Positions 1 through 64,000 of a stretch of 64,000 bases of DNA are shown here, in pieces. The stretch lies in the NCBI GenBank assembly GCA_019748055.1, contig JAIEQC010000019.1, forward strand, positions 1-64,000, written 5' to 3'. The notes under the pieces were generated by a model. That model was not told where the DNA came from. It was given only the letters and a program-made list of their open reading frames with translations, and ran no database searches. The stretch is from Caulobacteraceae bacterium (lineage in GTDB: Bacteria; Pseudomonadota; Alphaproteobacteria; Caulobacterales; Caulobacteraceae). How positions within the stretch are numbered: position 1 is the stretch's first letter; each line of letters starts with the position of its first letter. The position numbers and the translations under genes are program-made.

Positions 1-1
1 G

Positions 2-154
2 CCGTGTTCGGCGCTGATCGAGCCGTCGAAGGCGGCGACCAGATCGTGGACCACTTTCGACCCCTGCGCTCCGGCGCCCGCCGCCGCGTCGAAGAAGGCA
101 GAGCCCAAGGGCTTCTTCGCCAAGATCGCCGACATGATCTTCGGCACCCGCTGA
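2..154 (+). CDS. C-terminal fragment of an unidentified protein
   Basis: An open frame enters from the left edge and stops at TGA 152-154, giving about 50 residues. It starts Pro/Ala/Ser-rich and ends in a basic amphipathic stretch (KGFFAKIADMIFGTR). A strong hairpin terminator follows within 40 bases, which supports a real gene end here. The fragment is too short to assign a family. It converges on rlmE, so it is not the upstream partner of that gene. Confidence 0.5.
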   Translation, partial: PCSALIEPSKAATRSWTTFDPCAPAPAAASKKAEPKGFFAKIADMIFGTR

Positions 155-193
155 TCGGCTCCGAGCCACGATCGCCAAGGCGAAAATGAAGGC

Positions 194-223
194 GGCCGGA
201 GCGGCGACGCTCCGGCCTTTCTC
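194..223 (+). terminator. Rho-independent terminator between convergent genes
   Basis: A perfect 10-bp stem (GGCCGGAGCG / CGCTCCGGCC) closes a GCGA tetraloop and is followed by TTTCTC. The T-run is on the + strand, so it ends transcription of the partial left-edge gene. It also abuts the rlmE stop codon. Confidence 0.85.
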
Positions 224-938
224 ACTTAGGCCGCCGGCCCCGCGCCACCAGATAGACCTCCGAAGAATCCTTCCGGCTGGCCTTGGGCTTGATCGGCCGC
301 ACGTCGTCGAACTCGGCCCTCAGGCGCGCCAGCACGCCCCCGGCGTCCCCGCCCTGAAAATTCTTCGTCACGAAGGCCCCGCCCGGCTTCAGCGTGCGGA
401 TGGCGAAGTCCGCCGCGATCTCGATCAGGGCGATGATTTTCAGGTGGTCCGTCTGACGGTGTCCCACGGTGTTGTGCGCCATGTCCGACAGCACCAGGTC
501 AGGCGGGCCGCCCAGCGCTTCGATCAGCTGCTGGTCCACGCCCGCATGGGTGAAGTCCGCCTGGATCAGTTCCGCCCCCGGGATCTCCTCGATCATCAGC
601 AGGTCGACCCCAACCACCGCCTTGGCCCCACGCTGCAGGGCCACCTGCACCCAGCCGCCCGGCGCGGCACCCAGGTCGATCACCCGCGATCCCGGCCGGA
701 TCAGGTTCAGCCGGTCGTCGATCTCCATCAGCTTGAAGGCCGCCCGGCTGCGCCATCCCTCGGCGCGGGCCCGCTCAGACCAGGGGTCCGACAGCTGCCG
801 CTTGATCCATTGCTGGCTGGACATCGACTTGGTGTCGGCGGTCTTGATCTTGCCGCCCATGCCGCGCCCGGCCGCCGTCCCGCCCGTGGGCGGACGCACC
901 ATGCGTCGACGTTCTTGCGGCTTCTCGTCCTCGCTCAT
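222..938 (-). CDS. rlmE: 23S rRNA (uridine-2'-O-)-methyltransferase RlmE (FtsJ/RrmJ)
   Basis: This 238-residue protein matches RlmE, which 2'-O-methylates U2552 of the 23S rRNA A-loop in the large ribosomal subunit, using SAM. Visible hallmarks are the SAM motif DLGAAPGGWVQVA, the catalytic-site segments LSDMAHNTVGHRQTDH and FVTKNFQGGD, and a C-terminal SSEVYLVARGRR carrying the conserved Glu. The ATG at 936-938 is chosen because a GGGGAG ribosome-binding site lies six bases upstream; an in-frame GTG 13 codons earlier has none. The N-terminal 45 residues are Arg/Gly-rich, a common alphaproteobacterial extension. It diverges from the cyclophilin gene. Confidence 0.95.
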   Translation of the reverse strand: MSEDEKPQERRRMVRPPTGGTAAGRGMGGKIKTADTKSMSSQQWIKRQLSDPWSERARAEGWRSRAAFKLMEIDDRLNLIRPGSRVIDLGAAPGGWVQVALQRGAKAVVGVDLLMIEEIPGAELIQADFTHAGVDQQLIEALGGPPDLVLSDMAHNTVGHRQTDHLKIIALIEIAADFAIRTLKPGGAFVTKNFQGGDAGGVLARLRAEFDDVRPIKPKASRKDSSEVYLVARGRRPK

Positions 939-1003
939 CCGCTCCCCATAGCCTCGCGCGCCGCCAGCGGCTATCACCCGCGCAAATCGAAAAGGAGCGC
1001 CCG

Positions 1004-1465
1004 ATGGCCGACACCCTGACCCTCACCCTCGACGTCGGCGACGGCGAAGCCCGCGACGTGGTGATCAAGCTGCGTCCCGACCTGGCCCCCGGCCACGTCG
1101 CCCGCATCACGGAACTGGCCCAGGAAGGCTTCTACGACGGCGTCGTCTTCCACCGCGTCATCCCCGGCTTCATGGCCCAGGGCGGCGACCCGACCGGCAC
1201 CGGCACGGGCGGCTCCAAGAAGCCGAACCTGAAGCAGGAGTTCTCGGCCGAGCCCCACGTGCGCGGCGCCTGCTCGATGGCCCGCACCAGCGATCCGAAC
1301 AGCGCCAACAGCCAGTTCTTCATCGTCTTCGACGACGCCACCTTCCTGGACGGCCAGTACACGGTGTGGGGCAACGTCACCTCCGGCATGGAGCACGTGG
1401 ACGCCCTGCCCAAGGGCGAGCCACCGCGCACCCCGGGCAAGATCGTCAAGGCGACCGTGAACTAA
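1004..1465 (+). CDS. ppiB: Cyclophilin-type peptidyl-prolyl cis-trans isomerase
   Basis: A 153-residue single-domain cyclophilin that catalyses cis-trans isomerisation of Xaa-Pro bonds. The signature FHRVIPGFMAQGGDPTGTG contains the catalytic Arg, and NSQFFIVFDD and the WGNVTSGMEHVD segment complete the fold. No signal peptide is visible, so it should be cytoplasmic like PpiB. An AAGGAG site lies correctly before ATG 1004. A small membrane-protein gene follows after seven bases and is probably co-transcribed. Confidence 0.93.
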   Translation: MADTLTLTLDVGDGEARDVVIKLRPDLAPGHVARITELAQEGFYDGVVFHRVIPGFMAQGGDPTGTGTGGSKKPNLKQEFSAEPHVRGACSMARTSDPNSANSQFFIVFDDATFLDGQYTVWGNVTSGMEHVDALPKGEPPRTPGKIVKATVN

Positions 1466-1472
1466 TCCTCGC

Positions 1473-1871
1473 ATGACGCGCGTCCTCACCCTGATCCTCG
1501 CGGCGATGACGTCGGGCATCCTGGCGGGGCTGGTCGGATCCGTGACACTGAACGCCGTGCTGCGCAGCCAGGGCGTGGAGGGCGACGCCGCCAGCGGCTT
1601 CCTGGTGTTCGGCATCATCCTGTCGCTCTACGGCCTCGCCGCCGCGCTGGTGCTGGGGCTGCCCGCGCACGCGGTGCTCAGCCGGATGGGCCGGACCCGG
1701 CGCGGGGCCTATGTGCTGGTCGGCCTCGTGGCCGGGCTGCTGGTCGGACTGCTCTTCTCGGAACTGCGTCCGGACGGCTGGATGGTCCTGCTGACCGGCC
1801 TGTGCGCCGGCGCGGCGGGCGGGTTCGGCTTCTGGATGGTGGCCCGCCCGGACCGTCGCCCCCGCGCCTAG
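1473..1871 (+). CDS. Small four-helix membrane protein, unknown function
   Basis: This 132-residue protein has about four hydrophobic helices (near residues 5-28, 42-66, 78-98 and 103-123) separated by short charged loops, and ends in a basic tail. I do not recognise the family. It starts seven bases after the cyclophilin stop with no clear ribosome-binding site of its own, suggesting translational coupling. Its stop codon overlaps the stop of the convergent M28 peptidase gene by four bases. Third-position GC is high, as expected of real genes here. Confidence 0.7.
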   Translation: MTRVLTLILAAMTSGILAGLVGSVTLNAVLRSQGVEGDAASGFLVFGIILSLYGLAAALVLGLPAHAVLSRMGRTRRGAYVLVGLVAGLLVGLLFSELRPDGWMVLLTGLCAGAAGGFGFWMVARPDRRPRA

Positions 1872-2806
1872 CGCGACAGGCCGGCGTCCAGCGCGCGGAA
1901 GCTCTGGATCGCCAGCGTGGTCGAGGACTGGAACACGGCCGGCTGCACCCGCTCCACGTCGTCGGTGGGCTGGTGGTAGTCGGGGTGGAACTCCACGCCC
2001 AGATACAGGAACGGCACGTTCGCCCGGAAGAAGGCGCCGTGGTCCGACGCCTCGACCCAGTTGTTGGCCCCCGTGTCCTGCGGCGTGTCCTTGCCGAAGG
2101 CCAGCGAGATCCCGCCCACGGGCGCGATCCCTTCCAGCAGGGGGCGGAAGCTCGGGTGCTGATAGGTGCCCGTGACCCACAGCTTGGAATCCGTCTCGGC
2201 GCGCGCCGTCATGTCGAAATTCAGGTTCAGCGCGATCGATTCCAGCGGCACCGGCGGCGCCTCGACGAAGTGTTTGGCCCCCAGAAGGCCGCTTTCTTCC
2301 GCGTCGAAGGCGACGAAGATCACGCTGTGCTCCGGCGCTTGACGCTTCAGCTCCGCCGCCAGCGCCAGCATGGTCGCCACGCCCGAGGCATTGTCGTCGG
2401 CCCCGTTGTGGATCACCCCGTCCGGTGCCCCGACGTGGTCGTAATGCGCCGTCACGACGATGTAGCGGTCCCCCCGCCGCGTGCCGGGGATCACGCCCAG
2501 CACGTTCACCCCGTTCACCGTCGCCCCGCGCCGGCTGGTCGCCTGGAAGGGCTGCAGCCGCCCCATGGCCGGGGCCGCGATGCCCATCTCCTCGAACCGG
2601 GAGACGATGTAGGCCCGCGCCTTCTCGCCGCCCGGCGTTGAGGGGCCGCGTCCCTGCATGTCGTCGGCGGCCAGGATCGACAGGTCCGACCACAGCTGGG
2701 CGTCCACCACGGGCGCGGCGGGCGCGGGCGGCGCCTCTGCGGCGGTCATGCAGCCGCTCAGGACGAGCGCGGCGATCAGGGCGGCGGACGAGACGTGCAG
2801 GCGCAT
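1868..2806 (-). CDS. Exported M28-family metallopeptidase lipoprotein
   Basis: This 312-residue protein starts with a signal peptide ending in a lipobox (LVLSGC, Cys19), so it is probably a membrane-anchored periplasmic lipoprotein. The M28 zinc-site elements are in order: VTAHYDHVG, the bridging Asp in NGADDNASG, AFDAEESGLLG with the catalytic Glu, LNFDM, and a late HPDYHQPTDD His. The family contains aminopeptidases and carboxypeptidases; substrate cannot be read from sequence. ATG 2804-2806 is chosen because AAGGAG lies seven bases upstream and it starts directly at the signal peptide. Confidence 0.92.
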   Translation of the reverse strand: MRLHVSSAALIAALVLSGCMTAAEAPPAPAAPVVDAQLWSDLSILAADDMQGRGPSTPGGEKARAYIVSRFEEMGIAAPAMGRLQPFQATSRRGATVNGVNVLGVIPGTRRGDRYIVVTAHYDHVGAPDGVIHNGADDNASGVATMLALAAELKRQAPEHSVIFVAFDAEESGLLGAKHFVEAPPVPLESIALNLNFDMTARAETDSKLWVTGTYQHPSFRPLLEGIAPVGGISLAFGKDTPQDTGANNWVEASDHGAFFRANVPFLYLGVEFHPDYHQPTDDVERVQPAVFQSSTTLAIQSFRALDAGLSR

Positions 2807-2920
2807 GCGGGCTCCTTGGAAAGTTGAGGTCACGCTAGCGCGCCCCCACGGCGGCGTCAGCTTAAGTTCGCGTCATTCGCGGCGATCATGACCATGGCGA
2901 GGCGCAGCGACGCCTGCTAG

Positions 2921-5248
<2,328 letters not shown>

Positions 5249-5334
5249 CCGGCTCGCCGCCCTTGCCCCCTCGCCGCCGCCCCGCCTATACGCGCTGACG
5301 GGCGATCCTCGCCACGCTGATCCCGGACCGTTTC

Positions 5335-7242
5335 ATGATCTCGATGTTCCGCAACTTCGCCAAGTCCAAGTGGGCGATGGGCCTGCTGGTGCTGCTGGCG
5401 CTCAGCCTGCTGATCACGGGCGGAACGCAGATGGACGTCTTCGCGAACCTCGGCCCGCGCAATGTGATTTCGGCCGGCGACCGCAGCGTGGATCAGGCGC
5501 AGTTCCGGGCCGATTTCGAGCGGGTTCGAGGCAACATCGAACAGCAACAGGGCCGCCCCGTCACGATCCAGAACCTCGTGGATGAGAACGTCCACGTCCA
5601 GTATCTAGAGAGCCAGACGCAGCGCCTCGGCTTCCTTGCCTGGGCCTGGAAGGCCGGGATCCGGCCGGGACAAGAGGTGATCGCCAAGCAGATCCGCCAG
5701 ATCCCCGCTTTCTTCAGCGAGATCACCGGAAAGTTCGACGAAGAACGCTACGCGCAGGCCCTGGCCCAGGCCAACCTGACGCCCGAGCAATTGGAGCGCG
5801 AGTTCCGGGACGAATACATCCAGCGCCACTATGCTGCGGCGCTGTTCGCCGGAGCCCGCACTCCGCGCATCTACGGAGCGCTGATCGCCACCCAAGCGCT
5901 TGAGCAGCGCGACGGACGCTGGTTCCGCGTCACGCAGGACATGGCCGGCCGGGCCGGCACGCCGACTGACGCCCAGCTGACGGCCTTCCTGAACGAGAAC
6001 GGCGATCAGCTGCGTCGACCCGAACTGCGCACCTTGTCCATCATCGTCTTCGGCAACGCGCCGGGACAGGAGGTCGAGGTCACCGACGCCCAGGTCCGCG
6101 AACGCTTCGAGTTCCGCAAGGACGCACTGTCGCTCCCCGAGCGTCGCACCTTCACCGTCATCACCGCGCCGAACCAGCAGCAGGCCCAGTCGGTCGCGCA
6201 GGCGATCCGCGGCGGTCAGTCGCCGGAAGCCGCGGCCCAGGCCGCCGGCCTGCAGCCCACGCCCTTCGCCGAGACGCCGCGCGCCGCCGTGACGGACGCC
6301 GCGATCGCCGGAGCCGCCTTCGGCCTCGCGGCGCCGGGAGTGTCGAACCCGGTTCAGGCCCGCGTCGGCTTCGCGGTCGTCGCCGTCAGCGCCATCCTGC
6401 CGGCCGAGCCCGCGACGCTGGAAGGCGTGCGCGAAGCGATCGTGCAGGAACTGCGCGGCGAGGCCGAGCGCAAGCTGGTGTTCGACCGTGTCCAGCGCTT
6501 CGAAACCGCCCGCAACGCGGGACGCACCGTCGATCAGGCTGTGGCCGAGGTCGGCGCTCGCGTGCTGACCGTCGCCGACGTCGGGCGTGACGGCCGCACG
6601 GCTGCGGGAGCCCAGGTCAACGCGCCGCCCCAGGTGTTCGAGACGGCTTGGTCGCTGTCGCAAGGCGGCGTTTCCGACGTCGTCGACGCCGGGAACGGCC
6701 AGTACTTCGCCGTGCGGGTCGACGCCATCAAGCCGCCCTCGCTGCCGCCACTCGACGAGGTCCGTGAGAATCTGACCCGTGCCTGGGTTCAGCGAGAGAA
6801 CAACCGCCTGCTTCGGGCAAAGGCCGACGAGTTGGCCGGTCGGGTCCGCGCCGGCGAAAACGTGGCCGCCGTGGCGCAGTCGGTCGGCGCCGAACTGATC
6901 GTGCGCACGGGCGTGCAACAGGACGAGGAAACCCAGACGGCGCTGGGCGCCGGCGCCCTGAACGGCCTGTTCGGTCAGGCGAAGGGACAGGTGTTCGCCG
7001 AAGTCGACTCTGAGACCGCCTTCGTCGTCGGCGTGACGGACGCGATCCGCGCGCCGGCGCCCGCCCTGGTCGCGCCGGTGGCGGAGCGCATCCGTCCCCG
7101 CGTCGGACAGGATCTGACCAACGGTCTAGGCGACCTTGCGATCGCAGCCGGCGGGGCTCGCGTGAAGGCGGAGAACGACGTGGGGACCGCGCGCGAGGCC
7201 CTGGGCCTGCCGCGTGAACCCGCGGCCGCCCCCGCGAAATGA
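5335..7242 (+). CDS. ppiD: PpiD/SurA-like membrane-anchored peptidyl-prolyl isomerase
   Basis: This 635-residue protein has one N-terminal membrane helix (about residues 13-33) after a short basic cytoplasmic tail, followed by a SurA_N-like helical domain (about 45-165) and a PpiC/parvulin-like region. This is the PpiD layout, a periplasmic chaperone anchored in the inner membrane that helps fold exported proteins. The parvulin active-site residues are not obvious, so isomerase activity may be absent. A second possible start ATG lies three codons in. Its stop overlaps the trpE start (ATGA), placing it first in the trp cluster. Confidence 0.88.
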   Translation: MISMFRNFAKSKWAMGLLVLLALSLLITGGTQMDVFANLGPRNVISAGDRSVDQAQFRADFERVRGNIEQQQGRPVTIQNLVDENVHVQYLESQTQRLGFLAWAWKAGIRPGQEVIAKQIRQIPAFFSEITGKFDEERYAQALAQANLTPEQLEREFRDEYIQRHYAAALFAGARTPRIYGALIATQALEQRDGRWFRVTQDMAGRAGTPTDAQLTAFLNENGDQLRRPELRTLSIIVFGNAPGQEVEVTDAQVRERFEFRKDALSLPERRTFTVITAPNQQQAQSVAQAIRGGQSPEAAAQAAGLQPTPFAETPRAAVTDAAIAGAAFGLAAPGVSNPVQARVGFAVVAVSAILPAEPATLEGVREAIVQELRGEAERKLVFDRVQRFETARNAGRTVDQAVAEVGARVLTVADVGRDGRTAAGAQVNAPPQVFETAWSLSQGGVSDVVDAGNGQYFAVRVDAIKPPSLPPLDEVRENLTRAWVQRENNRLLRAKADELAGRVRAGENVAAVAQSVGAELIVRTGVQQDEETQTALGAGALNGLFGQAKGQVFAEVDSETAFVVGVTDAIRAPAPALVAPVAERIRPRVGQDLTNGLGDLAIAAGGARVKAENDVGTAREALGLPREPAAAPAK

Positions 7243-8660
7243 CCGCAGACGGTTCGGACGCGCTGGTCGTCCGGCGGCTGATCGACGACCTGGAGACGCC
7301 CGTCTCGGCCTTCCTGAAGGTCGCGCACGGGCGTCCGCACGCCTGCCTGCTGGAATCGGTCGAGGGCGGCGCCGTCAACGGCCGCTTCTCCATCCTGACG
7401 CTCGCCCCGGACGTCGTCTGGCGCTGCCGCGACGGCCGGGCCGAGGCGTCGCGCGACGGCGGGGCTTTCGTTCCCGACGATCGCCCCGCGCTCACGTCGC
7501 TGCGCGCCCTGATCACCGAGTCCGCGCTGGACCTGCCCGACGACCTGCCGCCCATGGCGGCCGGCCTGTTCGGCGTCTTCGGCTACGACATGGTCCGGCT
7601 CCTGGAGCCTCTGGGCGAGCCCAATCCCGACCCGCTGGACCTGCCCGACGCCGTCCTGACGCGGCCGGGCCTGATCGCCGTCTTCGATTCGGTGAAGCAC
7701 GAGATCGTGGTGGTCGCCCCGGCCCGCGACGGCGACCGCGCCGCCGCCGAGGCCCGCGTCGACGCCTTCGAGGCCGCCCTGCGCGCGCCCCTGCCGCGCC
7801 CCGACGCCGCCGAACCGGCTCGGGTCGACTTCGCCTCTCCCGTCGATCAGGCGGCCTTCACCGCCATGGTCGCCCGCGCCAAGGACTGGATCGCGGCGGG
7901 CGACATCTTCCAGGTCGTGCTCAGCCACCGCTTCGACGCGCCGTGGTCGGCCGATCCCTTCGCCTTCTACCGCGCGCTTCGCCGCCAGAACCCGTCGCCC
8001 TATCTGTTCTTCCTCGACATGGGCGACTTCCAGCTAGCCGGCTCCAGCCCGGAGATCCTGGTCCGGCGCAAGGACGGCCGCGTCACCATCCGCCCGCTGG
8101 CCGGCACCCGTGCCCGCGGCGAGACGCCCGAGGCCGACGCCGCGCTGGAGGCGGAACTCCTGGCCGATCCCAAGGAGCGCGCCGAGCACCTAATGCTGCT
8201 GGATCTGGGCCGCAACGACGTCGGCCGCGTCGCCGCGCCCGGCAGCGTCCGCGTCACCGACAGCTTCACCATCGAGCGCTACAGCCAGGTCATGCACATC
8301 GTCTCCAACGTGGAGGGCGACGCCCACCCCGATCTTGACGCCGTCGACACCCTGCTGGCCGCCCTGCCCGCCGGCACGCTGTCGGGCGCGCCCAAGGTGC
8401 GAGCCATGGAGATCATCGATGCTCTGGAGCCGACCAAGCGCGGGGTCGGCTATGGCGGGGGCGTCGGCTACATCACGTCACAGGGAGAGGCCGACGTCTG
8501 CATCGTGCTGCGCACCGCCCTTTTCGCGCGCGGCCGCATCCATGTGCAGGCCGGCGCCGGCGTCGTCGCCGACAGCGATCCGGTCGCAGAATACGAGGAA
8601 ACTCTCGCCAAGGCCCGCGCCCCCATGCGCGCGGCGCAGGAGGCGTGGCGGTTCTCTTAG
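7239..8660 (+). CDS. trpE: Anthranilate synthase component I
   Basis: A 473-residue chorismate-utilising enzyme that, with TrpG, makes anthranilate in the first committed step of tryptophan synthesis. The C-terminal chorismate-binding domain shows LAGSSPE, the RPLAGTRARG segment, DLGRNDVGR, PAGTLSGAPK and YGGGVGYI. The N-terminal LLES motif near residue 38 is the known tryptophan feedback site, so allosteric inhibition is likely. Translation is coupled to ppiD by a four-base overlap. Length fits the family. A small opposite-strand gene overlaps its stop. Confidence 0.97.
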   Translation: MTADGSDALVVRRLIDDLETPVSAFLKVAHGRPHACLLESVEGGAVNGRFSILTLAPDVVWRCRDGRAEASRDGGAFVPDDRPALTSLRALITESALDLPDDLPPMAAGLFGVFGYDMVRLLEPLGEPNPDPLDLPDAVLTRPGLIAVFDSVKHEIVVVAPARDGDRAAAEARVDAFEAALRAPLPRPDAAEPARVDFASPVDQAAFTAMVARAKDWIAAGDIFQVVLSHRFDAPWSADPFAFYRALRRQNPSPYLFFLDMGDFQLAGSSPEILVRRKDGRVTIRPLAGTRARGETPEADAALEAELLADPKERAEHLMLLDLGRNDVGRVAAPGSVRVTDSFTIERYSQVMHIVSNVEGDAHPDLDAVDTLLAALPAGTLSGAPKVRAMEIIDALEPTKRGVGYGGGVGYITSQGEADVCIVLRTALFARGRIHVQAGAGVVADSDPVAEYEETLAKARAPMRAAQEAWRFS

Positions 8661-8845
8661 GGGGTGAAGGTGACGCCCGGCCCCAGGATGAAGGCCCCGG
8701 CCATCAGCACCGCCCCGACCGCCGCCAGAGCCGACGCTCCCAGCGCCTTCAGCGGCGCGGCCTTGTCCGGCGCGGCCTCTCCGGTCAGCAGGGCCTTGGC
8801 CTGGCCGATGGCTGTGCGGGCGGTCGTGATGCGGGCGTCGCTCAT
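8657..8845 (-). CDS. Small hypothetical membrane protein, antisense within the trp cluster
   Basis: A 62-residue frame on the opposite strand fills the gap between trpE and trpG. It has a charged N-terminal half (SDARITTARTAIGQAKALL) and one C-terminal hydrophobic helix (about residues 36-57), so it would be tail-anchored. Its stop overlaps the trpE stop by four bases. No strong ribosome-binding site is visible. The sensible protein layout argues for a gene, but it could be a chance frame. Function unknown. Confidence 0.5.
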   Translation of the reverse strand: MSDARITTARTAIGQAKALLTGEAAPDKAAPLKALGASALAAVGAVLMAGAFILGPGVTFTP

Positions 8846-8933
8846 GACCGGACGATCCGGCGAACAGGGTTAACGAAGCGTTGCGGCGGCCTGCCCGCTT
8901 CCCCCCCGTCGCGCCGGGCCCTATGACGCCCGC

Positions 8934-9524
8934 ATGATCCTCGTCGTCGACAACTACGACAGCTTCACCTGGAACCTGGTCCACTACCTCGCGGAACTGG
9001 GCGCCGAGACGCGCGTGGTGCGCAACGACGAGATCACGCCGGAGGAGGCCTGGGCGTCCCGGCCCGACGCCATCCTGCTCTCCCCCGGGCCGTGCACGCC
9101 CAACGAGGCCGGCATCTGCCTGCCCATCCTCGCCACCGCCCCAGAGGACATGCCCATCTTCGGCGTCTGCCTGGGCCACCAGGCCATGGGGCAGGCCTTC
9201 GGCGGAGAGGTGATCCGCGCCAAGACCCTGATGCACGGCAAGACCAGCCCGATCCTGCATGACGGCCACAGCGTCTTCCGCGGCCTGCCCTCGCCCTTCA
9301 CCGCCACCCGCTACCACTCGCTGGCCGTCCCCCGCGAAACCCTGCCCGACGTGCTTGAAGTCACGGCCTGGACCGCCGACGGCGAGATCATGGGTCTGGC
9401 CCACCGGACGCGACCGATCCATGGCGTTCAGTTCCACCCCGAATCGATCGCCACGGAACACGGCCACGACATGCTGGCCAACTTCCTCGACCTCGCGAAC
9501 GTGAAGCGCGCGGTGATGGTGTGA
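8934..9524 (+). CDS. trpG: Anthranilate synthase component II (glutamine amidotransferase)
   Basis: A 196-residue class I glutamine amidotransferase that supplies ammonia to TrpE. The triad is visible: the nucleophile in [15 protein letters not shown] and the His/Glu in [13 protein letters not shown]. The oxyanion motif [12 protein letters not shown] is also present. In many bacteria the same protein serves PabB for folate synthesis (TrpG/PabA), and that dual use is possible. It is a separate gene, not fused to trpE or trpD. A 129-bp inverted-repeat element separates it from trpD. Confidence 0.96.
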
Positions 9525-9540
9525 CCCCGATCCTCCAATT

Positions 9541-9669
9541 CCGCTCATCCCCGCGAAAGCGGGGACCCAGTGCTTTGGGCGAACGGTCCGTCCAATCGCT
9601 CACCGCCCTCAATCCCACGCAGCCTGCCTCACGACAGGACTGGGTCCCCGCCTTCGCGGGGATGAGCGG
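9541..9669. repeat. Palindromic repeat element between trpG and trpD
   Basis: Two near-perfect 31-base inverted arms (9541-9571 and 9639-9669) bracket about 67 bases. Each arm holds its own small hairpin (CCCCGCGAAAGCGGGG and CCCCGCCTTCGCGGGG) next to GGGACCCAGT or its complement. The layout is that of an extragenic palindromic element. It nearly fills the gap between the two genes and could form stable RNA structure inside the trp transcript. Confidence 0.85.
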
Positions 9670-9679
9670 GATCTAGGGC

Positions 9680-10711
9680 ATGGCCGATTCCTTCAAGCCC
9701 CTGCTGGCCAAGCTGGTCGACGGCCGCGTCCTGTCGACGGACGAGGCGCGCGACTTCTTCGCCGCCTGCCTGCGCGGCGAGCCGACCCCGGCCCAGGTCG
9801 CCGCCGCCGTCACGGCGCTGCGGGTGCGCGGCGAGACGGTGGACGAGATCGCCGCCTTCGCCACCGCCATGCGCGACGCGGCGCGCACGCTGGATCATCC
9901 CTACGACGCCATAGACACCTGCGGCACGGGCGGCGACGGCCAGCACACCTTCAACATCTCCACCGCGGCCGCCCTGGTGCTGGCCGGCGCGGGGCTGAAG
10001 GTCGCCAAGCACGGCAACCGCGCGCTCAGCTCCAGATCCGGCTCGTCCGACGTCCTGGCCGCCCTGGGCGTGAACCTGGCCGCCACGCCGGAGCAGCAGC
10101 GCCGCGCGCTGGACCACGCCGGCATCGCCTTCCTGTTCGCGCCGCACTATCACGGCGCCATGCGCCACGTCGGGCCGGTGCGGGCCGAGATCGGCTTCCG
10201 CACCGTCTTCAACCTGCTGGGGCCCCTATCCAATCCGGCCGGCGCGCGGCGTCAGGTCATGGGCGTCTACGACCCCCGCCTGCTGGAGCCGCTGGCCGAG
10301 GTGCTGGGCCGGCTCGGGGCCAAGCGCGCCTGGACCGTCCACGGCCAGGGTCTCGACGAACTGACCACGACCGGTCCGACCGAGGTCGCGGAATGGAAGG
10401 ACGGCGCCGTCCGTCGCTTCGCCGTCTCGCCCGGCGACGCCGGCCTGCCGACCGCCACCATCGACGACCTGCGCGGCGGCGACGCCGAGGAGAACGCCGC
10501 CGCCCTGCGCGACCTGCTGGACGGCGCGCCCGGCGCCTATCGCGACGTCGTGCTCCTGAACGCCGCCGCCGCCCTGATCGTCGCCGACCGCGCCGCCGAC
10601 CTTCGCGAAGGCGCCGAACTGGCCGCCTCGGTCATCGACGACGGCCGTGCGTCGCAGGCGCTCGCCCGCCTCGTCGAGGCCACCAACACGCCGATCGAGG
10701 TGGAAGAATGA
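9680..10711 (+). CDS. trpD: Anthranilate phosphoribosyltransferase
   Basis: A 343-residue enzyme that transfers phosphoribose from PRPP to anthranilate, the second step of tryptophan synthesis. Hallmarks are the PRPP motif [17 protein letters not shown], the anthranilate-binding [21 protein letters not shown], and [14 protein letters not shown]. The [11 protein letters not shown] segment is also typical. Length matches the family. The start follows the repeat by 10 bases, so the element supplies its leader; only a weak ribosome-binding site (CGGGATCTAGGGC) is seen. Confidence 0.97.
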
Positions 10712-10720
10712 GCCGCCTAT

Positions 10721-10786
10721 GGAGCGCGGACCTCCAGGTCCGCGACCTTCGCCGCCAGCCTTCGCGGACGTGGACGTCCGCGCTCC
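10721..10786. repeat. 66-bp paired-hairpin element (copy 1 of 3)
   Basis: The outer arms GGAGCGCGGAC and GTCCGCGCTCC are perfect complements. Each flank also folds on itself (GCGGACCTCCAGGTCCGC and GCGGACGTGGACGTCCGC), giving two hairpins in inverted orientation. The same architecture occurs at 19960-20027 and 46506-46573. Two REP-like hairpins facing each other is the REPIN layout known from other Proteobacteria. This copy sits between trpD and trpC. Confidence 0.85.
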
Positions 10787-10799
10787 TTAACGTGTGCTC

Positions 10800-11603
10800 A
10801 TGACCGACGTCCTCGCCCGCATAGCCGCCTACAAGCGCGAGGAGGTCGCCGCCCGAAAGGCCGCCGAATCGCAGGCGCAGGTCGAGGCCCGCGCCGCCCT
10901 GGCTTCGCCCCCGCGCGGCTTTCACGCCGCGCTGCAGGCCCGCTTCGACGACACGGGCCGCCCCGGTCTGATCGCCGAGATCAAGAAGGCCAGCCCGTCC
11001 AAGGGCCTGATCCGCCCCGACTTCGACCCGCCCGAACTGGCGAGGGCATATGAGCGCGGCGGCGCGACGTGCCTGTCGGTCCTGACCGACGCCCCCAGCT
11101 TCCAGGGCGACGACGTCTTCCTGGGTCAGGCCCGCGCCGCGACCGCCCTGCCCTGCCTGCGCAAGGACTTCCTCGTCGACCCGTGGCAGGTGGCCGAGAG
11201 CCGGGCGCTGGGGGCCGACTGCATCCTGATCATCCTGGCCATGATCGACGACGCCCTGGCCGCCGACTTGCTGGCGGAGGCGGACCGCTTCGGCATGGAC
11301 GCCCTGATCGAGACCCACGACGAGGCCGAAATGGCCCGCGCCTGCCGCCTCGTTCAGGACCGCGAGACCGCGCTGGTCGGGATCAACGCCCGGTCCCTGC
11401 GCACCTTCGACGTCGATCTGGCCCGCGTCGAGGAACTGGCCCTACTCAGCCCCGTCCACGCCCTGCTCGTCGCCGAAAGCGGCATCTTCACCCCCGAGGA
11501 CGTCGCCCGCGTCTCCGCCGCCCACGCCCAAGCCGTGTTGGTCGGCGAGAGCCTGATGCGACAGGCGGACGTTGAGGCGGCGACGCGGGAGCTTATGGGG
11601 TGA
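10800..11603 (+). CDS. trpC: Indole-3-glycerol phosphate synthase
   Basis: A 267-residue TIM-barrel enzyme converting carboxyphenylamino-deoxyribulose phosphate to indole-3-glycerol phosphate. The N-terminal YKREEV, the catalytic stretch [47 protein letters not shown] and LVAESGI are all present. It is monofunctional, with no TrpF domain attached. ATG 10800 is preferred over a GTG two codons earlier. Its stop overlaps the next start (GTGA), so the following membrane protein is translationally coupled. Confidence 0.97.
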
Positions 11604-12067
11604 AGGCGGCGACGCCCGGCCGACGCAATCTCGAGGCGATTCTGTCGGCCGCTGCCGCCGCGCTCCTGATCTATCTGGCGCTCAGGCTTCTGGCGACGGA
11701 CGGAGCCGGCTTCCGAAGCCGCAGGCTGTTCAACATTTGGGAACTCGGCGTCATCGTGAACTTCGCGATGGCCGCGCTCCTCATCGCGAACGTCTATCGC
11801 GTCGCAAGCAAGGGGCGGCCCATTGAGGTTCGGGGTGACGGACTGCACCACCCGAGCTGGCGGCGCCCCATCCCCTTCGCCGACATCGAGCGCGTCCTGG
11901 TGAAGCGCGAACCCGCACTACACGGCGGACACAAGATGCAGGTTTCGCTGCTTCTGAGATCGGGAGCGGTTCAGCTGTTGCCATCGTCGCTATTGCCTGC
12001 GGCGCCGACGACGTTCGCCAAGCGCGTGCGTGCCGCGATGATGCAATCCACGCCCCCTCCCCGTTAA
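11600..12067 (+). CDS. Hypothetical membrane protein with PH-like soluble part
   Basis: A 155-residue protein with two hydrophobic helices (about residues 11-30 and 47-66), then a soluble domain of alternating strands ([27 protein letters not shown]...) that resembles bacterial PH/YdbT-like domains. This assignment is from strand pattern only. It starts on a GTG that overlaps the trpC stop. Related genomes often carry moaC/moeA at this place before lexA, so its position is unusual. Function unknown. Confidence 0.7.
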
Positions 12068-12082
12068 GTTGACATTAGGCAA

Positions 12083-12097
12083 GAACACTTACAGAAC
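12083..12097. promoter_or_regulatory. LexA box 1 (SOS operator) upstream of lexA
   Basis: GAAC-ACTTACA-GAAC fits exactly the alphaproteobacterial LexA operator GAAC-N7-GAAC (or GTTC-N7-GTTC). A TTGACA hexamer at 12069-12074 just upstream could be the -35 element, so LexA bound here would block polymerase. The position implies autoregulation. Confidence 0.85.
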
Positions 12098-12107
12098 ATC
12101 GCCATCG

Positions 12108-12122
12108 GTTCACGGCTTGTTC
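12108..12122. promoter_or_regulatory. LexA box 2 (SOS operator) upstream of lexA
   Basis: GTTC-ACGGCTT-GTTC is a second exact match to the alphaproteobacterial LexA operator, 25 bases downstream of the first and in the opposite orientation. It ends 17 bases before the lexA start codon. Two boxes suggest tight or cooperative autorepression. Confidence 0.82.
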
Positions 12123-12139
12123 CTGAAAGATTCGACGCC

Positions 12140-12820
12140 ATGCTCACCAAGAAGCAGCACGAGCTCCTGATGTTCATCCATGAACGGATCAAGGAGACGG
12201 GCGTCTCGCCCTCGTTCGACGAGATGAAGGAGGCGCTGGATCTGGCGTCCAAGTCGGGCATCCACCGCCTGATCACGGCACTGGAGGAGCGCGGCTTCAT
12301 CCGCCGGCTGGCCCACCGGGCCCGTGCGCTGGAAGTGACCAAGCTGCCCGACGCCGCCGCGCCCGGCGGCCGGGGCTTCAAGCCGCAGGTGGTGCAGGGC
12401 GGCGGCCGCCCGATCGCCGCCGAACCGGCCAACGACACGCGCGAGCTGTCCCTGATGGGCAAGATCGCCGCCGGCACCCCCATCGCCGCGATCGAGCACG
12501 AAACCGCCCGGTATCCGGTGCCCGAGGCCATGCTGGGCTCCGGCGAACACTATCTGCTGGAGATCGAAGGCGACTCCATGATCGAGGCCGGGATCCTCAA
12601 CGGCGACCTGGTCATCATCAAATCGTCCGACACGGCCACCTCGGGCGACATCGTCGTGGCCCTGGTCGAGGGCGAGGAAGCCACTCTGAAACGTCTGCGC
12701 AAGAAGGGCGCCTCGATCGCGCTGGAGCCCGCCAACCGCAACTACGAAACCCGCATCTTCGGTCCCGACCAGGTCGAGGTCCAAGGCAAGCTGGTCGGCC
12801 TCATCCGCCGCTATCACTAG
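12140..12820 (+). CDS. lexA: SOS-response repressor LexA
   Basis: A 226-residue LexA with an N-terminal winged-helix domain (residues 1-65, start [18 protein letters not shown]) and a C-terminal S24 self-cleavage domain. The cleavage site Ala111-Gly112 (KIAAGTP), nucleophile Ser146 in [10 protein letters not shown], and general-base Lys184 (TLKRL) are all present. RecA-ssDNA stimulates self-cleavage and derepresses DNA-repair genes. Two operators lie in its own promoter. Length is slightly above E. coli LexA (202), from the linker around residues 68-98, as in other alphaproteobacteria. Confidence 0.98.
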
Positions 12821-12983
12821 CTTTCGTCATCCTCCGGCGCTCCGCAGGAGCGACCGGGGGACCCAGCGGCGCGCGAGAGCGCGAAACTGTCACGCACGCG
12901 ATACAGGGGGCTCATCGCCTTCGCTCCGCTTCGGCGCCGCTGGGTCCCCCGGTCTCGCTACGCTCGTTGGAGGATGACGAAAG
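12821..12983. repeat. 163-bp inverted-repeat element between lexA and comEC
   Basis: The ends CTTTCGTCATCCTCC (12821-12835) and its exact complement (12969-12983) bound the element. Inside are a second complementary pair around GGGGGACCCAGCGGCG / CGCCGCTGGGTCCCCC, plus smaller hairpins. It begins the base after the lexA stop and ends seven bases before the comEC stop, so it fills the whole convergent gap. It may act as a bidirectional terminator. It shares the GGGGACCCAG core with the element at 9541-9669. Confidence 0.85.
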
Positions 12984-12989
12984 CAGGGC

Positions 12990-15149
12990 TCACTCTCCCT
13001 CCCCGTACCGCGCCCACGGCCGGTCGCCGCGCAGGTCGGCGACCCACACGGCGCGCCAGCCGTCCCCCTCGCGCCACAGCTCCACCGCGCCCCTCTCCGC
13101 GAAGTCGCGCCCGTCAAGCACCAGCCGCGACGCGCACTCCGGCGGCAGCACCTCCACCTCGGTCCGCACCGCCACCACCTCCGCCGTCGCGCACGCCGCC
13201 GCCAGCCGCTCGACCTCCGGGGCCCTTCGCCCCCACAGCAGCGCCGGCCCCACGCTCTCCACTTCAGGCCGACAGTCCGTCCGCCCACACGTCCAGCCCT
13301 CTTCCGATCGCGCCTGAACCGTCAGCCCCCGCCGCCGGCTCCACACCTCCACGCCGAAATCCTCCAGCCCGCCGCGCACCACGGTCGCGACGCCGCCCTC
13401 GACCGTCGCCGCCTTGGCCCCGCCGTCCCCGATCCACACGTCCGGCGCCGGCCCCCTCGGCCACACCAGCACGGCGCACGCCAGCGGCAGGCCGATCCAC
13501 CTCAGCGGCCCCCGCACCAGACAGCAGATCATCACACCCATGAACGCGATCGGCAGCGCCGCCGTCGGCGCGCTGGCATAGGTGCGCACCGCCCCCGGCA
13601 AGTCGGCGGTCCAGCCCCCGACCCAAAGCATCCCCTCGATCCCGAGCCCCGCCAGCCAGAGGAAAGGCCCGCCCAGTCCGAGAGGCTCCAGCAGCGCCCC
13701 CAGCGCCAGCGTCGGCATGATCAGGAAGTCCGAGATCGGGGCAACGGTCATGTTCGAGACCAGCCCGTACATGGCCGCGCGGTTGAAGTGCTGCATGGCG
13801 AACGGCGCCGTCGCCGCCCCCGCCACCAAGCTAGCCAGCGCCGCCAGCGCGATCCACTGCCCCGTCCGCTGCACCGCCAGGATCGGCAACGGCGCCTGGA
13901 TTTCCCGCGGCCGCCGCGGCCACGCCTCCACCAGGGCGACCAGCGCCGCCGTCGCCGCGAACGACATCTGGAACCCCGGCGTGACGATCGCCTCCGGCTG
14001 GATCGCCAGCACGATCAGCGCGGCCACCGCCAGCCCGTGCATGGTGATGGCCGGCCGGTCCATCAGAATGGCCAGAAAGGCGATCGACGCCGTCACCGCC
14101 GCCCGCACCGCCGGCGCCGGCGCCCCCGAGATCACCAGATAGACCCCGACCGCGACCAGCCCCGTCCACGCCGCCGCCTTCTTGCCGTTGATCCTCAGCG
14201 CCAGCGGTGGGATCAGGGCGATCACCAGCCGGGCCGCGAAGAAGGCGAAACCGCCCACCACCGCCATGTGCAGGCCCGAGATCGACAGGATGTGCGCTAG
14301 GCCGGAATCGCGCATCCGCTCCACCTCTTCCGGGTCCAGCCATGCCTCCACGCCCGTCGTCATGGCCGCGGCGATCCCGCCCGTGCGGGTCCCCAGCCGC
14401 TCGACGATCCGCGCCGCCAGATCGACCCGCGCCGCGTTGACCGCCATCGTCAGCCGCAGCCGCCACGGAGGCCGTTCCAGAGACGCCGGCCGCGGATCGG
14501 TCAGCACGAACGCCACCCCGCCCATCCGCTGGAACCACGCCACCCGCCCGAAGTCGTAGGCCCCCGGCGAGGCCGGCGCCGGCGGCGGGTTCAGCAGGGC
14601 GAACAGGCTGACCGGCGTCCCCGGCGCGATCGGCGCCTTGCCCCGCAACGTGGCCCGCACCCGCAGCGGCGTCTCATCCGGCGCCAGCCCCGCGATCCGC
14701 ACCGGCGCCACCATCACCCGTGCCCCGCCGCTTCCGCCCGGCGATTCGACGTCGGTGACCCAGCCGGTGATCCGCACCGGCTCGCCCGTGGCCGGCGCGA
14801 TCGGCGCGGCGACCAGGTCGCTCCTCAGCTTCGCATTGGCCGCCCCCAGCGCGAAGAAGGCCAGCAGCATCAGCGGCCACGTCACGGCACGCCCCACCGG
14901 CAGTCGCCGCGCCGCCAGCCACAGCCCCGTCGCCAGAGCCGTGACCAGCACCAGCGGCCAGGCCGGCGGCTCGGCCTTCAGCAGGAAGTAGACGGCGGCC
15001 CCCGCGCCGAACGCCACCGGCGCCCACAACCCCCATCGCAGCGCCTGCGCCCGGGCCTGGTCGCGCAGAAACGCCGCCGCCCGGTCGCGCAGGCTGGGCT
15101 TGGCCGCGTCGGGAGGTATAAGGGCGGCCCCGATGGACCCCTCCCCCAT
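12990..15149 (-). CDS. comEC: ComEC/Rec2-family DNA-uptake channel protein
   Basis: A 719-residue polytopic membrane protein of the ComEC/Rec2 family, the inner-membrane channel for single-stranded DNA in natural transformation. An N-terminal DUF4131/OB-like section with two or three helices is followed by the competence domain with its hallmark LAHILSISGLHMAVVGGF and several helices. The C-terminal 200 residues sit where other ComECs carry a metallo-beta-lactamase domain, but no HxHxDH zinc motif is visible. ATG 15147-15149 is preferred over an upstream in-frame GTG because AGGAG lies six bases before it. The start codon overlaps the divergent gltX start. Confidence 0.9.
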   Translation of the reverse strand: MGEGSIGAALIPPDAAKPSLRDRAAAFLRDQARAQALRWGLWAPVAFGAGAAVYFLLKAEPPAWPLVLVTALATGLWLAARRLPVGRAVTWPLMLLAFFALGAANAKLRSDLVAAPIAPATGEPVRITGWVTDVESPGGSGGARVMVAPVRIAGLAPDETPLRVRATLRGKAPIAPGTPVSLFALLNPPPAPASPGAYDFGRVAWFQRMGGVAFVLTDPRPASLERPPWRLRLTMAVNAARVDLAARIVERLGTRTGGIAAAMTTGVEAWLDPEEVERMRDSGLAHILSISGLHMAVVGGFAFFAARLVIALIPPLALRINGKKAAAWTGLVAVGVYLVISGAPAPAVRAAVTASIAFLAILMDRPAITMHGLAVAALIVLAIQPEAIVTPGFQMSFAATAALVALVEAWPRRPREIQAPLPILAVQRTGQWIALAALASLVAGAATAPFAMQHFNRAAMYGLVSNMTVAPISDFLIMPTLALGALLEPLGLGGPFLWLAGLGIEGMLWVGGWTADLPGAVRTYASAPTAALPIAFMGVMICCLVRGPLRWIGLPLACAVLVWPRGPAPDVWIGDGGAKAATVEGGVATVVRGGLEDFGVEVWSRRRGLTVQARSEEGWTCGRTDCRPEVESVGPALLWGRRAPEVERLAAACATAEVVAVRTEVEVLPPECASRLVLDGRDFAERGAVELWREGDGWRAVWVADLRGDRPWARYGEGE

Positions 15150-16566
15150 GACCGCTCCTGTTTCCACCCCCGTCGTCACCCGCTTCGCCCCCTCGCCCAC
15201 CGGCTATCTGCACATAGGCGGCGCAAGAACGGCACTTTTCAACTGGCTGTTTGCAAAACGCCACAACGGCAGGTTTCTGGTGCGCGTCGAGGACACCGAC
15301 CGCGAACGCTCCACCGACGAGGCCGTGAAGGCCATCTTCGACGGCCTGAACTGGCTGGGCCTGTTCCCGGACGAGGAGCCCGTCTTCCAGTTCGCCCGCG
15401 CCGACCGCCACCGCGAGGTCATCGACCAGCTGCTGGCGACGGGCCACGCCTACCGCGACTTCCTCTCCGCCGAGGAGACCGGCGCCCTGCGCGACCAGGC
15501 CAAGGCTGAGGGCCGGACCTTCGAAAGCCCGTGGCGCGACCGTGAACCGACCGTCGACGACCTCATGAAGCCCCACACCGTCCGCTTCAGACGGCCGAAG
15601 GACGCGCCGGTCGTCGTCGCCGACGCGGTGCAGGGCGAGGTCCGCTGGGACACCGGATCGCTGGACGATCTGGTCATCCTGCGATCCGACGGCGCGCCGA
15701 CCTACAACCTCGCCGTGGTGGTCGACGACCACGACATGGGCGTGACCCACGTCATCCGCGGCGACGACCATCTGAACAACGCCGCGCGCCAAAGCCTGAT
15801 CTATGACGCTCTGGGCTGGACCCGTCCGACCTTCGCCCACATCCCGCTGATCCACGGTCCCGACGGCGCCAAGCTGTCGAAACGCCACGGCGCCCAGGCC
15901 GTGCATGAATACGCCGACATGGGCTATCTGCCCGAGGCCATGCGCAACTACCTGGCCCGGCTGGGCTGGGCGCACGGCGACGACGAGCTGTTCTCCGACG
16001 CCCAGGCGATAGAATGGTTCGGACTGGACGGCATCGGCAAGGCGCCGGCCCGGCTGGACTTCGACAAGCTGGCGCACGTCAACGCTCACTGGATCCGCCT
16101 GGCCGACGACGACCGCCTGGCCAAGTCGGCGCTGGACGTGCACCTCTCGCGCGGCCACGCCCTTGCTGAAGGCGACGAGGACCGCCTGGTCCGCGCCATG
16201 CCTTTCGTGAAGGATCGCGCCAAGACCCTGCTCGAACTCGCCGACCAGACCGCCTTCGTCCTGCGCCGCCGTCCGCTCGTCATCTACGACAAGGCCCTGC
16301 CGATGCTGGCCGGCGAGTCCGGTGAGCGCATCGCTCGCCTGCGCGACCGCCTGCGCCTGTTCGAGAGCTGGGACGTCTTCGCGCTGGAAGCGGAACTGAA
16401 GGCCTTCGTCGAGGAAGAAGGCGTCGGCTTCGGGAAGGTCGGCCCGGCCGTGCGCGCCGCCCTGACCGGCGACGGCGTCTCTCCCGACATCGCCCGGACC
16501 TTGGCCGCTTTGGGCCGAGAAGAAAGCCTCGGGCGCTTGGATGATGCGCTGCAACAGACTAAATGA
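15148..16566 (+). CDS. gltX: Glutamyl-tRNA synthetase
   Basis: A 472-residue class I aminoacyl-tRNA synthetase that charges tRNA-Glu. The ATP-site signatures are [21 protein letters not shown] (HIGH motif variant HIGG) and GAKLSKRHG (KMSKS variant). Several ATG codons are possible; 15148 gives the usual short lead before FAPSPTG. An in-frame ATG 15 bases upstream is an alternative, and no strong ribosome-binding site decides. Its promoter must lie within the divergent comEC gene. gltA follows after about 70 bases. Confidence 0.95.
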
Positions 16567-16637
16567 CGTTCACCTCAAGTCCCTCGCCGACCGGCAGCGC
16601 TTCGGCGCCGCGGCGACGCGCAAGTGAAAGGCCCGAA

Positions 16638-17936
16638 ATGACCGACTCCAAGACCGCCGGATCCGCCACCTTTACGCTGGGCGACAAGAGTGTGGATCTG
16701 CCGGTCCTCTCCGGTTCGACCGGGCCGGACGTGGTCGACATCCGCAAGCTGTACGGCGCGACCGGGGCCTTCACCTTCGATCCCGGCTTCACCTCGACGG
16801 CCGCCTGTGAAAGCGCCCTGACCTACATCGACGGCGACGCCGGCATCCTGCTGCACCGCGGCTATCCCATCGACCAGCTGGCCTCGAAGTCGAACTTCGT
16901 CGAGGTCTGCCACCTGCTGCTGCACGGCGAGCTGCCGACCGCGCCGGAATACGAAAAGTTCGAGCGCAGCGTGACGATGCACACGATGCTGCATTCGCAG
17001 TTCGACCGCTTCTTCGAAGGCTTCCGCCGCGACGCCCACCCTATGGCGATCATGGTCGGCACCGTCGGCGCCCTGTCCGCCTTCTATCACGACAGCCTGG
17101 ACATCCATGATCCGGTCCAGCGCAACATCTCGGCCATCCGCCTGATCGCCAAGATGCCCACGATCGCGGCGCGGGCCTACAAGTATTCGATCGGCCAGCC
17201 GTTCGTGTCGCCGCGCAACGATCTGAATTATTCGGAAAACTTCCTGCGCATGTGCTTCGCAGTGCCTGCGGAGGATTATGTGGTGAACCCGGTTCTGGCT
17301 CGCGCCATGGACCGCATCCTGATCCTTCATGCCGACCACGAGCAAAACGCCTCGACCTCGACGGTGCGTCTGGCCGGCTCGTCGGGGGCCAATCCGTTCG
17401 CCTGCATCGCCGCCGGCATCGCCTGCCTGTGGGGCCCCTCGCACGGGGGCGCCAACGAAGAGGCGCTGAACATGCTCAAGGAGATCGGCACGCCCGAGAA
17501 AATCCCGGAGTTCATCGCCGGGGTGAAGGACCGTCGCTACAAGCTCATGGGCTTCGGCCACCGGGTTTACAAAAACTACGACCCCCGCGCCCGCGTGATG
17601 AAGGAGAGCGCAGACGAAGTGCTGGCCGCCGTCGGCGATCCCAACGATCCGCTGTTCCAGGTCGCCAAGGAGTTGGAGAAGGTCGCGCTGAACGACGAGT
17701 ACTTCATCGAGCGCAAGCTGTTCCCGAACGTCGACTTCTACTCGGGCATCACCCTGTCGGCCATGGGCTTCCCGACCTCGATGTTCACCGTGCTGTTCTC
17801 GCTGGCGCGGACCGTGGGCTGGATCGCCCAGTGGCAGGAGATGATGGAGGATCCGTCGCAGAAGATCGGACGCCCCCGCCAGCTCTACACCGGACCGACC
17901 GAACGCGACTACGTGCCGATCCAGAACCGGGGCTGA
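16638..17936 (+). CDS. gltA: Citrate synthase (type II, hexameric class)
   Basis: A 432-residue citrate synthase condensing acetyl-CoA and oxaloacetate. Catalytic residues are visible as His in [12 protein letters not shown], His in [13 protein letters not shown] and Asp in PNVDFYSGI. The N-terminal beta domain ([29 protein letters not shown]) is typical of the larger NADH-sensitive Gram-negative type. ATG 16638 with AAAGG upstream gives the usual N-terminus; an earlier ATG in the same frame would add 25 low-complexity residues. It converges tightly on gor. Confidence 0.97.
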
Positions 17937-17951
17937 GATTCGCTTCACCCC
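17929..17951. terminator. Hairpin spanning the stop codons of gltA and gor
   Basis: GGGG(C)TGA pairs with TCACCCC around an eight-base loop, with one bulged C. The two stop codons form part of the stem. The gap between the genes is only eight bases, so this hairpin may be the shared transcription or mRNA-end signal. There is no clear T-run, so termination is a guess. Confidence 0.4.
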
Positions 17952-19330
17952 AGGGCGGTGTCGTGCGGTCGGACCGGCTCACGCATCGTCACCAACTCCT
18001 CGGCCACGGTGGGATGGACCGCACAGGTCGCATCCCACTGGGCCTTGGTCAGGCCCGCCTTAATGGCGATGGCGGCGACCTGGATGATCTCCGGCGCGTC
18101 GGGACCGACGATGTGGACGCCGACCACGCGCTGGGTCTCGTTGTCCACCACCAGCTTCATCAGCATGCGCTCGTCCGAGCCGGTGAAGGCGTACTTCATC
18201 GGCCGGAAGCGGGTCATGTAGACGTCCACCCCACCTCCGCACGCGCGCCGGGCCTCGGCCTCCGTCAGGCCGACGGTCCCGACGGGCGGCTGGCTGAAGA
18301 CGGCGGTGGCCACGGCCTCGTAGTCGAACTTCATCGGCCGGTCGCGGAACACCGTCGAGTGGAAGGCCACGGCCTCGCGGATGGCGACCGGGGTCAGGTT
18401 CATGCGGTCGGTGACGTCGCCGATGGCCCAGATGTTCTCTGCGGTGGTGCGGGACCATTCATCGACCTTGATCGCCCCGTCGTCGGTCAGTTCGACGCCC
18501 GCGGTCTCCAGCCCCAGTTCCTTGACGTAGGGGATGCGGCCGGTCGCGAACATGACGACGTCGGTTTCGATCGAATGGCCGTTCTCGAGGTGATTGACGA
18601 TGCCCGTCGCCGTCTTCTCCAAAGACTTGTGCTGGCAGCCCAGGATGACCTTCACGCCGCGCTTCTCGATCTCGGCGGCCAGATGGGCGCGCACGTCGTC
18701 GTCAAAACCGCGCAGGATGTTGGGACCGCGATAGATCAGCGTGGTCTCGACGCCCAGACCCGCGAAGATGCCGGCGAACTCCACCGCGATGTAGCCGCCG
18801 CCCGCGATCAGGATGCGCTTCGGCAGCTCGGGCAGGTGGAAGGCCTCTTCCGAGGTGATGGCGTGCTCCACGCCGGGCAGTTCCGGCGGAACCCAGGGCC
18901 GGCCGCCGGTCGCGATCAGGATCTTCTCGGCCGTGTAGGTGCGGTCCTTGCCGACGATTTCGACGGTGTGGGCGTCCTTCAGGACGGCACGCCCGTGGAT
19001 CAGCTCGGCGCCCGCCTTGCCCAGATTGGCGGCGTAGATGCCCGAAAGTCGGGCGATCTCGACGTCCTTCGTCTCGATGAAGCTCGGCCAGTCGAACGTC
19101 GGCTTCGGGATCGTCCAGCCGTAGCCCTCGGCGATCTCGAACTGGTGCGCGAAGTCGGACGCCATCACCATGAACTTCTTCGGCACGCAGCCCCGGATGA
19201 CGCAGGTGCCGCCGGCGCGGTGCTCCTCGGCCACCGCCACCCGCTTGCCGTCCAGCGCCGCCAGTCGCGCCGCCCGCACGCCGCCCGAACCGGCGCCGAT
19301 GACGAAGAGGTCGTAGTCGTAGGCGGTCAT
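17945..19330 (-). CDS. gor: Glutathione-disulfide reductase
   Basis: A 461-residue flavoprotein disulfide reductase that regenerates GSH from GSSG using NADPH. It has the FAD-binding VIGAGSGGVRAARLAA, the redox-active pair in GGTCVIRGCVPKK, the NADPH-binding IAGGGYIAVEFAGIFAGLG followed by YRG Arg, and the interface motif AVHPTVAEELVTMR with the catalytic His. ATG 19328-19330 has GGAG seven bases upstream; the frame is open further upstream, but that stretch lacks coding character. It lies downstream of rpiA on the same strand, separated by a 730-base unexplained region. Confidence 0.96.
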   Translation of the reverse strand: MTAYDYDLFVIGAGSGGVRAARLAALDGKRVAVAEEHRAGGTCVIRGCVPKKFMVMASDFAHQFEIAEGYGWTIPKPTFDWPSFIETKDVEIARLSGIYAANLGKAGAELIHGRAVLKDAHTVEIVGKDRTYTAEKILIATGGRPWVPPELPGVEHAITSEEAFHLPELPKRILIAGGGYIAVEFAGIFAGLGVETTLIYRGPNILRGFDDDVRAHLAAEIEKRGVKVILGCQHKSLEKTATGIVNHLENGHSIETDVVMFATGRIPYVKELGLETAGVELTDDGAIKVDEWSRTTAENIWAIGDVTDRMNLTPVAIREAVAFHSTVFRDRPMKFDYEAVATAVFSQPPVGTVGLTEAEARRACGGGVDVYMTRFRPMKYAFTGSDERMLMKLVVDNETQRVVGVHIVGPDAPEIIQVAAIAIKAGLTKAQWDATCAVHPTVAEELVTMREPVRPHDTALG

Positions 19331-20062
19331 GGGAAACTCCGGCGGCGTGTGCGGTCGAGGTAGGCGCGCGGCGGACGCCGGGCAAGCGGAAGCGCCCTCA
19401 GCCGACGGGCGGAAGGTGGAGAGGGCGGGCGGAGCGCCGGGACTTCGCCCGGATGCTGTGTGTGTTGTTACCGTTTCGACGAAGGCAGGGCGCTCCGCGC
19501 GGCTCGTCTGATCAGGAGCTGTCCGAGGTGGCCGGAACCACCGCATAGGGCCGCTGCTTCGCGACTAACGGACGCGCACCTGGCGGGCGGGCGGGAGACT
19601 TGCGAACCCCGGACCCGGACGCGCGCCTTCCCGTGACGCGCCATGATGCCTTGTTGGGCCCTACCGCTCGCGCCGCGGGCGCTCGCTGCTTGAGGGCAGG
19701 AGGACCGCGGAACGCCCGACAGGGCCGAAGCACCGGCCTCCCGTGACGATGAAACGTCCCGGTCGGCCCCCGCTCGAACCGCTCCCGCCGCGACAAGCTC
19801 GCAAGGCCTTGCGCCCTCCCCCGCGACGGAACTCCCAGATGCTGCATCACCCCGAAACCGACGTCGGAAACTCGGGGCGAAAAAGACCCACGGCGTTGAA
19901 AAGGCCCGGAAAGACGGACGGGATCGTCATAATCGCGCGGATCAAGTCGCCGCATCGAAGGCGCGCGGACGTCCACGTCCGCGACTTGCAGCGCCGCCGA
20001 ATTCGCGGACCCGGAGGTCAGCGCGCCGGGGGAGCCAGGTTCGAGGTCCGCTCGGGCGGGCG
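19331..20062. other. 730-base region without a recognisable gene, between rpiA and gor
   Basis: No frame here shows the strong third-position GC bias of the neighbouring genes. The longest open frame (minus strand, through 19512-20204) is Arg/Pro/Ser-rich, uses many T- and A-ending codons, and overruns into rpiA. I looked for tmRNA, RNase P RNA and 6S RNA signatures on both strands and did not see them. One 68-bp paired-hairpin repeat sits at 19960-20027. The rest may be a decayed gene or an unannotated RNA. Confidence 0.6.
19960..20027. repeat. 68-bp paired-hairpin element (copy 2 of 3, diverged)
   Basis: GGCGCGCGGAC-GTCCAC-GTCCGCG on the left and CGCGGAC-CCGGAG-GTCAGCGCGCC on the right repeat the architecture of the element at 10721-10786. 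The right outer arm has a mismatch, so this copy looks older. It lies just downstream of rpiA. Confidence 0.75.
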
Positions 20063-20746
20063 TCAGGGTGCCAGCGTCTCGACGCCCGCGTCCGTGCCGA
20101 TGATGGCTTCGTCGGCGAGGTCGAGGAACAGACCGTGCTCGACGACGCCGGTGACCAGTTTCAGGTCGTCGGCGAGCCGGGCGGGGTCGTGGATGACGCC
20201 GCATCTGGCGTCGTAGATCAGGTTGCCGCCGTCGGTGCGGACCTGTCCGCGCTCGGCGGTGCGGACGCGGGCGGGCATGGCGACGTCGTGGTCGATGAGG
20301 ACGTCGGCGATGCGGTTTCCGGTGGTCTTATGGCCGAAGGCGACGACCTCGATCGGCAGGGGGAAGGCGCCCAGATGGGGAACGACCTTGGCGGCGTCGG
20401 CGATGACGAGGCAGGTCGACGACGCCTCCCACACCAGCTTCTCGCGCAGGAGGGCCGCGCCGCCGCCCTTGATGAGGGCCAGGCCGGGGCCGATCTCGTC
20501 GGCGCCGTCGACGGTCAGGTCGATGCGGGAGACGTCCTCCAGCGTGACCAGGGGCAGGCCGAGCTCGCGGGCGAGGTCGGCGGTGGCCTCGGAGGTGGGG
20601 ACGCAGCGGAGGTTCGGCAGGTCCCGCGCCGCCAGCGCCTTCACGAACCAGGCGGCGGTGGAGCCCGTGCCCAGGCCGACGGTCATGCCCGCCTCGACGC
20701 GAAGGGCGGCGGCCTCGCCGGCACGGCGTTTCTGGAGGTCGGACAT
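20063..20746 (-). CDS. rpiA: Ribose-5-phosphate isomerase A
   Basis: A 227-residue RpiA interconverting ribose-5-phosphate and ribulose-5-phosphate in the pentose phosphate pathway. Motifs are GLGTGSTAAWFVKAL, TVDGADEIGPGLALIKGGGAALLREK and VDGADE with the catalytic Asp/Glu. Length matches the family (about 220). It diverges from a small exported-protein gene 66 bases away, so a bidirectional promoter lies in 20747-20812. Confidence 0.96.
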   Translation of the reverse strand: MSDLQKRRAGEAAALRVEAGMTVGLGTGSTAAWFVKALAARDLPNLRCVPTSEATADLARELGLPLVTLEDVSRIDLTVDGADEIGPGLALIKGGGAALLREKLVWEASSTCLVIADAAKVVPHLGAFPLPIEVVAFGHKTTGNRIADVLIDHDVAMPARVRTAERGQVRTDGGNLIYDARCGVIHDPARLADDLKLVTGVVEHGLFLDLADEAIIGTDAGVETLAP

Positions 20747-20812
20747 CTGCGCTCTCTTGCGGCGGCCGCGGATCGGTGGTGGGCTGGTCCGGCTTTATCG
20801 GGGGATGACGGC

Positions 20813-21343
20813 ATGGGAAAGCGCGGCGCTGCGATCATTTCAGCGACGGCGGCCGCCTTGGCGTGCGGGGGGTGCGAAACCGTCTTCTTGCAGCCGGCGG
20901 ACACCGCCGACGCCGCCCGGGTCAGCTTTGCGCGGGACCCCGAGCTGGGCACGTATGGCACGGGACAGATTCTGTCATGGTCCTCTGGCCCCGAGTGCGT
21001 TGAGGTTCTGAAGATTGCGGCTTTCGACCCGATGTCGAAGATCTTCGCCGGCCAGACCTCGTCGACGTTCAGGCTGCCGGGTGGCCAGCGGACGCACCTG
21101 CTGGCGGAAATCTACGGACAACCGCGCGCCGCCTACACCGTCGTCACGGGATGCACCAACCTGATCAGCTTCACGCCGCGACCGGGAGGCAACTACGCTC
21201 TGGCGCAGCGCTTCAACGGCGGCGACTGCACGACGGGCGTGGTCGATCAAGCGACCGGCGCGCCGCCCGCCGATCTTGTCGTGCACGCCCTGGCGCCCGA
21301 CTGCCGGCGCATCCCGAACGGCTATTACGCCCTTCCTGACTGA
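20813..21343 (+). CDS. Exported hypothetical protein, possible lipoprotein
   Basis: A 176-residue protein with an N-terminal signal-like segment (KRGAAIISATAAALACGGC). Two Cys residues follow the hydrophobic core, but neither has a canonical lipobox, so lipidation is uncertain. The mature part contains four more Cys and a strand-rich pattern. I do not recognise a family. ATG 20813 is chosen because the signal peptide begins there. It is convergent with glmU, with only six bases between stop codons. Confidence 0.7.
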   Translation: MGKRGAAIISATAAALACGGCETVFLQPADTADAARVSFARDPELGTYGTGQILSWSSGPECVEVLKIAAFDPMSKIFAGQTSSTFRLPGGQRTHLLAEIYGQPRAAYTVVTGCTNLISFTPRPGGNYALAQRFNGGDCTTGVVDQATGAPPADLVVHALAPDCRRIPNGYYALPD

Positions 21344-21353
21344 GCCTGCTCAG
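21340..21353. terminator. Small hairpin spanning two convergent stop codons
   Basis: CTGAG-CCTG-CTCAG places the + strand TGA and the minus-strand TGA (read as TCA) opposite each other in the stem, between the exported-protein gene and glmU. The stem is short and has no T-run, so a termination role is tentative. Confidence 0.3.
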
Positions 21354-22687
21354 CCCTTCGCCGCCTTTTTCGCCCGCATGGTCTCCATGAAGCGGGAGGC
21401 CCAGCCGGGCTTGGTCGTCTGGGGGGCGCGGGCGAGCGCGAGATCGCCCGGCGCGACGTCGGAGGTCACCACCGAGCCCGAGCCGACCATGGCGCCGGCG
21501 CCGATGGTGACGGGGGCCACAAGCGAGCTGTTGGAGCCGACGAAGGCCCCCTGCCCCACCTCCGTCCGGTGTTTGAAGAAGCCGTCGTAGTTGCAGAAGA
21601 TGGTGCCCGCGCCGATGTTGGCGCCCGCCCCGACCACGCCGTCGCCCAGATAGGACAGGTGGTTGGCCTTGGCGCCCGCGCCCATGGTGACGTTCTTCAC
21701 CTCGACGAAATTGCCGACCCTGGCCTTGTCGCCCAGCTTCGCGCCGGGGCGAAGGCGGGCGTAGGGGCCGACCTCGGCGCCCGGTCCGACCTCGGCGCCC
21801 TCCACGTGGCTGAAGGCGCGGATCTTCGCGCCCGCGCGCACCACGGCGCCGGGGCCGAAGACGACGTAGGGCTCGATCACCGCGCCGGGCTCGACCGTCG
21901 TGTCCCAGCTGACGAAGACGGTGTCGGGGGCGGGCATGCGGACGCCGGACGCCAAGAGGTCGTCGCGGCGGACCTTCTGGAACAGGGCCTCGGCCTGGGC
22001 GAGTTCGCCCTGGGCGTTGACGCCCATGACCGCGTCCTCGTCGGCGAAGACGGCGCGCGTGGGCTCGCCACGCTCGCGGGCCAGCGCCACGACGTCGGTC
22101 AGATAGTATTCGCCCTTGGCGTTGTCGTTCCTGACCTCGGCCAGAAGCTCGAACAGCAGGCGCGAGGGCGCGGCCATGACGCCGGAGTTGCAGGCGGTGA
22201 CCTTGAGCTGGTCGGGCGACGCCTCCTTGTGCTCGACGATGGCCTCCAGGCCGCCGTCGGCGTCGATCAGCAGGCGGCCGTAGCCGGTGGCGTCGCGCGC
22301 CTCGAAGCCGACGACGGTCAGGGCGTCGCCGAAAACGGGCTCGACGTCCGCGGCCTTCAGCAACGGCACGTCGCCGTAGGTGATCACGACCTGCCCGTCG
22401 AAGTCGGCCATCAACTCGCGCGCGGCCAGCACGGCGTGGCCGGTGCCCAGCGGCGGATCCTGGACGGCGATCGACGCGGCGCCGAGGCGCTTCTCGACGT
22501 GGGCGCGGACCTCCGGGCTGTGGTTTCCGACGACGACGACCACGCGCTCGCAGCCCAGGCCCTCGGCGGCGTCGATGGCGTGGTCCAGCATGGCGCGGCC
22601 GCCGACGGGGTGCAGCACCTTGGGCAGGCCGGACTTCATCCGGGTGCCCTGGCCGGCGGCGAGGATGATGGCGGCGCGACGGGTCAT
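21350..22687 (-). CDS. glmU: Bifunctional GlmU (glucosamine-1-P acetyltransferase / GlcNAc-1-P uridyltransferase)
   Basis: A 445-residue cytoplasmic enzyme making UDP-GlcNAc for peptidoglycan and lipopolysaccharide. The N-terminal pyrophosphorylase has [29 protein letters not shown] and ITYGDVPLL. The C-terminal left-handed beta-helix acetyltransferase has hexapeptide repeats ([26 protein letters not shown]) and NFVEVKN. Length is close to the E. coli protein (456). It diverges from gph across 66 bases that must hold both promoters. Confidence 0.97.
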
Positions 22688-22753
22688 GCGGGCTCCGGAG
22701 ATCGGCTGTCGGGTCGCGTTTACAGCGGCGGCGTTTCAAATAGAACCGGGCGC

Positions 22754-23503
22754 ATGAAAGACCTGAGCGGCTGGACCCTCGCCTTCGACCTGGACGGCAC
22801 GCTGGTGGAGACCGCGCCCGACCTGATCGGCACGCTGAACCGGCTGCTGGCGACGCGCGGACTGCCGCCGCGGCCGATCGAGGCGGCGCGGCATCTGGTG
22901 GGGCACGGGGCCGCGGCCTTGTTGAAAGACGGGTTCCGCGAGGCCGGCGCGGCGTGGGACGAGGCGGAGCAGCCGGCGCTGCTGGCCGCGTTCCTCGAGG
23001 ATTATCTCGAGCACATCTGCGACCACAGCCACGTCTATCCGGGCGTCGAGGCGGCGCTGGACCGGCTGGCCGCGCGGGGCGCGATCCTGTGCGTGGCGAC
23101 GAACAAGCCGACGCATCTGTCGCTGGCGCTGTTCGGGAAGCTGGGTCTGACCGGGCGGTTCGCGGCGATCTGCGGGGCGGACGCGGTGTCGGCGCGCAAA
23201 CCCGAAGCGGCGCACATCCGCGAGACGGTGCAGAAGGCCGGCGGCGATCTGGACCGTGCCATCATGGTCGGCGATTCGATCACCGACGTGACAGCGGCGC
23301 GGGCGACGGGCGTGCCCGTGATCGTGACGACCTTCGGCTACACCGAGATCGCGCCGGCGGGCCTGGGTGGCGATGCGCTGATCGACGGGTTCGGGGAGCT
23401 GGAGGCGGCGGTGGACGGCGTCGTCGAAACCTTCCTTCCCCGCTCGCCGGGGAAGGTGGCCGACAGCGTCGGTCGGATGGGGTCGCTGCCGGAGACACGC
23501 TGA
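22754..23503 (+). CDS. gph: HAD-family phosphatase, probable phosphoglycolate phosphatase
   Basis: A 249-residue HAD hydrolase with motif I AFDLDGTLVETAPDL (nucleophile Asp13), motif II VATNKPT, the conserved Lys in SARKPEAAH and motif IV VGDSITDVTAA. The cap domain and DLIGTLNRLL fit Gph, which clears 2-phosphoglycolate formed during DNA repair. ATG 22754 is the first Met before motif I. The last 22 or so residues (from LPRSPGKVAD) are encoded by a palindromic repeat, so the native C-terminus has probably been replaced. Confidence 0.88.
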   Translation: MKDLSGWTLAFDLDGTLVETAPDLIGTLNRLLATRGLPPRPIEAARHLVGHGAAALLKDGFREAGAAWDEAEQPALLAAFLEDYLEHICDHSHVYPGVEAALDRLAARGAILCVATNKPTHLSLALFGKLGLTGRFAAICGADAVSARKPEAAHIRETVQKAGGDLDRAIMVGDSITDVTAARATGVPVIVTTFGYTEIAPAGLGGDALIDGFGELEAAVDGVVETFLPRSPGKVADSVGRMGSLPETR

Positions 23504-23570
23504 CCGACGCCGAGTTTCACCCCCCCTCCGTCTCGCTCCGCGAGCCACCTTCCCCCGCACGGGGGGAAGG
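23434..23570. repeat. Palindromic repeat pair overlapping the gph 3' end
   Basis: CCTTCCCCG-CTCGC-CGGGGAAGG (23434-23456) and CCTTCCCCC-GCAC-GGGGGGAAGG (23548-23570) are two similar hairpins, with CCGTCTCGCTCCGCGAGCCA between them. Such paired GGGGAAGG hairpins are typical extragenic elements. The first lies inside the gph reading frame; the second is just before the tRNA gene. Confidence 0.7.
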
Positions 23571-23632
23571 GCGACGCAAGGGTTGCCTCCCCGATGCGAG
23601 CAAGCTATGTCCCCGCCTCCTAGAAACGGCCC

Positions 23633-23707
23633 GGATGCGTAGCTCAGCGGGAGAGCACCTCGTTCACACCGAGGGGGTCACAGGTTCAATCCCTGTCGCA
23701 TCCACCA
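23633..23707 (+). tRNA. tRNA-Val (anticodon CAC)
   Basis: A complete cloverleaf is visible. The acceptor stem GGATGCG pairs with CGCATCC; the D arm is GCTC-AGCGGGA-GAGC. The anticodon arm CCTCG-TTCACAC-CGAGG carries anticodon CAC, which reads GUG valine codons. The T arm is ACAGG-TTCAATC-CCTGT, and a discriminator A and encoded CCA follow. Total length is 75 bases including CCA. Confidence 0.97.
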
Positions 23708-23795
23708 TTTCGCCGTTATCTCATCCTACAGGCCGCCGTCCGCCGATCCCGCGCTGACCGTTCGCGCGCTGACCGTGCATATTGGACTGCTGACC

Positions 23796-25709
23796 ATGCC
23801 CTTCCCCGCCAGCCATCCCGCGCTCGACCGCGCCCTGTCCGAACGCGGCTATGACGAGCCCACGGCCGTCCAGTCCGCCGTGCTGGAGGCCGAGCCGGGC
23901 CGCGACCTGCTGGTCTCCGCGCAGACGGGGTCGGGCAAGACGGTCGCCTTCGGCCTGGCGCTGGCCCCCACCCTGCTGGGCGAGGCCGAGCGGTTCGCGG
24001 ACAACGCGGCGCCCGAGGCCCTGATCATCGCCCCGACGCGCGAGCTGGCGCTGCAGGTGTCGAAGGAGCTGGAGTGGCTGTACGCCAAGGCGGGGGCGCG
24101 TATCGCCACCTGCGTCGGCGGCATGGATCCACGGGCGGAGCGGCGCGTGCTGGAGCGCGGCGCGGCCATCGTCGTCGGCACGCCGGGCCGCCTGAAGGAC
24201 CACGTCGAGCGCGGCGGGCTGGACCTGTCGCAGCTGAAGGCCGTGGTGCTGGATGAGGCCGACGAGATGCTGGACATGGGGTTCAGCGAGGACCTGACCT
24301 TCATTCTCGACCAGGCGCCCGCGGAGCGGCGGACCCTGCTGTTCTCCGCCACGATCGCGCGCGAGATCGCGCAGTTGGCCAAGACCTATCAGCGCGACGC
24401 GGTCCGCATCGACACGACGTCCAAGACGGTCGCGCACGGGGACATCGCCTACAAGGCCATCCGCGTGGCGCCGCACGAGATCGAGCACGGTGTGGTCAAC
24501 GTGCTGCGCTGGTTCGAGAGCCCGGGCGCCCTGGTGTTCGCCAACACGCGCGAGCGGGTGAAGCATCTGACGGCGTCCTTGCGCGAGCGCGGCTTCCAGG
24601 TCGTGGGCCTGTCGGGCGAGCTGACGCAGTCCTTGCGGTCGGAAGCCTTGCAGGCGCTGCGCGACGGGCACGCGCGGGTGTGCGTGGCCACCGACGTGGC
24701 GGCGCGCGGGCTGGATCTGCCGGACCTGGGTCTGGTGATCCACGCCGAGATCCCGGTGAACAAGGCGACGCTGCTGCACCGCTCGGGCCGGACCGGACGC
24801 GCGGGCAAGAAGGGCACCTCGGTGCTGATGGTCAGCCACACGCGCCGCCGCAAGGTCGAGCTGATGCTGCGCTCGGCCAACATCGAGGCGGAATGGTCGG
24901 GGCCGCCGTCGGCCGACGAGATCCGGGCCAAGGATCAGGAGCGCATGCTGACCGATCCGGTGCTGACGGCGCCGGCGGACGAGGACGCGCTGGAGATGGG
25001 CCGCAAGCTGCTGGAGCGGTCGTCGCCCGAGCAGGTGGCGGCCGCGCTTATCCGGCTGTATCGCGAGAAGCTGCCCCCGCCCGAGGACGTGCAGGACGAC
25101 GCGCGCATGGCGCGGACCATGGAGGGCGAGCGCGGGCGCCGCGAACGCGACCCGGTCGACTTCGCCCAGGGCGGCGAGATGAGCTGGTTCCGCATCAACG
25201 TGGGCCGCGAGAAGAACGCCGATCCGAAATGGCTGCTGCCGCTGATCTGCCGCCTGGGCCACGTGACCAAGCGCGACGTCGGCTCGATCAAGATCTTCGA
25301 CCGCGAAACCAAGTTCGAGATCACACAGGAGGCCGAGGCCAGGTTCCGCGCGGCGATCGCCAAGGGCGGCGACGACGACGTGACGATCAGCGACGCCGTG
25401 GCCCCCGCGCCCGGCGAAAAGACCGCGCGCCCCAAGGCCTTCGCCAAGCCGCGCCGTGAGTTCGACGGGCCGAAGAAGCCGTGGACGCCGCGGCCGGAGC
25501 GGACCGCCGAGGCGGCGCCCGCGCCCGAGGGCGGCAAGCCCAAATGGGTGAAGCGGACCAAGGACGACCCGACGCCTCCCGGCAAGAAGCCGTGGGTCGA
25601 GAAGCCGCGCGGCGACAAGAAGCCCTGGGCCGGCAAGCCGGGCGCCAAGCCGTTCCGCGCCAAGACCGACGGCAAGCCTCCGTTCAAGGGCAAGCCGAAG
25701 CGCGCCTGA
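23796..25709 (+). CDS. DEAD-box ATP-dependent RNA helicase with DbpA-like RNA-binding domain
   Basis: A 637-residue RNA helicase. The core shows motif I AQTGSGKT, Ia PTRELALQ, Ib TPGRLK, II DEAD, III SAT and VI HRSGRTGRAGKKG. A DbpA-type RNA-binding domain (SWFRINVGREKNADPKWLLPLICRLGHVTKRDVGSIKIFD) lies near residues 455-530, followed by a 95-residue basic Pro/Lys-rich tail. DbpA-domain helicases act in large-subunit ribosome assembly, so that is the likely role. ATG 23796 gives the usual start; an in-frame GTG seven codons earlier is possible. Neither has a good ribosome-binding site. Confidence 0.92.
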   Translation: MPFPASHPALDRALSERGYDEPTAVQSAVLEAEPGRDLLVSAQTGSGKTVAFGLALAPTLLGEAERFADNAAPEALIIAPTRELALQVSKELEWLYAKAGARIATCVGGMDPRAERRVLERGAAIVVGTPGRLKDHVERGGLDLSQLKAVVLDEADEMLDMGFSEDLTFILDQAPAERRTLLFSATIAREIAQLAKTYQRDAVRIDTTSKTVAHGDIAYKAIRVAPHEIEHGVVNVLRWFESPGALVFANTRERVKHLTASLRERGFQVVGLSGELTQSLRSEALQALRDGHARVCVATDVAARGLDLPDLGLVIHAEIPVNKATLLHRSGRTGRAGKKGTSVLMVSHTRRRKVELMLRSANIEAEWSGPPSADEIRAKDQERMLTDPVLTAPADEDALEMGRKLLERSSPEQVAAALIRLYREKLPPPEDVQDDARMARTMEGERGRRERDPVDFAQGGEMSWFRINVGREKNADPKWLLPLICRLGHVTKRDVGSIKIFDRETKFEITQEAEARFRAAIAKGGDDDVTISDAVAPAPGEKTARPKAFAKPRREFDGPKKPWTPRPERTAEAAPAPEGGKPKWVKRTKDDPTPPGKKPWVEKPRGDKKPWAGKPGAKPFRAKTDGKPPFKGKPKRA

Positions 25710-25724
25710 GGATTGCGCCGCCCC

Positions 25725-25738
25725 TGTAACCGTTTACG
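25725..25738. promoter_or_regulatory. Predicted LacI-family operator upstream of the ABC ATPase gene
   Basis: TGTAACCGTTTACG is an interrupted palindrome centred on CG, the shape bound by many LacI-family repressors. It differs from the element before lacI (TGTAATCGGTTACA, 38774-38787) at only three of 14 positions. It lies 37 bases before the ATPase start codon. The match suggests the same regulator controls both ends of the locus. Confidence 0.65.
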
Positions 25739-25775
25739 CTGACGCCCAAGAAGAAACCGGCGTGGGTGGAGACGG

Positions 25776-26861
25776 ATGGCGGACGTTCGGCTGAGCGGCG
25801 TGACGAAGAGCTTCGGCGCCGTTCAGGTGCTGAAGGGCATCGACCTTGCGATCGCCGACGGCGAGTTCGTGGTGTTCGTCGGGCCGTCGGGCTGCGGGAA
25901 GTCCACCCTGCTGCGGACCATCGCCGGGTTGGAAGAGCTGGACGGCGGGTCGATCTCGATCGGCGGGCGCGAGGTGACCGGGCTGTCGCCGTCGGATCGC
26001 GGCATCGCCATGGTGTTCCAGTCCTATGCCCTCTATCCGCACATGACGGTGCGCGAGAACATGGGTTTCGCCCTGTCGCTGGCGAAGATGGACAAGGGCG
26101 AGATCAAGCGCCGCGTGGACGCGGCCGCCGAGGTTCTGAACATCGGCGACTACCTGGACCGCAAGCCCAAAGCCCTGTCGGGCGGGCAACGCCAGCGCGT
26201 GGCCATCGGCCGGGCCATCGTGCGCGAGCCGGAGGTGTTTCTGTTCGACGAGCCGTTGTCGAACCTGGACGCCGCCCTGCGGGTGCGGATGCGCTATGAG
26301 TTCGCGTCGCTGCACCAGCGACTGGGCACGACGATGATCTACGTCACCCATGACCAGGTGGAGGCCATGACCCTGGCCGACCGGATCGTGGTGCTGAACG
26401 GCGGGCGGATCGAACAGGTCGGCGCGCCGATGGAGCTGTACGAGCGCCCGGCCAACCGCTTCGTCGCCGAGTTCATCGGCAGCCCCAAGATGAACCTGAT
26501 CCCGGCGGAGGTGATCGAAGCCGGGGGCGGTCAGGTGACCGTGCGGACGGCGTCGGGCGCGGTCTTGCGGGCGGCAGTGAAGGCGAACGGCGCGAGGGTC
26601 GGCGACAAGGTCACCCTCGGCGTGCGCCCCGAGCATCTGTCGCCCGCGGGGCCCGGCGGCGCGCTGACGGCGAGCACCACCTTCGTCGAGACGCTGGGCC
26701 ACGCCACCTACGCCTATCTGGACGCAGGCGACGGAGAGACGCTGACGGCCCAGCTGGACGGTGCCGAGCGGCCGACGCAGGGGCAGTCGCTCACGCTCAA
26801 GGCGTCGGCGGACAAGGTGCAGCTATTCGACGCCGAGGGATGGGCGTTCGAGCGAGCGTAG
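25776..26861 (+). CDS. Sugar ABC transporter ATP-binding protein (MalK/MsmK/UgpC type)
   Basis: A 361-residue importer ATPase with Walker A GPSGCGKST, Q-loop FQSYALYPHM, signature LSGGQRQRVAIGRA, Walker B VFLFDEPLSNLD and the H-loop YVTHDQVEAM. A C-terminal OB/TOBE regulatory domain (residues 240-361) is as in MalK. It is the only ATPase gene near the two permeases on the opposite strand and would energise them from the cytoplasm. A GGAG site precedes ATG 25776. The LacI-type operator upstream implies induction by the imported glycan. Confidence 0.93.
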   Translation: MADVRLSGVTKSFGAVQVLKGIDLAIADGEFVVFVGPSGCGKSTLLRTIAGLEELDGGSISIGGREVTGLSPSDRGIAMVFQSYALYPHMTVRENMGFALSLAKMDKGEIKRRVDAAAEVLNIGDYLDRKPKALSGGQRQRVAIGRAIVREPEVFLFDEPLSNLDAALRVRMRYEFASLHQRLGTTMIYVTHDQVEAMTLADRIVVLNGGRIEQVGAPMELYERPANRFVAEFIGSPKMNLIPAEVIEAGGGQVTVRTASGAVLRAAVKANGARVGDKVTLGVRPEHLSPAGPGGALTASTTFVETLGHATYAYLDAGDGETLTAQLDGAERPTQGQSLTLKASADKVQLFDAEGWAFERA

Positions 26862-26865
26862 TGCC

Positions 26866-26893
26866 AGCCTTCTCCCGACGGGAGAGGGAGGCT
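26866..26893. terminator. Bidirectional hairpin between ATPase and glycosidase genes
   Basis: AGCCT-TCTCCC-GAC-GGGAGA-GGG-AGGCT folds into an 11-bp stem with a three-base GGG bulge. It occupies the 32-base gap between the convergent stop codons. No T-run is seen. Confidence 0.5.
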
Positions 26894-29800
26894 TCACCGC
26901 ATCTCCACGCGTCGGGCGTTCGCCGGAATTCTGAGCACGTGGCCGTCCCATTCCGCGGCGCGATCGTCGATGCGGACGCGGGCGGGGACGGGCTGGTCTT
27001 CGGGCCAGTGCAGCTCGAAGCCGCCGGACGGTGAGGCGGCGCCGGTGAAGGACAGCGTCCAGGCGGCGCCGTCGCGCTTCAGAAGCCATGACAGGGCGCC
27101 GTGAGCGGTGCGCAGGTCGCGGACTCCGACGCCGGTTTCGGACGCCATCCACTCGAACGGCAGGCCGGCCGCCAGCACAAGAACGCCGTCGTCCACCCGC
27201 TCATAGACCAGCAGGTCGATGGCCGAGCGGATATAGTCGGAGCTGATCCAGGCGTGGGGCATGTCGCCGATGAAGCGCGGCTCGCGCTCATGCCGGCCGA
27301 CGACCTCGGCCCAGCCGTTCCAGGCGACCGGGCGCATGTCGGCGAAGTAGAAGTCCAGCGCGCGCAGCGCCTCCTCGCGACGGCCCAGGCGGATCAGGGC
27401 GCCGACGTTGCGCAACTCATACGGCGTGTAGTCTCGCCAGGTCGTGCGGTTCTCCTGCCGCGCCGTGAAGTTGTCCCACCACTTGTCGAAGGTGTTGTTC
27501 AGCAGCGGCTGGGGCAGTTCGTCGATGAAGCCGCCGGGCGACAGGCCGATGGTGGTCGAGGTGGCGTCGAAGTCGCCGCGGTCGGCGGCGCCGGCGATCC
27601 AGTCGATGTCGTGGAAGGCGGCGGTCGCGGTGATGGAAGCCATGACGTCCGTCTGGAAATCCGTCCCCGCCGCGCGAATGCGTGCGGCCGCGTCCGTCTC
27701 GCCCAGAACGTCGGCGATGAAGGCGGCGTCGCGGTAGCCGATCAGGCCCCAGAAGTCGTCCCAGTAGCTGTAGGCCGGATTGTCCGAATAACCCTCGTGG
27801 CTGATGGTCGGCGGCAGCAGGCCGAACAGGTGGGCGGTTTCGGGCGTCCGGAACTCCGCCGTGCGCGTGGTGGCGCGCAGGCCGTCCATGTAGGCGATGG
27901 CCTTCTGCACCTGCGGCCAGACGCGGCGCAGAGCCTCCACGTCGCGGGTGTGGCGATAGTTCTCAGCGGCCAGGAAGATGAACTCGCCGTGGCTGTCGTT
28001 CTCCGGAACGGGGTCAGAGCCGCGGGCGTCGACGCAGCACGGCACTTTTCCGTCCTCGAAGACGTAGGGGGCGTACCAGTCCAGATAGGCGGAGGAGACG
28101 TCGGCATGGCCGAGCCGGTTCAGCCCCTCGGCCATCATGGCCCCGTCGCGGATCCAGGAGCGGTTGTAGCTGCGCGTTCCGGGCTGGATGATCGGCCCCT
28201 GACGCGACATCAGCATGTGGGCCAGCGACGACTTCGCGACGTCCTCGATGCGCTGCGCCTCCGGCGGCAGGATCAGGTCGAAACGGTCCATCTTGCCGCG
28301 CCATTCGGCGGCGACGCGGTCTTCGGCGGCGTCCAGCACGACCTCGACCGCGCCGGTCGGCGGCAGGTCCGGAGTCGGGCCCGACAGGCGCGCGACGAAG
28401 CCGAACGTCCGCCTTTCGCCCGGCTGGAGCGTGACGTCGTAGATCAGGGCGCCGGCCATGAGAGCCGAGGCGTCGGACTCGACGATCCTCTCGGCCGGAT
28501 CTCGGCGCGCCTCGGCGTCGGCGATCAGGCTCTGGGGGTCGGCGCCGGACTCGAAGGTCGAGACGGCCACGGCGTTCGGCGCCACGAGAGCCGAGACGCG
28601 GATCGCGTCATTGAGGACCAGCGCCGAGCCGTTCCAGTCAATTTGCTCGATCGGTCCGACGCCGCCGGGCACGGCGAGGAACTGCACCGGGCCATTGACC
28701 TGGAACGGCCGCGCGGCCAGAGCGAGGGTCAGGGTGCGAGGCCGGAGCGAGGTATTGGTCAGGACGTAGCGGCCATACAGCTGTGCTCGATCCGGCGTGC
28801 CCTCGGCGAAGCCGGTGACCGCCAGGGTCCACTCGTCGTGCGTCCACATCACGGTTGGAATGGGCAAGTCGTCGTCGCGCAGGGACTGTTCGACGCCGAC
28901 GTCGGCCCAAGTGATCAGGCGGCCGTTGTCGACGACGAAGGGCTCTATGGACGGGCCGCCGCGGCGCAGCTCAATGGCGCCGTCCTCGCTCATCAGCCCG
29001 CTCTCGCCGCCGCCGTCGACGCCGACCAGGGTCCAGTAGGGCTGTTCGCCCACGAAACCGCGTGGGTAGAGACCACGCAGGCTTTCTTCCGCCACCGCCA
29101 TAACGAACTTCGTCGGCGTCTCACCGAACGACAGGGGCTCGATCTCGATCTCGCGCAGACCATAGGATTCGGCACCGTCCAGGAGCGAGAGGCGCAGGTA
29201 GCGGCCGGAGGCTTCCGGCGTACGCAGCCAGTCCACGCCCGCGTTTCCATGATCGACGGAGGCGATCGTGTCCCAATCCGCGCCGTCGTTCGAAACCTCC
29301 AACCGATAGCGGCCGGCCCAGCCGTCATCCGTCCAGCGCAAGGTGACCCCGCCGAACTCGCGCTCATAGCCCAGGTCGAGCGTCAGGTTCTGAAAGACGC
29401 CGTACTCGCTGCGCCAGACAGTCGAGAGGTCGCCGTCGACGGCCTGTGACGCCGGGAAGCGCGCCTCCTCCGAGGTGGTAGAGGCGACCGGACGCGGAGG
29501 GACGCCCGGCTCGGGCGGCAGCTCTCGGATCTCGAGCTGGTCGACCTCCAGCGTGCCCGCGCCGCCCTGCCCCGCCGTGACCACGAACTCGATGCGTTCG
29601 GCGCCACGGAAGGTGCGGTCGGGATCGGGGCCCCAGGCCCAGGTGATCTGGCGCTTCTTGATGGTGAAGCGGGTCCATTCGGACGGCGCCTGGAAGTTCT
29701 CGATGCGGCGCCAGTGGACATTGCGGCCGGTGGCGTCGACGAACTTGATCTCCAGCGTGTTGGGCCGCATGTCGCCGCGCGCCCAAAAGCTGATCTCGAA

Positions 29801-30049
29801 ATTCTCCGGCACGTTCAGGTCGATGGGGCGGGCGGCGAAGGCGTAGCCCGAGCGACCGTTGAAGTCGTAGCTGAGCCGCATGGCTCGCCCCTCGCGCCCG
29901 TCCACCGGCGCAATGTCGGATGAGACGTCGGTCGAGGCGTCGGCCGCCCACGGCGACAGGTCCTCGAAGGCGTCGAGGACGCGGGGCTCCTGGCCGAGGA
30001 CGGGCGAGGTGAGGACGAACGCCGCGAGGACGCCGAGGAGAACGCGCAT
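26894..30049 (-). CDS. Large exported six-hairpin glycosidase-like protein with carbohydrate-binding and discoidin modules
   Basis: A 1051-residue exported protein with signal peptide (MRVLLGVLAAFVLTSPVLGQ). Residues about 20-165 form a galactose-binding/CIA30-like jelly roll; about 175-315 resemble an F5/8 C (discoidin) domain (ASQAVDGDLSTVWRS...YLRLSL). A central beta region follows, then a C-terminal alpha/alpha-barrel (about 620-985) with RSYNRSWIRDGAMMAEG, a glucoamylase-like active-site pattern, and several acidic candidates. I cannot name a GH family. ATG 30047-30049 has GGAG upstream. It is the last gene of the transport operon, 20 bases after the second permease, so it should act on the same glycan in the periplasm or outside. 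Confidence 0.8.
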   Translation of the reverse strand: MRVLLGVLAAFVLTSPVLGQEPRVLDAFEDLSPWAADASTDVSSDIAPVDGREGRAMRLSYDFNGRSGYAFAARPIDLNVPENFEISFWARGDMRPNTLEIKFVDATGRNVHWRRIENFQAPSEWTRFTIKKRQITWAWGPDPDRTFRGAERIEFVVTAGQGGAGTLEVDQLEIRELPPEPGVPPRPVASTTSEEARFPASQAVDGDLSTVWRSEYGVFQNLTLDLGYEREFGGVTLRWTDDGWAGRYRLEVSNDGADWDTIASVDHGNAGVDWLRTPEASGRYLRLSLLDGAESYGLREIEIEPLSFGETPTKFVMAVAEESLRGLYPRGFVGEQPYWTLVGVDGGGESGLMSEDGAIELRRGGPSIEPFVVDNGRLITWADVGVEQSLRDDDLPIPTVMWTHDEWTLAVTGFAEGTPDRAQLYGRYVLTNTSLRPRTLTLALAARPFQVNGPVQFLAVPGGVGPIEQIDWNGSALVLNDAIRVSALVAPNAVAVSTFESGADPQSLIADAEARRDPAERIVESDASALMAGALIYDVTLQPGERRTFGFVARLSGPTPDLPPTGAVEVVLDAAEDRVAAEWRGKMDRFDLILPPEAQRIEDVAKSSLAHMLMSRQGPIIQPGTRSYNRSWIRDGAMMAEGLNRLGHADVSSAYLDWYAPYVFEDGKVPCCVDARGSDPVPENDSHGEFIFLAAENYRHTRDVEALRRVWPQVQKAIAYMDGLRATTRTAEFRTPETAHLFGLLPPTISHEGYSDNPAYSYWDDFWGLIGYRDAAFIADVLGETDAAARIRAAGTDFQTDVMASITATAAFHDIDWIAGAADRGDFDATSTTIGLSPGGFIDELPQPLLNNTFDKWWDNFTARQENRTTWRDYTPYELRNVGALIRLGRREEALRALDFYFADMRPVAWNGWAEVVGRHEREPRFIGDMPHAWISSDYIRSAIDLLVYERVDDGVLVLAAGLPFEWMASETGVGVRDLRTAHGALSWLLKRDGAAWTLSFTGAASPSGGFELHWPEDQPVPARVRIDDRAAEWDGHVLRIPANARRVEMR

Positions 30050-30069
30050 ACTTTCAGCTCCGCGACAGG

Positions 30070-30897
30070 TCAGCCCTTCACGCTGCCCGCGAGCATGCCG
30101 CGGATGTAGTAGCGTTGCAGGGCGAGGAAGAGGATCAGCACGGGGGCGACGGTGAGGACGGCCCCCGCCATCATCATCTCGGCGTCCTGCACGTGCTCGC
30201 GCGACATGGCCGCGAGGGCCACCGGCAGGGTGTAGTTCGACTGGTCGGTCAGAACGATCAGCGGCCACAGGAAGTCGTTCCAGCTGCCCAGGAAGACGAA
30301 CAAGGCCAAGGTCACGACGATCGGCTGCAGCGTGGGGAGGACCACGCGGCGAAATATCTGGCCTTCCGAGGCGCCGTCGACGCGAGCTGCCTCCAGCATC
30401 TCGTCGGGGATGGAAAGTGCGTACTGACGCACCAGAAACAGGCCAAATATCGAAGCCAACCAGGGCACCAATGCCCCCGCGTAGGTGTTCACCAGACCCA
30501 TGGACTTCAGCATCAGGAACAGCGGCAGGGTGCCGATCTGGGCCGGCACGACCAGCGCCGCGACCAGCAGCTGGAACAGGCGGTCGCGGCCGGCGAAGCG
30601 CAGCTTGGCGAAGGCGTAGCCGGCGGGGACGGTGAACAGGAGCGCCAGGGTCGTGGCCAGCGTCGCCAGGATCAGGCTGTTGAGCATGTAGCGGCCCATG
30701 CCCTGGGTCACGAACAGGTCGCGGTAGTGCTCCAGCGTCGGCCTGGACGGCCAGAGCGGCGGCGGGAAGGTGGCGGCCTCGCCCTGGCTCATGAAGCTGA
30801 CGGAAACCATCCAGACCAGCGGGAACAGGACGACGACGACCAGCAGGACGACGGCCAGATTGGCGAGCACCGCCCGAAGATCGAGGCGCCGGCTCAT
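30070..30897 (-). CDS. Carbohydrate ABC transporter permease (MalG type)
   Basis: A 275-residue inner-membrane permease with six predicted helices. The EAA loop, which contacts the ATPase, reads EAARVDGASEGQIFRRVVLPTLQP. MalG-like features are the SFMSQGEAATFPPPLWPSRPTLEHY periplasmic segment and a C-terminal RYYIRGMLAGSVKG. ATG 30895-30897 overlaps the stop of the first permease (ATGA), so the two subunits are translationally coupled. Confidence 0.94.
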   Translation of the reverse strand: MSRRLDLRAVLANLAVVLLVVVVLFPLVWMVSVSFMSQGEAATFPPPLWPSRPTLEHYRDLFVTQGMGRYMLNSLILATLATTLALLFTVPAGYAFAKLRFAGRDRLFQLLVAALVVPAQIGTLPLFLMLKSMGLVNTYAGALVPWLASIFGLFLVRQYALSIPDEMLEAARVDGASEGQIFRRVVLPTLQPIVVTLALFVFLGSWNDFLWPLIVLTDQSNYTLPVALAAMSREHVQDAEMMMAGAVLTVAPVLILFLALQRYYIRGMLAGSVKG

Positions 30898-31832
30898 TCG
30901 TAGGCCCCCAGACGGCGGGCGACGGCCAGCTGGATCAGGGTGACGGCAAGAATGCAGAGGAAGAGAATGAATGCGACCGCCGAGGCGGACCCCAGGTTCC
31001 ACCATTTGAAGCCCTCTTCGTACATGAAGTAGAGCACCGTCACGGTCGACTGGGCCGGCCCCCCTTGCGTCATGACGTAGGGCTCGGCGAACAGCTGGAA
31101 GAAGCCCGCCACCGAGATGATCGACACCAGCAGCAGGGTCGGGGCGATGGCCGGCAGGGTCACGTGGCGGAAGCGGGTCCAGGCCCCGGCGCCGTCGATG
31201 CGGGCGGCCTCATGCAACTCGTCCGGCACGGTCTGGAGGACCGCCAGGAAGATCAGCATGTTGTAGCCGAAGGTCTTCCAGACGACGAAGATCAGGATGG
31301 CCGGGATCGAGGTCGCCGGGCTGCCCAGCCAGTCGACCGCCGGCAGGCCGACGCCGGTCAGGGCCCAGTTGATCAGGCCATAGCGGGTGTGCAGCAGGTA
31401 GTTCCACAGCACCGCCGTGGCGACCAGGGTGGTGACGAAGGGGGCGAAGAAGGCGACGCGCCAGACCGGACGCCACCTGATGATGCGGGCGTTCAGCAGC
31501 AGGGCGGCGGCCAGCGAGGCGGCGATGGAGGCCGGCACGCCGATCAGGGCGAACAGGCCGGTGTTCTTCATCGCCCCCCAGAACAGCGGATTGCCGAACA
31601 GGTTGACGTAGTTGTCCAGCCCGACGAAGCGCAGGTTGCGCAGGTCGGCCAGGGCGTAGATGTCGAAGTCGGTCAGGCTGAGCAGCAGGGCCGCAATGAC
31701 CGGCACGGCGAAGAAGACGGCGATGGCGATCAGGGCCGGGGCGACGAAGCCCCAGGCAGCCCGCGAGCGGGTGCGCGGGTGCGCGGCGGGGCGGCGCGGC
31801 TCGGCGGCGATGGTGGCCTCGACGGCGGTCAT
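30894..31832 (-). CDS. Carbohydrate ABC transporter permease (MalF type)
   Basis: A 312-residue permease with six helices and the EAA loop EAARIDGAGAWTRFRHVTLPAIAP. The Lys/Arg-rich, Ala-rich N-terminal tail of about 35 residues is cytoplasmic. Together with the downstream MalG-type gene it forms the membrane channel; the ATPase is encoded divergently beyond the glycosidase gene. Its start overlaps the stop of the solute-binding protein by four bases. Confidence 0.94.
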   Translation of the reverse strand: MTAVEATIAAEPRRPAAHPRTRSRAAWGFVAPALIAIAVFFAVPVIAALLLSLTDFDIYALADLRNLRFVGLDNYVNLFGNPLFWGAMKNTGLFALIGVPASIAASLAAALLLNARIIRWRPVWRVAFFAPFVTTLVATAVLWNYLLHTRYGLINWALTGVGLPAVDWLGSPATSIPAILIFVVWKTFGYNMLIFLAVLQTVPDELHEAARIDGAGAWTRFRHVTLPAIAPTLLLVSIISVAGFFQLFAEPYVMTQGGPAQSTVTVLYFMYEEGFKWWNLGSASAVAFILFLCILAVTLIQLAVARRLGAYE

Positions 31833-33094
31833 GCCCTGCCCTGCTCCTTCATCCAGCGCCGCTTGGCCAGCAGGCGGTCGGCGCGCCGGTCGATCTCGGC
31901 GGCGGCGGTCTCGGGCGTGAACTCGCCGCGGACCATGCGCTCGGCCACGATCTGCATCTCAGTCACGATGCGCTCCCACTCCGGCGCCTTGGGAAGGGGC
32001 TTCGCACGCTCCAGCTGCCCCTTGAACGCCGAGATGGCGGGATCGGCGACGACGGCGGGGGCGGCCCAGGCGCTGGGCCGGCTGGGCAGATCGCCGGTGA
32101 TGCGGTTGAACTCGACCTGGATCGCCGGATCCATGAGGAAGCGAACCAGCTTCCACGCCGCCTCCTGATTGGGCGACGAGCGATAGACGACAAGCGAGGA
32201 CCCGCCGGGGGCCGAGGCGCCGGGGCCCCGCGGGCCGGGCACTCCGGCGGTGTTCCACCGCGTCGTCGGTGACAGGCGGTCGCGGAACTCGCCGATGGTC
32301 CAGGGCCCCGAGAAGTGGAAGCTGAACCAGCCGCGGTCGAACTCGGTCCAGACGTTTGAGATCTGGGTCGAGGAGGCGACGGGGGCCAGGCCTTCGTCGA
32401 ACAAGCTCTTGTAGAAGGCCAGGGCCGCGACGAAGGACGGACTGGAGAAGTTCCCGCGCGTGTCGTCGTCGCGCAGCAGGGGCTCGTCGCCCTGAAGTCC
32501 CAGCGTCAGAAGCTGCTCGAACTCATTGAGCGGCAGAAGGATCGCGTACTTGTCCGGGCCCTGGATGCGTTTGACGGCGTGCATGGCCGCCTTCCACTCC
32601 GGCCAAGTCGTCGGCACGGCGTCGTAGCCCGCGCGGCCGAGGATGTCGGTGCGCACGAACAACAGACGGGTGTCGACGTACCACGGCACGCCGACGACGC
32701 GACCGTTCACCCGGTTGGTGTCGAGCACGGCCGGGAACTGGTCGGCCAGGAGATCGGCGGCGGACGGCGGCAGCTCGCTGATGGCGCCGATGGCCGACAT
32801 CTCGGACACCCAGGTGTTGCCGACCTGGCTGAGGTCCGGAAGCGAGGACCCGGCATAGGCGGTCAGCAGCTTCTGGTGTGCGGCGGTCCAGGGAAGCGCC
32901 TGGACGTCGACCTTGATGCCGGGATTGAGCGCTTCAAAGCGGGGCAGCAGCTGGGGGACGTTCGTCGCCTCATTACCCATGGCCCAGAAGGTCAGGCGCG
33001 TTCCCTCCCCTTTTGGGCCGCAACCGGCCAGACCCGCTGCGGCGCCTGCCATCAGGCCCAGCGCGGCGCGACGGTCGGGCCGCGTCTTGCTCAC
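31829..33094 (-). CDS. Extracellular solute-binding lipoprotein of a sugar ABC transporter
   Basis: A 421-residue MalE-like binding protein. The signal has twin Arg (PDRRAALGLMAG) and a lipobox GLAGC with Cys25, so it is an exported lipoprotein, possibly by Tat. Features include LTFWAMGNEATNVPQLLPRFEALNPGIKV at the mature N-terminus and a C-terminal VWKLV-type helix region. It should deliver an oligosaccharide to the permease pair. The GTG start (33092-33094) overlaps the stop of the glucanase gene (GTGA). Confidence 0.92.
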   Translation of the reverse strand: MSKTRPDRRAALGLMAGAAAGLAGCGPKGEGTRLTFWAMGNEATNVPQLLPRFEALNPGIKVDVQALPWTAAHQKLLTAYAGSSLPDLSQVGNTWVSEMSAIGAISELPPSAADLLADQFPAVLDTNRVNGRVVGVPWYVDTRLLFVRTDILGRAGYDAVPTTWPEWKAAMHAVKRIQGPDKYAILLPLNEFEQLLTLGLQGDEPLLRDDDTRGNFSSPSFVAALAFYKSLFDEGLAPVASSTQISNVWTEFDRGWFSFHFSGPWTIGEFRDRLSPTTRWNTAGVPGPRGPGASAPGGSSLVVYRSSPNQEAAWKLVRFLMDPAIQVEFNRITGDLPSRPSAWAAPAVVADPAISAFKGQLERAKPLPKAPEWERIVTEMQIVAERMVRGEFTPETAAAEIDRRADRLLAKRRWMKEQGRA

Positions 33095-34518
33095 GCGCGA
33101 TCCAGCCAGCCGCCGGTGAAGCCGGCGCGCTTGAGGCCGCGGATGAGGTTGGGTTCCGACCGCATGCGCTTCCAGACGGCGTCGCTGCGTCCGTTCTCGA
33201 TCTGGATGACGATGGGGCCCTGGTCGATGCCCAGGTAGTCGCCGTCCACCCAGCCCACTCCGGGCACGATCGCCCCATGCTGAAGCGGCCCATCCCGCTG
33301 CGTCAGCGTCGGGTTGAAGCTGTCCAGAAAGCCGTACTGGGTCCAGATGCCGGCGCCGTATCGGGCCTTCATGGCCTTGAAGCAGGCGGTCACCTCGGCC
33401 GGGGCGAAGGGATAGCTGGCGAGCGCGGCCGTCGGCGCGATCGTTCCGTCGTCCCGCTCTCCCGGCCCACGCGCGGAATAGGAATGGAACTCGCGCTCTC
33501 GACCGTCGACGACCTGTTTGAAGTCGCCCGGCCCGTCGCAGGCGGTCAGGCCCCAGACCTGGTCGTCATAGCCGACCCAACCCTTCGGGTTGCGGACCGC
33601 ATAGTCCTTCTGCGCCGCGACGGCGCGGACGCTGTTCTGGAAGTAGTCGAAGCCGGGGATTTCGGCCTGAACGCCGCGCATCCAGGCGTCGTGAATGCCG
33701 CGGAAGTCGACGTACATGTGGCTGTACTGGTGCCCGAACAGCGGCGCGAACTGCAGGTGCTTCGGGCCCCATTCCGCGTTGAAGCTGCGGCCGTAGACGC
33801 TGCACCACTCGGTCCAGACGTCGGCGGACACCGGATGGGTCTCGCTGCCGACGGCCAGCAACAGGACCAGCATGCCCTCGTTGTAGACGTGCCAATCGGC
33901 GGGGATGAAGCCGCTCTCCGGATGCCAGCCCATGGTGATGCGACGCGGCCGGACCTCAGCCCAGTCCCACTCCACGCGGTCGTAGATGGCCTGGACCCTG
34001 GCGCGGATTTCGGCCTCTTCCGGATGGTCGGCGTCGAACCACTGCTTGGCGTAGAGCATGCCGCCGAGCAGCAGAGTGGTGTCCACCGTCGACAGCTCGG
34101 TCGTGCCGAACCGGTGCCCGGTCTTCATGTCGAGGAAGTGGTAGAAGAAGCCCTTGTGACCCGTCATGCCGGTCGCGGCGGGCCCCTGCGGCGCGTCGTG
34201 GAAGAAGCGGATCGTGGCCAGGGTGCGGTCGCGCGCCTCTTTGCGGCTCATCCAGCCGCGCTCGACCCCGATGGGCCAGCAGGTCAGGGCGAAGCCAACG
34301 GCCGCGACCGAGGCGAAAGACGGAGTCGGCCAGCGGTCCGGCGTCAGGCCGTTCTGGCGGTTCTGGGTCTCGGCGAACCAGCGGAACGTCCGGTGCTGGA
34401 GATCGGTCAGCTCAGGGTCGACGCGGGCAGCTACCCCTGGAAGCCCCACACTCGTGCAGCCGGAGCCCGCCAGAGCGGCGGCCGAACCCACGGACAGCAG
34501 AAGTTGGCGTCGGTCCAT
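33091..34518 (-). CDS. GH144/PF10091 glucanase-like exported protein (candidate endo-beta-1,2-glucanase)
   Basis: A 475-residue protein matching the PF10091 glucoamylase-like family, reclassified in part as GH144 (endo-beta-1,2-glucanases). Recognisable stretches are HRTFRWFAETQNRQNGL, ASVAAVGFALTCWPIGVERGW, GFFYHFLDMKTGHR, ELSTVDTTLLLGG, LFGHQYSHMYVDFRGI and WGLTACDGPG. The N-terminus has twin Arg (DRRQLLLSVG) and a lipobox-like AGSGC, so it is probably a periplasmic or surface lipoprotein. GAGG lies eight bases before ATG. It leads the transport operon. Substrate is inferred from family. Confidence 0.87.
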   Translation of the reverse strand: MDRRQLLLSVGSAAALAGSGCTSVGLPGVAARVDPELTDLQHRTFRWFAETQNRQNGLTPDRWPTPSFASVAAVGFALTCWPIGVERGWMSRKEARDRTLATIRFFHDAPQGPAATGMTGHKGFFYHFLDMKTGHRFGTTELSTVDTTLLLGGMLYAKQWFDADHPEEAEIRARVQAIYDRVEWDWAEVRPRRITMGWHPESGFIPADWHVYNEGMLVLLLAVGSETHPVSADVWTEWCSVYGRSFNAEWGPKHLQFAPLFGHQYSHMYVDFRGIHDAWMRGVQAEIPGFDYFQNSVRAVAAQKDYAVRNPKGWVGYDDQVWGLTACDGPGDFKQVVDGREREFHSYSARGPGERDDGTIAPTAALASYPFAPAEVTACFKAMKARYGAGIWTQYGFLDSFNPTLTQRDGPLQHGAIVPGVGWVDGDYLGIDQGPIVIQIENGRSDAVWKRMRSEPNLIRGLKRAGFTGGWLDRA

Positions 34519-34550
34519 GGGAAAATCCTCGTACGCGAAACTCGAAAACT

Positions 34551-34593
34551 CAAAAAGAAACGGGCCGCCGCGACAATGCGGTCGCGGCGGCCC
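34551..34593 (-). terminator. Strong Rho-independent terminator after the TonB-dependent receptor gene
   Basis: On the minus strand a perfect 13-bp stem (GGGCCGCCGCGAC / GTCGCGGCGGCCC) with a six-base loop is followed by GTTTCTTTTTG. It separates the lacI-receptor unit from the glucanase-transporter operon. That operon therefore either has its own promoter in the next 30 bases or depends on read-through. Confidence 0.9.
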
Positions 34594-34610
34594 ACAGGCT
34601 CAGGAAGTCA

Positions 34611-37607
34611 TCACCAGCGATAGCGCAGGCCGACCTGGAAGCTGCGCGTCGGCAGGGCCTGCGATCGGGGATCGCCGTATTCCGCCGAGCACAGGCACTG
34701 CTCGAAGCCGTTGTAGTTCCGGTAGTTGAACACGTTGATGGCGTCGAACGTCGCCTCGACCGCGTGCCCGTCCCACAGCTCAAAGGTGCGGGTCAGACGC
34801 AGGTCGACCTGACGGTAGGCCCAGGCGTCCGGGATGATGAAGCCGTACTTCTTGGGCCGTCCGGCGTTCCAGCAGATGTCCGGGTTGGACGGATCCGGAC
34901 GGACGGCGGTGGGGCACACGAACTGGGTGAACGGCGTGCCGGATCCCAGGGTCACGATGCCCGACAGCTTGAAGTCCGCCGGCAGGTCGATGATGCCGGA
35001 GGCGACGATGCGGTGGCGCTCGTCGAACGACGACGGGTACCAAGGCGTCTGGGTAGGATAGTTGTAGTCGAAGTCGAAGCCGGCCATCCCGTTGTCACGA
35101 CTGCCGTTCTGCTCGGCGTCCATGAAGGTGTAGGCGAAGTTGAAGCCCCAGCCGTCCTGGGCGTTGTAGGGCTTGTCCAGCTTCAGATAGACGGCCTCGT
35201 ACCGACGCTCACGCTCGTGCGCCGAGAAGAAGATCAGGTTCCGGAACTCCGGGAAGCCGACCGAGCTCGGCGTCGGGCCGCCGAAGCGGTTGCCCGTCTC
35301 GGTGCCGGCATTGGCGATGTACCAGGCGAACTCGTTCTTGGTGCGCCCGGCGGCCAGAGTGAGCTCCGCCTGCCAGTCGCCGAACTTCTGGCGTAGGCCG
35401 ATGTTGTACTGATCGGTGTACGGGATCGGGGCGTCGTTCTTGACCAGGAAGACCTCGCCCGCGCCCGGGGCCGCGGCCAGCAGAGGATCGAGACCCGCCG
35501 GCGTCAGATAGGACGGGTTCCAGGCCACCGTCGGCACGCCGTTCACCGGCGCGCCGGTCAGGGAGAAGAAGATCTCCTTGTTGAACTGCAGCGGCTTGAA
35601 GCGCTCGTCGAAGGCGAAGTTGAAGCCGATACGGTCATAATACCGGCCGGCGCCGCCGAAGATGACGGTCCGCTCGTCGTCGAAGACGTCGTAGCTGAAG
35701 CCGACGCGGGGCTGCCAGGCGTCCTTGAAGGCTTCCCGGTTGCCGTCGGAGATGTAGTCGGCCGGATTGAAGTACGACGGGAAATCATAGCCCGGAAGCG
35801 CCTGAATGGCGTTCAGCATGTTCCGGATGTTTGTCGGGGTCACGTAGTCGTTGTTAACCGCGTTGTCCTCATAGTCCCAGCGAAGGCCGAGATTGATTTC
35901 CAGTTGCGGGGTGATCTGCCAGTCGTCCTGGATATAGAAGCCGAAGACGTTGTTCTCGACGTCAGCGGCGGGAACCGGCGATCCCAGGAAGACGCTGACG
36001 GGGATGTCGCGGCTGCCGTTGATCTCCGGACGTCCCTCGACGTCGAAGCGGAACTGGGGGTTCCGGCCGAACTGCTTGTTCACGTACATCGTCTGCATCG
36101 AGTACTTGGCGCCCAGCTTGATGGTGTGAGTGCCCATCCACTGGACGTCGGTGAACGTCAGGTCGTTCTTAAACGTCAGGTTTTCCTGCTCGATGTACTG
36201 ATTGTCGGACCGGCCGCCGGTGTTGAACACGGTACGGTCGCGGTTGAAGACGTTGTACTGGAAGCCAGGCGCCGGGCTGTCGTCACGGAAGACGATGAAC
36301 TCACGTCCGTAGTCTGAGAAGTTCAACGCCGTCGGATTGTAGACGTACTGGAAGTAGTCGACGGACGCCTCGTTGAAGAAACCCGCGCCGGTCCACTGGT
36401 GCTTCAGGACGACAGAACGCACGTCGGTGTTGACCTGCTGGGCGCGGTCAAAGGACGTCGTACCGCCGAAGTCGCGGATGTCGTTCTCGTCGCGGAAGGT
36501 TCCGCTGAGTTCCAGACGGTGGTCGGGGTTCACCTGCCAAGACAGCTTGCCGAACAACAGGTCCTGTTCGAACGGCGCGGCGAAGGTCCCGAACTCGGAG
36601 GCGAACAGCGAGCCGAACGTGGCGTCGTTGGAGAAGACGCTGTTCGACCGCGTTTCATCCTTGCGCTCATACGCCATGAAGAAGTGCAGCGTGTCCTCGA
36701 TGATCGGACCGCCGACCGAGAAACCATACTGGAGGTTCTCCAGCGGCGCCTTGGGCACGTTGTTGCGACGATCGAAGATGGTCTGTTCGATCCAGTCCTG
36801 GTCCTGGTAGGTGACGAAGACGTCGCCCGAGAAGTCGTTCGTGCCCGAGCGGGTCACGGCCGTGATGACAGCCGAACCGGCCTGCTCGTACTCGGCCTTG
36901 AAGTTCTGGGTGATGACCCGGAATTCCTGCACGCCGGCCTGCGGGAACGGGTTGCCGCGGCTGTCGTCCTGACCGGCCACGCCGCCGTCGATGATGGTCG
37001 ACTTCTGGTTCTGACCGTCGATGAAGACGTTGATCTGCTGGGCCGGCGCGCCGCCGGCCGAGATGGTGCGCTCCTGCGGGTCCTGCGACAGGCGCAGGCC
37101 GGGGGCCAGAGCCGCGAAATTCAGGAAGTTGCGGTTGATCTGCGGCAGGTTGTTGATCTGCGCCTGGCTGACGTTGGTCGCGATTTCCGGGGTGCGGACT
37201 TCGAACAGGCGGCGACCGACCACCACGATGTCGTCGACCTGGGTCGCTCCGTCGGTGGAGACGCCGGCGGTGTCGAGGTCCAGGGTCCCGACCTGACCGA
37301 GCGCCAGAGTCACGGTGTCGCTGGCGGCGTCGCCGTCGGCCGTGGCGACGGTGATTTCATAGGTGCCCGGGCGCAGACCGGGAATGACGTACCCGCCGTC
37401 GGCGGCGATCCGGCCGCGCGTGGTGAAGCCTGTGGCGACGTCGCGAGCCGTGACGGTTCCGCCCGTCTCGGGCTGGCCGCCGTCGGTCACGGTCCCGCGC
37501 AGCGTGGCGCTGGAAACCTGAGCCGCGGCCGTGCCGGCCACCCCCAGCGAAACGGCGAGGGCCAGCGCCGAGGCCGCCCCGAGATAGCGCATGTTCATCC
37601 TAGACAT
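34611..37607 (-). CDS. TonB-dependent outer-membrane receptor with carboxypeptidase-regulatory-like N-domain (Oar type)
   Basis: A 998-residue outer-membrane receptor. After a signal peptide (cleavage near TAAAQ) comes a CarboxypepD_reg-like beta sandwich (residues about 36-115), then the plug domain with a TonB-box-like VDDIVVVGRR, and a 22-strand-type barrel ending in the aromatic VGLRYRW. The sequence belongs to the Oar/maltodextrin-type receptors common in Caulobacteraceae. It should import the glycan or its fragments into the periplasm using TonB energy. Three Met codons lie near the start (37607, 37598, 37592); the exact start is uncertain. It overlaps the lacI stop. Confidence 0.93.
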   Translation of the reverse strand: MSRMNMRYLGAASALALAVSLGVAGTAAAQVSSATLRGTVTDGGQPETGGTVTARDVATGFTTRGRIAADGGYVIPGLRPGTYEITVATADGDAASDTVTLALGQVGTLDLDTAGVSTDGATQVDDIVVVGRRLFEVRTPEIATNVSQAQINNLPQINRNFLNFAALAPGLRLSQDPQERTISAGGAPAQQINVFIDGQNQKSTIIDGGVAGQDDSRGNPFPQAGVQEFRVITQNFKAEYEQAGSAVITAVTRSGTNDFSGDVFVTYQDQDWIEQTIFDRRNNVPKAPLENLQYGFSVGGPIIEDTLHFFMAYERKDETRSNSVFSNDATFGSLFASEFGTFAAPFEQDLLFGKLSWQVNPDHRLELSGTFRDENDIRDFGGTTSFDRAQQVNTDVRSVVLKHQWTGAGFFNEASVDYFQYVYNPTALNFSDYGREFIVFRDDSPAPGFQYNVFNRDRTVFNTGGRSDNQYIEQENLTFKNDLTFTDVQWMGTHTIKLGAKYSMQTMYVNKQFGRNPQFRFDVEGRPEINGSRDIPVSVFLGSPVPAADVENNVFGFYIQDDWQITPQLEINLGLRWDYEDNAVNNDYVTPTNIRNMLNAIQALPGYDFPSYFNPADYISDGNREAFKDAWQPRVGFSYDVFDDERTVIFGGAGRYYDRIGFNFAFDERFKPLQFNKEIFFSLTGAPVNGVPTVAWNPSYLTPAGLDPLLAAAPGAGEVFLVKNDAPIPYTDQYNIGLRQKFGDWQAELTLAAGRTKNEFAWYIANAGTETGNRFGGPTPSSVGFPEFRNLIFFSAHERERRYEAVYLKLDKPYNAQDGWGFNFAYTFMDAEQNGSRDNGMAGFDFDYNYPTQTPWYPSSFDERHRIVASGIIDLPADFKLSGIVTLGSGTPFTQFVCPTAVRPDPSNPDICWNAGRPKKYGFIIPDAWAYRQVDLRLTRTFELWDGHAVEATFDAINVFNYRNYNGFEQCLCSAEYGDPRSQALPTRSFQVGLRYRW

Positions 37608-38664
37608 CCTGATTGTCCCCCTGAGCGGAAGCGTTCACCACCGACGGCCGCCCGCCCGCCGGTCGCGTTTCTGAAATTTCCGGCCGCGTGGAACCACGCG
37701 TCACCAGTTCCGGTCGGACGACCTGGCGTCCGGCGTCCGTGGCGCCGTCGATGAGCGAAAGCAGGCGCTCCAGCGCCGTGCGCCCGGTCCCGGCGATGTC
37801 GATTCGCAGCGTGGTGAGTCCCGGCCTGACCAGGGAGGCCAGAGGGACGTCGTCGAAGCCGACGACCGCCACGTCCTGCGGGCAACGGACGCCCGCCTCC
37901 TGCAGCGCGAGAAGCGCGCCCAGCGCCATCATGTCGTTGCCGGCGAAGATCGCGTCCACGTCCTGGCCTGAGGCCGACAGCTCCAGCCCGGCCCTACGAC
38001 CGGAGGCCATGTCGAAGTCCCCCTCGATGACGCGCGCGTCGAGGCCCGCCTGGGCCATGGCCTCAAGATAGCCGGACAGCCGGGCTTCGGCTTCGAGGTT
38101 GTCCGCCGGCCCGGACACATGGACGATCCTGCGGCGCCCCAGTTGAACCAGGTGACGGACCGCCGTCATGGCGCCGCCGTGGTTGTCGACCACGATCGAC
38201 GGACGGTCCGGCTCGGCCGCGTCGTCGTTCAGCCGCACGACCGGCAATCCGCTGGTCAGGCCGGCGGCCGCCTGACCCACCGTGGCGTGCGGCGACATGA
38301 GGACGAGCCCGTCCACCCGTCCGCGCATGGATCGTATGGCCGCGGCCGCTTGATCCGCGTCGTCGTGCGAACTGGAAACGATCAGGTGATAGCCGCGCTC
38401 GCGCGCCGCCAGGTCCATGCCCCGGATCAGTTCGGAGAAGAACTCGCCATAGAGGTCCGGCAGGATGACGCCGACGGTCTGGGTCCGGCTGGTCGAAAGG
38501 CTGCGCGCGCCCGAATGCGGCACGTATTGCAGGGCCTCGACCGCCTCCATGACCTTCTTGCGCGTGGCCTCGGTCACCGGCCCGGCGCCGTTCAACACGC
38601 GGGAGACCGATGCCACCGACACCTCGGCGCGGCGCGCGACGTCGCGGATGTTGGCCGGCTTCAC
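37600..38664 (-). CDS. LacI-family transcriptional regulator
   Basis: A 354-residue LacI/GalR regulator. The N-terminal helix-turn-helix reads NIRDVARRAEVSVASVSRVLNG, with the hinge ALQYVPHSGARSLS, followed by a periplasmic-binding-like effector domain (TVGVILPDLYGEFFSELIRGMD...GFDDVPLASLVRPGLTTLRID). The GTG at 38662-38664 starts four codons before the usual NIRDVA and has GGAG eight bases upstream; an upstream ATG (38791-38793) would place the operator inside the gene. It is the first gene of the receptor unit and probably represses it until the sugar appears. Confidence 0.93.
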   Translation of the reverse strand: MKPANIRDVARRAEVSVASVSRVLNGAGPVTEATRKKVMEAVEALQYVPHSGARSLSTSRTQTVGVILPDLYGEFFSELIRGMDLAARERGYHLIVSSSHDDADQAAAAIRSMRGRVDGLVLMSPHATVGQAAAGLTSGLPVVRLNDDAAEPDRPSIVVDNHGGAMTAVRHLVQLGRRRIVHVSGPADNLEAEARLSGYLEAMAQAGLDARVIEGDFDMASGRRAGLELSASGQDVDAIFAGNDMMALGALLALQEAGVRCPQDVAVVGFDDVPLASLVRPGLTTLRIDIAGTGRTALERLLSLIDGATDAGRQVVRPELVTRGSTRPEISETRPAGGRPSVVNASAQGDNQDV

Positions 38665-38773
38665 GCCGACGCTCCGCGATCCCGGAATCGAGACGGGTTC
38701 GACCTCAAGCGATCCTCCTGGAAGATCCGCGCGGGTCCCGGCCTCTTGATCGAAGTCCGTCCCGCCACGAGTC

Positions 38774-38787
38774 TGTAATCGGTTACA
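38774..38787. promoter_or_regulatory. Predicted LacI-family operator upstream of lacI/receptor
   Basis: TGTAATCGGTTACA is a palindrome apart from one central mismatch pair, centred on CG. The location, 110 bases before the lacI start, fits autoregulation. A near-identical site occurs before the ABC ATPase gene at 25725-25738. Confidence 0.72.
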
Positions 38788-38871
38788 TGACATGGACGTC
38801 CGTCGCCATGCAAGAGCCACGATCCCGCCACAAGCCGGACCGTGACGTCCCGGCCACGGCGCTGACGGCGC

Positions 38872-40398
38872 TCAGCGGCCGAGGCGGGCGTAGAAGCGCT
38901 CGATCAGATCCAGCCGATCCGCGTGGGGCATCCGCCGGGCCTGCGGCCCCCCGTTTCCGAACTCCAGAAGTGCGTCGGGTTCGGTCCGAAAATCAGGCCA
39001 GACAGGCCTTCCGGCGGCGTTGGGGTCTCCCGCTCTGGCGAAATCGGTCCAGTAGGCGGCCATGAGCCGCGACGCCGCGTGATCGCGGTCGCCGAGCGGA
39101 CGTCCGACCGTATGGAGGTTTTCGAAGACGTAGGGGCGTTCGGATGCATGCGTCGCTCCGCCGCTGGGCTCGGGGTTGGAGTCGGGAACAACGTCGAAAC
39201 GATAGAGCCAGGTCGGATGACCGGCCTTGGCGTGCAGGCGCGCGAGATGTCGAACCGGCTCGTTGAAGATCAGGTCGCTGACGACATGCTGGTCATATCC
39301 CTGCGCGCCTCCATAGGCGGCCAGAAGGGCGTCATGCTCGACCTCCGTCATGGCGTCGTCCGCGCGTCCGTAGGCGCCGGCGTCGCTGGGGCGGATCCAC
39401 CAGAACTCGGCGCTGTTCGTGCCCAGCATCAGGGGAACGGGGGCCTGACGCCCGGCTTCGAACGCCTCGACCACATCCTCGGAGAGCACCTGATGGTCGA
39501 CGATGAGGTTGTCCGAATAGAAGGCCGGCATCGGGCTGAGCAGCCGCTCGGCAGGCACGGCGCGCAGCGCGGCGGCGGCGACGTCGGGCGGGAGTCCGGC
39601 GGCGCGGGCCCAGTTCCGGCCCAAGGTCTGTGCGGATGGACGGCCGGGGCGATCCAGGGCGAGGTCGGCCGACCTCTGACGCCCCATGCCGGACTGCACG
39701 ATCGCGCGGTGGAAGAGACCGCGTGCCCGGGGGGCGATCATGAGCTGGGTCACGGCCACGCCGCCCGCCGACTCGCCGAAGATCGTCACGTTTTCCGGAT
39801 CGCCGCCGAAGGCCGCGACGTTGGTCCGAACCCACTCCAGCGCGGCGATCTGATCCATCACGCCGTAGTTGCCCGCAGGTTGATCCGCCGCCCGCTCGAC
39901 CGCCAGCGCGGGATGGTCGAAGAAGCCGAGCCGCCCCAGGCGATAGTTGACCGTCACCACCACGACGCCGCGCCTCGCCAGCGCCGACCCGTCATAGAGC
40001 GCCGCCGTCCCCGAGCCGTTGTTGTATCCGCCGCCATGGATCCAGACCATGACGGGCAGGTTCCGGGCGCCCGTCGGCGTCCAGACGTTCAGCGTCAGGC
40101 AATCCTCTCTCATGGGCAGCGGCCCCACGCCGGGGTCACCGTTCGCGGGGGGCTGGATGCAGATGGCGCCGTACTCAGTCGCTTCCCGAACTCCGGTCCA
40201 AACCGCCGCAGGCCGAGGCGGGCGCCAGCGAAGATCGCCGACGGGCGGCTGGGCATAGGGCAGGCCCTTGAACGCCGACACCCCCTGTTCCGACACGCCT
40301 CGCACGGGCCCGTCGGCGGTGGCGACGACGGGTCGATCAGGATCCTGTGCGGGGCTGAAACTCATCAGAACGGCGGCCACGACGGCGAGAACGGACAT
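38872..40398 (-). CDS. Exported type B carboxylesterase
   Basis: A 508-residue alpha/beta hydrolase of the type B carboxylesterase family. A signal peptide (MSVLAVVAAVLMSF) precedes the mature part. Family signatures are EDCLTLNVWTP, VMVWIHGGGYNNGSG (oxyanion hole) and the nucleophile elbow FGGDPENVTIFGESAGGVAV. The start at 40396-40398 fits the signal peptide; an upstream TTG is less likely. It points toward the lacI operator but has its own promoter region, shared divergently with the histidine kinase. Substrate is unknown; deacylation of plant-derived esters is one option. Confidence 0.9.
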   Translation of the reverse strand: MSVLAVVAAVLMSFSPAQDPDRPVVATADGPVRGVSEQGVSAFKGLPYAQPPVGDLRWRPPRPAAVWTGVREATEYGAICIQPPANGDPGVGPLPMREDCLTLNVWTPTGARNLPVMVWIHGGGYNNGSGTAALYDGSALARRGVVVVTVNYRLGRLGFFDHPALAVERAADQPAGNYGVMDQIAALEWVRTNVAAFGGDPENVTIFGESAGGVAVTQLMIAPRARGLFHRAIVQSGMGRQRSADLALDRPGRPSAQTLGRNWARAAGLPPDVAAAALRAVPAERLLSPMPAFYSDNLIVDHQVLSEDVVEAFEAGRQAPVPLMLGTNSAEFWWIRPSDAGAYGRADDAMTEVEHDALLAAYGGAQGYDQHVVSDLIFNEPVRHLARLHAKAGHPTWLYRFDVVPDSNPEPSGGATHASERPYVFENLHTVGRPLGDRDHAASRLMAAYWTDFARAGDPNAAGRPVWPDFRTEPDALLEFGNGGPQARRMPHADRLDLIERFYARLGR

Positions 40399-40506
40399 CT
40401 GGCCAGACTGGACAGGCAGGACGGTTCCGGCAACGAACAAAAAAGTTTCGTGCGGCGGAACCGCGCACCAAGCGTGACGTTAAGCACACCGCAAGCGGGG
40501 GACGGA

Positions 40507-42006
40507 TTGAAGCATCTCGAGCTCAGCGGAGAGCTGGCGCGCGACATCGCGCTGGCCTTCGACGCGTCCCCCAATCCCTACATGCTGCTGACCCCCGACC
40601 TTCGGTATGCGGGCATGAATCAGGCCTACCTCGACGCAGTGGGCCGATCGCGCGACGACCTGGTGGGTAAGCCCATCTTCGAGGTGTTCGACGCCGCCGG
40701 GGAAAACAGCAGCGTAGCCCAGCTGCGCCGCTCTCTGGATCGCGTCGTGGCGACCGGCGAGCGCGATCATCTGGCGCTGATCCATTATCCGATCGAGATC
40801 GTCGAGGCTGATGGGCACGCACGGGTCGAGGACCGTTGGTGGAGCGCGACGCATACGCCGGTGCGGAACGCCGCCGGCGAGGTCGTCTACATCCTGCAGC
40901 ACACCCAGGACGTCACGGAGCTGGAGCGGCTGCGTCGTCGGGTGGAGGGCCAGGAGGACCGATCGGTCGTCGATGCGATGATGAGCGGCAACCTGCTGGC
41001 GCGCGCCGAGCACGTGCAGGAGGACAATCGCCGTCTGCAGAGCGAGCGGAACCGCCTCCTCGACATCTTCCTGCAGACGCCGGGCTTCATCGCTGTGCTG
41101 ACGGGGCCTGACCACGTCTTCCAGATGCATAACCGGGCCTATGCCGATCTGGTGGGCCGAGACGATCTGGACGGAAAGCCGCTGCGCGACGCCCTGCCGG
41201 AGGTGCTGGATCAGGGGTTCCTGAGCCTGCTGGACGAGGTGCGGCGGACCGGCGAGCCGTTTCAGGGCCGCGGGGTCCCGGTGCAACTGGCGAGGTCGCG
41301 GACCGGCGGTCTGGAGACCGTCTACGTCGATTTCGTGTACCAGCCGCTGAGGGACGCTGACGGCTCGGTGGCCGGGGTGTTCGTGCAGGGGCATGACGTC
41401 ACCGACGCCGTGCTGGCCGACCGCCGGCAGAAGCTGATGATCGACGAGCTGAACCACCGGGTGAAGAACACCCTGGCGACGGTGCAGTCGATCGCCATGC
41501 AGACGGCGCGATCGCACCCCGACCCCTCGCGCTTCGCCGAGAGCTTCCAGGCCCGCCTGCTGGCGCTGTCGCACACGCACGACCTGCTGACGCGCAGCCA
41601 TTGGGAAGGGGCGGAACTGCATGACGTGCTGGAGCACGAGACCGAGGCCCACGGGCGGCAACGCGTGCTGCTGAACGGGCCGGCCGTGCCCCTGAAGCCG
41701 TCGGCTGCGCTGTCGCTGGGCATGATCTTTCACGAACTGGCGACCAACGCCGCCAAGTACGGCGCCCTGAGCGCGCCGGAGGGGCGGGTCATGGTGGACT
41801 GGTCGCCGACGCCAGACGGGCATCTGTCTATGGTCTGGACGGAGAGAGGCGGGCCGCCGGCCGTCGCGCCGCAGCGGGGCGGATTCGGCAGCCGGCTGAT
41901 CGAGCGCTCGGTGCGTCACGATCTAGGCGGCGAGATCGACGTGAATTACGGGAATGAGGGGCTGGTCGCGTCGATGACCTTTCCCGCGGATATGGGAAGA
42001 AGCTGA
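40507..42006 (+). CDS. HWE-family histidine kinase with two PAS domains
   Basis: A 499-residue soluble sensor kinase. Two PAS domains (about residues 10-145 and 195-305) are joined by a coiled-coil linker (ELERLRRRVEGQEDRS...NRRLQSERNRL). The H box ELNHRVKNTLATVQSIAMQ has phospho-accepting His317. The N box FHELATNAAKYGAL and the WTERGGP element give the His and W-x-E features that define HWE kinases. No membrane segment is visible. The TTG start is preceded by GGGGACGGA; a GTG 11 codons earlier is an alternative. Its stop overlaps the response-regulator start (TGATG). Confidence 0.88.
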   Translation: MKHLELSGELARDIALAFDASPNPYMLLTPDLRYAGMNQAYLDAVGRSRDDLVGKPIFEVFDAAGENSSVAQLRRSLDRVVATGERDHLALIHYPIEIVEADGHARVEDRWWSATHTPVRNAAGEVVYILQHTQDVTELERLRRRVEGQEDRSVVDAMMSGNLLARAEHVQEDNRRLQSERNRLLDIFLQTPGFIAVLTGPDHVFQMHNRAYADLVGRDDLDGKPLRDALPEVLDQGFLSLLDEVRRTGEPFQGRGVPVQLARSRTGGLETVYVDFVYQPLRDADGSVAGVFVQGHDVTDAVLADRRQKLMIDELNHRVKNTLATVQSIAMQTARSHPDPSRFAESFQARLLALSHTHDLLTRSHWEGAELHDVLEHETEAHGRQRVLLNGPAVPLKPSAALSLGMIFHELATNAAKYGALSAPEGRVMVDWSPTPDGHLSMVWTERGGPPAVAPQRGGFGSRLIERSVRHDLGGEIDVNYGNEGLVASMTFPADMGRS

Positions 42007-42377
42007 TGACGGCGCTGAACGACCGGCGAGTTCTGGTGGTCGAGGACGAATCCCTGGTGGCGATGCTGCTGGAGACCATGCTGGAAGACATGGGCTGCAC
42101 GCCGGTGGGGCCCGCCTCCACCGTCGATGAGGGGCTGAAACTGGCGTCGGAGGAACGGCTGGACGCCGCCCTGCTGGACGTCAACGTGGCCGGTACGCCG
42201 GTGTTCGCGGTGGCCGAGGCGCTGGAGACGCGCGGCATCCCTCTGGTCTTCTCGACCGGCTACGGCGAGGGTGGTCTGCCGGAAAACTGGCGCGGGCGGC
42301 CGACGGTGCAGAAGCCCTTCACCGAGGCGGTCATCCGTGACGCCCTGATGAAGGCGATGGGCGTGGCGAACGCCTGA
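42006..42377 (+). CDS. Single-domain response regulator (FAT-GUY-like receiver)
   Basis: A 123-residue stand-alone receiver domain. The acidic pocket is VVEDES, the phosphoacceptor is Asp58 (ALLDVNVAG), and the switch and Lys regions are LVFSTGYGEGG and QKPF. The FSTGYG stretch resembles the FATGUY motif of alphaproteobacterial receivers that work with HWE/HisKA2 kinases. There is no output domain, so it acts by protein contact or as a phosphate sink. Translation is coupled to the kinase upstream. Confidence 0.92.
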   Translation: MTALNDRRVLVVEDESLVAMLLETMLEDMGCTPVGPASTVDEGLKLASEERLDAALLDVNVAGTPVFAVAEALETRGIPLVFSTGYGEGGLPENWRGRPTVQKPFTEAVIRDALMKAMGVANA

Positions 42378-42390
42378 CCGACGTCAGGCG
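42371..42390. terminator. Perfect hairpin spanning the stop codons of two convergent genes
   Basis: CGCCTGAC-CGAC-GTCAGGCG is a perfect 8-bp stem with a four-base loop. It contains the response-regulator TGA and the DUF3126 gene's TGA (as TCA) opposite each other. No T-run follows on either strand, so it is a candidate rather than a proven terminator. Confidence 0.5.
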
Positions 42391-42593
42391 CTCGGCAGGT
42401 CCTCGCCCAGGATGGCCATTTCGAACATGAACGAGCCGTCGCCGTCCTCGTCCTCGAAGAGGATGCCGACGAACTCGTCGTCGACGTAGACCTCGGCCGA
42501 ATCCGCCTGCTTCCGGGCGCGGACCTGGATGCCGCCGTGGTTGAAGGTCCGCTTCAGGTGCGTCTCCAGACGCTTGATGTCGGTGTCTTTCAC
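42384..42593 (-). CDS. DUF3126 family protein
   Basis: A 69-residue acidic protein matching DUF3126, a small family found next to cysE in alphaproteobacteria. The sequence is KRLETHLKRTFNHGGIQVRARKQADSAEVYVDDEFVGILFEDEDGDGSFMFEMAIL. The GTG start (42591-42593) is preceded by GGAAGG. It lies about 70 bases downstream of cysE on the same strand and is probably co-transcribed. Function unknown. Confidence 0.88.
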   Translation of the reverse strand: MKDTDIKRLETHLKRTFNHGGIQVRARKQADSAEVYVDDEFVGILFEDEDGDGSFMFEMAILGEDLPSA

Positions 42594-42663
42594 GGGTCGG
42601 GCCTTCCAGTCTCAGTCGATGTGGCGCGGACCCTAGAGACTGGGTGGCCGAAACGAAACCCCG

Positions 42664-43485
42664 TCAGATGACGAAGTCGTAGACGACGTCGGCCAAGGTG
42701 TGGTCCATCGTGCGCGCCGGCGCGGCCTCGGTCGGGCAGTTCACCAGACGGGCGGGCACGCCGGCGACGGTGCAGCCGGCGGGCACGGGCTTCAGCACCA
42801 CCGAGCCAGAGGCGACCTTGGCATAGTCGCCGACCGTGATGGCGCCCAGCACCTTGGCGCCGGCGCCCAGAAGGACGCCCTTGCCGATCTTGGGATGGCG
42901 GTCGCCGCGCTGAGCCCCCGTGCCGCCCAGCGTAACGCCATGCAGCATGGAGACGTCGTCGCCGACCACCGCCGTCTCGCCGATCACCACGCCTGTGCCG
43001 TGGTCGATGAAGATGCCCTGCCCCAGCCGCGCGGCGGGGTGGACGTCGACCTGGAACAGTTCGGACATGCGGCTCTGGAAATGCAGGGCCAGGGTGGTGC
43101 GGTCGCGGGTCCACAGCCAGTTGGCCACGCGCCAGGCCTGAAGCGCCTGGAAGCCCTTGAAGTACAGGAACGGCTGCAGGAGCGAGCGGATCGCGGGGTC
43201 GCGCTGCTCCACCGCCCGCAGGTCGGCCTCGGCCGCCGCGATCATGTCGGGGCGTTCGGCATAGGCGGCGAGGCAGGTCTCGCGCACCGTCATGGCGTTC
43301 AGCTCGTCGTCGCCCAGCTTGCGCGCGATCTGGAAGCTGAGGGCGCCGGCCAGGTCGTCGTGCGACAGGACCACCGCGTTCATCTGGGACGCCAGACCCG
43401 GCTCGCGCGCCGCCGCCTCGGCCGCCGCGTCGCGCAGGCGGGACCACAGCGACGGCGCGGCGGGAACGACTTCGAGCTTGGCCAT
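42664..43485 (-). CDS. cysE: Serine O-acetyltransferase
   Basis: A 273-residue CysE that makes O-acetylserine for cysteine synthesis. The helical N-terminal half ends near residue 150. The left-handed beta-helix has FIDHGTGVVIGETAVVGDDVSMLHGVTLGGTG, with the catalytic His/Asp, and KIGKGVLLGAGAKVLG. GGAGG lies seven bases upstream of ATG 43485. Cysteine feedback inhibition is typical of the family. Cystathionine beta-synthase and gamma-lyase genes lie 7-12 kb away. Confidence 0.96.
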   Translation of the reverse strand: MAKLEVVPAAPSLWSRLRDAAAEAAAREPGLASQMNAVVLSHDDLAGALSFQIARKLGDDELNAMTVRETCLAAYAERPDMIAAAEADLRAVEQRDPAIRSLLQPFLYFKGFQALQAWRVANWLWTRDRTTLALHFQSRMSELFQVDVHPAARLGQGIFIDHGTGVVIGETAVVGDDVSMLHGVTLGGTGAQRGDRHPKIGKGVLLGAGAKVLGAITVGDYAKVASGSVVLKPVPAGCTVAGVPARLVNCPTEAAPARTMDHTLADVVYDFVI

Positions 43486-43517
43486 GGCGTCCTCCGGGGC
43501 GCTTCAGTTGCATGCTG

Positions 43518-43577
43518 GAGCCTGATTCACGACATCGGCAGTATCGCGAAGCGATTCCACCTCAGCCGATCAGGCTC
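43518..43577. repeat. 60-bp cruciform repeat upstream of cysE
   Basis: The outer arms GAGCCTGAT and ATCAGGCTC are perfect complements, and the centre folds as ATCGC-GAA-GCGAT. Its last base is the first base of the downstream Nudix gene's stop codon. This looks like another extragenic palindromic element type. Confidence 0.7.
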
Positions 43578-44218
43578 TAGCGCGGACGGCCCAGCATGAC
43601 GTGCGAGAGCCAGCCGGGCAATTGCGAGGTGACGGCCATATGGTGCGCCCGCAGCGCAGTCGCCACGGTGAAGGCGTCGCGCACTTGTCCGGCGCCGATC
43701 GCGTCGATCAGGTCGAGGTAGGGCACGCGGGCGACCCGGAAGGCCTCGGTCGGGTCCGGCGCGGTCGGGACGGGGTCCAGATCCCAGGCCAGAAAGGCGA
43801 CGGCGCGCTCGTCCGTCACGCTGTTGGACAGGTCCAGCCCCAGGACCTTGCGCCAGGACCGGGCGGCCAGTCCCGCCTCCTCGGCCAGCTCACGGGCGGC
43901 GGCGGCTTGGGGATCCTCGTCGGGATGGGCGCCGCCTTCGGGCATTTCCCACGACCAGGCCATAAGTGCGAAGCGGTGCTGGCCGACCAGGGTGACCGTG
44001 CCGTCGCCGTGCAGGGGCAGAACGCCGACGGCCAGGGCGAGGGGCCGCATGACGACGTAGTCCGCCGGGGCGCCGGTGGGGGCGGTCGCCTGATGCTGGG
44101 TCAGCCGCATCCAGGGGTTTTCGAAGACGGGACGGGCGCCGTGGTCGATCCAGGGCGGGGGCCGGTCGGCGCCGTCGTCCCACGGCGGGTCCTGGCGGGG
44201 GTCGTCGCGGCCGGTCAT
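43577..44218 (-). CDS. Nudix hydrolase
   Basis: A 213-residue Nudix protein. The Nudix box is complete (GGAHPDEDPQAAAARELAEEAGL), fitting G-x5-E-x7-REUxEExGU. The acidic N-terminal 40 residues (DDPRQDPPWDDG) are non-conserved. Layout resembles ADP-ribose pyrophosphatase-like members that hydrolyse nucleotide sugars or NAD(H)-type compounds; substrate is not readable. It diverges from the nitroreductase gene 45 bases away. Confidence 0.87.
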   Translation of the reverse strand: MTGRDDPRQDPPWDDGADRPPPWIDHGARPVFENPWMRLTQHQATAPTGAPADYVVMRPLALAVGVLPLHGDGTVTLVGQHRFALMAWSWEMPEGGAHPDEDPQAAAARELAEEAGLAARSWRKVLGLDLSNSVTDERAVAFLAWDLDPVPTAPDPTEAFRVARVPYLDLIDAIGAGQVRDAFTVATALRAHHMAVTSQLPGWLSHVMLGRPR

Positions 44219-44263
44219 CGAGACGGTATGGCGGATCGGACGGGCGGCGACTAGGTGAGGCGC

Positions 44264-44848
44264 ATGAGCGAATTCGGAACCGCCCTGCCCCACCCCGTCC
44301 GCGACGACGCTCTGATCGCCCGGCTGAGAACGCGGCGGTCGGCGCCGGCGCAGGGGTTGGCGGCGCCGGGGCCGTCGGCGGCGGAGCTGGAGACGATTCT
44401 CGAGATCGGCCTGCGCACGCCGGACCACGGCAAGCTGTTTCCGTGGCGACTGGTCGTGATCGGGCCGGAGACGCGGGCGCGCTGGGTCGCGGAGCTGGAG
44501 GCGCTGGCGGCGACGGACAAGGAGCGGGCGGTGCTGAGGAAGCTGGCGGCGCCGCCGGTGACGGTGATGGTCGTTTCCGCGCCTGTCGAGAGCCCGAAGG
44601 TCCCGCGCTGGGAGCAGGAACTGTCGGCGGGGGCGGTCTGCATGAACCTGGAGCACGCAGCGAACGCGCATGGCTATGCGGCGAGCTGGATCACCGACTG
44701 GTACGCCTATGACCCCCGCGCGCGCAGCCTGCTGGGTCTGGCCGAGGGCGAGGCCGTGGCGGGGTTCGTGCACATGGGCACGGCGGTCGAGCCCCTGCTG
44801 GAACGGCCGCGGCCGGTCACGGCGGACAAGGTGGAGCGGCGGGCCTGA
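44264..44848 (+). CDS. Nitroreductase family protein (YdjA-like)
   Basis: A 194-residue FMN-dependent nitroreductase-fold protein. N-terminal LIARLRTRRSAPAQGLAAPGP, EIGLRTPDHGKLFPWRLVVIG, and the C-terminal LGLAEGEAVAGFVHMGTA are typical of the short YdjA/TdsD-like group. It would act as a homodimer reducing nitro compounds or quinones with NAD(P)H. ATG 44264 has GTGAGG upstream. It is tightly convergent with the methyltransferase gene. Confidence 0.88.
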   Translation: MSEFGTALPHPVRDDALIARLRTRRSAPAQGLAAPGPSAAELETILEIGLRTPDHGKLFPWRLVVIGPETRARWVAELEALAATDKERAVLRKLAAPPVTVMVVSAPVESPKVPRWEQELSAGAVCMNLEHAANAHGYAASWITDWYAYDPRARSLLGLAEGEAVAGFVHMGTAVEPLLERPRPVTADKVERRA

Positions 44849-44858
44849 CAGCTCAGGC
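44843..44858. terminator. Hairpin spanning two convergent stop codons
   Basis: GCCTGA-CAGC-TCAGGC is a 6-bp perfect stem containing the nitroreductase TGA and the methyltransferase TGA (as TCA). The gap between genes is only four bases. It has no T-run, and a termination role is speculative. Confidence 0.4.
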
Positions 44859-45575
44859 GGCCGGTTTCTCCCATTCCATCAGCATGAACCAGGGCGCGCG
44901 GTCATAGTGGGCGGCGCGGACCGGGTCGCCGCCGGGGTCCGCGCGCGGCTCGGCGAAATGAGTCAGCCGCAGGCCCTGATCCAGCAGCAGCGTCATGTAG
45001 GTCGACAGCGGCCGATGCCAGTTCTGGATGCGAATGCCCTTCCAGGCGATCCAGCCGACCTTCTCTTCCAGATAGTGGTCCATCGCATGGGCGCGCCGCC
45101 CGTCCGGCAGAGTCGTCCATCCCAGATCGTTGGCGTCCGCCGCCGAGTTGTAGCCCGCCAGATTGGCGATCAGCAGCCTTCCGCCCGGAGCAAGGACTCG
45201 CGCCATCTCGGCGATCGCGGTCGGTGCGTCGGGAATGTCGATGAGCGACAGGTAGCTGATGACCAGGTCGAAAGTTTCGTCCCCGAACCCCAGCGCCTCG
45301 GCCGCCTCGACGCGGTAGTCGCCTCCGGGGTCGAGAGCGCGCGCGTGGTCGATCAGGGCCGCCGTCGGATCGATGCCGACCGCCGCCCCGCCTTCCGCCC
45401 TCAGCATCCGGCAGAAACGACCCTCGCCGCAGCCGACGTCTAGCGCCCGCCGGTAGGGGCGTCGCCTCACCCGCTCCATCATCGGCGCGTCCATGACCCA
45501 GCGCCGCCCGAAGTCGCCGTCGTCGCCCTGTGACGCGATCCAGGCCTCGGCCGACGCGTCCCATCCGTCGCTCAT
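44853..45575 (-). CDS. SAM-dependent class I methyltransferase
   Basis: A 240-residue class I methyltransferase. Motif I is RALDVGCGEGRFCRML, motif II AVGIDPTAALIDHA, and motif IV-like DLVISYLSLIDI, with APGGRLLIANL after. No signal or membrane part is seen. The substrate is unknown. Its start overlaps the stop of the DUF817 gene, so the pair is co-translated. The C-terminal YDRAPWFMLMEWEKP is typical of small-molecule methyltransferases. Confidence 0.88.
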   Translation of the reverse strand: MSDGWDASAEAWIASQGDDGDFGRRWVMDAPMMERVRRRPYRRALDVGCGEGRFCRMLRAEGGAAVGIDPTAALIDHARALDPGGDYRVEAAEALGFGDETFDLVISYLSLIDIPDAPTAIAEMARVLAPGGRLLIANLAGYNSAADANDLGWTTLPDGRRAHAMDHYLEEKVGWIAWKGIRIQNWHRPLSTYMTLLLDQGLRLTHFAEPRADPGGDPVRAAHYDRAPWFMLMEWEKPAA

Positions 45576-46429
45576 CGCGGCTCCTCCTCCGGACGGTGGA
45601 CAAGGGAGACCAGCACCACCGAGATGATCATCAGCAAAAACCAGCTGCCCAGCTTGGCCAGCGACACCACTTCCCACCCCGCCTCCTGTCCGGGATAGGC
45701 CCAGGCCCGGCCCAGCGTGGCCAGGTTTTCGGCGAACCAGATGAACAGCGCCACCAGAAAGAACCCAACCAGCAGCGGCATCGCACGCCGGGTCCGGTCG
45801 GCCGTGAAGTGGAACGACCCTTGCCCGAACAGCAGGGCCGTGGCCACGAACAAGGCGATGCGAATGTCCGGCAGCCAGTGGTGGGCGAAGAAGTTGACGT
45901 AGATCGCCGCCGCCAGGACCCAGGTCGCCCCCTCTGGCGGGTAGCGGCGCACGCGGATGTGGAAGATGCGCTGGACCCGCGCGATGTAGCTGCCCACCGC
46001 CGCATACATGAAGCCGGAGAACAGCGGCACGTCGCCGATGCGCAAGCTGCTGGGCTCGGGATAGATCCAGCTGCCGTATGCGGTCTTGAACAGCTCCATC
46101 ACCGTGCCGGCGACGTGGAACAGGAAGATCACCCGCGCCTCGGCCCACGTCTCCAGCCTGAAGGCGAGCATCCCGGCCTGGATGGCGAGGGCGCCGAGGA
46201 CGAGGCCATCGTATCGGGCGACGGGGGCGTGATCGGGCCACAGGAGGTGGGTCGCGAGGATCAGCGCCAGCAACAGGCCCCCGAACAGGCAGGCCCAGCC
46301 CTGTTTGAGGCCGAACCAGAGGAACTCGAAGGCGGCGGCGCGCCACGCCCCCCGTTCGGCCCATGCCTGAGCTTCATGCAGCCAACGGCGGCCGAGGGCT
46401 TCGAGCGGGAGACGTCGAGTGGAGGTCAT
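45572..46429 (-). CDS. DUF817 family membrane protein
   Basis: A 285-residue polytopic protein with about eight hydrophobic helices. Sequence features fit DUF817: GTVMELFKTAYGSWIYPEP, PLFSGFMYAAVGSYIARVQRIF and YVNFFAHHWLPDIR. The family has no assigned function. The conserved Glu, Lys and His within or near helices hint at an enzymatic or transport role. It is followed by the methyltransferase with a TGATG-type overlap. Upstream lies a 149-base gap with one paired-hairpin repeat. Confidence 0.87.
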   Translation of the reverse strand: MTSTRRLPLEALGRRWLHEAQAWAERGAWRAAAFEFLWFGLKQGWACLFGGLLLALILATHLLWPDHAPVARYDGLVLGALAIQAGMLAFRLETWAEARVIFLFHVAGTVMELFKTAYGSWIYPEPSSLRIGDVPLFSGFMYAAVGSYIARVQRIFHIRVRRYPPEGATWVLAAAIYVNFFAHHWLPDIRIALFVATALLFGQGSFHFTADRTRRAMPLLVGFFLVALFIWFAENLATLGRAWAYPGQEAGWEVVSLAKLGSWFLLMIISVVLVSLVHRPEEEPR

Positions 46430-46505
46430 GCGCCGACCTCAGCAGACGCCGCCGCTCACCGCATGAGCGCGGCGTGAGCAATCGACGAAATCGCGGAGAT
46501 CAGAG

Positions 46506-46573
46506 GGAGCGCGGACCTCCAGGTCCGTGAAGCCGGTGGCCGATGCGGTCGCGGACCTGGAGGTCCGCGCTCC
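46506..46573. repeat. 68-bp paired-hairpin element (copy 3 of 3)
   Basis: GGAGCGCGGAC-CTCCAG-GTCCGTG and CGCGGAC-CTGGAG-GTCCGCGCTCC flank a 20-base centre. The outer 11-base arms are identical to those of the copy at 10721-10786. It ends five bases before the queF stop codon. Confidence 0.85.
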
Positions 46574-46578
46574 AGCAG

Positions 46579-47040
46579 TCAGCCCCGCCCACGATAGGTC
46601 GGCACGCCGGGGTCGGGGAGCCAGAGGCCCTTGGGCGGTTCGCCGGACTGCCAGAAGACGTCGATGGGGATGCCGCCGCGCGGGTACCACCAGCCGCCGA
46701 TGCGCAGCCAGCGGGGTTGGAGCAGGTCGTTCAGGCGCAGGCCGATGGAGACGGTGCAGTCCTCGTGGAAGGCGCCGTGGTTTCGGAAACTGGTCAGGTA
46801 GAGCTTCAGCGACTTGGATTCGACCAGCCAGTCCTGGGGCGCGTAGTCGATGACCAGGTGAGCGAAGTCCGGCTGGCCGGTGACGGGGCACAGGCTGGTG
46901 AACTCCGGCACCGTGAAGCGGGCCAGGTACAGGGCGTCGGGATGCGGATTCGGCACGCGCTCCAGCGCCGCCGTCTCGGGGCTGGCGGGAATGGGCGTGT
47001 GGGCGCCGAGCTGGGACAGGCCGGAGACGTCGGTGGTCAT
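46579..47040 (-). CDS. queF: NADPH-dependent 7-cyano-7-deazaguanine reductase (short type)
   Basis: A 153-residue unimodular QueF that reduces preQ0 to preQ1 in queuosine synthesis. The active site has Cys51 and Asp58 in [15 protein letters not shown], and the QueF motif reads [20 protein letters not shown]. Length matches the short type. No preQ1 riboswitch is seen in the 100-base divergent gap before the nitronate monooxygenase gene. No other queuosine gene is in the window. Confidence 0.96.
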
Positions 47041-47140
47041 GGGCGCGTCCTAGCGCCGATCCGCGCGCGCGTCACCGTCCGCATTGCCTTCCCCAGCGGC
47101 GCCGTCCTATCCGTAGCGAAACGCAACGGGGTGAACGTCC

Positions 47141-48073
47141 ATGGCCATTCCTGAGAACCTGAAGTCCGGGCTGACGCTGCCGGTGATCGCGGCGCCGATG
47201 TTTCTGGTCAGCGGGCCCGATCTGGTGGTGGAGTGCTGCAACGCGGGGGTGATCGGCACCTTTCCGTCGCTGAACCAGCGCACGACCGAGGGCTATCGGG
47301 AGTGGCTGCACGAGATCAAGGCGCGGCTGAAGCCCGACGCGGCGGCGTTCGGCGTGAACCACATCGTGCACCCGACCAATCCGCGACTGATGGCCGACAT
47401 GATGGTGTCGGTCGAGGAGAAGGTGCCGCTGATCATCACCAGCCTGGGCGCGGTGCGCGACGTGGTCGACGCGGTGCACGGATACGGCGGGGTGGTGTTC
47501 CACGACATCGCCAACATCCGCCATGCGAGGAAGGCGGCCGAGGCCGGGGTCGACGGCCTGATCCTGGTCGCCGGCGGCGCGGGCGGGCACGCGGGCGTGG
47601 TGCACCCCTTCGCCCTGGTGGAGGAGGTGCGAAGCTTCTTCTCCGGCACGATCATTCTGTCGGGCTGCATCTCGACCGGGCGCGACGTGGCGGCGGCGCG
47701 GGCGCTGGGCGCGGACTTCGCCTATCTGGGCACGCGCTTCATCGCCACGACCGAGAGCGCGGCCCAGGCCGAGTACAAGCAGATGATCGTCGACTCAGGC
47801 TCGATGGACGTGACCTACACGCCCGCCGTGTCGGGCATCCCGGCGAACTTCCTGACCAAGTCGCTGGTGGCCAACGGGATCGATCCCAAGTCCCTGCCGG
47901 AGCACAAGCTGGACATGGGCGAGGAGGCCAAGGCGTGGAAGACGGTGTGGTCGGCCGGCCAGGGCTCGGGCGCCATCCACGACGTGGTCCCGACCGCCGA
48001 TCTGGTCGCGCGGCTCAAGTCCGAGTGGCGCGAGGCGCTGGACGGACTGGCGAACGATCGTTCCGTTTACTGA
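47141..48073 (+). CDS. Nitronate monooxygenase (NMO/FabK-like flavoprotein)
   Basis: A 310-residue FMN-binding TIM-barrel protein of the NMO family. The N-terminal LTLPVIAAPMFLVSGPDLV, the flavin-phosphate motif LVAGGAGGHAG and the end strand SGCISTGRDVAAARALGADFAYLGTRF are typical. Members oxidise nitronates such as propionate-3-nitronate, a respiratory toxin, or act as enoyl reductases. No acyl-carrier gene is near, so nitronate detoxification is more likely. It diverges from queF. Confidence 0.88.
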   Translation: MAIPENLKSGLTLPVIAAPMFLVSGPDLVVECCNAGVIGTFPSLNQRTTEGYREWLHEIKARLKPDAAAFGVNHIVHPTNPRLMADMMVSVEEKVPLIITSLGAVRDVVDAVHGYGGVVFHDIANIRHARKAAEAGVDGLILVAGGAGGHAGVVHPFALVEEVRSFFSGTIILSGCISTGRDVAAARALGADFAYLGTRFIATTESAAQAEYKQMIVDSGSMDVTYTPAVSGIPANFLTKSLVANGIDPKSLPEHKLDMGEEAKAWKTVWSAGQGSGAIHDVVPTADLVARLKSEWREALDGLANDRSVY

Positions 48074-48105
48074 CGGATTGCGGAACCTGCGCGCCTGTGG
48101 TGCGT

Positions 48106-48822
48106 ATGGCGACCATGATTCGAGCAAGCTTGACCTTGGCGGGCCTTGTGGCCGCCCTCGCCTCCCCCGCCCTGGCGCAGGATGCGGCTCCGCGCGGCGA
48201 CTGGGCCTTCGGGCTGGGCGCCGCCACCGACAACAAGTCCAAGGACGTCTCGAAGTCCGAGGGAAATCCCTATGTCTGGGGCCTGGCCGAATGGACCAGC
48301 GCGGACGGCGCTTTCTACGCCGGTCCGGCGTTCGAGACGGTGCGCTCCAACGGATCGGAACTTGAGGCGGCGGTCTTCGCCGGCTGGCGACCGCAAGTCA
48401 TGGGTTTCGACCTGGACCTGAACGTCGAGCACAAGTGGCTGATCGACGCCGATCCGGGGACCGACGACGATGCGTTCGAGTTCACCGCCGACGTCATGCG
48501 CTCCATCGGGCCTGTCGAGGGACGCCTGAGGGTTCAGTACACGCCGGACAGCACCGGCTCACGTGAAGCATGGACCTGGACGGAAGCTCGCGTCAGTTGG
48601 GACCAGACGCCGACGTTGGCCTGGTCCGCTTCGATCGGCGAACGTGAGCAGGAGGTCGGGGTCGACTACATGGGCTGGAACGTGGGGGCCACCTGGCGGC
48701 TGAGCGACCGGTTCGAACTGGACGGGCGCTGGCACGACTCCGACGTGGACGGACCCATGCCGGTCGGCGACGACGAGACCTATGAGGGTCGGTTCGTGAT
48801 CGGACTGTCGGCCTACTTCTGA
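48106..48822 (+). CDS. TorF-like putative outer-membrane porin
   Basis: A 238-residue exported beta-barrel candidate. The signal peptide (IRASLTLAGLVAALASPALAQ) precedes repeated amphipathic strands such as FAGWRPQVMGFDLDLNVEHKW and EARVSWDQTPTLAWSASIGE, and the C-terminus ends with GRFVIGLSAYF, an outer-membrane signature Phe. This resembles the TorF family, which is common in Proteobacteria. ATG 48106 or 48115 are both possible. It follows the nitronate monooxygenase gene by 32 bases on the same strand. Confidence 0.72.
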   Translation: MATMIRASLTLAGLVAALASPALAQDAAPRGDWAFGLGAATDNKSKDVSKSEGNPYVWGLAEWTSADGAFYAGPAFETVRSNGSELEAAVFAGWRPQVMGFDLDLNVEHKWLIDADPGTDDDAFEFTADVMRSIGPVEGRLRVQYTPDSTGSREAWTWTEARVSWDQTPTLAWSASIGEREQEVGVDYMGWNVGATWRLSDRFELDGRWHDSDVDGPMPVGDDETYEGRFVIGLSAYF

Positions 48823-48930
48823 CGGGGGTGCGACGCCTGCGGCGGGGAGTCGCTGGGCGCGGCCAGAAGCGGCGACGCTTCGTTACTGCACCGGGTCGAC
48901 GATGACCCGTCTCAGGAAAGAGGCCTCCCC

Positions 48931-49488
48931 ATGAAGAAGACCCCGATGATGCTGAGCGTCGCCGCCGCCTTGGCCGTGGCCGGTGTGACCCCGACCGTCG
49001 CGCGCGAGTTCGCCGATCCCGCCATCGTCCAGCCCGCCCAAGCCAAGACAGTCGTGGAAGTCGCCGTCGGCTCGCCCGACCACACCACCCTGGTGACCGC
49101 TGTGCAGGCCGCCGGCCTGGTCGAGACGCTGTCGGGCACGGGCCCGTTCACCGTCTTCGCACCGACCAACGCCGCCTTCGGCAAGGTGCCGGCCGAAACG
49201 CTGCAGGCGGTACTGCGTCCGGAGAACCGCGCCCTGCTGATGGGCGTGCTGACCTACCACGTGGTGCCGGGCAAGGTGCTGGCGGCCGACCTGATCAAGC
49301 TGATCCAGGACGGCGGCGGCCAGGCGACCGTGACGACGGTTCAGGGCGGAACCCTGACCGCCCGCGTCGTGGGCGGCGCCGTGGTGCTGACCGACGAGAC
49401 CGGCGCCCAGGTGCGCGTTACCGCCACCGACCTCACGGCCGACAACGGCGTGGTTCACGTCGTGGACGGCGTGCTGATGCCGAACTGA
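48931..49488 (+). CDS. Exported fasciclin-domain protein
   Basis: A 185-residue protein with signal peptide (cleavage near PTVAR) and one FAS1/fasciclin domain (about residues 45-183). Hallmark H1 region is GPFTVFAPTNAAFGKVP; the H box is YHVVPGKVLAADL; the C-terminal strand reads NGVVHVVDGVLMPN. Such proteins are secreted adhesins or periplasmic proteins in alphaproteobacteria, often linked to envelope stress. AGGAAAGAGG lies before ATG. A terminator follows 12 bases after the stop. Confidence 0.93.
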   Translation: MKKTPMMLSVAAALAVAGVTPTVAREFADPAIVQPAQAKTVVEVAVGSPDHTTLVTAVQAAGLVETLSGTGPFTVFAPTNAAFGKVPAETLQAVLRPENRALLMGVLTYHVVPGKVLAADLIKLIQDGGGQATVTTVQGGTLTARVVGGAVVLTDETGAQVRVTATDLTADNGVVHVVDGVLMPN

Positions 49489-49500
49489 CGAGACGAGAGC

Positions 49501-49534
49501 GGGCGGTCGGAGACGGCCGCCCGTCCATCCTTTT
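49501..49534 (+). terminator. Rho-independent terminator after the fasciclin gene
   Basis: GGGCGG pairs with CCGCCC around a GC-rich ten-base loop, and TCCATCCTTTT follows. Orientation is + strand. The remaining 175 bases to the cold-shock gene are free for its promoter and long leader. Confidence 0.7.
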
Positions 49535-49710
49535 GCGGGGCGCGACCTTGCCCCGGCGGGGCGCCGTCCCCATTTGAACGACGTCGAACTCTCGTTGCGA
49601 AACGCCGCTGCCCCTTTGCACCGCGCACCGAGGTTACGCCGATCCCATCAAGACCCGACGGGCCGCCACGGAATCTTCCCGGTGGCCAACGCCTTATCGG
49701 AGGTCATGAC

Positions 49711-49923
49711 ATGGCGACCGGCACAGTCAAATGGTACAATTCCACCAAGGGTTACGGCTTCATCCAGCCTGACGACGGCGGCAAGGACGTATTCGTCCAC
49801 GCCTCGGCCGTCGAGGTTTCGGATTTCGGCACCCTGAACGAGAACCAGAAGGTCTCGTACGAGGTCGAACGCGACGCCCGCTCGGGCAAGGAATCGGCCG
49901 GCCGCCTGCAGGCGGCGGAGTAG
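49711..49923 (+). CDS. Cold-shock protein (CspA family)
   Basis: A 70-residue single cold-shock domain that binds single-stranded RNA and DNA. RNP1 is [11 protein letters not shown]2 is [14 protein letters not shown] site precedes the ATG. The leader may be up to 150 bases long, which is typical of cold-regulated csp genes, but a promoter is not clear. The next gene encodes another nucleic-acid-binding OB-fold protein and starts six bases later, so the two are likely made together. Confidence 0.95.
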
Positions 49924-49929
49924 GCCGTC

Positions 49930-50172
49930 TTGCCCGTCGATCCCGGCCGTCCGGCCCCCGCGAAGACGCCCGAGCCCATCGCCTTCGACGGCGAGGTGGT
50001 CGGACTTCTGCCGCTGGGTCTGCGTCGGGTGCGGCTGACGAACGGGCACGTGGTCACGGTCCTGCCGCCGCGCGGCAAGGACCAGCCGCCGTGCCTGGTC
50101 GGCGACGCCGTGAGCATCGAGATCGCCTTCAATCAGCTGAGGGGCTGGCGTCTGTCCGGACGCCGGCCCTGA
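49930..50172 (+). CDS. IF-1-like S1/OB-fold protein
   Basis: An 80-residue protein whose core (FDGEVVGLLPLGLRRVRLTNGHVVTVL...CLVGDAVSIEIA...GWRLSGRRP) aligns by eye with translation initiation factor IF-1 across its whole length. The basic GKMRKNRIR loop of true IF-1 is replaced by PPRGKDQPP. It starts on TTG, with the only ribosome-binding site (GGAG) inside the end of the cold-shock gene. It is probably an IF-1 paralogue rather than the essential infA. Possible roles are cold-shock translation or RNA melting. Confidence 0.68.
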   Translation: MPVDPGRPAPAKTPEPIAFDGEVVGLLPLGLRRVRLTNGHVVTVLPPRGKDQPPCLVGDAVSIEIAFNQLRGWRLSGRRP

Positions 50173-50197
50173 GGCCTCCCCACAAACGGAGCTGCCC

Positions 50198-50449
50198 ATG
50201 ACCCCGCTGAGCGAACGAGTTCCCCTGATGAACGACGACGACCTCAAGGTCCTGCGCGCCAATGCCGAACGGCTGGTGTCGCACGGATCGAACACACAGA
50301 TGACCGCCGCGGCCGAACTGCTGCCGGTCATCGACGAGGAGCGCGCGCGCCGCGCCGCCCTGCCCCCCACGCCGGTCGTGCGGAAGCCGGCGGTGCGCAA
50401 GAAGAAGGAACTGCCGGCGACCGGGCACCAGACGGCCCTGCCGGGGTGA
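50198..50449 (+). CDS. Small hypothetical charged protein
   Basis: An 83-residue protein with a helical acidic N-terminal part (NDDDLKVLRANAERLVSHGSNTQMTAAAELLPVIDEERARRAAL) and a Pro/Lys-rich tail. GGAG lies before the ATG. It is third in a row after the cold-shock and IF-1-like genes, and may belong to the same transcript. No family recognised. The LPATG near its end is not a sortase signal, because no hydrophobic segment follows. Confidence 0.65.
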   Translation: MTPLSERVPLMNDDDLKVLRANAERLVSHGSNTQMTAAAELLPVIDEERARRAALPPTPVVRKPAVRKKKELPATGHQTALPG

Positions 50450-50453
50450 CCCC

Positions 50454-51614
50454 TCAGCCCAGCGCCTGATCCAGATCGGCGATCAGGTCCTCGACGTCCT
50501 CGACGCCGACCGACAGGCGGATCAGGTTTTCCGTGACGCCGCCGGCCTCGCGCAGTTCCTTCGGCACGCTGGCATGGGTCATGATGGCCGGATGGTTTAC
50601 TAGGCTTTCGACGCCGCCCAGCGACTCCGCCAGAGTGAAGACCTGCACCCGCTCCAGCACCTGACGGGTGCGGGCCAGGTCGCCGTCGATGATTGCGGTG
50701 ACCATGCCGCCGAAGCGGCCGTTCATCTGGCGCGCCGCCAGATCATGCTGCGGGTGGGAGATGAGGCCGGGATAGACGACGCGGGCGACGCCTTTGCGGT
50801 CCTCCAGCCAGCGGGCGACGGCGAGCGCGTTCTCGTTGTGAGCCTTCATCCGCACGCCCAGCGTCTTCAGGCCCCGGTTTGCCAAGAAGGCGTCGAAAGG
50901 GCCCATGACGCCGCCGACGGAGTTCTGGAGAAACTTCAGCTGGGCGGCGAGGTCGGCGTTCGCGGTGACCAGCGCTCCGCCGATGACGTCGGAATGGCCG
51001 TTCAGATACTTCGTCGCCGAATGCATGACCACGTCAGCGCCCAGCGACAGCGGCTGCTGGCTCCACGGCGTGGCGAAGGTGTTGTCGACGACCAGGATCA
51101 GGCCGTGGGCCCTGGCGATCTTGGCTAGGCCCTGAACGTCCGCCAGTTTCATCAGCGGATTGGTGGGCGTCTCGGCCCAGATCATCCTAGTCTTCGGCGT
51201 GATGGCCGCCTCGACCGAGGTCAGGTCGCTGAAATCGACGTAGGTGAAGTCCAACCCGGCCGAGCGGCGGCGCACCCGCTCGAACAGGCGCCATGAGCCG
51301 CCATACAGGTCGTCGCCGGTGACGATGTGCGATCCCGCGTCGAGCAGCTCCAGCGCCGTCGACGTGGCCGCCATGCCCGAAGCGAAGCCGAAGGCGTGGG
51401 TCCCACCCTCAAGGTCCGCCAGACACGCCTCGAACGCCTCGCGCGTCGGGTTCTTGCCCCGCGCGTACTCATAACCCTTGTTCACGCCCGGGCTTTCCTG
51501 GGCGTAGGTCGACGTGGCGTAGATCGGGGTCATGACCGCGCCGGTCGTCGGATCGGGGCGCTGGCCCGCGTGGATGGCGCGGGTCGAGAAGCCTTGGCGG
51601 TTGCGGATGGTCAT
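50454..51614 (-). CDS. Cystathionine gamma-lyase/gamma-synthase family PLP enzyme
   Basis: A 386-residue Cys/Met metabolism PLP enzyme. PLP Lys202 is in MHSATKYLNGHSDVIGG; the N-terminal GFSTRAIHAGQRPDPTTGAV and the C-terminal SLGGVESLVNHPAIMTHAS are family marks. With the nearby cystathionine beta-synthase it would complete reverse transsulfuration from homocysteine to cysteine, as a gamma-lyase. A gamma-synthase (MetB) function cannot be excluded by sequence. ATG 51612-51614 overlaps the stop of the upstream hydrolase gene. Confidence 0.9.
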   Translation of the reverse strand: MTIRNRQGFSTRAIHAGQRPDPTTGAVMTPIYATSTYAQESPGVNKGYEYARGKNPTREAFEACLADLEGGTHAFGFASGMAATSTALELLDAGSHIVTGDDLYGGSWRLFERVRRRSAGLDFTYVDFSDLTSVEAAITPKTRMIWAETPTNPLMKLADVQGLAKIARAHGLILVVDNTFATPWSQQPLSLGADVVMHSATKYLNGHSDVIGGALVTANADLAAQLKFLQNSVGGVMGPFDAFLANRGLKTLGVRMKAHNENALAVARWLEDRKGVARVVYPGLISHPQHDLAARQMNGRFGGMVTAIIDGDLARTRQVLERVQVFTLAESLGGVESLVNHPAIMTHASVPKELREAGGVTENLIRLSVGVEDVEDLIADLDQALG

Positions 51615-52339
51615 CGAATCTCCCGGCCGACGTTCGAGCCGTAGAACTGGGCCGAGACCTGGAAGATTTCCACCCATTCCTGAGGCCGAAAGATATGCCC
51701 GGCGCCGGCCACCATATGCTCACGCACCGAGATGTCCCGCGCGCGCAGGAACTCGACCCAAGCCGCCGTGTTGCGCGGCAAGACGTGCGTGTCGTTCTCG
51801 GCACGGATCATCAGCACCGGAATGCGTCGACGCGGCGGGCGGGGCGTGTAGACGTCGACGCCTCCGGCCAGCCCGATCGCCGCCGCCGCGCGGCTGTTTC
51901 CCAAGGCCCCGTCGACCGCGACGTAGGAACCCAGCGAATAGCCGAACATGGCCGTGCGGCGGCGGTCGATCCCTCGGTCGATGAACCAGTCGATGGCGTG
52001 CTCGCCGACGTCGCGCCAGGCCTCCATCATGCGCTCGGGCCGGATGCCGTCGTCGGCCATGGCGTCCGTATAGAGCGGCGTCAGCACCTCGTAACCGTCG
52101 CCGGCGAACTGCATCGCCAGATCGTGCCAGGGTCCGTCGTTGCGGATACGCCCGCCGGAGCCGTGCATCATCACAATCGCGGACTTTCGACCTTCGCCGA
52201 CGGGGCGATAGTGGATGGCTCTGATGTTCTTGCCGTGGCTTTGAAAGTCCATGCCGACATAGGTCAGCAAGGGCTCCTGCGAGGCGGCGGGGTCGGAAAG
52301 GGCCGCCGCCAGTCCACCCAGCACCGTCCGACGTCGCAT
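51611..52339 (-). CDS. Exported alpha/beta hydrolase (dienelactone-hydrolase-like), paralogue 1
   Basis: A 242-residue hydrolase with a Tat-like N-terminus (MRRRTVLGGLAAAL). The oxyanion segment IVMMHGSGG, nucleophile elbow FGYSLGS, acid residue in RAENDTH and His in GAGHIFRPQEWVEIF complete the triad. It resembles the next two genes upstream in order and length, notably the late H-x-F-x-P-x-EW motif. GAGG five bases before ATG 52337-52339 supports this start over a GTG two codons earlier. Substrate unknown. Confidence 0.85.
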   Translation of the reverse strand: MRRRTVLGGLAAALSDPAASQEPLLTYVGMDFQSHGKNIRAIHYRPVGEGRKSAIVMMHGSGGRIRNDGPWHDLAMQFAGDGYEVLTPLYTDAMADDGIRPERMMEAWRDVGEHAIDWFIDRGIDRRRTAMFGYSLGSYVAVDGALGNSRAAAAIGLAGGVDVYTPRPPRRRIPVLMIRAENDTHVLPRNTAAWVEFLRARDISVREHMVAGAGHIFRPQEWVEIFQVSAQFYGSNVGREIR

Positions 52340-52350
52340 GGTCACCTCAC

Positions 52351-53073
52351 TTAGCCGAGGTGAGGGCGGGCGAACCGCTCGGCGCGACTGAAGATCTCAC
52401 CCCATTCCGGGGGTTCGAACACATGATTGGTGGAGTCCAGCACATAGGTCTCCACGCGAACGCCAGCCGCACGCATGCGCCGCTGCCACGCTCGGGTCGA
52501 GGCAGGCGGGACTACAGGATCCGCGTCGGCATATATGAGCAAAACTGGCGGCTTATGGACGATTCTTTCTGCGGGCAGATCACCGCCTGACGCAATGCCT
52601 ACCGCGCACCGGAATCCTGGACGAGTCAACGCCGTCTCCGTGGCAAGCCAACCTCCGCGAGAGAACCCCATTGTCGCCACTCGGCCCGGCCCGACGCCGT
52701 GTGCCGACGCAAGCCAATCTGCGCAGTCGCTGACCAGTCGCACCCAGCGAGCACGATTCTCGGGACTTGGGGTGGGGGTGGGGCCAAGATAGTTCGGCAT
52801 GACGACGACGTAGCCACGCTCCGTCATCCTTACCGCGTCCCGGTAGAAGCGCGGGAGATCATTGTTGGTGCCGCCACCGCCGTTCAACAGAATCACGCCA
52901 GCCCCCCGCATAGGAGCGTCCGGGCGGACAGGCGTGAACAGAACCGCCGCCACTTCCTGACCCTCGCTGATGAAGGACGTCAAAGCGACGCCGGGCCCCA
53001 AGTCTTGGCTTCCCCATGCGTGGAGCGGAGCCAGGGCAAGTCCCCCGGCCAATGCAGTCCTTCGCGTCAGCAT
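52351..53073 (-). CDS. Exported alpha/beta hydrolase, paralogue 2
   Basis: A 240-residue hydrolase with twin-Arg signal (MLTRRTALAGGLALAPLHAWG). It has ILLNGGGGTNNDLP in place of the HG oxyanion box, the elbow MGFSRGGW, Asp in YADADPV and His in TNHVFEPPEWGEIF. The frame extends upstream, but the Met before the signal peptide is preferred. No good ribosome-binding site is visible, so translation may rely on the gene 20 bases upstream. Confidence 0.83.
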   Translation of the reverse strand: MLTRRTALAGGLALAPLHAWGSQDLGPGVALTSFISEGQEVAAVLFTPVRPDAPMRGAGVILLNGGGGTNNDLPRFYRDAVRMTERGYVVVMPNYLGPTPTPSPENRARWVRLVSDCADWLASAHGVGPGRVATMGFSRGGWLATETALTRPGFRCAVGIASGGDLPAERIVHKPPVLLIYADADPVVPPASTRAWQRRMRAAGVRVETYVLDSTNHVFEPPEWGEIFSRAERFARPHLG

Positions 53074-53092
53074 CCCGAAGTGCCGCCGCGGC

Positions 53093-53884
53093 TCAACCGC
53101 CGGCCACCGGCGAGAAGTGGGTTTCGAGGAACTGACGTGTGCGTTGGAAGACATGGCACCAAGTCGGCGCGTCCAGTTCGTGCTGTTGCCCGGCCAACAA
53201 TTCGGTTTCCACGGTCGCGCCGCGCACCCCCAGATTGCGGGCCAAAGCCTCCATCGATCGTACGCTGACCGAACGGTCGGAACGGCCATGCATGAGGAGG
53301 ATTGGAATCGAGCGGGATCCCCTCGAGGTCGTGCCGAAAATGTCCGTACCGGCCGAGACGCCGATCGCCCCCGCCGCGGACCCGTAGTCGGTCAGCGAAC
53401 CATCCGTGGCCAGAAAGCCGCCGAGCGAATACCCCCACAGCACGACCTTCTGTGGATCTACGCCCGGTTGTGAGGCCAGAAAACGAACGGCCTCACCGGA
53501 CGCCTGCGACCATTCCTTGATGTCGTCGCCATTGAATCTTTGCCGCCACTGACGCGCGTCGAAATAACTGGGCATCAAGACGGTGTAGCCCCGCGAGGCG
53601 AGCTGGATGGCGTGAGGGTCGAACAGCGGCCCATGCCCGCCCAAGCCGGTGAATCCGTGGAGGAGAACGATGCCAACCCCGTTCTCCGTACCCGGCCGCG
53701 GCTTGTAGAACAGCGCCGGGATCGGCCTTCCTTTGTAATCGTAGGTGATCGAGTCACGCGTTGCGTTGTGGCGCACATCATCAGCGCATCCGGCCATGGA
53801 AGCCTGCTGGGCGAGCGCAGGCCCCGCTGCGCATGCAAGCGCGGCAAGAGAGATCATCAGCAGTCGAGAAATCGGACGCGTCAT
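53093..53884 (-). CDS. Exported alpha/beta hydrolase, paralogue 3
   Basis: A 263-residue hydrolase with a Sec-like signal peptide (LLMISLAALACAAGPALAQ). The oxyanion box is VLLHGFTG, the nucleophile elbow LWGYSLGGF, the acid Asp in HGRSDRS and the His in QQHELDAPTW. It is first of the three tandem hydrolase genes. The signal differs from the Tat-like ones of the other two. A 113-base gap separates it from the cystathionine beta-synthase gene. Confidence 0.85.
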   Translation of the reverse strand: MTRPISRLLMISLAALACAAGPALAQQASMAGCADDVRHNATRDSITYDYKGRPIPALFYKPRPGTENGVGIVLLHGFTGLGGHGPLFDPHAIQLASRGYTVLMPSYFDARQWRQRFNGDDIKEWSQASGEAVRFLASQPGVDPQKVVLWGYSLGGFLATDGSLTDYGSAAGAIGVSAGTDIFGTTSRGSRSIPILLMHGRSDRSVSVRSMEALARNLGVRGATVETELLAGQQHELDAPTWCHVFQRTRQFLETHFSPVAGG

Positions 53885-53997
53885 GGGAACGGGCTCTGTC
53901 CTACGTTGAACGGCGTTCCCTACTCAGACCGACAATTCGCCGCGCGTCCAGCCAGATCGTCACATTGTGGACGCATTCGGCCAGCGTTCCAGCCAAA

Positions 53998-55395
53998 TCA
54001 CCGGTGCAGGCTGAGGTGGTTGATCAGGTCAGTGCGGGTGATCAGGCCCACGAACCGCTCCCCGTCCAGCACGATGGCGACGCGGTCGCGGTCGAACAGA
54101 GGGATCAGGGCGTCCAGCGGCTCGTTGACCTGCACTGTGTCGAGGTCGCGCGTCATGGCGGAGGAGACGGGTTTGGCGAACCGCTCCTTTCGGGTGATCT
54201 CGTCAGTGTCGAGGACGTGGACGATGTCGCTCTCGTCCAGGATGCCGACCAGACGGCCGTCCTGCAGGACCGGCAGTTGCGAAACGTCCGAACCGCGCAT
54301 TCGCTTGAAGGCGGTGTCGAGCGTGTCGTCCGGACCGACGACGACCACCCCGCCCTCTTCGGGCCGACGGGTGATCAGGTCCGACAGGTCTCCGTGCAAT
54401 GGACGCTCGGTCAGGCCCTGATCGGCCAGCCAGGCGTCGTTGTAGACCTTGGACAGATACTTGGCTCCCGTGTCGCAGACGAAGGTGACGCAGGTCTTGG
54501 GCTCGGACTGCTCGCGGCACCAGCGCAGAGCGGCGGCGATCAGGGTGCCGGACGACGAGCCGGCCAGGATGCCTTCCTTCAGCAGCAGCTCGCGCGCCAC
54601 GCCGATCGCCTCGGCGTCGGGGATGGAATAGGCCTTGTCGATCAGGGTGATGTCGGCGGTGTCCGGCACGAAGTTCTGGCCAATGCCTTCGACGGTATAG
54701 CTGCCCTCCGGCCCGGGCACGCCGTCGTTGACGATCCCGGCCAAGGTCGAACCGACGGGGTCGGCCAGGATGATCTCGGCCCCCGACCCCTTCGACTTCA
54801 GAAACCGACCGATGCCCGTAACGGTCCCGCCCGAGCCTATCCCGGCGACGAAGGCGTCGACCTGACCGCCCGTCTGGGCCCAGATCTCGGGCCCCGTGGT
54901 CTCGAAGTGGGCGGCGGAATTGGCGTCGTTGGCGAACTGGTTGACGTAGAAGCCGCCCGGAATCTGCTGGGCCAGCCGCTCGGCCATGTCGGTGTAGTAT
55001 TCCGGGTGCCCATGCGGGACGTCTGAGCGGGTCAGTCGAACGTCGGCGCCCATGGCGCGCAGGTGCTGGATCTTCTCCTTCGACATCTTGTCGGGGATGA
55101 CCAGCAGGACCTTGTAGCCCTTGGCCTGACCGACCAAGGCCAGGGCCAGGCCGGTGTTGCCGGCGGTCGCCTCCACGATCGTGCCGCCGGGCTTCAGGAA
55201 GCCCTCGCGCTCGGCCGCGGCGATCATCGACAGGGCGATGCGGTCCTTGATCGACCCACCGGGGTTCTGGGACTCCAGCTTAAGGAACAGACGGCACGGT
55301 CCGGTGTCCAGCCGCGTCGCCTCGACCATGGGCGTGTTCCCGATGAGGTCGAGGAGCGAGCCTGACGGCGCGCTGACGGTCGGGGCGGTGGACAT
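53998..55395 (-). CDS. Cystathionine beta-synthase
   Basis: A 465-residue PLP enzyme that condenses serine and homocysteine. PLP Lys50 is in NPGGSIKDRIA; the substrate loop is TAGNTGLALAL, and the phosphate-binding loop is GIGSGGTVTG. A C-terminal pair of CBS domains (about 340-465) distinguishes it from cysteine synthase. Those domains may bind adenosyl ligands. It has no heme N-terminus. With the gamma-lyase/synthase gene downstream it forms a reverse transsulfuration route, though three hydrolase genes intervene. Confidence 0.9.
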   Translation of the reverse strand: MSTAPTVSAPSGSLLDLIGNTPMVEATRLDTGPCRLFLKLESQNPGGSIKDRIALSMIAAAEREGFLKPGGTIVEATAGNTGLALALVGQAKGYKVLLVIPDKMSKEKIQHLRAMGADVRLTRSDVPHGHPEYYTDMAERLAQQIPGGFYVNQFANDANSAAHFETTGPEIWAQTGGQVDAFVAGIGSGGTVTGIGRFLKSKGSGAEIILADPVGSTLAGIVNDGVPGPEGSYTVEGIGQNFVPDTADITLIDKAYSIPDAEAIGVARELLLKEGILAGSSSGTLIAAALRWCREQSEPKTCVTFVCDTGAKYLSKVYNDAWLADQGLTERPLHGDLSDLITRRPEEGGVVVVGPDDTLDTAFKRMRGSDVSQLPVLQDGRLVGILDESDIVHVLDTDEITRKERFAKPVSSAMTRDLDTVQVNEPLDALIPLFDRDRVAIVLDGERFVGLITRTDLINHLSLHR

Positions 55396-55448
55396 GGGCG
55401 ACTCCGTGGGACGAACGCTCGGGAAGCTGGGCGCGCGCCGTCGCGGGG

Positions 55449-55799
55449 TCAAGCGTCGGGGAAGGCGCGGCTCCAGTAGATGGCCATGCAGGCGTCGAGG
55501 TGGTTTTCGACGGCCGACGCCAGGTCGCCGGCGCCGTCGAGCCAGGCCTTCAGGGCGTCGCCGCTCGCCTGGACGGAGACGCCCTCGCGGCGGGCGGCGG
55601 CCAGGCGATCCTGGTCCGCAGTGCGCAGCAGGGCGGCGGCGGCCTCGGCGGTGCCGCGGTTGTCAGGCGTCGGATCTCGCTCGGCGGTCCCGGCCGTCAT
55701 GGCGAAGACGTTGGTGAACAGACCGGTGCAGGTGACGGTCTGGTCGTGGCTGACGGGGTCCTGGATCAGCGCCAGGGACAGTGCGGCGGCGATCAGCAT
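55449..55799 (-). CDS. Small exported protein, tandem paralogue B
   Basis: A 116-residue protein with a short signal (MLIAAALSLALIQ). It carries VTCTGLFTNVFAMT, ERDPTPDNRGT and DQDRLAAARREGVSVQASGDALKAWLDG, each matching the gene just upstream. Two Cys (about residues 24 and 104) could form a disulfide. Its ATG overlaps the stop of the upstream copy by one base (TGATG). Function unknown. Confidence 0.78.
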   Translation of the reverse strand: MLIAAALSLALIQDPVSHDQTVTCTGLFTNVFAMTAGTAERDPTPDNRGTAEAAAALLRTADQDRLAAARREGVSVQASGDALKAWLDGAGDLASAVENHLDACMAIYWSRAFPDA

Positions 55800-56149
55800 C
55801 AGACGGCGCTCGCGTAGCGGTCGAAGCAGGGCTGGAACTCGGCGCCCAGCACGGCCTCGGAGTTGGGGATGTTGGCCTCCAGCCAGGCGTTCAGCGCCTG
55901 CCCGCTCTGATCGGTGGTCAGGCCCTCGCGGCGCGCGGCGGCGAGGCGGTCATCGTCGGCGGCCTTCATCAGCTTGGCGGCGGTCTCGTTCAGTTGCTGG
56001 TTGTCGGGCGTCGGATCCGACTCGGCGGCGGCGGAGGTCACGATGTTCACGAACAGGAAGACGCCGGTGCAGGTCACTGCCTGCTGATGCGTGGCCGGAT
56101 CCTGGCCGCCCAGAAGGGCGGCAGAGAGGGCGAAGGCGGTCAGGGACAT
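55799..56149 (-). CDS. Small exported protein, tandem paralogue A
   Basis: A 116-residue protein of the same length as its neighbour. A signal peptide (MSLTAFALSAALLGG) is followed by VTCTGVFLFVNIVT, ESDPTPDNQQLN and DDDRLAAARREGLTTDQSGQALNAWLEA, which align throughout with the downstream copy. The two Cys are conserved. It diverges from rnr by about 100 bases. No family recognised. Confidence 0.78.
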   Translation of the reverse strand: MSLTAFALSAALLGGQDPATHQQAVTCTGVFLFVNIVTSAAAESDPTPDNQQLNETAAKLMKAADDDRLAAARREGLTTDQSGQALNAWLEANIPNSEAVLGAEFQPCFDRYASAV

Positions 56150-56248
56150 GAGAGGCTCCGTTCAGATGCCGGCACCCTGCCCCCGCCCGCTTCACGCCAC
56201 AATCCGATCAAACCTGACGAAGCGCGGCGAAGCGCGTTATGTCGAGGC

Positions 56249-58564
56249 ATGAGCAAGCCCCCGAAACGCCCCGCCGCCGGACTGCTGGACAAGGAGACGC
56301 TGCTGGCCTTCCTGCGCGAGGCGGGATCGGCCGAGAAGACCGACATCGCCAAGCACTTCGGGCTGAAGGGCGGCGAACGGCGGGCCCTGCGCGAGATGAT
56401 CCGCGAACTGGAGGCCGAAGGGGCCCTGGGCAAGCGGGGGCGCAAGGGGTTCTCGCCGGCCGGCGACCTGCCGCCCGTCGGCGTGGCCGACGTGGTCGAG
56501 CGGGACGTGGACGGCGACTTCTACGTGCGGCTGGTGGAGGCGTCCGACGATGCGCCGCGCGCGGTCCTGATGCCCGACCGTAGCGGCAAGACCGGGCCGG
56601 CGCCCGGCATGGGCGACCGGTTGCTGGTCCGGTTCGCCAAGGGGACGGACGGCTGGGAGGCGCGGCTGATCAAGCGGCTGGACTCCGGCGCCAACAAGGT
56701 GCTGGGCGTGGTCCGCAAGTCGAACCGCGAGGTGCGGGTCGAACCGGTGGACCGCAGGTCCAAGGACGTGCTGGTCATCCCGCCGCTGCTGGCCGAAGGG
56801 CTGAAGGACGGCGATCTGGTCGTGGCCGCCATCGAGAAGGGCGAGCATCGGTATGGCCCCAAGCGGGGCAAGGTGTTGGAGACCATCGGGCGAGAGGACG
56901 ATCCGCGCGCCGCGTCGCTGATCGCCATCGCCGCGCACAACGTGCCCATGGGCTTTTCCGAAGCCGTCGAGCGCGAGGCGGAAGATCAGGAACTGCCCAG
57001 CCTGAAGGGCCGCGAGGACCTGCGAGAGCTGCCCCTGATCACCATCGATCCGGTGGACGCGCGGGATCACGACGACGCCGTCTATGCCCACCGCGACGAG
57101 GATCCAAAGAACCCCAACGGCTGGGTCGTCTGGGTCGCCATCGCCGACGTCGCCGCCTATGTCCGGCCGGGCTCGGCGCTGGACCGCGAGGCGCGGGACA
57201 AGGGCAATTCGACCTATTTCCCCGATCGTGTCGAACCGATGCTGCCGGAGGTGCTGTCGAACGGCCTGTGCAGCCTGAAGGCCGGAGAAAACCGCGCCTG
57301 CATGGCCGTGCGGATGGTCTTCGACGAGACCGGCCGGAAGACGGGCCACAGATTCGTCCGTGGACTGATGAGGTCGCACGCCAAGCTGTCATACGAGCAG
57401 GCGCAGGCGGCGATCGACGGGCAGCCGGACGACGTGACCGGGCCGATCATGGAGGCGATCCTGTATCCCCTCTGGAACGCCTATCGCTGCATGCTGAAGG
57501 GCCGGCTGAAGCGCAGCCCGCTGCAGATCGAAAGCTCGGAGCGGCGCATCCGCATGGCGCCGGACGGCGGCATCGCCTCCATCGAGGCGCGGGTGTCGCT
57601 GGAGGCGCATCGGCTGATCGAGGAGATGATGGTGCAGGCCAACGTCTGCGCCGCGGAGACGCTGGAGCAGAAGAAGACGCCGCTGATCTATCGGGTCCAC
57701 GACGCGCCCAGCCAGGAGAAGCTGTTCAACCTGGCCGACTTCCTCCAGACCCTGGGCATTCCCTGGACCAAGGGCGAACCCGCGACGACGAAGCGGTTCA
57801 ACAAGCTGCTGGACCAGACGCGCGACGGGCCGCACGCCGAAGTGGTCAATGAGGTCGTCCTGCGCACCCAGATGCAGGCGGTCTACAGCCCCGAGAACGT
57901 GGGCCACTTCGGGCTGAACCTCGACCGCTACGCCCACTTCACCTCGCCGATCCGGCGCTATTCCGACCTGATCGTGCATCGCGGGCTGATCCGCGCGCTG
58001 GGCTTCGGCAAGGACGGGCTGACGGACCGGGAGATCGCCGAACTTGCGTCCATCGCCGAGCAGGTGACGACGACCGAGCGCCGGTCGATGGCGGCCGAGC
58101 GAGACGCCATGGACCGCTACGTCGCCGCCTTCCTGCAGGACCGCGTCGGGGCGACGTTCCGGGGACGGATCACCGGTGTGACGCGCTTCGGCCTGTTCGT
58201 GCGGCTGGAGGAGACGGGGGCCGACGGCCTGGTGCCCGTGTCCTCTCTGGGCGGCGAGTATTTCACCCATGACGACCGGACGCATGCCCTGGTCGGCGGG
58301 CGCACCGGGGTGCGATGGACGCTGGGCCGCGCGGTGGAGGTGAAGCTGGTCGAGGCGACGCCGGTGACCGGCGGTCTGCTGTTCGAAATGCTGTCGGACC
58401 CGGCCCCGCGCGACCCGAACGCGCCGGCGCCGCGCCTCGGCATGCGCGGCCGCGGCGGCGACGGCCCGCCCACGCGCGGCAAGGGTCGCCCCGGCGGACC
58501 GAAACCGCGCGGCGGCAAGCCGTCCGGCGGGCTGAAGGGGGTGCGCAAGGGCAAGCGGCGCTGA
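56249..58564 (+). CDS. rnr: Ribonuclease R
   Basis: A 771-residue 3'-5' exoribonuclease that degrades structured RNA. In order: an N-terminal winged-helix-like region (about 10-70), cold-shock-type OB folds, the RNB catalytic domain with ITIDPVDARDHDDAVYA and the HFTSPIRRYSDLIVHR motif, an S1 domain (RGRITGVTRFGLFVRLEETGADGLV), and a basic Gly/Pro/Lys/Arg-rich tail of 60 residues. RNase II would be shorter and lack the N-terminal helix-turn-helix and basic tail. The ATG lies just before KPPKRPAAG. Confidence 0.96.
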   Translation: MSKPPKRPAAGLLDKETLLAFLREAGSAEKTDIAKHFGLKGGERRALREMIRELEAEGALGKRGRKGFSPAGDLPPVGVADVVERDVDGDFYVRLVEASDDAPRAVLMPDRSGKTGPAPGMGDRLLVRFAKGTDGWEARLIKRLDSGANKVLGVVRKSNREVRVEPVDRRSKDVLVIPPLLAEGLKDGDLVVAAIEKGEHRYGPKRGKVLETIGREDDPRAASLIAIAAHNVPMGFSEAVEREAEDQELPSLKGREDLRELPLITIDPVDARDHDDAVYAHRDEDPKNPNGWVVWVAIADVAAYVRPGSALDREARDKGNSTYFPDRVEPMLPEVLSNGLCSLKAGENRACMAVRMVFDETGRKTGHRFVRGLMRSHAKLSYEQAQAAIDGQPDDVTGPIMEAILYPLWNAYRCMLKGRLKRSPLQIESSERRIRMAPDGGIASIEARVSLEAHRLIEEMMVQANVCAAETLEQKKTPLIYRVHDAPSQEKLFNLADFLQTLGIPWTKGEPATTKRFNKLLDQTRDGPHAEVVNEVVLRTQMQAVYSPENVGHFGLNLDRYAHFTSPIRRYSDLIVHRGLIRALGFGKDGLTDREIAELASIAEQVTTTERRSMAAERDAMDRYVAAFLQDRVGATFRGRITGVTRFGLFVRLEETGADGLVPVSSLGGEYFTHDDRTHALVGGRTGVRWTLGRAVEVKLVEATPVTGGLLFEMLSDPAPRDPNAPAPRLGMRGRGGDGPPTRGKGRPGGPKPRGGKPSGGLKGVRKGKRR

Positions 58565-58571
58565 CGCGTCC

Positions 58572-58961
58572 TCAGACCACGGTCCAGATGAGGACGGCCC
58601 CGATCAGCACCGACGTCGGGGCGACCACCCGCACGCCCCCGACGGGAATGCGCGCGGCCCACCACCGCGAATAGGCGGAATGCCAGCGGCGCGGCAGGAG
58701 CATCAGCACGACGGCCGAGATGATCAGGAAGGCGCCGATCAGCCACAGCGCCTGCGGAACCCGCGAGGCGCCGGAGGCGGTCATCAGGGCGACGCCGGCC
58801 AGGATGCGGATAGCCATCTCGCCGAAATGCACGCGCGCCGTTCCGCCCATCGCAGCGAGCGCCGCCAGCGCCCGGCGCGGCGCGACGGCCATGAAGACGC
58901 CGAGCCCGATCATCCAGAGGCCCAGAACAACCGCCATCCACTGCGCCACGACTGAGATCAT
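58572..58961 (-). CDS. Small four-helix membrane protein, unknown function
   Basis: A 129-residue protein with four hydrophobic helices (about residues 6-26, 46-62, 67-90 and 108-128). The loop APRRALAALAAMGGTARVHFGEMAIRILAG is the main polar part. A GGGAG site precedes ATG 58959-58961. It is tightly convergent with rnr and followed upstream by the TetR gene on the same strand. No family recognised. Confidence 0.75.
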   Translation of the reverse strand: MISVVAQWMAVVLGLWMIGLGVFMAVAPRRALAALAAMGGTARVHFGEMAIRILAGVALMTASGASRVPQALWLIGAFLIISAVVLMLLPRRWHSAYSRWWAARIPVGGVRVVAPTSVLIGAVLIWTVV

Positions 58962-59010
58962 GGGACGCTCCCGAGGCCGCGACGCCGCGGCGGCTCCGGT
59001 CTAGCAGGGA

Positions 59011-59532
59011 TCAGCCTTTCACGCCCACCAGATGACGCGCCAACTCGAGCGACGCACAGGGCGTCTCGCCGGCAAGCCATGACTTCAGCGTGGCCAGCGT
59101 CGAGGCGGCAAGGCCGGTTGCGACGAGGGCCGTCGGCGCAGGTCCCGCATCGCGGGCCAGCCTGTCTTCGATCATTGAGGCCAGCTTGCGCTGCAGCCTG
59201 GTGGCCAGCGGCGGTTCGAACAGCTGGCGGGCGGCAGCGCGTTGCTCCCAGACGTGCGCGAGAATGCCCTGCACCGCGACGACGCCGCCCCTTCCGGCAG
59301 CGGCGTCCGCCAACGGCGTGAAGATGGGGTCGATTATGGCCACCAGAACGTCGTCCTTGCTGCGGAAATGCTCGTAGAAGGTCGAGCGGCCGACGCCCGC
59401 CGCCTCGATCAGTTCGGCCGTGCGGATGTCGCCGTAGCGGCGCGTGAAGATCAGGCGCGTCATGGCGCCCGTCACCGCCTGGCGCGTGCGCGCCTTACGG
59501 CGATCCGGATCCTCGACGGTGATCTGCGTCAT
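59011..59532 (-). CDS. TetR-family transcriptional regulator
   Basis: A 173-residue regulator with the TetR helix-turn-helix at residues about 10-60 (RQAVTGAMTRLIFTRRYGDIRTAELIEAAGVGRSTFYEHFRSKDDVL). The C-terminal ligand domain is short and Ala/Leu-rich. It is divergent from a membrane-protein/VOC gene pair 150 bases away, which is the likely target under the common TetR arrangement. It is also upstream of the small four-helix membrane protein on its own strand. Confidence 0.9.
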   Translation of the reverse strand: MTQITVEDPDRRKARTRQAVTGAMTRLIFTRRYGDIRTAELIEAAGVGRSTFYEHFRSKDDVLVAIIDPIFTPLADAAAGRGGVVAVQGILAHVWEQRAAARQLFEPPLATRLQRKLASMIEDRLARDAGPAPTALVATGLAASTLATLKSWLAGETPCASLELARHLVGVKG

Positions 59533-59684
59533 GCCGCCAGCCTAGCGGAACCGGCGCCGGAGCGTGAGCGGGGCGAAACCGGACATTGCGCCCCCAAAGT
59601 CCGGAAGCGGACGACGAGTCGCCCGCGTCCGTCGAAGCCCGCTCGCCGTTCGGGCAGCTTTGCGGGACAGACGCGGGGAGCCCG

Positions 59685-60338
59685 ATGAACCACACCGAGC
59701 AACGGATCGATACGCGCCCGGCCGGGGTCGCCATGGCGGCATCCGCCGCGACCGCGCTTTTTCTGATGATGCACCATCCGACCTCGCTGAATGGTCCGGA
59801 CGACGGCCTGCTGGCGACCGACATGGCCAATGATCTGGTCCATGGCGGCATGATCGTCTGCCTGATCGGCCTCGGCGTCGGGGTGGACGCCCTAAGCCGC
59901 CGACTGGGTCCGGACCGGCCGTCCGTGGCGGCGGGACGGTGGGTCTGGAACCTGGGCGCTGCGGGACTGATCGGCGCGGCCCTCATAAATGGTTTCGCGC
60001 TCGCCCGGGTGATCGCCGACGCTCGCCCGTCCGAGGAGCGACAGGCCGTGCTGGCTGGGCTCTGGACCCTCAATCAGGTGCTGGGCGCCTTCGGTCTGGT
60101 GACGGTGGCGCTGAGCGCCGGGCTGCTGGCCGTGCCGATGTTCCGAACCGGCGGCCCGCTGCGGATCGCCGGCATGGTGGGGGGGCTGATGGCCGCCGCG
60201 GCGCCCGTCTGGCTGCTGGTCAGCGGCGGCGACCTTGACCTTCATGCCGCGGTGATCTCGATGGGCCTGTTCTCGACGTGGGCCGCGCTGGTCGCGGTGG
60301 CGCTGATCCGAGCCCCCGGCCTAAAGGAAACGCCATGA
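59685..60338 (+). CDS. Hypothetical membrane protein with seven or so helices
   Basis: A 217-residue polytopic protein. Hydrophobic stretches lie near residues 14-32, 45-66, 82-105, 124-150, 158-175 and 186-208. A His-His pair in MMHHPTSLNG and the conserved HGGMIVCLIGLG are notable polar features. GGGGAG lies well before the ATG. Its stop overlaps the VOC gene start (ATGA). It is divergent from TetR, so probably its regulatory target. No family recognised. Confidence 0.75.
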   Translation: MNHTEQRIDTRPAGVAMAASAATALFLMMHHPTSLNGPDDGLLATDMANDLVHGGMIVCLIGLGVGVDALSRRLGPDRPSVAAGRWVWNLGAAGLIGAALINGFALARVIADARPSEERQAVLAGLWTLNQVLGAFGLVTVALSAGLLAVPMFRTGGPLRIAGMVGGLMAAAAPVWLLVSGGDLDLHAAVISMGLFSTWAALVAVALIRAPGLKETP

Positions 60339-60691
60339 CCGACGCCCACCGCATCGTCGCCATCGTGCCCGCGCTCGACATGGAGGCCAGCACGGCCTTT
60401 TACGCCCGGCTGGGGCTGGGACTGGTCAGCGACTGGGGCAACTACCGCATCCTGTCGGACGGACGCGGCTGGCATCTGCACCTGACGCGGACGCCGGATT
60501 GGCCGGCGCGGCCCGAGGACAATCCGCTGGGCCTCTACCTCTACGTCGACGATGTGGACGCCGCCGCCTCGCGGCTGGGCGACCTCCTGCTCGCGCCGCA
60601 CCGGCCCGAAATGAAGCCGTGGGGCTGCTACGAGTTCGCGGTCAGCGATCCGGCAGGAACGCTGGTGAGGGTGGGCAGAATCGTCGGTTGA
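60335..60691 (+). CDS. VOC family protein (glyoxalase/bleomycin-resistance fold)
   Basis: A 118-residue single VOC domain. The first beta-alpha-beta unit is IVAIVPALDMEASTAFYARLGLGLVSDW, and the second ends in GCYEFAVSDPAGTLVRVGRIV. The conserved Glu in YEFAV and His in WHLHLTR could be metal ligands, so enzymatic or ligand-sequestering function is possible. It is similar to bleomycin-binding-type proteins. Translation is coupled to the upstream membrane-protein gene. Confidence 0.85.
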   Translation: MTDAHRIVAIVPALDMEASTAFYARLGLGLVSDWGNYRILSDGRGWHLHLTRTPDWPARPEDNPLGLYLYVDDVDAAASRLGDLLLAPHRPEMKPWGCYEFAVSDPAGTLVRVGRIVG

Positions 60692-60729
60692 GGTTTCTCC
60701 GGACCGGCGGAGGCTCTAGGAAAACGGCC

Positions 60730-61434
60730 ATGTCCTCCCCCCCCCAACCCTTCGACGCCGATCAGGATCTGAACGATGCCCCGCGCTCGGGCGAGCGGAT
60801 GCGACCGCGGGACGCCGCGACCCTGATCCTGACGCGCGGCGCGGGCGACCGGCTGGAGGTGCTGATGGGTCGGCGCGCGGCGGGCCATGTTTTCATGGCC
60901 GGGAAATGGGTGTTCCCCGGCGGGCGGGTGGACCGGGCGGACGGCCGGGCGGCGTCGGCGACCGACCCGGCGGGCGAGACGCGGGCGCGGCTGGAGGCGG
61001 AGGTCGGGCCGTATCGGGCGCGGGCGCTGATGCTGGCGGCGGTGCGCGAGACGTTCGAGGAGACGGGGCTGAGGCTGGCAAGCGCGGCGCCGGTCCAGTC
61101 GGTGGCGGGCCCGTGGCGTGAGTTCCGGGCCGGCGGAGCGCTGCCCGACCTGGCGGCCATGACCTATGTCGCGCGGGCGATCACGCCGCCCGGGCGCAGC
61201 CGGCGGTTCGACGCGCGGTTCTTCCGCGCCGACGCCTCGGCCCTGATGGACGACGACCCGCGACCGATGGCGGATGAGCTGGAGGACGTGGCTTGGCTGA
61301 GGGCCGACGACGCCCTGTCGCGCGATCTGGCGGCGATCACGCGGTTCGTGCTGAACGCCGCGCTGGACGACCGGTCCGAAGGCCTGCCGTTCATAAGGCA
61401 GGTGCATGGGCGCCATAGGATCGAACGTCTTTGA
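60730..61434 (+). CDS. Nudix hydrolase with divergent box
   Basis: A 234-residue Nudix-fold protein. It has RDAATLILTRG, VLMGRRAAGHVFMAGKWVFPGGRVD, and an active helix AVRETFEETGLRLA about 50 residues later. The insertion between the glycine loop and the helix breaks the compact 23-residue Nudix box, as in NUDT8/7-like CoA or diphosphoinositol members. GGAGG lies 20 bases before the ATG and AGGA nearer. It is followed 31 bases later by the dioxygenase-sulfotransferase fusion gene. Confidence 0.83.
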   Translation: MSSPPQPFDADQDLNDAPRSGERMRPRDAATLILTRGAGDRLEVLMGRRAAGHVFMAGKWVFPGGRVDRADGRAASATDPAGETRARLEAEVGPYRARALMLAAVRETFEETGLRLASAAPVQSVAGPWREFRAGGALPDLAAMTYVARAITPPGRSRRFDARFFRADASALMDDDPRPMADELEDVAWLRADDALSRDLAAITRFVLNAALDDRSEGLPFIRQVHGRHRIERL

Positions 61435-61465
61435 CCCTGCCCCGCCCGGCCGGTATCCGTTCGGG

Positions 61466-63319
61466 ATGAAGCTCAAGGCCCCCTTCATCAAACTGCCCTT
61501 CACCTTCGACGTGGAGCGGCTGAAGGCCGAGGTGCTGGCGTTTCCGGCCGAGGCCTGGGCGCCGCATCCGAACAAGATTCCCGGCAACAGCGCCCTGCGC
61601 CTGATCACGGTCGGCGGGACCGAGAACGACGACGTGGCCGGGGCGATGGCGCCGACGCCGCATCTGCTGGCCGCGCCCTATCTGCAGCAGGTGCTGAGCC
61701 ACTTCGGCGTGGTGTGGAGCCGGTCGCGGCTGATGAAGCTGGGCCCGGGGTCGGAGGTGCCGACCCACACGGACGTGAACTATCACTGGTTCCACCGGGT
61801 GCGGATGCACATCCCGATCGTCACGACGCCGGACGTGAAGTTCTATTGCGACGACCAGGTGGTGAACATGGCCGCCGGGGAGTCGTGGATCTTCGACAAC
61901 TGGCGCACGCACCGGGTGGTGAACGGGTCGGACGTCGAGCGCATCCATCTGGTGGCCGACACCACGGGCAACGCCCGGTTCTGGGACATGGCGGACGCGG
62001 CGGCGGACGGCCCGATCGGCGCGCGGCTGGTGCCGTACCGGCCGGGGGAGAAGGCGCCGCTGGCGTTCGAGCGGTTCAACGTCCACCGCGTCATGCCGCC
62101 GTCGGAGATCGACCAGCTGCTGTCGGACCTCGTGTCCGAGACGGTGTCAGTCAAGGGTGGCCCCGCCGGCGAGGCCGAGGTGCGGGCGCTGGAGCGGGCC
62201 TGCTGGGGCTTCCGGCAGGACTGGCGCCAGCTGTGGTCGCTGTTCGCGGACGAGGACCGGGGCGTGCCCCACTATCGCAAGCGCATCGACGGCTTCCTGC
62301 AGCAGGTGCGGGGGCTGGGCGAGGACCTGCGCGTCGGGCCCAACGACATGCCGGTGCTGCGCGTGGCCGGGGCCCGGGTCGCGGCCTATGCCGTCAACGA
62401 CGGGGCGCGGGGCCAGGCGGCGGCGGCCGTGCCGGGGCAGGCCCCGGCCGGCGCGGCCCAGCCGGGGCCGTCGGTGCGGACCGTGCCGACCTATGACCGG
62501 CCGATCATCATCGTGGCGGCCCCAAGGTCGGGATCGACGGCCCTGTTCGAGACGCTGGCCGTCACGCCCCAGCTGCACACCGTGGGCGGAGAGGCGCACT
62601 GGCTGGCGGAGGGCTTCCCCCGGCTGCGGCCGGGCGCGCCGGGGGTGGACTCCAACCGGCTGACGGCGGCGCAGTTCGATCCGCAGATCGGCCTGGCCAT
62701 GCACGCGCGGGTGGCCGAGAAGCTGGTCGGCGCCGGCGGAACGCCCTTTGCCAACGCCCCGTCGGTGCGGTTCCTGGAAAAGACGCCCAAGAACGCCCTG
62801 CGCATCCCCTTCTTCGACAAGGTGTTTCCCGACGCGCTGTACGTCTTCCTGTGGCGCGAGCCGGAGGAGAACGTCTCCAGCATCATCGACGCCTGGCGGT
62901 CGGGCGGCTGGGTCACCTATCCGCAGCTGCAGGGGTGGGACGGGCCGTGGTCGCTGCTGCTGCCGGCGGAGTGGCGGGGGCTGAAGGGCAAGCCGGTCGA
63001 GGAAATCGCGGCGCACCAGTGGGCCGTCACGAACACGACGATCATGGACGATCTGGAAGCCCTGCCGGCCGGGCGGCGGCACGTGGTGCGGTATGCCGAC
63101 TTCGTGGCCGATCCGGGCAAGGTGATCGCGGGGATCGCGGACTTCGCGGGCATCGAGGTCGATGCGGCGCTGAAGGAGCGGACCGGCGGCCCCCTGCCCG
63201 ACTCGCGCCACACGCTGGAGCCGCCGCGGCCCGACAAGTGGAAGAAGAACGCCGCCGAGATCGGGCGCGTCCTGCCGGGGCTGGAGGCCGTGCGCGAGCG
63301 GCTGCGAGCCTTCCGGTGA
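61466..63319 (+). CDS. Aspartyl/asparaginyl beta-hydroxylase-like dioxygenase fused to a sulfotransferase
   Basis: A 617-residue fusion. Residues about 1-200 match the aspartyl/asparaginyl beta-hydroxylase (2-oxoglutarate/Fe(II)) fold, with iron ligands His101, Asp103 (HTDVNYH) and His149 (RTHRVVN), and Arg159 as the likely 2-oxoglutarate anchor. After a Pro/Ala linker (about 320-345), residues 346-617 form a PAPS-dependent sulfotransferase with VAAPRSGSTALFE as the 5'-phosphosulfate loop, FLEKTPKNALR and LWREPEENVSS as the 3'-phosphate region. It is cytoplasmic. ATG 61466 or 61406 may be the start. The product and substrate are unknown. The DUF5990 gene overlaps its stop. Confidence 0.83.
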   Translation: MKLKAPFIKLPFTFDVERLKAEVLAFPAEAWAPHPNKIPGNSALRLITVGGTENDDVAGAMAPTPHLLAAPYLQQVLSHFGVVWSRSRLMKLGPGSEVPTHTDVNYHWFHRVRMHIPIVTTPDVKFYCDDQVVNMAAGESWIFDNWRTHRVVNGSDVERIHLVADTTGNARFWDMADAAADGPIGARLVPYRPGEKAPLAFERFNVHRVMPPSEIDQLLSDLVSETVSVKGGPAGEAEVRALERACWGFRQDWRQLWSLFADEDRGVPHYRKRIDGFLQQVRGLGEDLRVGPNDMPVLRVAGARVAAYAVNDGARGQAAAAVPGQAPAGAAQPGPSVRTVPTYDRPIIIVAAPRSGSTALFETLAVTPQLHTVGGEAHWLAEGFPRLRPGAPGVDSNRLTAAQFDPQIGLAMHARVAEKLVGAGGTPFANAPSVRFLEKTPKNALRIPFFDKVFPDALYVFLWREPEENVSSIIDAWRSGGWVTYPQLQGWDGPWSLLLPAEWRGLKGKPVEEIAAHQWAVTNTTIMDDLEALPAGRRHVVRYADFVADPGKVIAGIADFAGIEVDAALKERTGGPLPDSRHTLEPPRPDKWKKNAAEIGRVLPGLEAVRERLRAFR

Positions 63320-63723
63320 CGGAGATCCGGCTCAGGCTTACCATCGACGATCCGGTTCCGGGCGTGCGGTACAGTCTGCAGAAGGACGACATGCCCTTCG
63401 AGCCGGTGACGGCGGGCGACGGGCCGATCAGCTTCGACGTGCCGATCACCCTGCACGACGACGGACGGATGACCGGCCCCTTCGTGCGGCGCGAGGGCAA
63501 GGAGAGGCGGTTCGTCTACATCCGGATCGGCATCGCGGCCGGCGACCACGCCACGACGCTGAACCGGCGGGCCAAGATCGACGTGCATGACATTCCGCCG
63601 GTCCTGCTGGACCGGGCGCGCGCCGGTGCCGTGCTCGAGGTCGGTCTGCCCGGACGCGGCAAGGACGGCACGCCCGCCTGCGCCACCGTGCGGCCGGTCA
63701 GGGCGTGGCGACCGGTCGGCTGA
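63316..63723 (+). CDS. DUF5990 family protein
   Basis: A 135-residue protein that resembles DUF5990: EIRLRLTIDDPVPGVRYSLQKDD at the start and ERRFVYIRIGIAAGDHATTLNRRAKIDV near the middle. It starts on a GTG sharing bases with the fusion gene's stop (GTGA), so the two are translated together. No catalytic motif or signal peptide is seen. Its 3' end overlaps the convergent gene at the right edge by 26 bases. Confidence 0.75.
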   Translation: MTEIRLRLTIDDPVPGVRYSLQKDDMPFEPVTAGDGPISFDVPITLHDDGRMTGPFVRREGKERRFVYIRIGIAAGDHATTLNRRAKIDVHDIPPVLLDRARAGAVLEVGLPGRGKDGTPACATVRPVRAWRPVG

Positions 63724-64000
63724 GGTCGAAGGCCACCCGGAACAGGCGACCGCCGGGACGGGACAGTTCGTAGACGTACTCCCGGCCGGGCCGAACCTCG
63801 AGGGCCCAGACGTTGGTGTTCGACACCGTGCGGCCCTCGCGGGTGAACAGGGCGATCGATTCGGCGTCGACGGGGAATTCCTGGCGTTCGGCCGTGCCCG
63901 GCGTCTTCGTGTCGCCGCCGTACCAGGTCAGGACGTCGGGCGTGCCGTCGTGATGACGATGATCGTGCTTCAGCCGCAGGCCGGCGCCGGTGCGGGTGAT
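63698..64000 (-). CDS. C-terminal part of a hypothetical protein (cut by the window edge)
   Basis: An open frame runs from the right edge to a TGA (63698-63700) and encodes 100 residues, beginning ITRTGAGLRLKHDHRHHDG and ending DLSRPVATP. It is beta-strand-rich and has high third-position GC. A His-rich turn (HDHRHHDG) may bind metal or be a loop. Its start lies outside the window. No family recognised. It overlaps the DUF5990 gene's 3' end. Confidence 0.7.
   Translation of the reverse strand: MTRTGAGLRLKHDHRHHDGTPDVLTWYGGDTKTPGTAERQEFPVDAESIALFTREGRTVSNTNVWALEVRPGREYVYELSRPGGRLFRVAFDLSRPVATP

What the first reader, a model, noticed from the sequence alone, without database searches (positions are those of the whole stretch)
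25725..38787. Candidate beta-1,2-glucan (or related glucan) utilisation locus
The locus encodes every layer of glycan uptake: TonB-dependent receptor, exported glucanase-like lipoprotein, solute-binding lipoprotein, two permeases, an ATPase, a large exported glycosidase-like enzyme and a LacI regulator. The 475-residue lipoprotein strongly resembles PF10091, and characterised GH144 members of that group are endo-beta-1,2-glucanases. Most described beta-1,2-glucan systems use either a Sus-type/TonB route or an ABC route with a phosphorylase; this one appears to join TonB and ABC uptake and lacks a phosphorylase gene. Substrate is inferred, not shown.
Basis: partly seen in the sequence, partly recalled or inferred. 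Interest (0 to 1): 0.75.

Follow-up and report, generated by a model that had tools for sequence, protein, structure and literature searches.

The report
Beta-1,2-glucan uptake and digestion regulon
This stretch of a bacterial genome very probably encodes a co-regulated system that captures, imports and digests beta-1,2-glucans (sugar polymers made by other bacteria), including one large enzyme of no recognised family, and close relatives of the system occur in several other bacteria.

Summary
The PF10091 protein is a GH144 endo-beta-1,2-glucanase by the sequence tests run: best solved relative XcSGL/XCC2207 (E 8e-149), clan-defining residues kept. The binding protein's best PDB relatives are Xanthomonas citri "MalE" (ligand unknown), then Lin1841, a sophoro-oligosaccharide binder. 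The operator's only other perfect copy in the genome lies at the 5' end of a signal-less GH3 gene on another contig, which would close the route; no GH94 or GH1 match was found genome-wide. A degenerate operator stands before the same gene set in a xanthomonad-like genome; upstream of lacI it is kept within one mismatch in 70 of 71 regions. The 1051-residue enzyme has a GH15/65/78/94-like fold but reaches no Pfam catalytic family; its substrate is open. TonB plus ABC was already proposed for Ignavibacterium. Verdict: well-supported new variant of a known kind of system; no biochemistry was done.

The parts
25725..25738 (.). LacI-type operator copy, TGTAACCGTTTACG (1 mismatch), 37 bases before the ATPase start codon
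   Evidence: a site with at most 2 mismatches lies within 250 bases upstream of the ATPase in 15 of 17 relatives examined, 4 of 340 shuffles
25776..26861 (+). MsmK/UgpC-type ABC transporter ATPase
   Evidence: NF008653 484 bits, cut-off 432; operator upstream
26894..30049 (-). Large exported enzyme (1051 aa): signal peptide (by eye), CBM-like N-terminal part (weak CBM_4_9 hit below cut-off; inferred), F5/8 type C domain, beta-sandwich plus (alpha/alpha)6 catalytic module without a Pfam family
   Evidence: AF2 model of residues 300-1051 pLDDT 86.4, pTM 0.88; fold matches
30070..30897 (-). ABC permease, MalG/UgpE-type (ORF open from 31005; ATG at 30897 more likely)
   Evidence: PF00528
30894..31832 (-). 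ABC permease, MalF/UgpA-type
   Evidence: PF00528
31829..33094 (-). Solute-binding lipoprotein (lipobox by eye); nearest solved relatives X. citri 'MalE' 3UOR and sophoro-oligosaccharide binder Lin1841
   Evidence: 438 and 193 bits, next 121
33091..34518 (-). GH144-type endo-beta-1,2-glucanase (SGL), lipoprotein signal by eye
   Evidence: PF10091; 8xul XcSGL 500 bits; E214/F261/Y347 and D146
34611..37607 (-). TonB-dependent receptor-type outer-membrane protein (CarboxypepD_reg + OMP_b-brl_4; no PF07715 plug hit)
   Evidence: TBDR hit at 64 of 67 full-flank relatives
37600..38664 (-). LacI-family regulator (ORF open from 38820; GTG at 38664 is the likely start)
   Evidence: PF00356, PF13377; upstream operator conserved
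38774..38787 (.). Perfect LacI-type operator TGTAATCGGTTACA, 109 bases upstream of the likely lacI start
   Evidence: exact in 62 of 71 and at most 1 mismatch in 70 of 71 upstream regions (window included), 0 and 1 of 3550 base shuffles

Best explanation
It is a LacI-controlled beta-1,2-glucan utilisation regulon of a bacterium that seems to consume rather than make this polymer. External linear or cyclic beta-1,2-glucan (OPG-type) or its fragments pass the outer membrane through the TonB-dependent receptor. The GH144 lipoprotein cuts the chain endo-wise to short sophoro-oligosaccharides, aided by the large exported enzyme, whose bond is not known. The lipoprotein SBP and the MalFG-type permease with the UgpC-type ATPase carry the oligosaccharides in. 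In the cytoplasm the operator-linked GH3 beta-glucosidase (contig C22) releases glucose; no phosphorylase is used. Oligosaccharide or glucose presumably releases LacI from TGTAAnCGnTTACA before lacI, before the ATPase and before the GH3. Shown by computation: gene families, GH144 residues, conserved synteny, the operator and its genome-wide copies, no match to GH94, GH1 or MdoG. Inferred: substrate, localisation, that this LacI binds the motif, inducer, direction of flux.
For: SGL: 8xul/XcSGL 500 bits against 170 for the next PDB sequence; XcSGL is endolytic with narrow specificity for beta-1,2-glucans (PMC12102758, passages). XcSGL E239, F286, Y367 = window E214, F261, Y347 (one consistent numbering offset of 14; the PDB chain has Q at the first), and the acidic general-base candidate falls on D146, inferred from profile alignments to other GH144-like structures, as CpSGL's own alignment was not printed. 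SBP: Lin1841 is second; in f184 operon L110 the SGL and SBP, side by side, have 8xul (943 bits) and 3uor (684 bits, then Lin1841 at 225) as best PDB hits. Regulon: the only 2 perfect operator sites in the 2.76 Mb genome lie before lacI and at the 5' end of a signal-less GH3 gene. Among 39 same-genus genomes with a perfect site (of 61), GH1 lies next to the lacI operator in 17 and the operator lies before a GH3 elsewhere in 9, never both (Fisher p 0.0025, kinship not corrected). In f184 genome G650 the degenerate motif stands before SGL, an ATPase and a signal-less GH3. In X. citri the two genes of an RNA-seq overlap were a GH3 beta-glucosidase and XAC2312 (PMC9108719, passages); XAC2312 corresponds to a TonB-dependent receptor (PMC7748154, one passage). 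No MdoG, a single PF10091 match and no GH94 match, so the synthesis routes I know of (OpgG/D- or NdvB-type, recalled) are not complete; OpgH was not searched.
Against: No activity, binding or induction data. 13 of 39 genomes with the operator have neither GH1 at lacI nor a perfect-operator GH3 (2 of those 13 have a 1-mismatch site before an exported GH3), and 22 of 61 genomes of the genus have no perfect site. In 3 of the 9 GH3 cases the enzyme looks exported. The motif resembles a general LacI-family consensus (recalled); in G650 the degenerate form stands at 10 places, several at other genes, and G364, which has the operon, had none. In X. citri, PhoP was reported to bind the promoter of the GH3 gene (PMC9108719), so its link with XAC2312 may run through PhoP; that XAC2312 is the receptor beside the SGL, and that this GH3 is the one in G650, is inferred, not tested. 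The large enzyme's role is unexplained and it is missing from 5 of 31 ABC-type loci.
Confidence: 0.86

Rival explanations
1. The locus serves a mixed or different beta-glucan, or glucosides with a beta-1,2 bond such as sophorosides, rather than bacterial OPG; the GH144 enzyme is one of several activities.
For: The large enzyme and the neighbouring carboxylesterase have unknown substrates; F5/8-type modules and GH3 enzymes are of broad specificity (recalled). PMC4052901 (passages) predicts Caulobacterales BglR regulators for beta-glucosides in general.
Against: The characterised GH144 enzymes named in the passages read act on beta-1,2-glucans or sophoro-oligosaccharides (PMC12102758, PMC11842490); the SBP relative Lin1841 binds Sop3-5 (PMC12369401).
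Confidence: 0.1
2. The ABC part is a maltose/trehalose transporter that merely sits beside the glucanase; X. citri MalE is annotated so.
For: [quoted passage not shown] SGL occurs without the ABC genes in 36 of 67 full-flank loci.
Against: The same paper lists the binding specificity of 3UOR as unknown; apart from 3UOR, Lin1841 outranks all other PDB binding proteins listed for both SBPs tested; the SBP gene overlaps the SGL gene here and is in the same order in the 31 ABC-type loci and in 5 further genomes.
Confidence: 0.04

Closest known systems
Xanthomonas XcSGL (XCC2207, GH144; PMC12102758) and the like operons of family f184
   Same: Closest characterised enzyme; TBDR-SGL-SBP-MalF-MalG-large enzyme in 4 of 4 SGL stretches fetched from f184 genomes, with LacI seen in 2 of them; the SGL and SBP of one are near XcSGL and 3UOR
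   Different: I saw only the glucanase and the 3UOR structure described; the ATPase is 6.6 kb away in one stretch (L109) and not on the other three; in G650 and G368 the motif stands between TBDR and SGL; Xanthomonas makes a cyclic beta-1,2-glucan (abstract of PMC11228985 in the listing). That f184 is the Xanthomonas family is inferred
Ignavibacterium album SGL cluster (PMC8861115, passages)
   Same: GH144, a TonB-dependent transporter, an Sopn-binding protein homologue and ABC uptake proposed together
   Different: Has GH94 and GH35 enzymes; the passages mention a putative GH3 in one place and no beta-glucosidase homologue in another; no operator described there
Listeria innocua lin1839-1841 and Streptomyces griseus SGR_2423-2427 (PMC12369401, passages)
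   Same: Sopn-type ABC importer with GH3 or GH1 beta-glucosidase
   Different: Gram-positive, no TonB step; Listeria has a GH94 phosphorylase, Streptomyces a GH193 protein
CUT loci of Xanthomonas campestris (PMC1790865, passages)
   Same: TonB receptor, enzyme, inner-membrane transporter and regulator together
   Different: The worked example (sux) uses an MFS carrier and sucrose; XCC2208 appears in the main text only as a receptor without a canonical plug; the supplementary tables were not seen
Caulobacterales BglR1-3 regulons (PMC4052901, passages)
   Same: LacI-family repressors predicted for beta-glucoside operons in this order of bacteria
   Different: No beta-1,2-glucan assignment in the passages read; identity of any BglR with this LacI not tested

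Membership tests
GH144 (clan GH-S, PF10091) | Sequence closer to GH144 members than to GH192-194, GH162 or GH189 | tested here: met
   PDB ranking: GH144 XcSGL 500 bits, further PF10091 structures 118-170 bits, GH194 PgSGL3 (8xuk) 36.5 bits; no other clan structure among the 9 hits. No tree was built
GH144 (clan GH-S, PF10091) | Clan residues E239/F286/Y367 of XcSGL and an acidic residue at CpSGL E142 | tested here: met
   E214, F261, Y347 by a constant offset; D146 inferred via other GH144-like structures (residue roles from PMC12102758, passages)
GH144 (clan GH-S, PF10091) | Hydrolysis of beta-1,2-glucan | not testable with these tools
   needs an enzyme assay
Sophoro-oligosaccharide ABC importer (Lin1841 type) | SBP related to Lin1841 above maltose-type SBPs | tested here: met
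   193 bits against at most 121 for the others listed except 3UOR
Sophoro-oligosaccharide ABC importer (Lin1841 type) | Ligand binding Sop3-5 | not testable with these tools
   needs calorimetry; contact residues not checked (the paper asked for is not held)
Phosphorylase-based (GH94) beta-1,2-glucan pathway | GH94 gene in genome | tested here: not met
   no PF17167 match in the 99.94% complete genome; the same search rings in 2 of 14 control genomes
CUT locus | TBDR, carbohydrate enzyme, inner-membrane transporter and sugar regulator together | tested here: met
Known GH family for the large enzyme | Sequence match above the curated cut-off of a family model | tested here: not met
   window module: no Pfam hit at E up to 1; homologue L076: PF17389 (rhamnosidase 6-hairpin) 23.4 bits, just under its cut-off of 24.5; no NCBIfam hit at 0.001; PDB profile best E 0.26. 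CAZy models not available
Known GH family for the large enzyme | Fold: beta-sandwich plus (alpha/alpha)6 barrel, as in GH15, 65, 78, 94, 116 | tested here: met

The most novel reading that the evidence does not exclude
The 1051-residue exported enzyme founds a new glycoside hydrolase family devoted to beta-1,2-glucans (for example an exo-acting beta-1,2-glucosidase, or the opener of the alpha-1,6 link or trimmer of substituents in cyclic OPGs), and the X. citri 'maltose-binding' MalE and its operon are a beta-1,2-glucan importer shared between alpha- and gammaproteobacteria under one conserved operator.
Probability: 0.35. Interest if true: 0.8.

Novelty: new variant of a known kind. Interest (0 to 1): 0.62.

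Why it matters
Beta-1,2-glucans are osmoregulated and host-interaction polymers of many bacteria, yet how environmental Gram-negatives eat them is little described. Here a whole route can be read from sequence, with a precise operator that joins scattered genes and makes induction directly testable. It suggests a ligand for a solved but unassigned binding protein (3UOR), partners for the characterised XcSGL, and a concrete candidate for a new GH family: 6634 database proteins matched its module at E up to 0.001 in a search that scored 7997 candidates.

Tried and rejected

Results kept although against the reading: 13 of 39 genomes with neither GH1 nor perfect-operator GH3; 22 of 61 genomes of the genus with no perfect site; 8 of 36 full-flank non-ABC loci with none of GH1, GH3, large enzyme or MFS_2 in reach; only 5 of 289 genomes of the class have an SGL relative, 3 of them of this genus. 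Of 10 stretches fetched, 5 have the ABC-type operon, 1 the GH3/MFS type, 2 a lone homologue of the large enzyme, 1 is cut at a contig end and 1 gave no hit.

Full report
WHAT IS THERE. The window lies in a 2.76 Mb, 99.94% complete genome whose closest named relatives are Brevundimonas or unnamed alphaproteobacterial MAGs. The minus strand carries lacI, a TonB-dependent-type receptor, a PF10091 lipoprotein, a solute-binding lipoprotein, two permeases and a large exported enzyme; the ATPase gene faces them from the other side. Overlapping starts and stops fit one transcription unit from lacI to the large enzyme. The LacI frame opens at 38820, but the DNA-binding domain and the operator position put the real start near 38664. 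Signal sequences were judged by eye.

THE GLUCANASE. The best PDB relative is XcSGL (XCC2207, 8xul) at 500 bits, ahead of 170 for the next; with a four-sequence profile it is 616 against 224. Nakajima et al. 2025 (PMC12102758; abstract and passages seen) report XcSGL as endolytic with narrow specificity for beta-1,2-glucans, and name E239, F286 and Y367 as residues that define the clan. With one constant numbering offset these are E214, F261 and Y347 here; the PDB chain carries Q at the E239 column. The general-base candidate (CpSGL E142) is placed on D146 from profile alignments to other GH144-like structures; CpSGL's own alignment was not printed. Membership in GH144 therefore rests on ranking and residues, not on a tree or an assay.

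THE BINDING PROTEIN. Its best PDB relatives are 3UOR, X. citri MalE (438 bits), and Lin1841 (193 bits); the next is 121 bits. PMC7676653 (passages) lists the ligand of 3UOR as unknown. I infer that X. citri MalE is a sophoro-oligosaccharide binder. Its locus tag (XAC2310) is recalled, not seen.

NEIGHBOURHOODS. A genome-contig scan gave at least 572 relatives, of which the best 80 were kept with up to 10 kb on each side. In the 67 with at least 5.5 kb on both sides two designs appear. ABC type, 31 loci (Brevundimonas and Caulobacteraceae-like MAGs, two Lysobacter, Vulcaniibacterium, Hephaestia, one Sphingomonas): large enzyme in 26, GH1 in 17, neither in 0, GH3 in 1. Non-ABC type, 36 loci (Sphingomonas and related genera by record title): GH3 in 28, MFS_2 carrier in 17, large enzyme in 10, GH1 in 0, none of the four in 8. 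Most GH3 N-termini printed show a twin-arginine-like signal. GH1 thus goes with ABC import, as expected for a cytoplasmic finisher, and exported GH3 with the other route. Independently, the large enzyme's module matched in 16 of 398 sampled genomes of the phylum, 12 of them strongly (E up to 1e-97) and 4 weakly over part of it. Of 10 stretches then fetched, 4 from f184 and 1 from the same order outside the genus keep SGL-SBP-MalF-MalG-large enzyme; the last has no TBDR between LacI and SGL.

THE OPERATOR. Upstream of lacI stands TGTAAnCGnTTACA: exact in 62 and within one mismatch in 70 of 71 regions, window included (0 and 1 of 3550 base shuffles). In the window it occurs at 38774-38787 and, with one mismatch, at 25725-25738 before the ATPase. 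With up to two mismatches the ATPase site is present in 15 of 17 relatives. In the whole genome the only other perfect copy is at C22:5171-5184. It lies at the 5' end of a GH3 gene without a signal peptide by eye; the nominal GTG start at 5163 would put the operator inside the gene, so the start is more likely downstream. Its PDB relatives include Lin1840 and 5xxl (BT_3567, recalled), beta-1,2-active GH3 enzymes according to PMC12369401, though neither is the best hit. The other large GH3 of this genome has a twin-arginine-like signal and no operator; the third GH3 match is NagZ-like by size (recalled).

COMPARATIVE TEST. Of 61 same-genus genomes, 39 have a perfect site, 57 sites in all; the reversed pattern gives 1 site in all 61. 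I fetched the 55 sites outside this genome and matched neighbours. By genome: GH1 beside the lacI operator in 17; operator before a GH3 elsewhere in 9 (6 signal-less, the other five 74-76% identical to the one here; 3 exported); both in 0; neither in 13, two of which have a one-mismatch site before an exported GH3. One GH1 genome (G697) has a second lacI locus without GH1. Fisher p for the avoidance is 0.0025, kinship not corrected. In f184 genome G650 the degenerate form TGWAAnCGnTTWCA stands at 10 places; among them SGL, an ATPase, a signal-less GH3 and a 33-34% paralogue of the large enzyme, but also other genes; G364, with the operon, has none. In X. citri, Li et al. (PMC9108719, passages) found two genes in an RNA-seq overlap, a GH3 beta-glucosidase and XAC2312, in a phoP/osmostress setting, with PhoP binding the GH3 promoter; PMC7748154 (one passage) pairs XAC2312 with a TonB-dependent receptor. 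That this is the receptor beside SGL is inferred from numbering (XCC2208 next to XCC2207).

PATHWAY AND NOVELTY. With no GH94, GH1 or MdoG match and a single PF10091 gene in the genome, the cell looks like a consumer that finishes oligosaccharides with the GH3. Parts of this are known: ABC plus beta-glucosidase in Listeria and Streptomyces (PMC12369401), TonB plus ABC proposed for Ignavibacterium (PMC8861115), CUT loci (PMC1790865), and LacI regulators for beta-glucosides in Caulobacterales (PMC4052901); passages of each were read. New here, as far as the searches listed show, are the operator-defined regulon, the interchange of GH1 and GH3, the f184 counterpart, and the unclassified enzyme.

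Noticed in passing
L180 (site 2208), L197 (site 3001), L203 (site 3001): The perfect operator also stands before a lipoprotein-like gene of sulfatase-like sequence, divergent from a ThiG-like gene, in three genomes of the genus; it could trim substituents of OPGs. Family names recalled from sequence, not scanned.
   Followed up: partly
L262:825-3944: A 33-34% paralogue of the large enzyme in f184 genome G650 has its own perfect operator upstream and no SGL hit on the stretch.
   Followed up: partly
L010:3.7-10 kb, L011:3.7-10 kb: Two TonB receptor genes in tandem before SGL, where the window has one.
   Followed up: no
window 38872-40440: A carboxylesterase-family gene beside lacI recurs at many Brevundimonas loci; no link to the regulon shown.
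   Followed up: partly
G000:C28:11304 and L169:3001: An operator-like palindrome in an hslV/BLUF-like intergenic region of two genomes, once perfect, once with one mismatch.
   Followed up: no
L204:3038-5977: Perfect operator before a second, 36% identical TonB receptor that follows a gene resembling tryptophan halogenases (recalled).
   Followed up: no
L049, L051, L062, L063, L070, L077, L079: Sphingomonas loci with SGL but no LacI or GH3 hit nearby (all but L049 with a TonB receptor): a third, reduced design.
   Followed up: no
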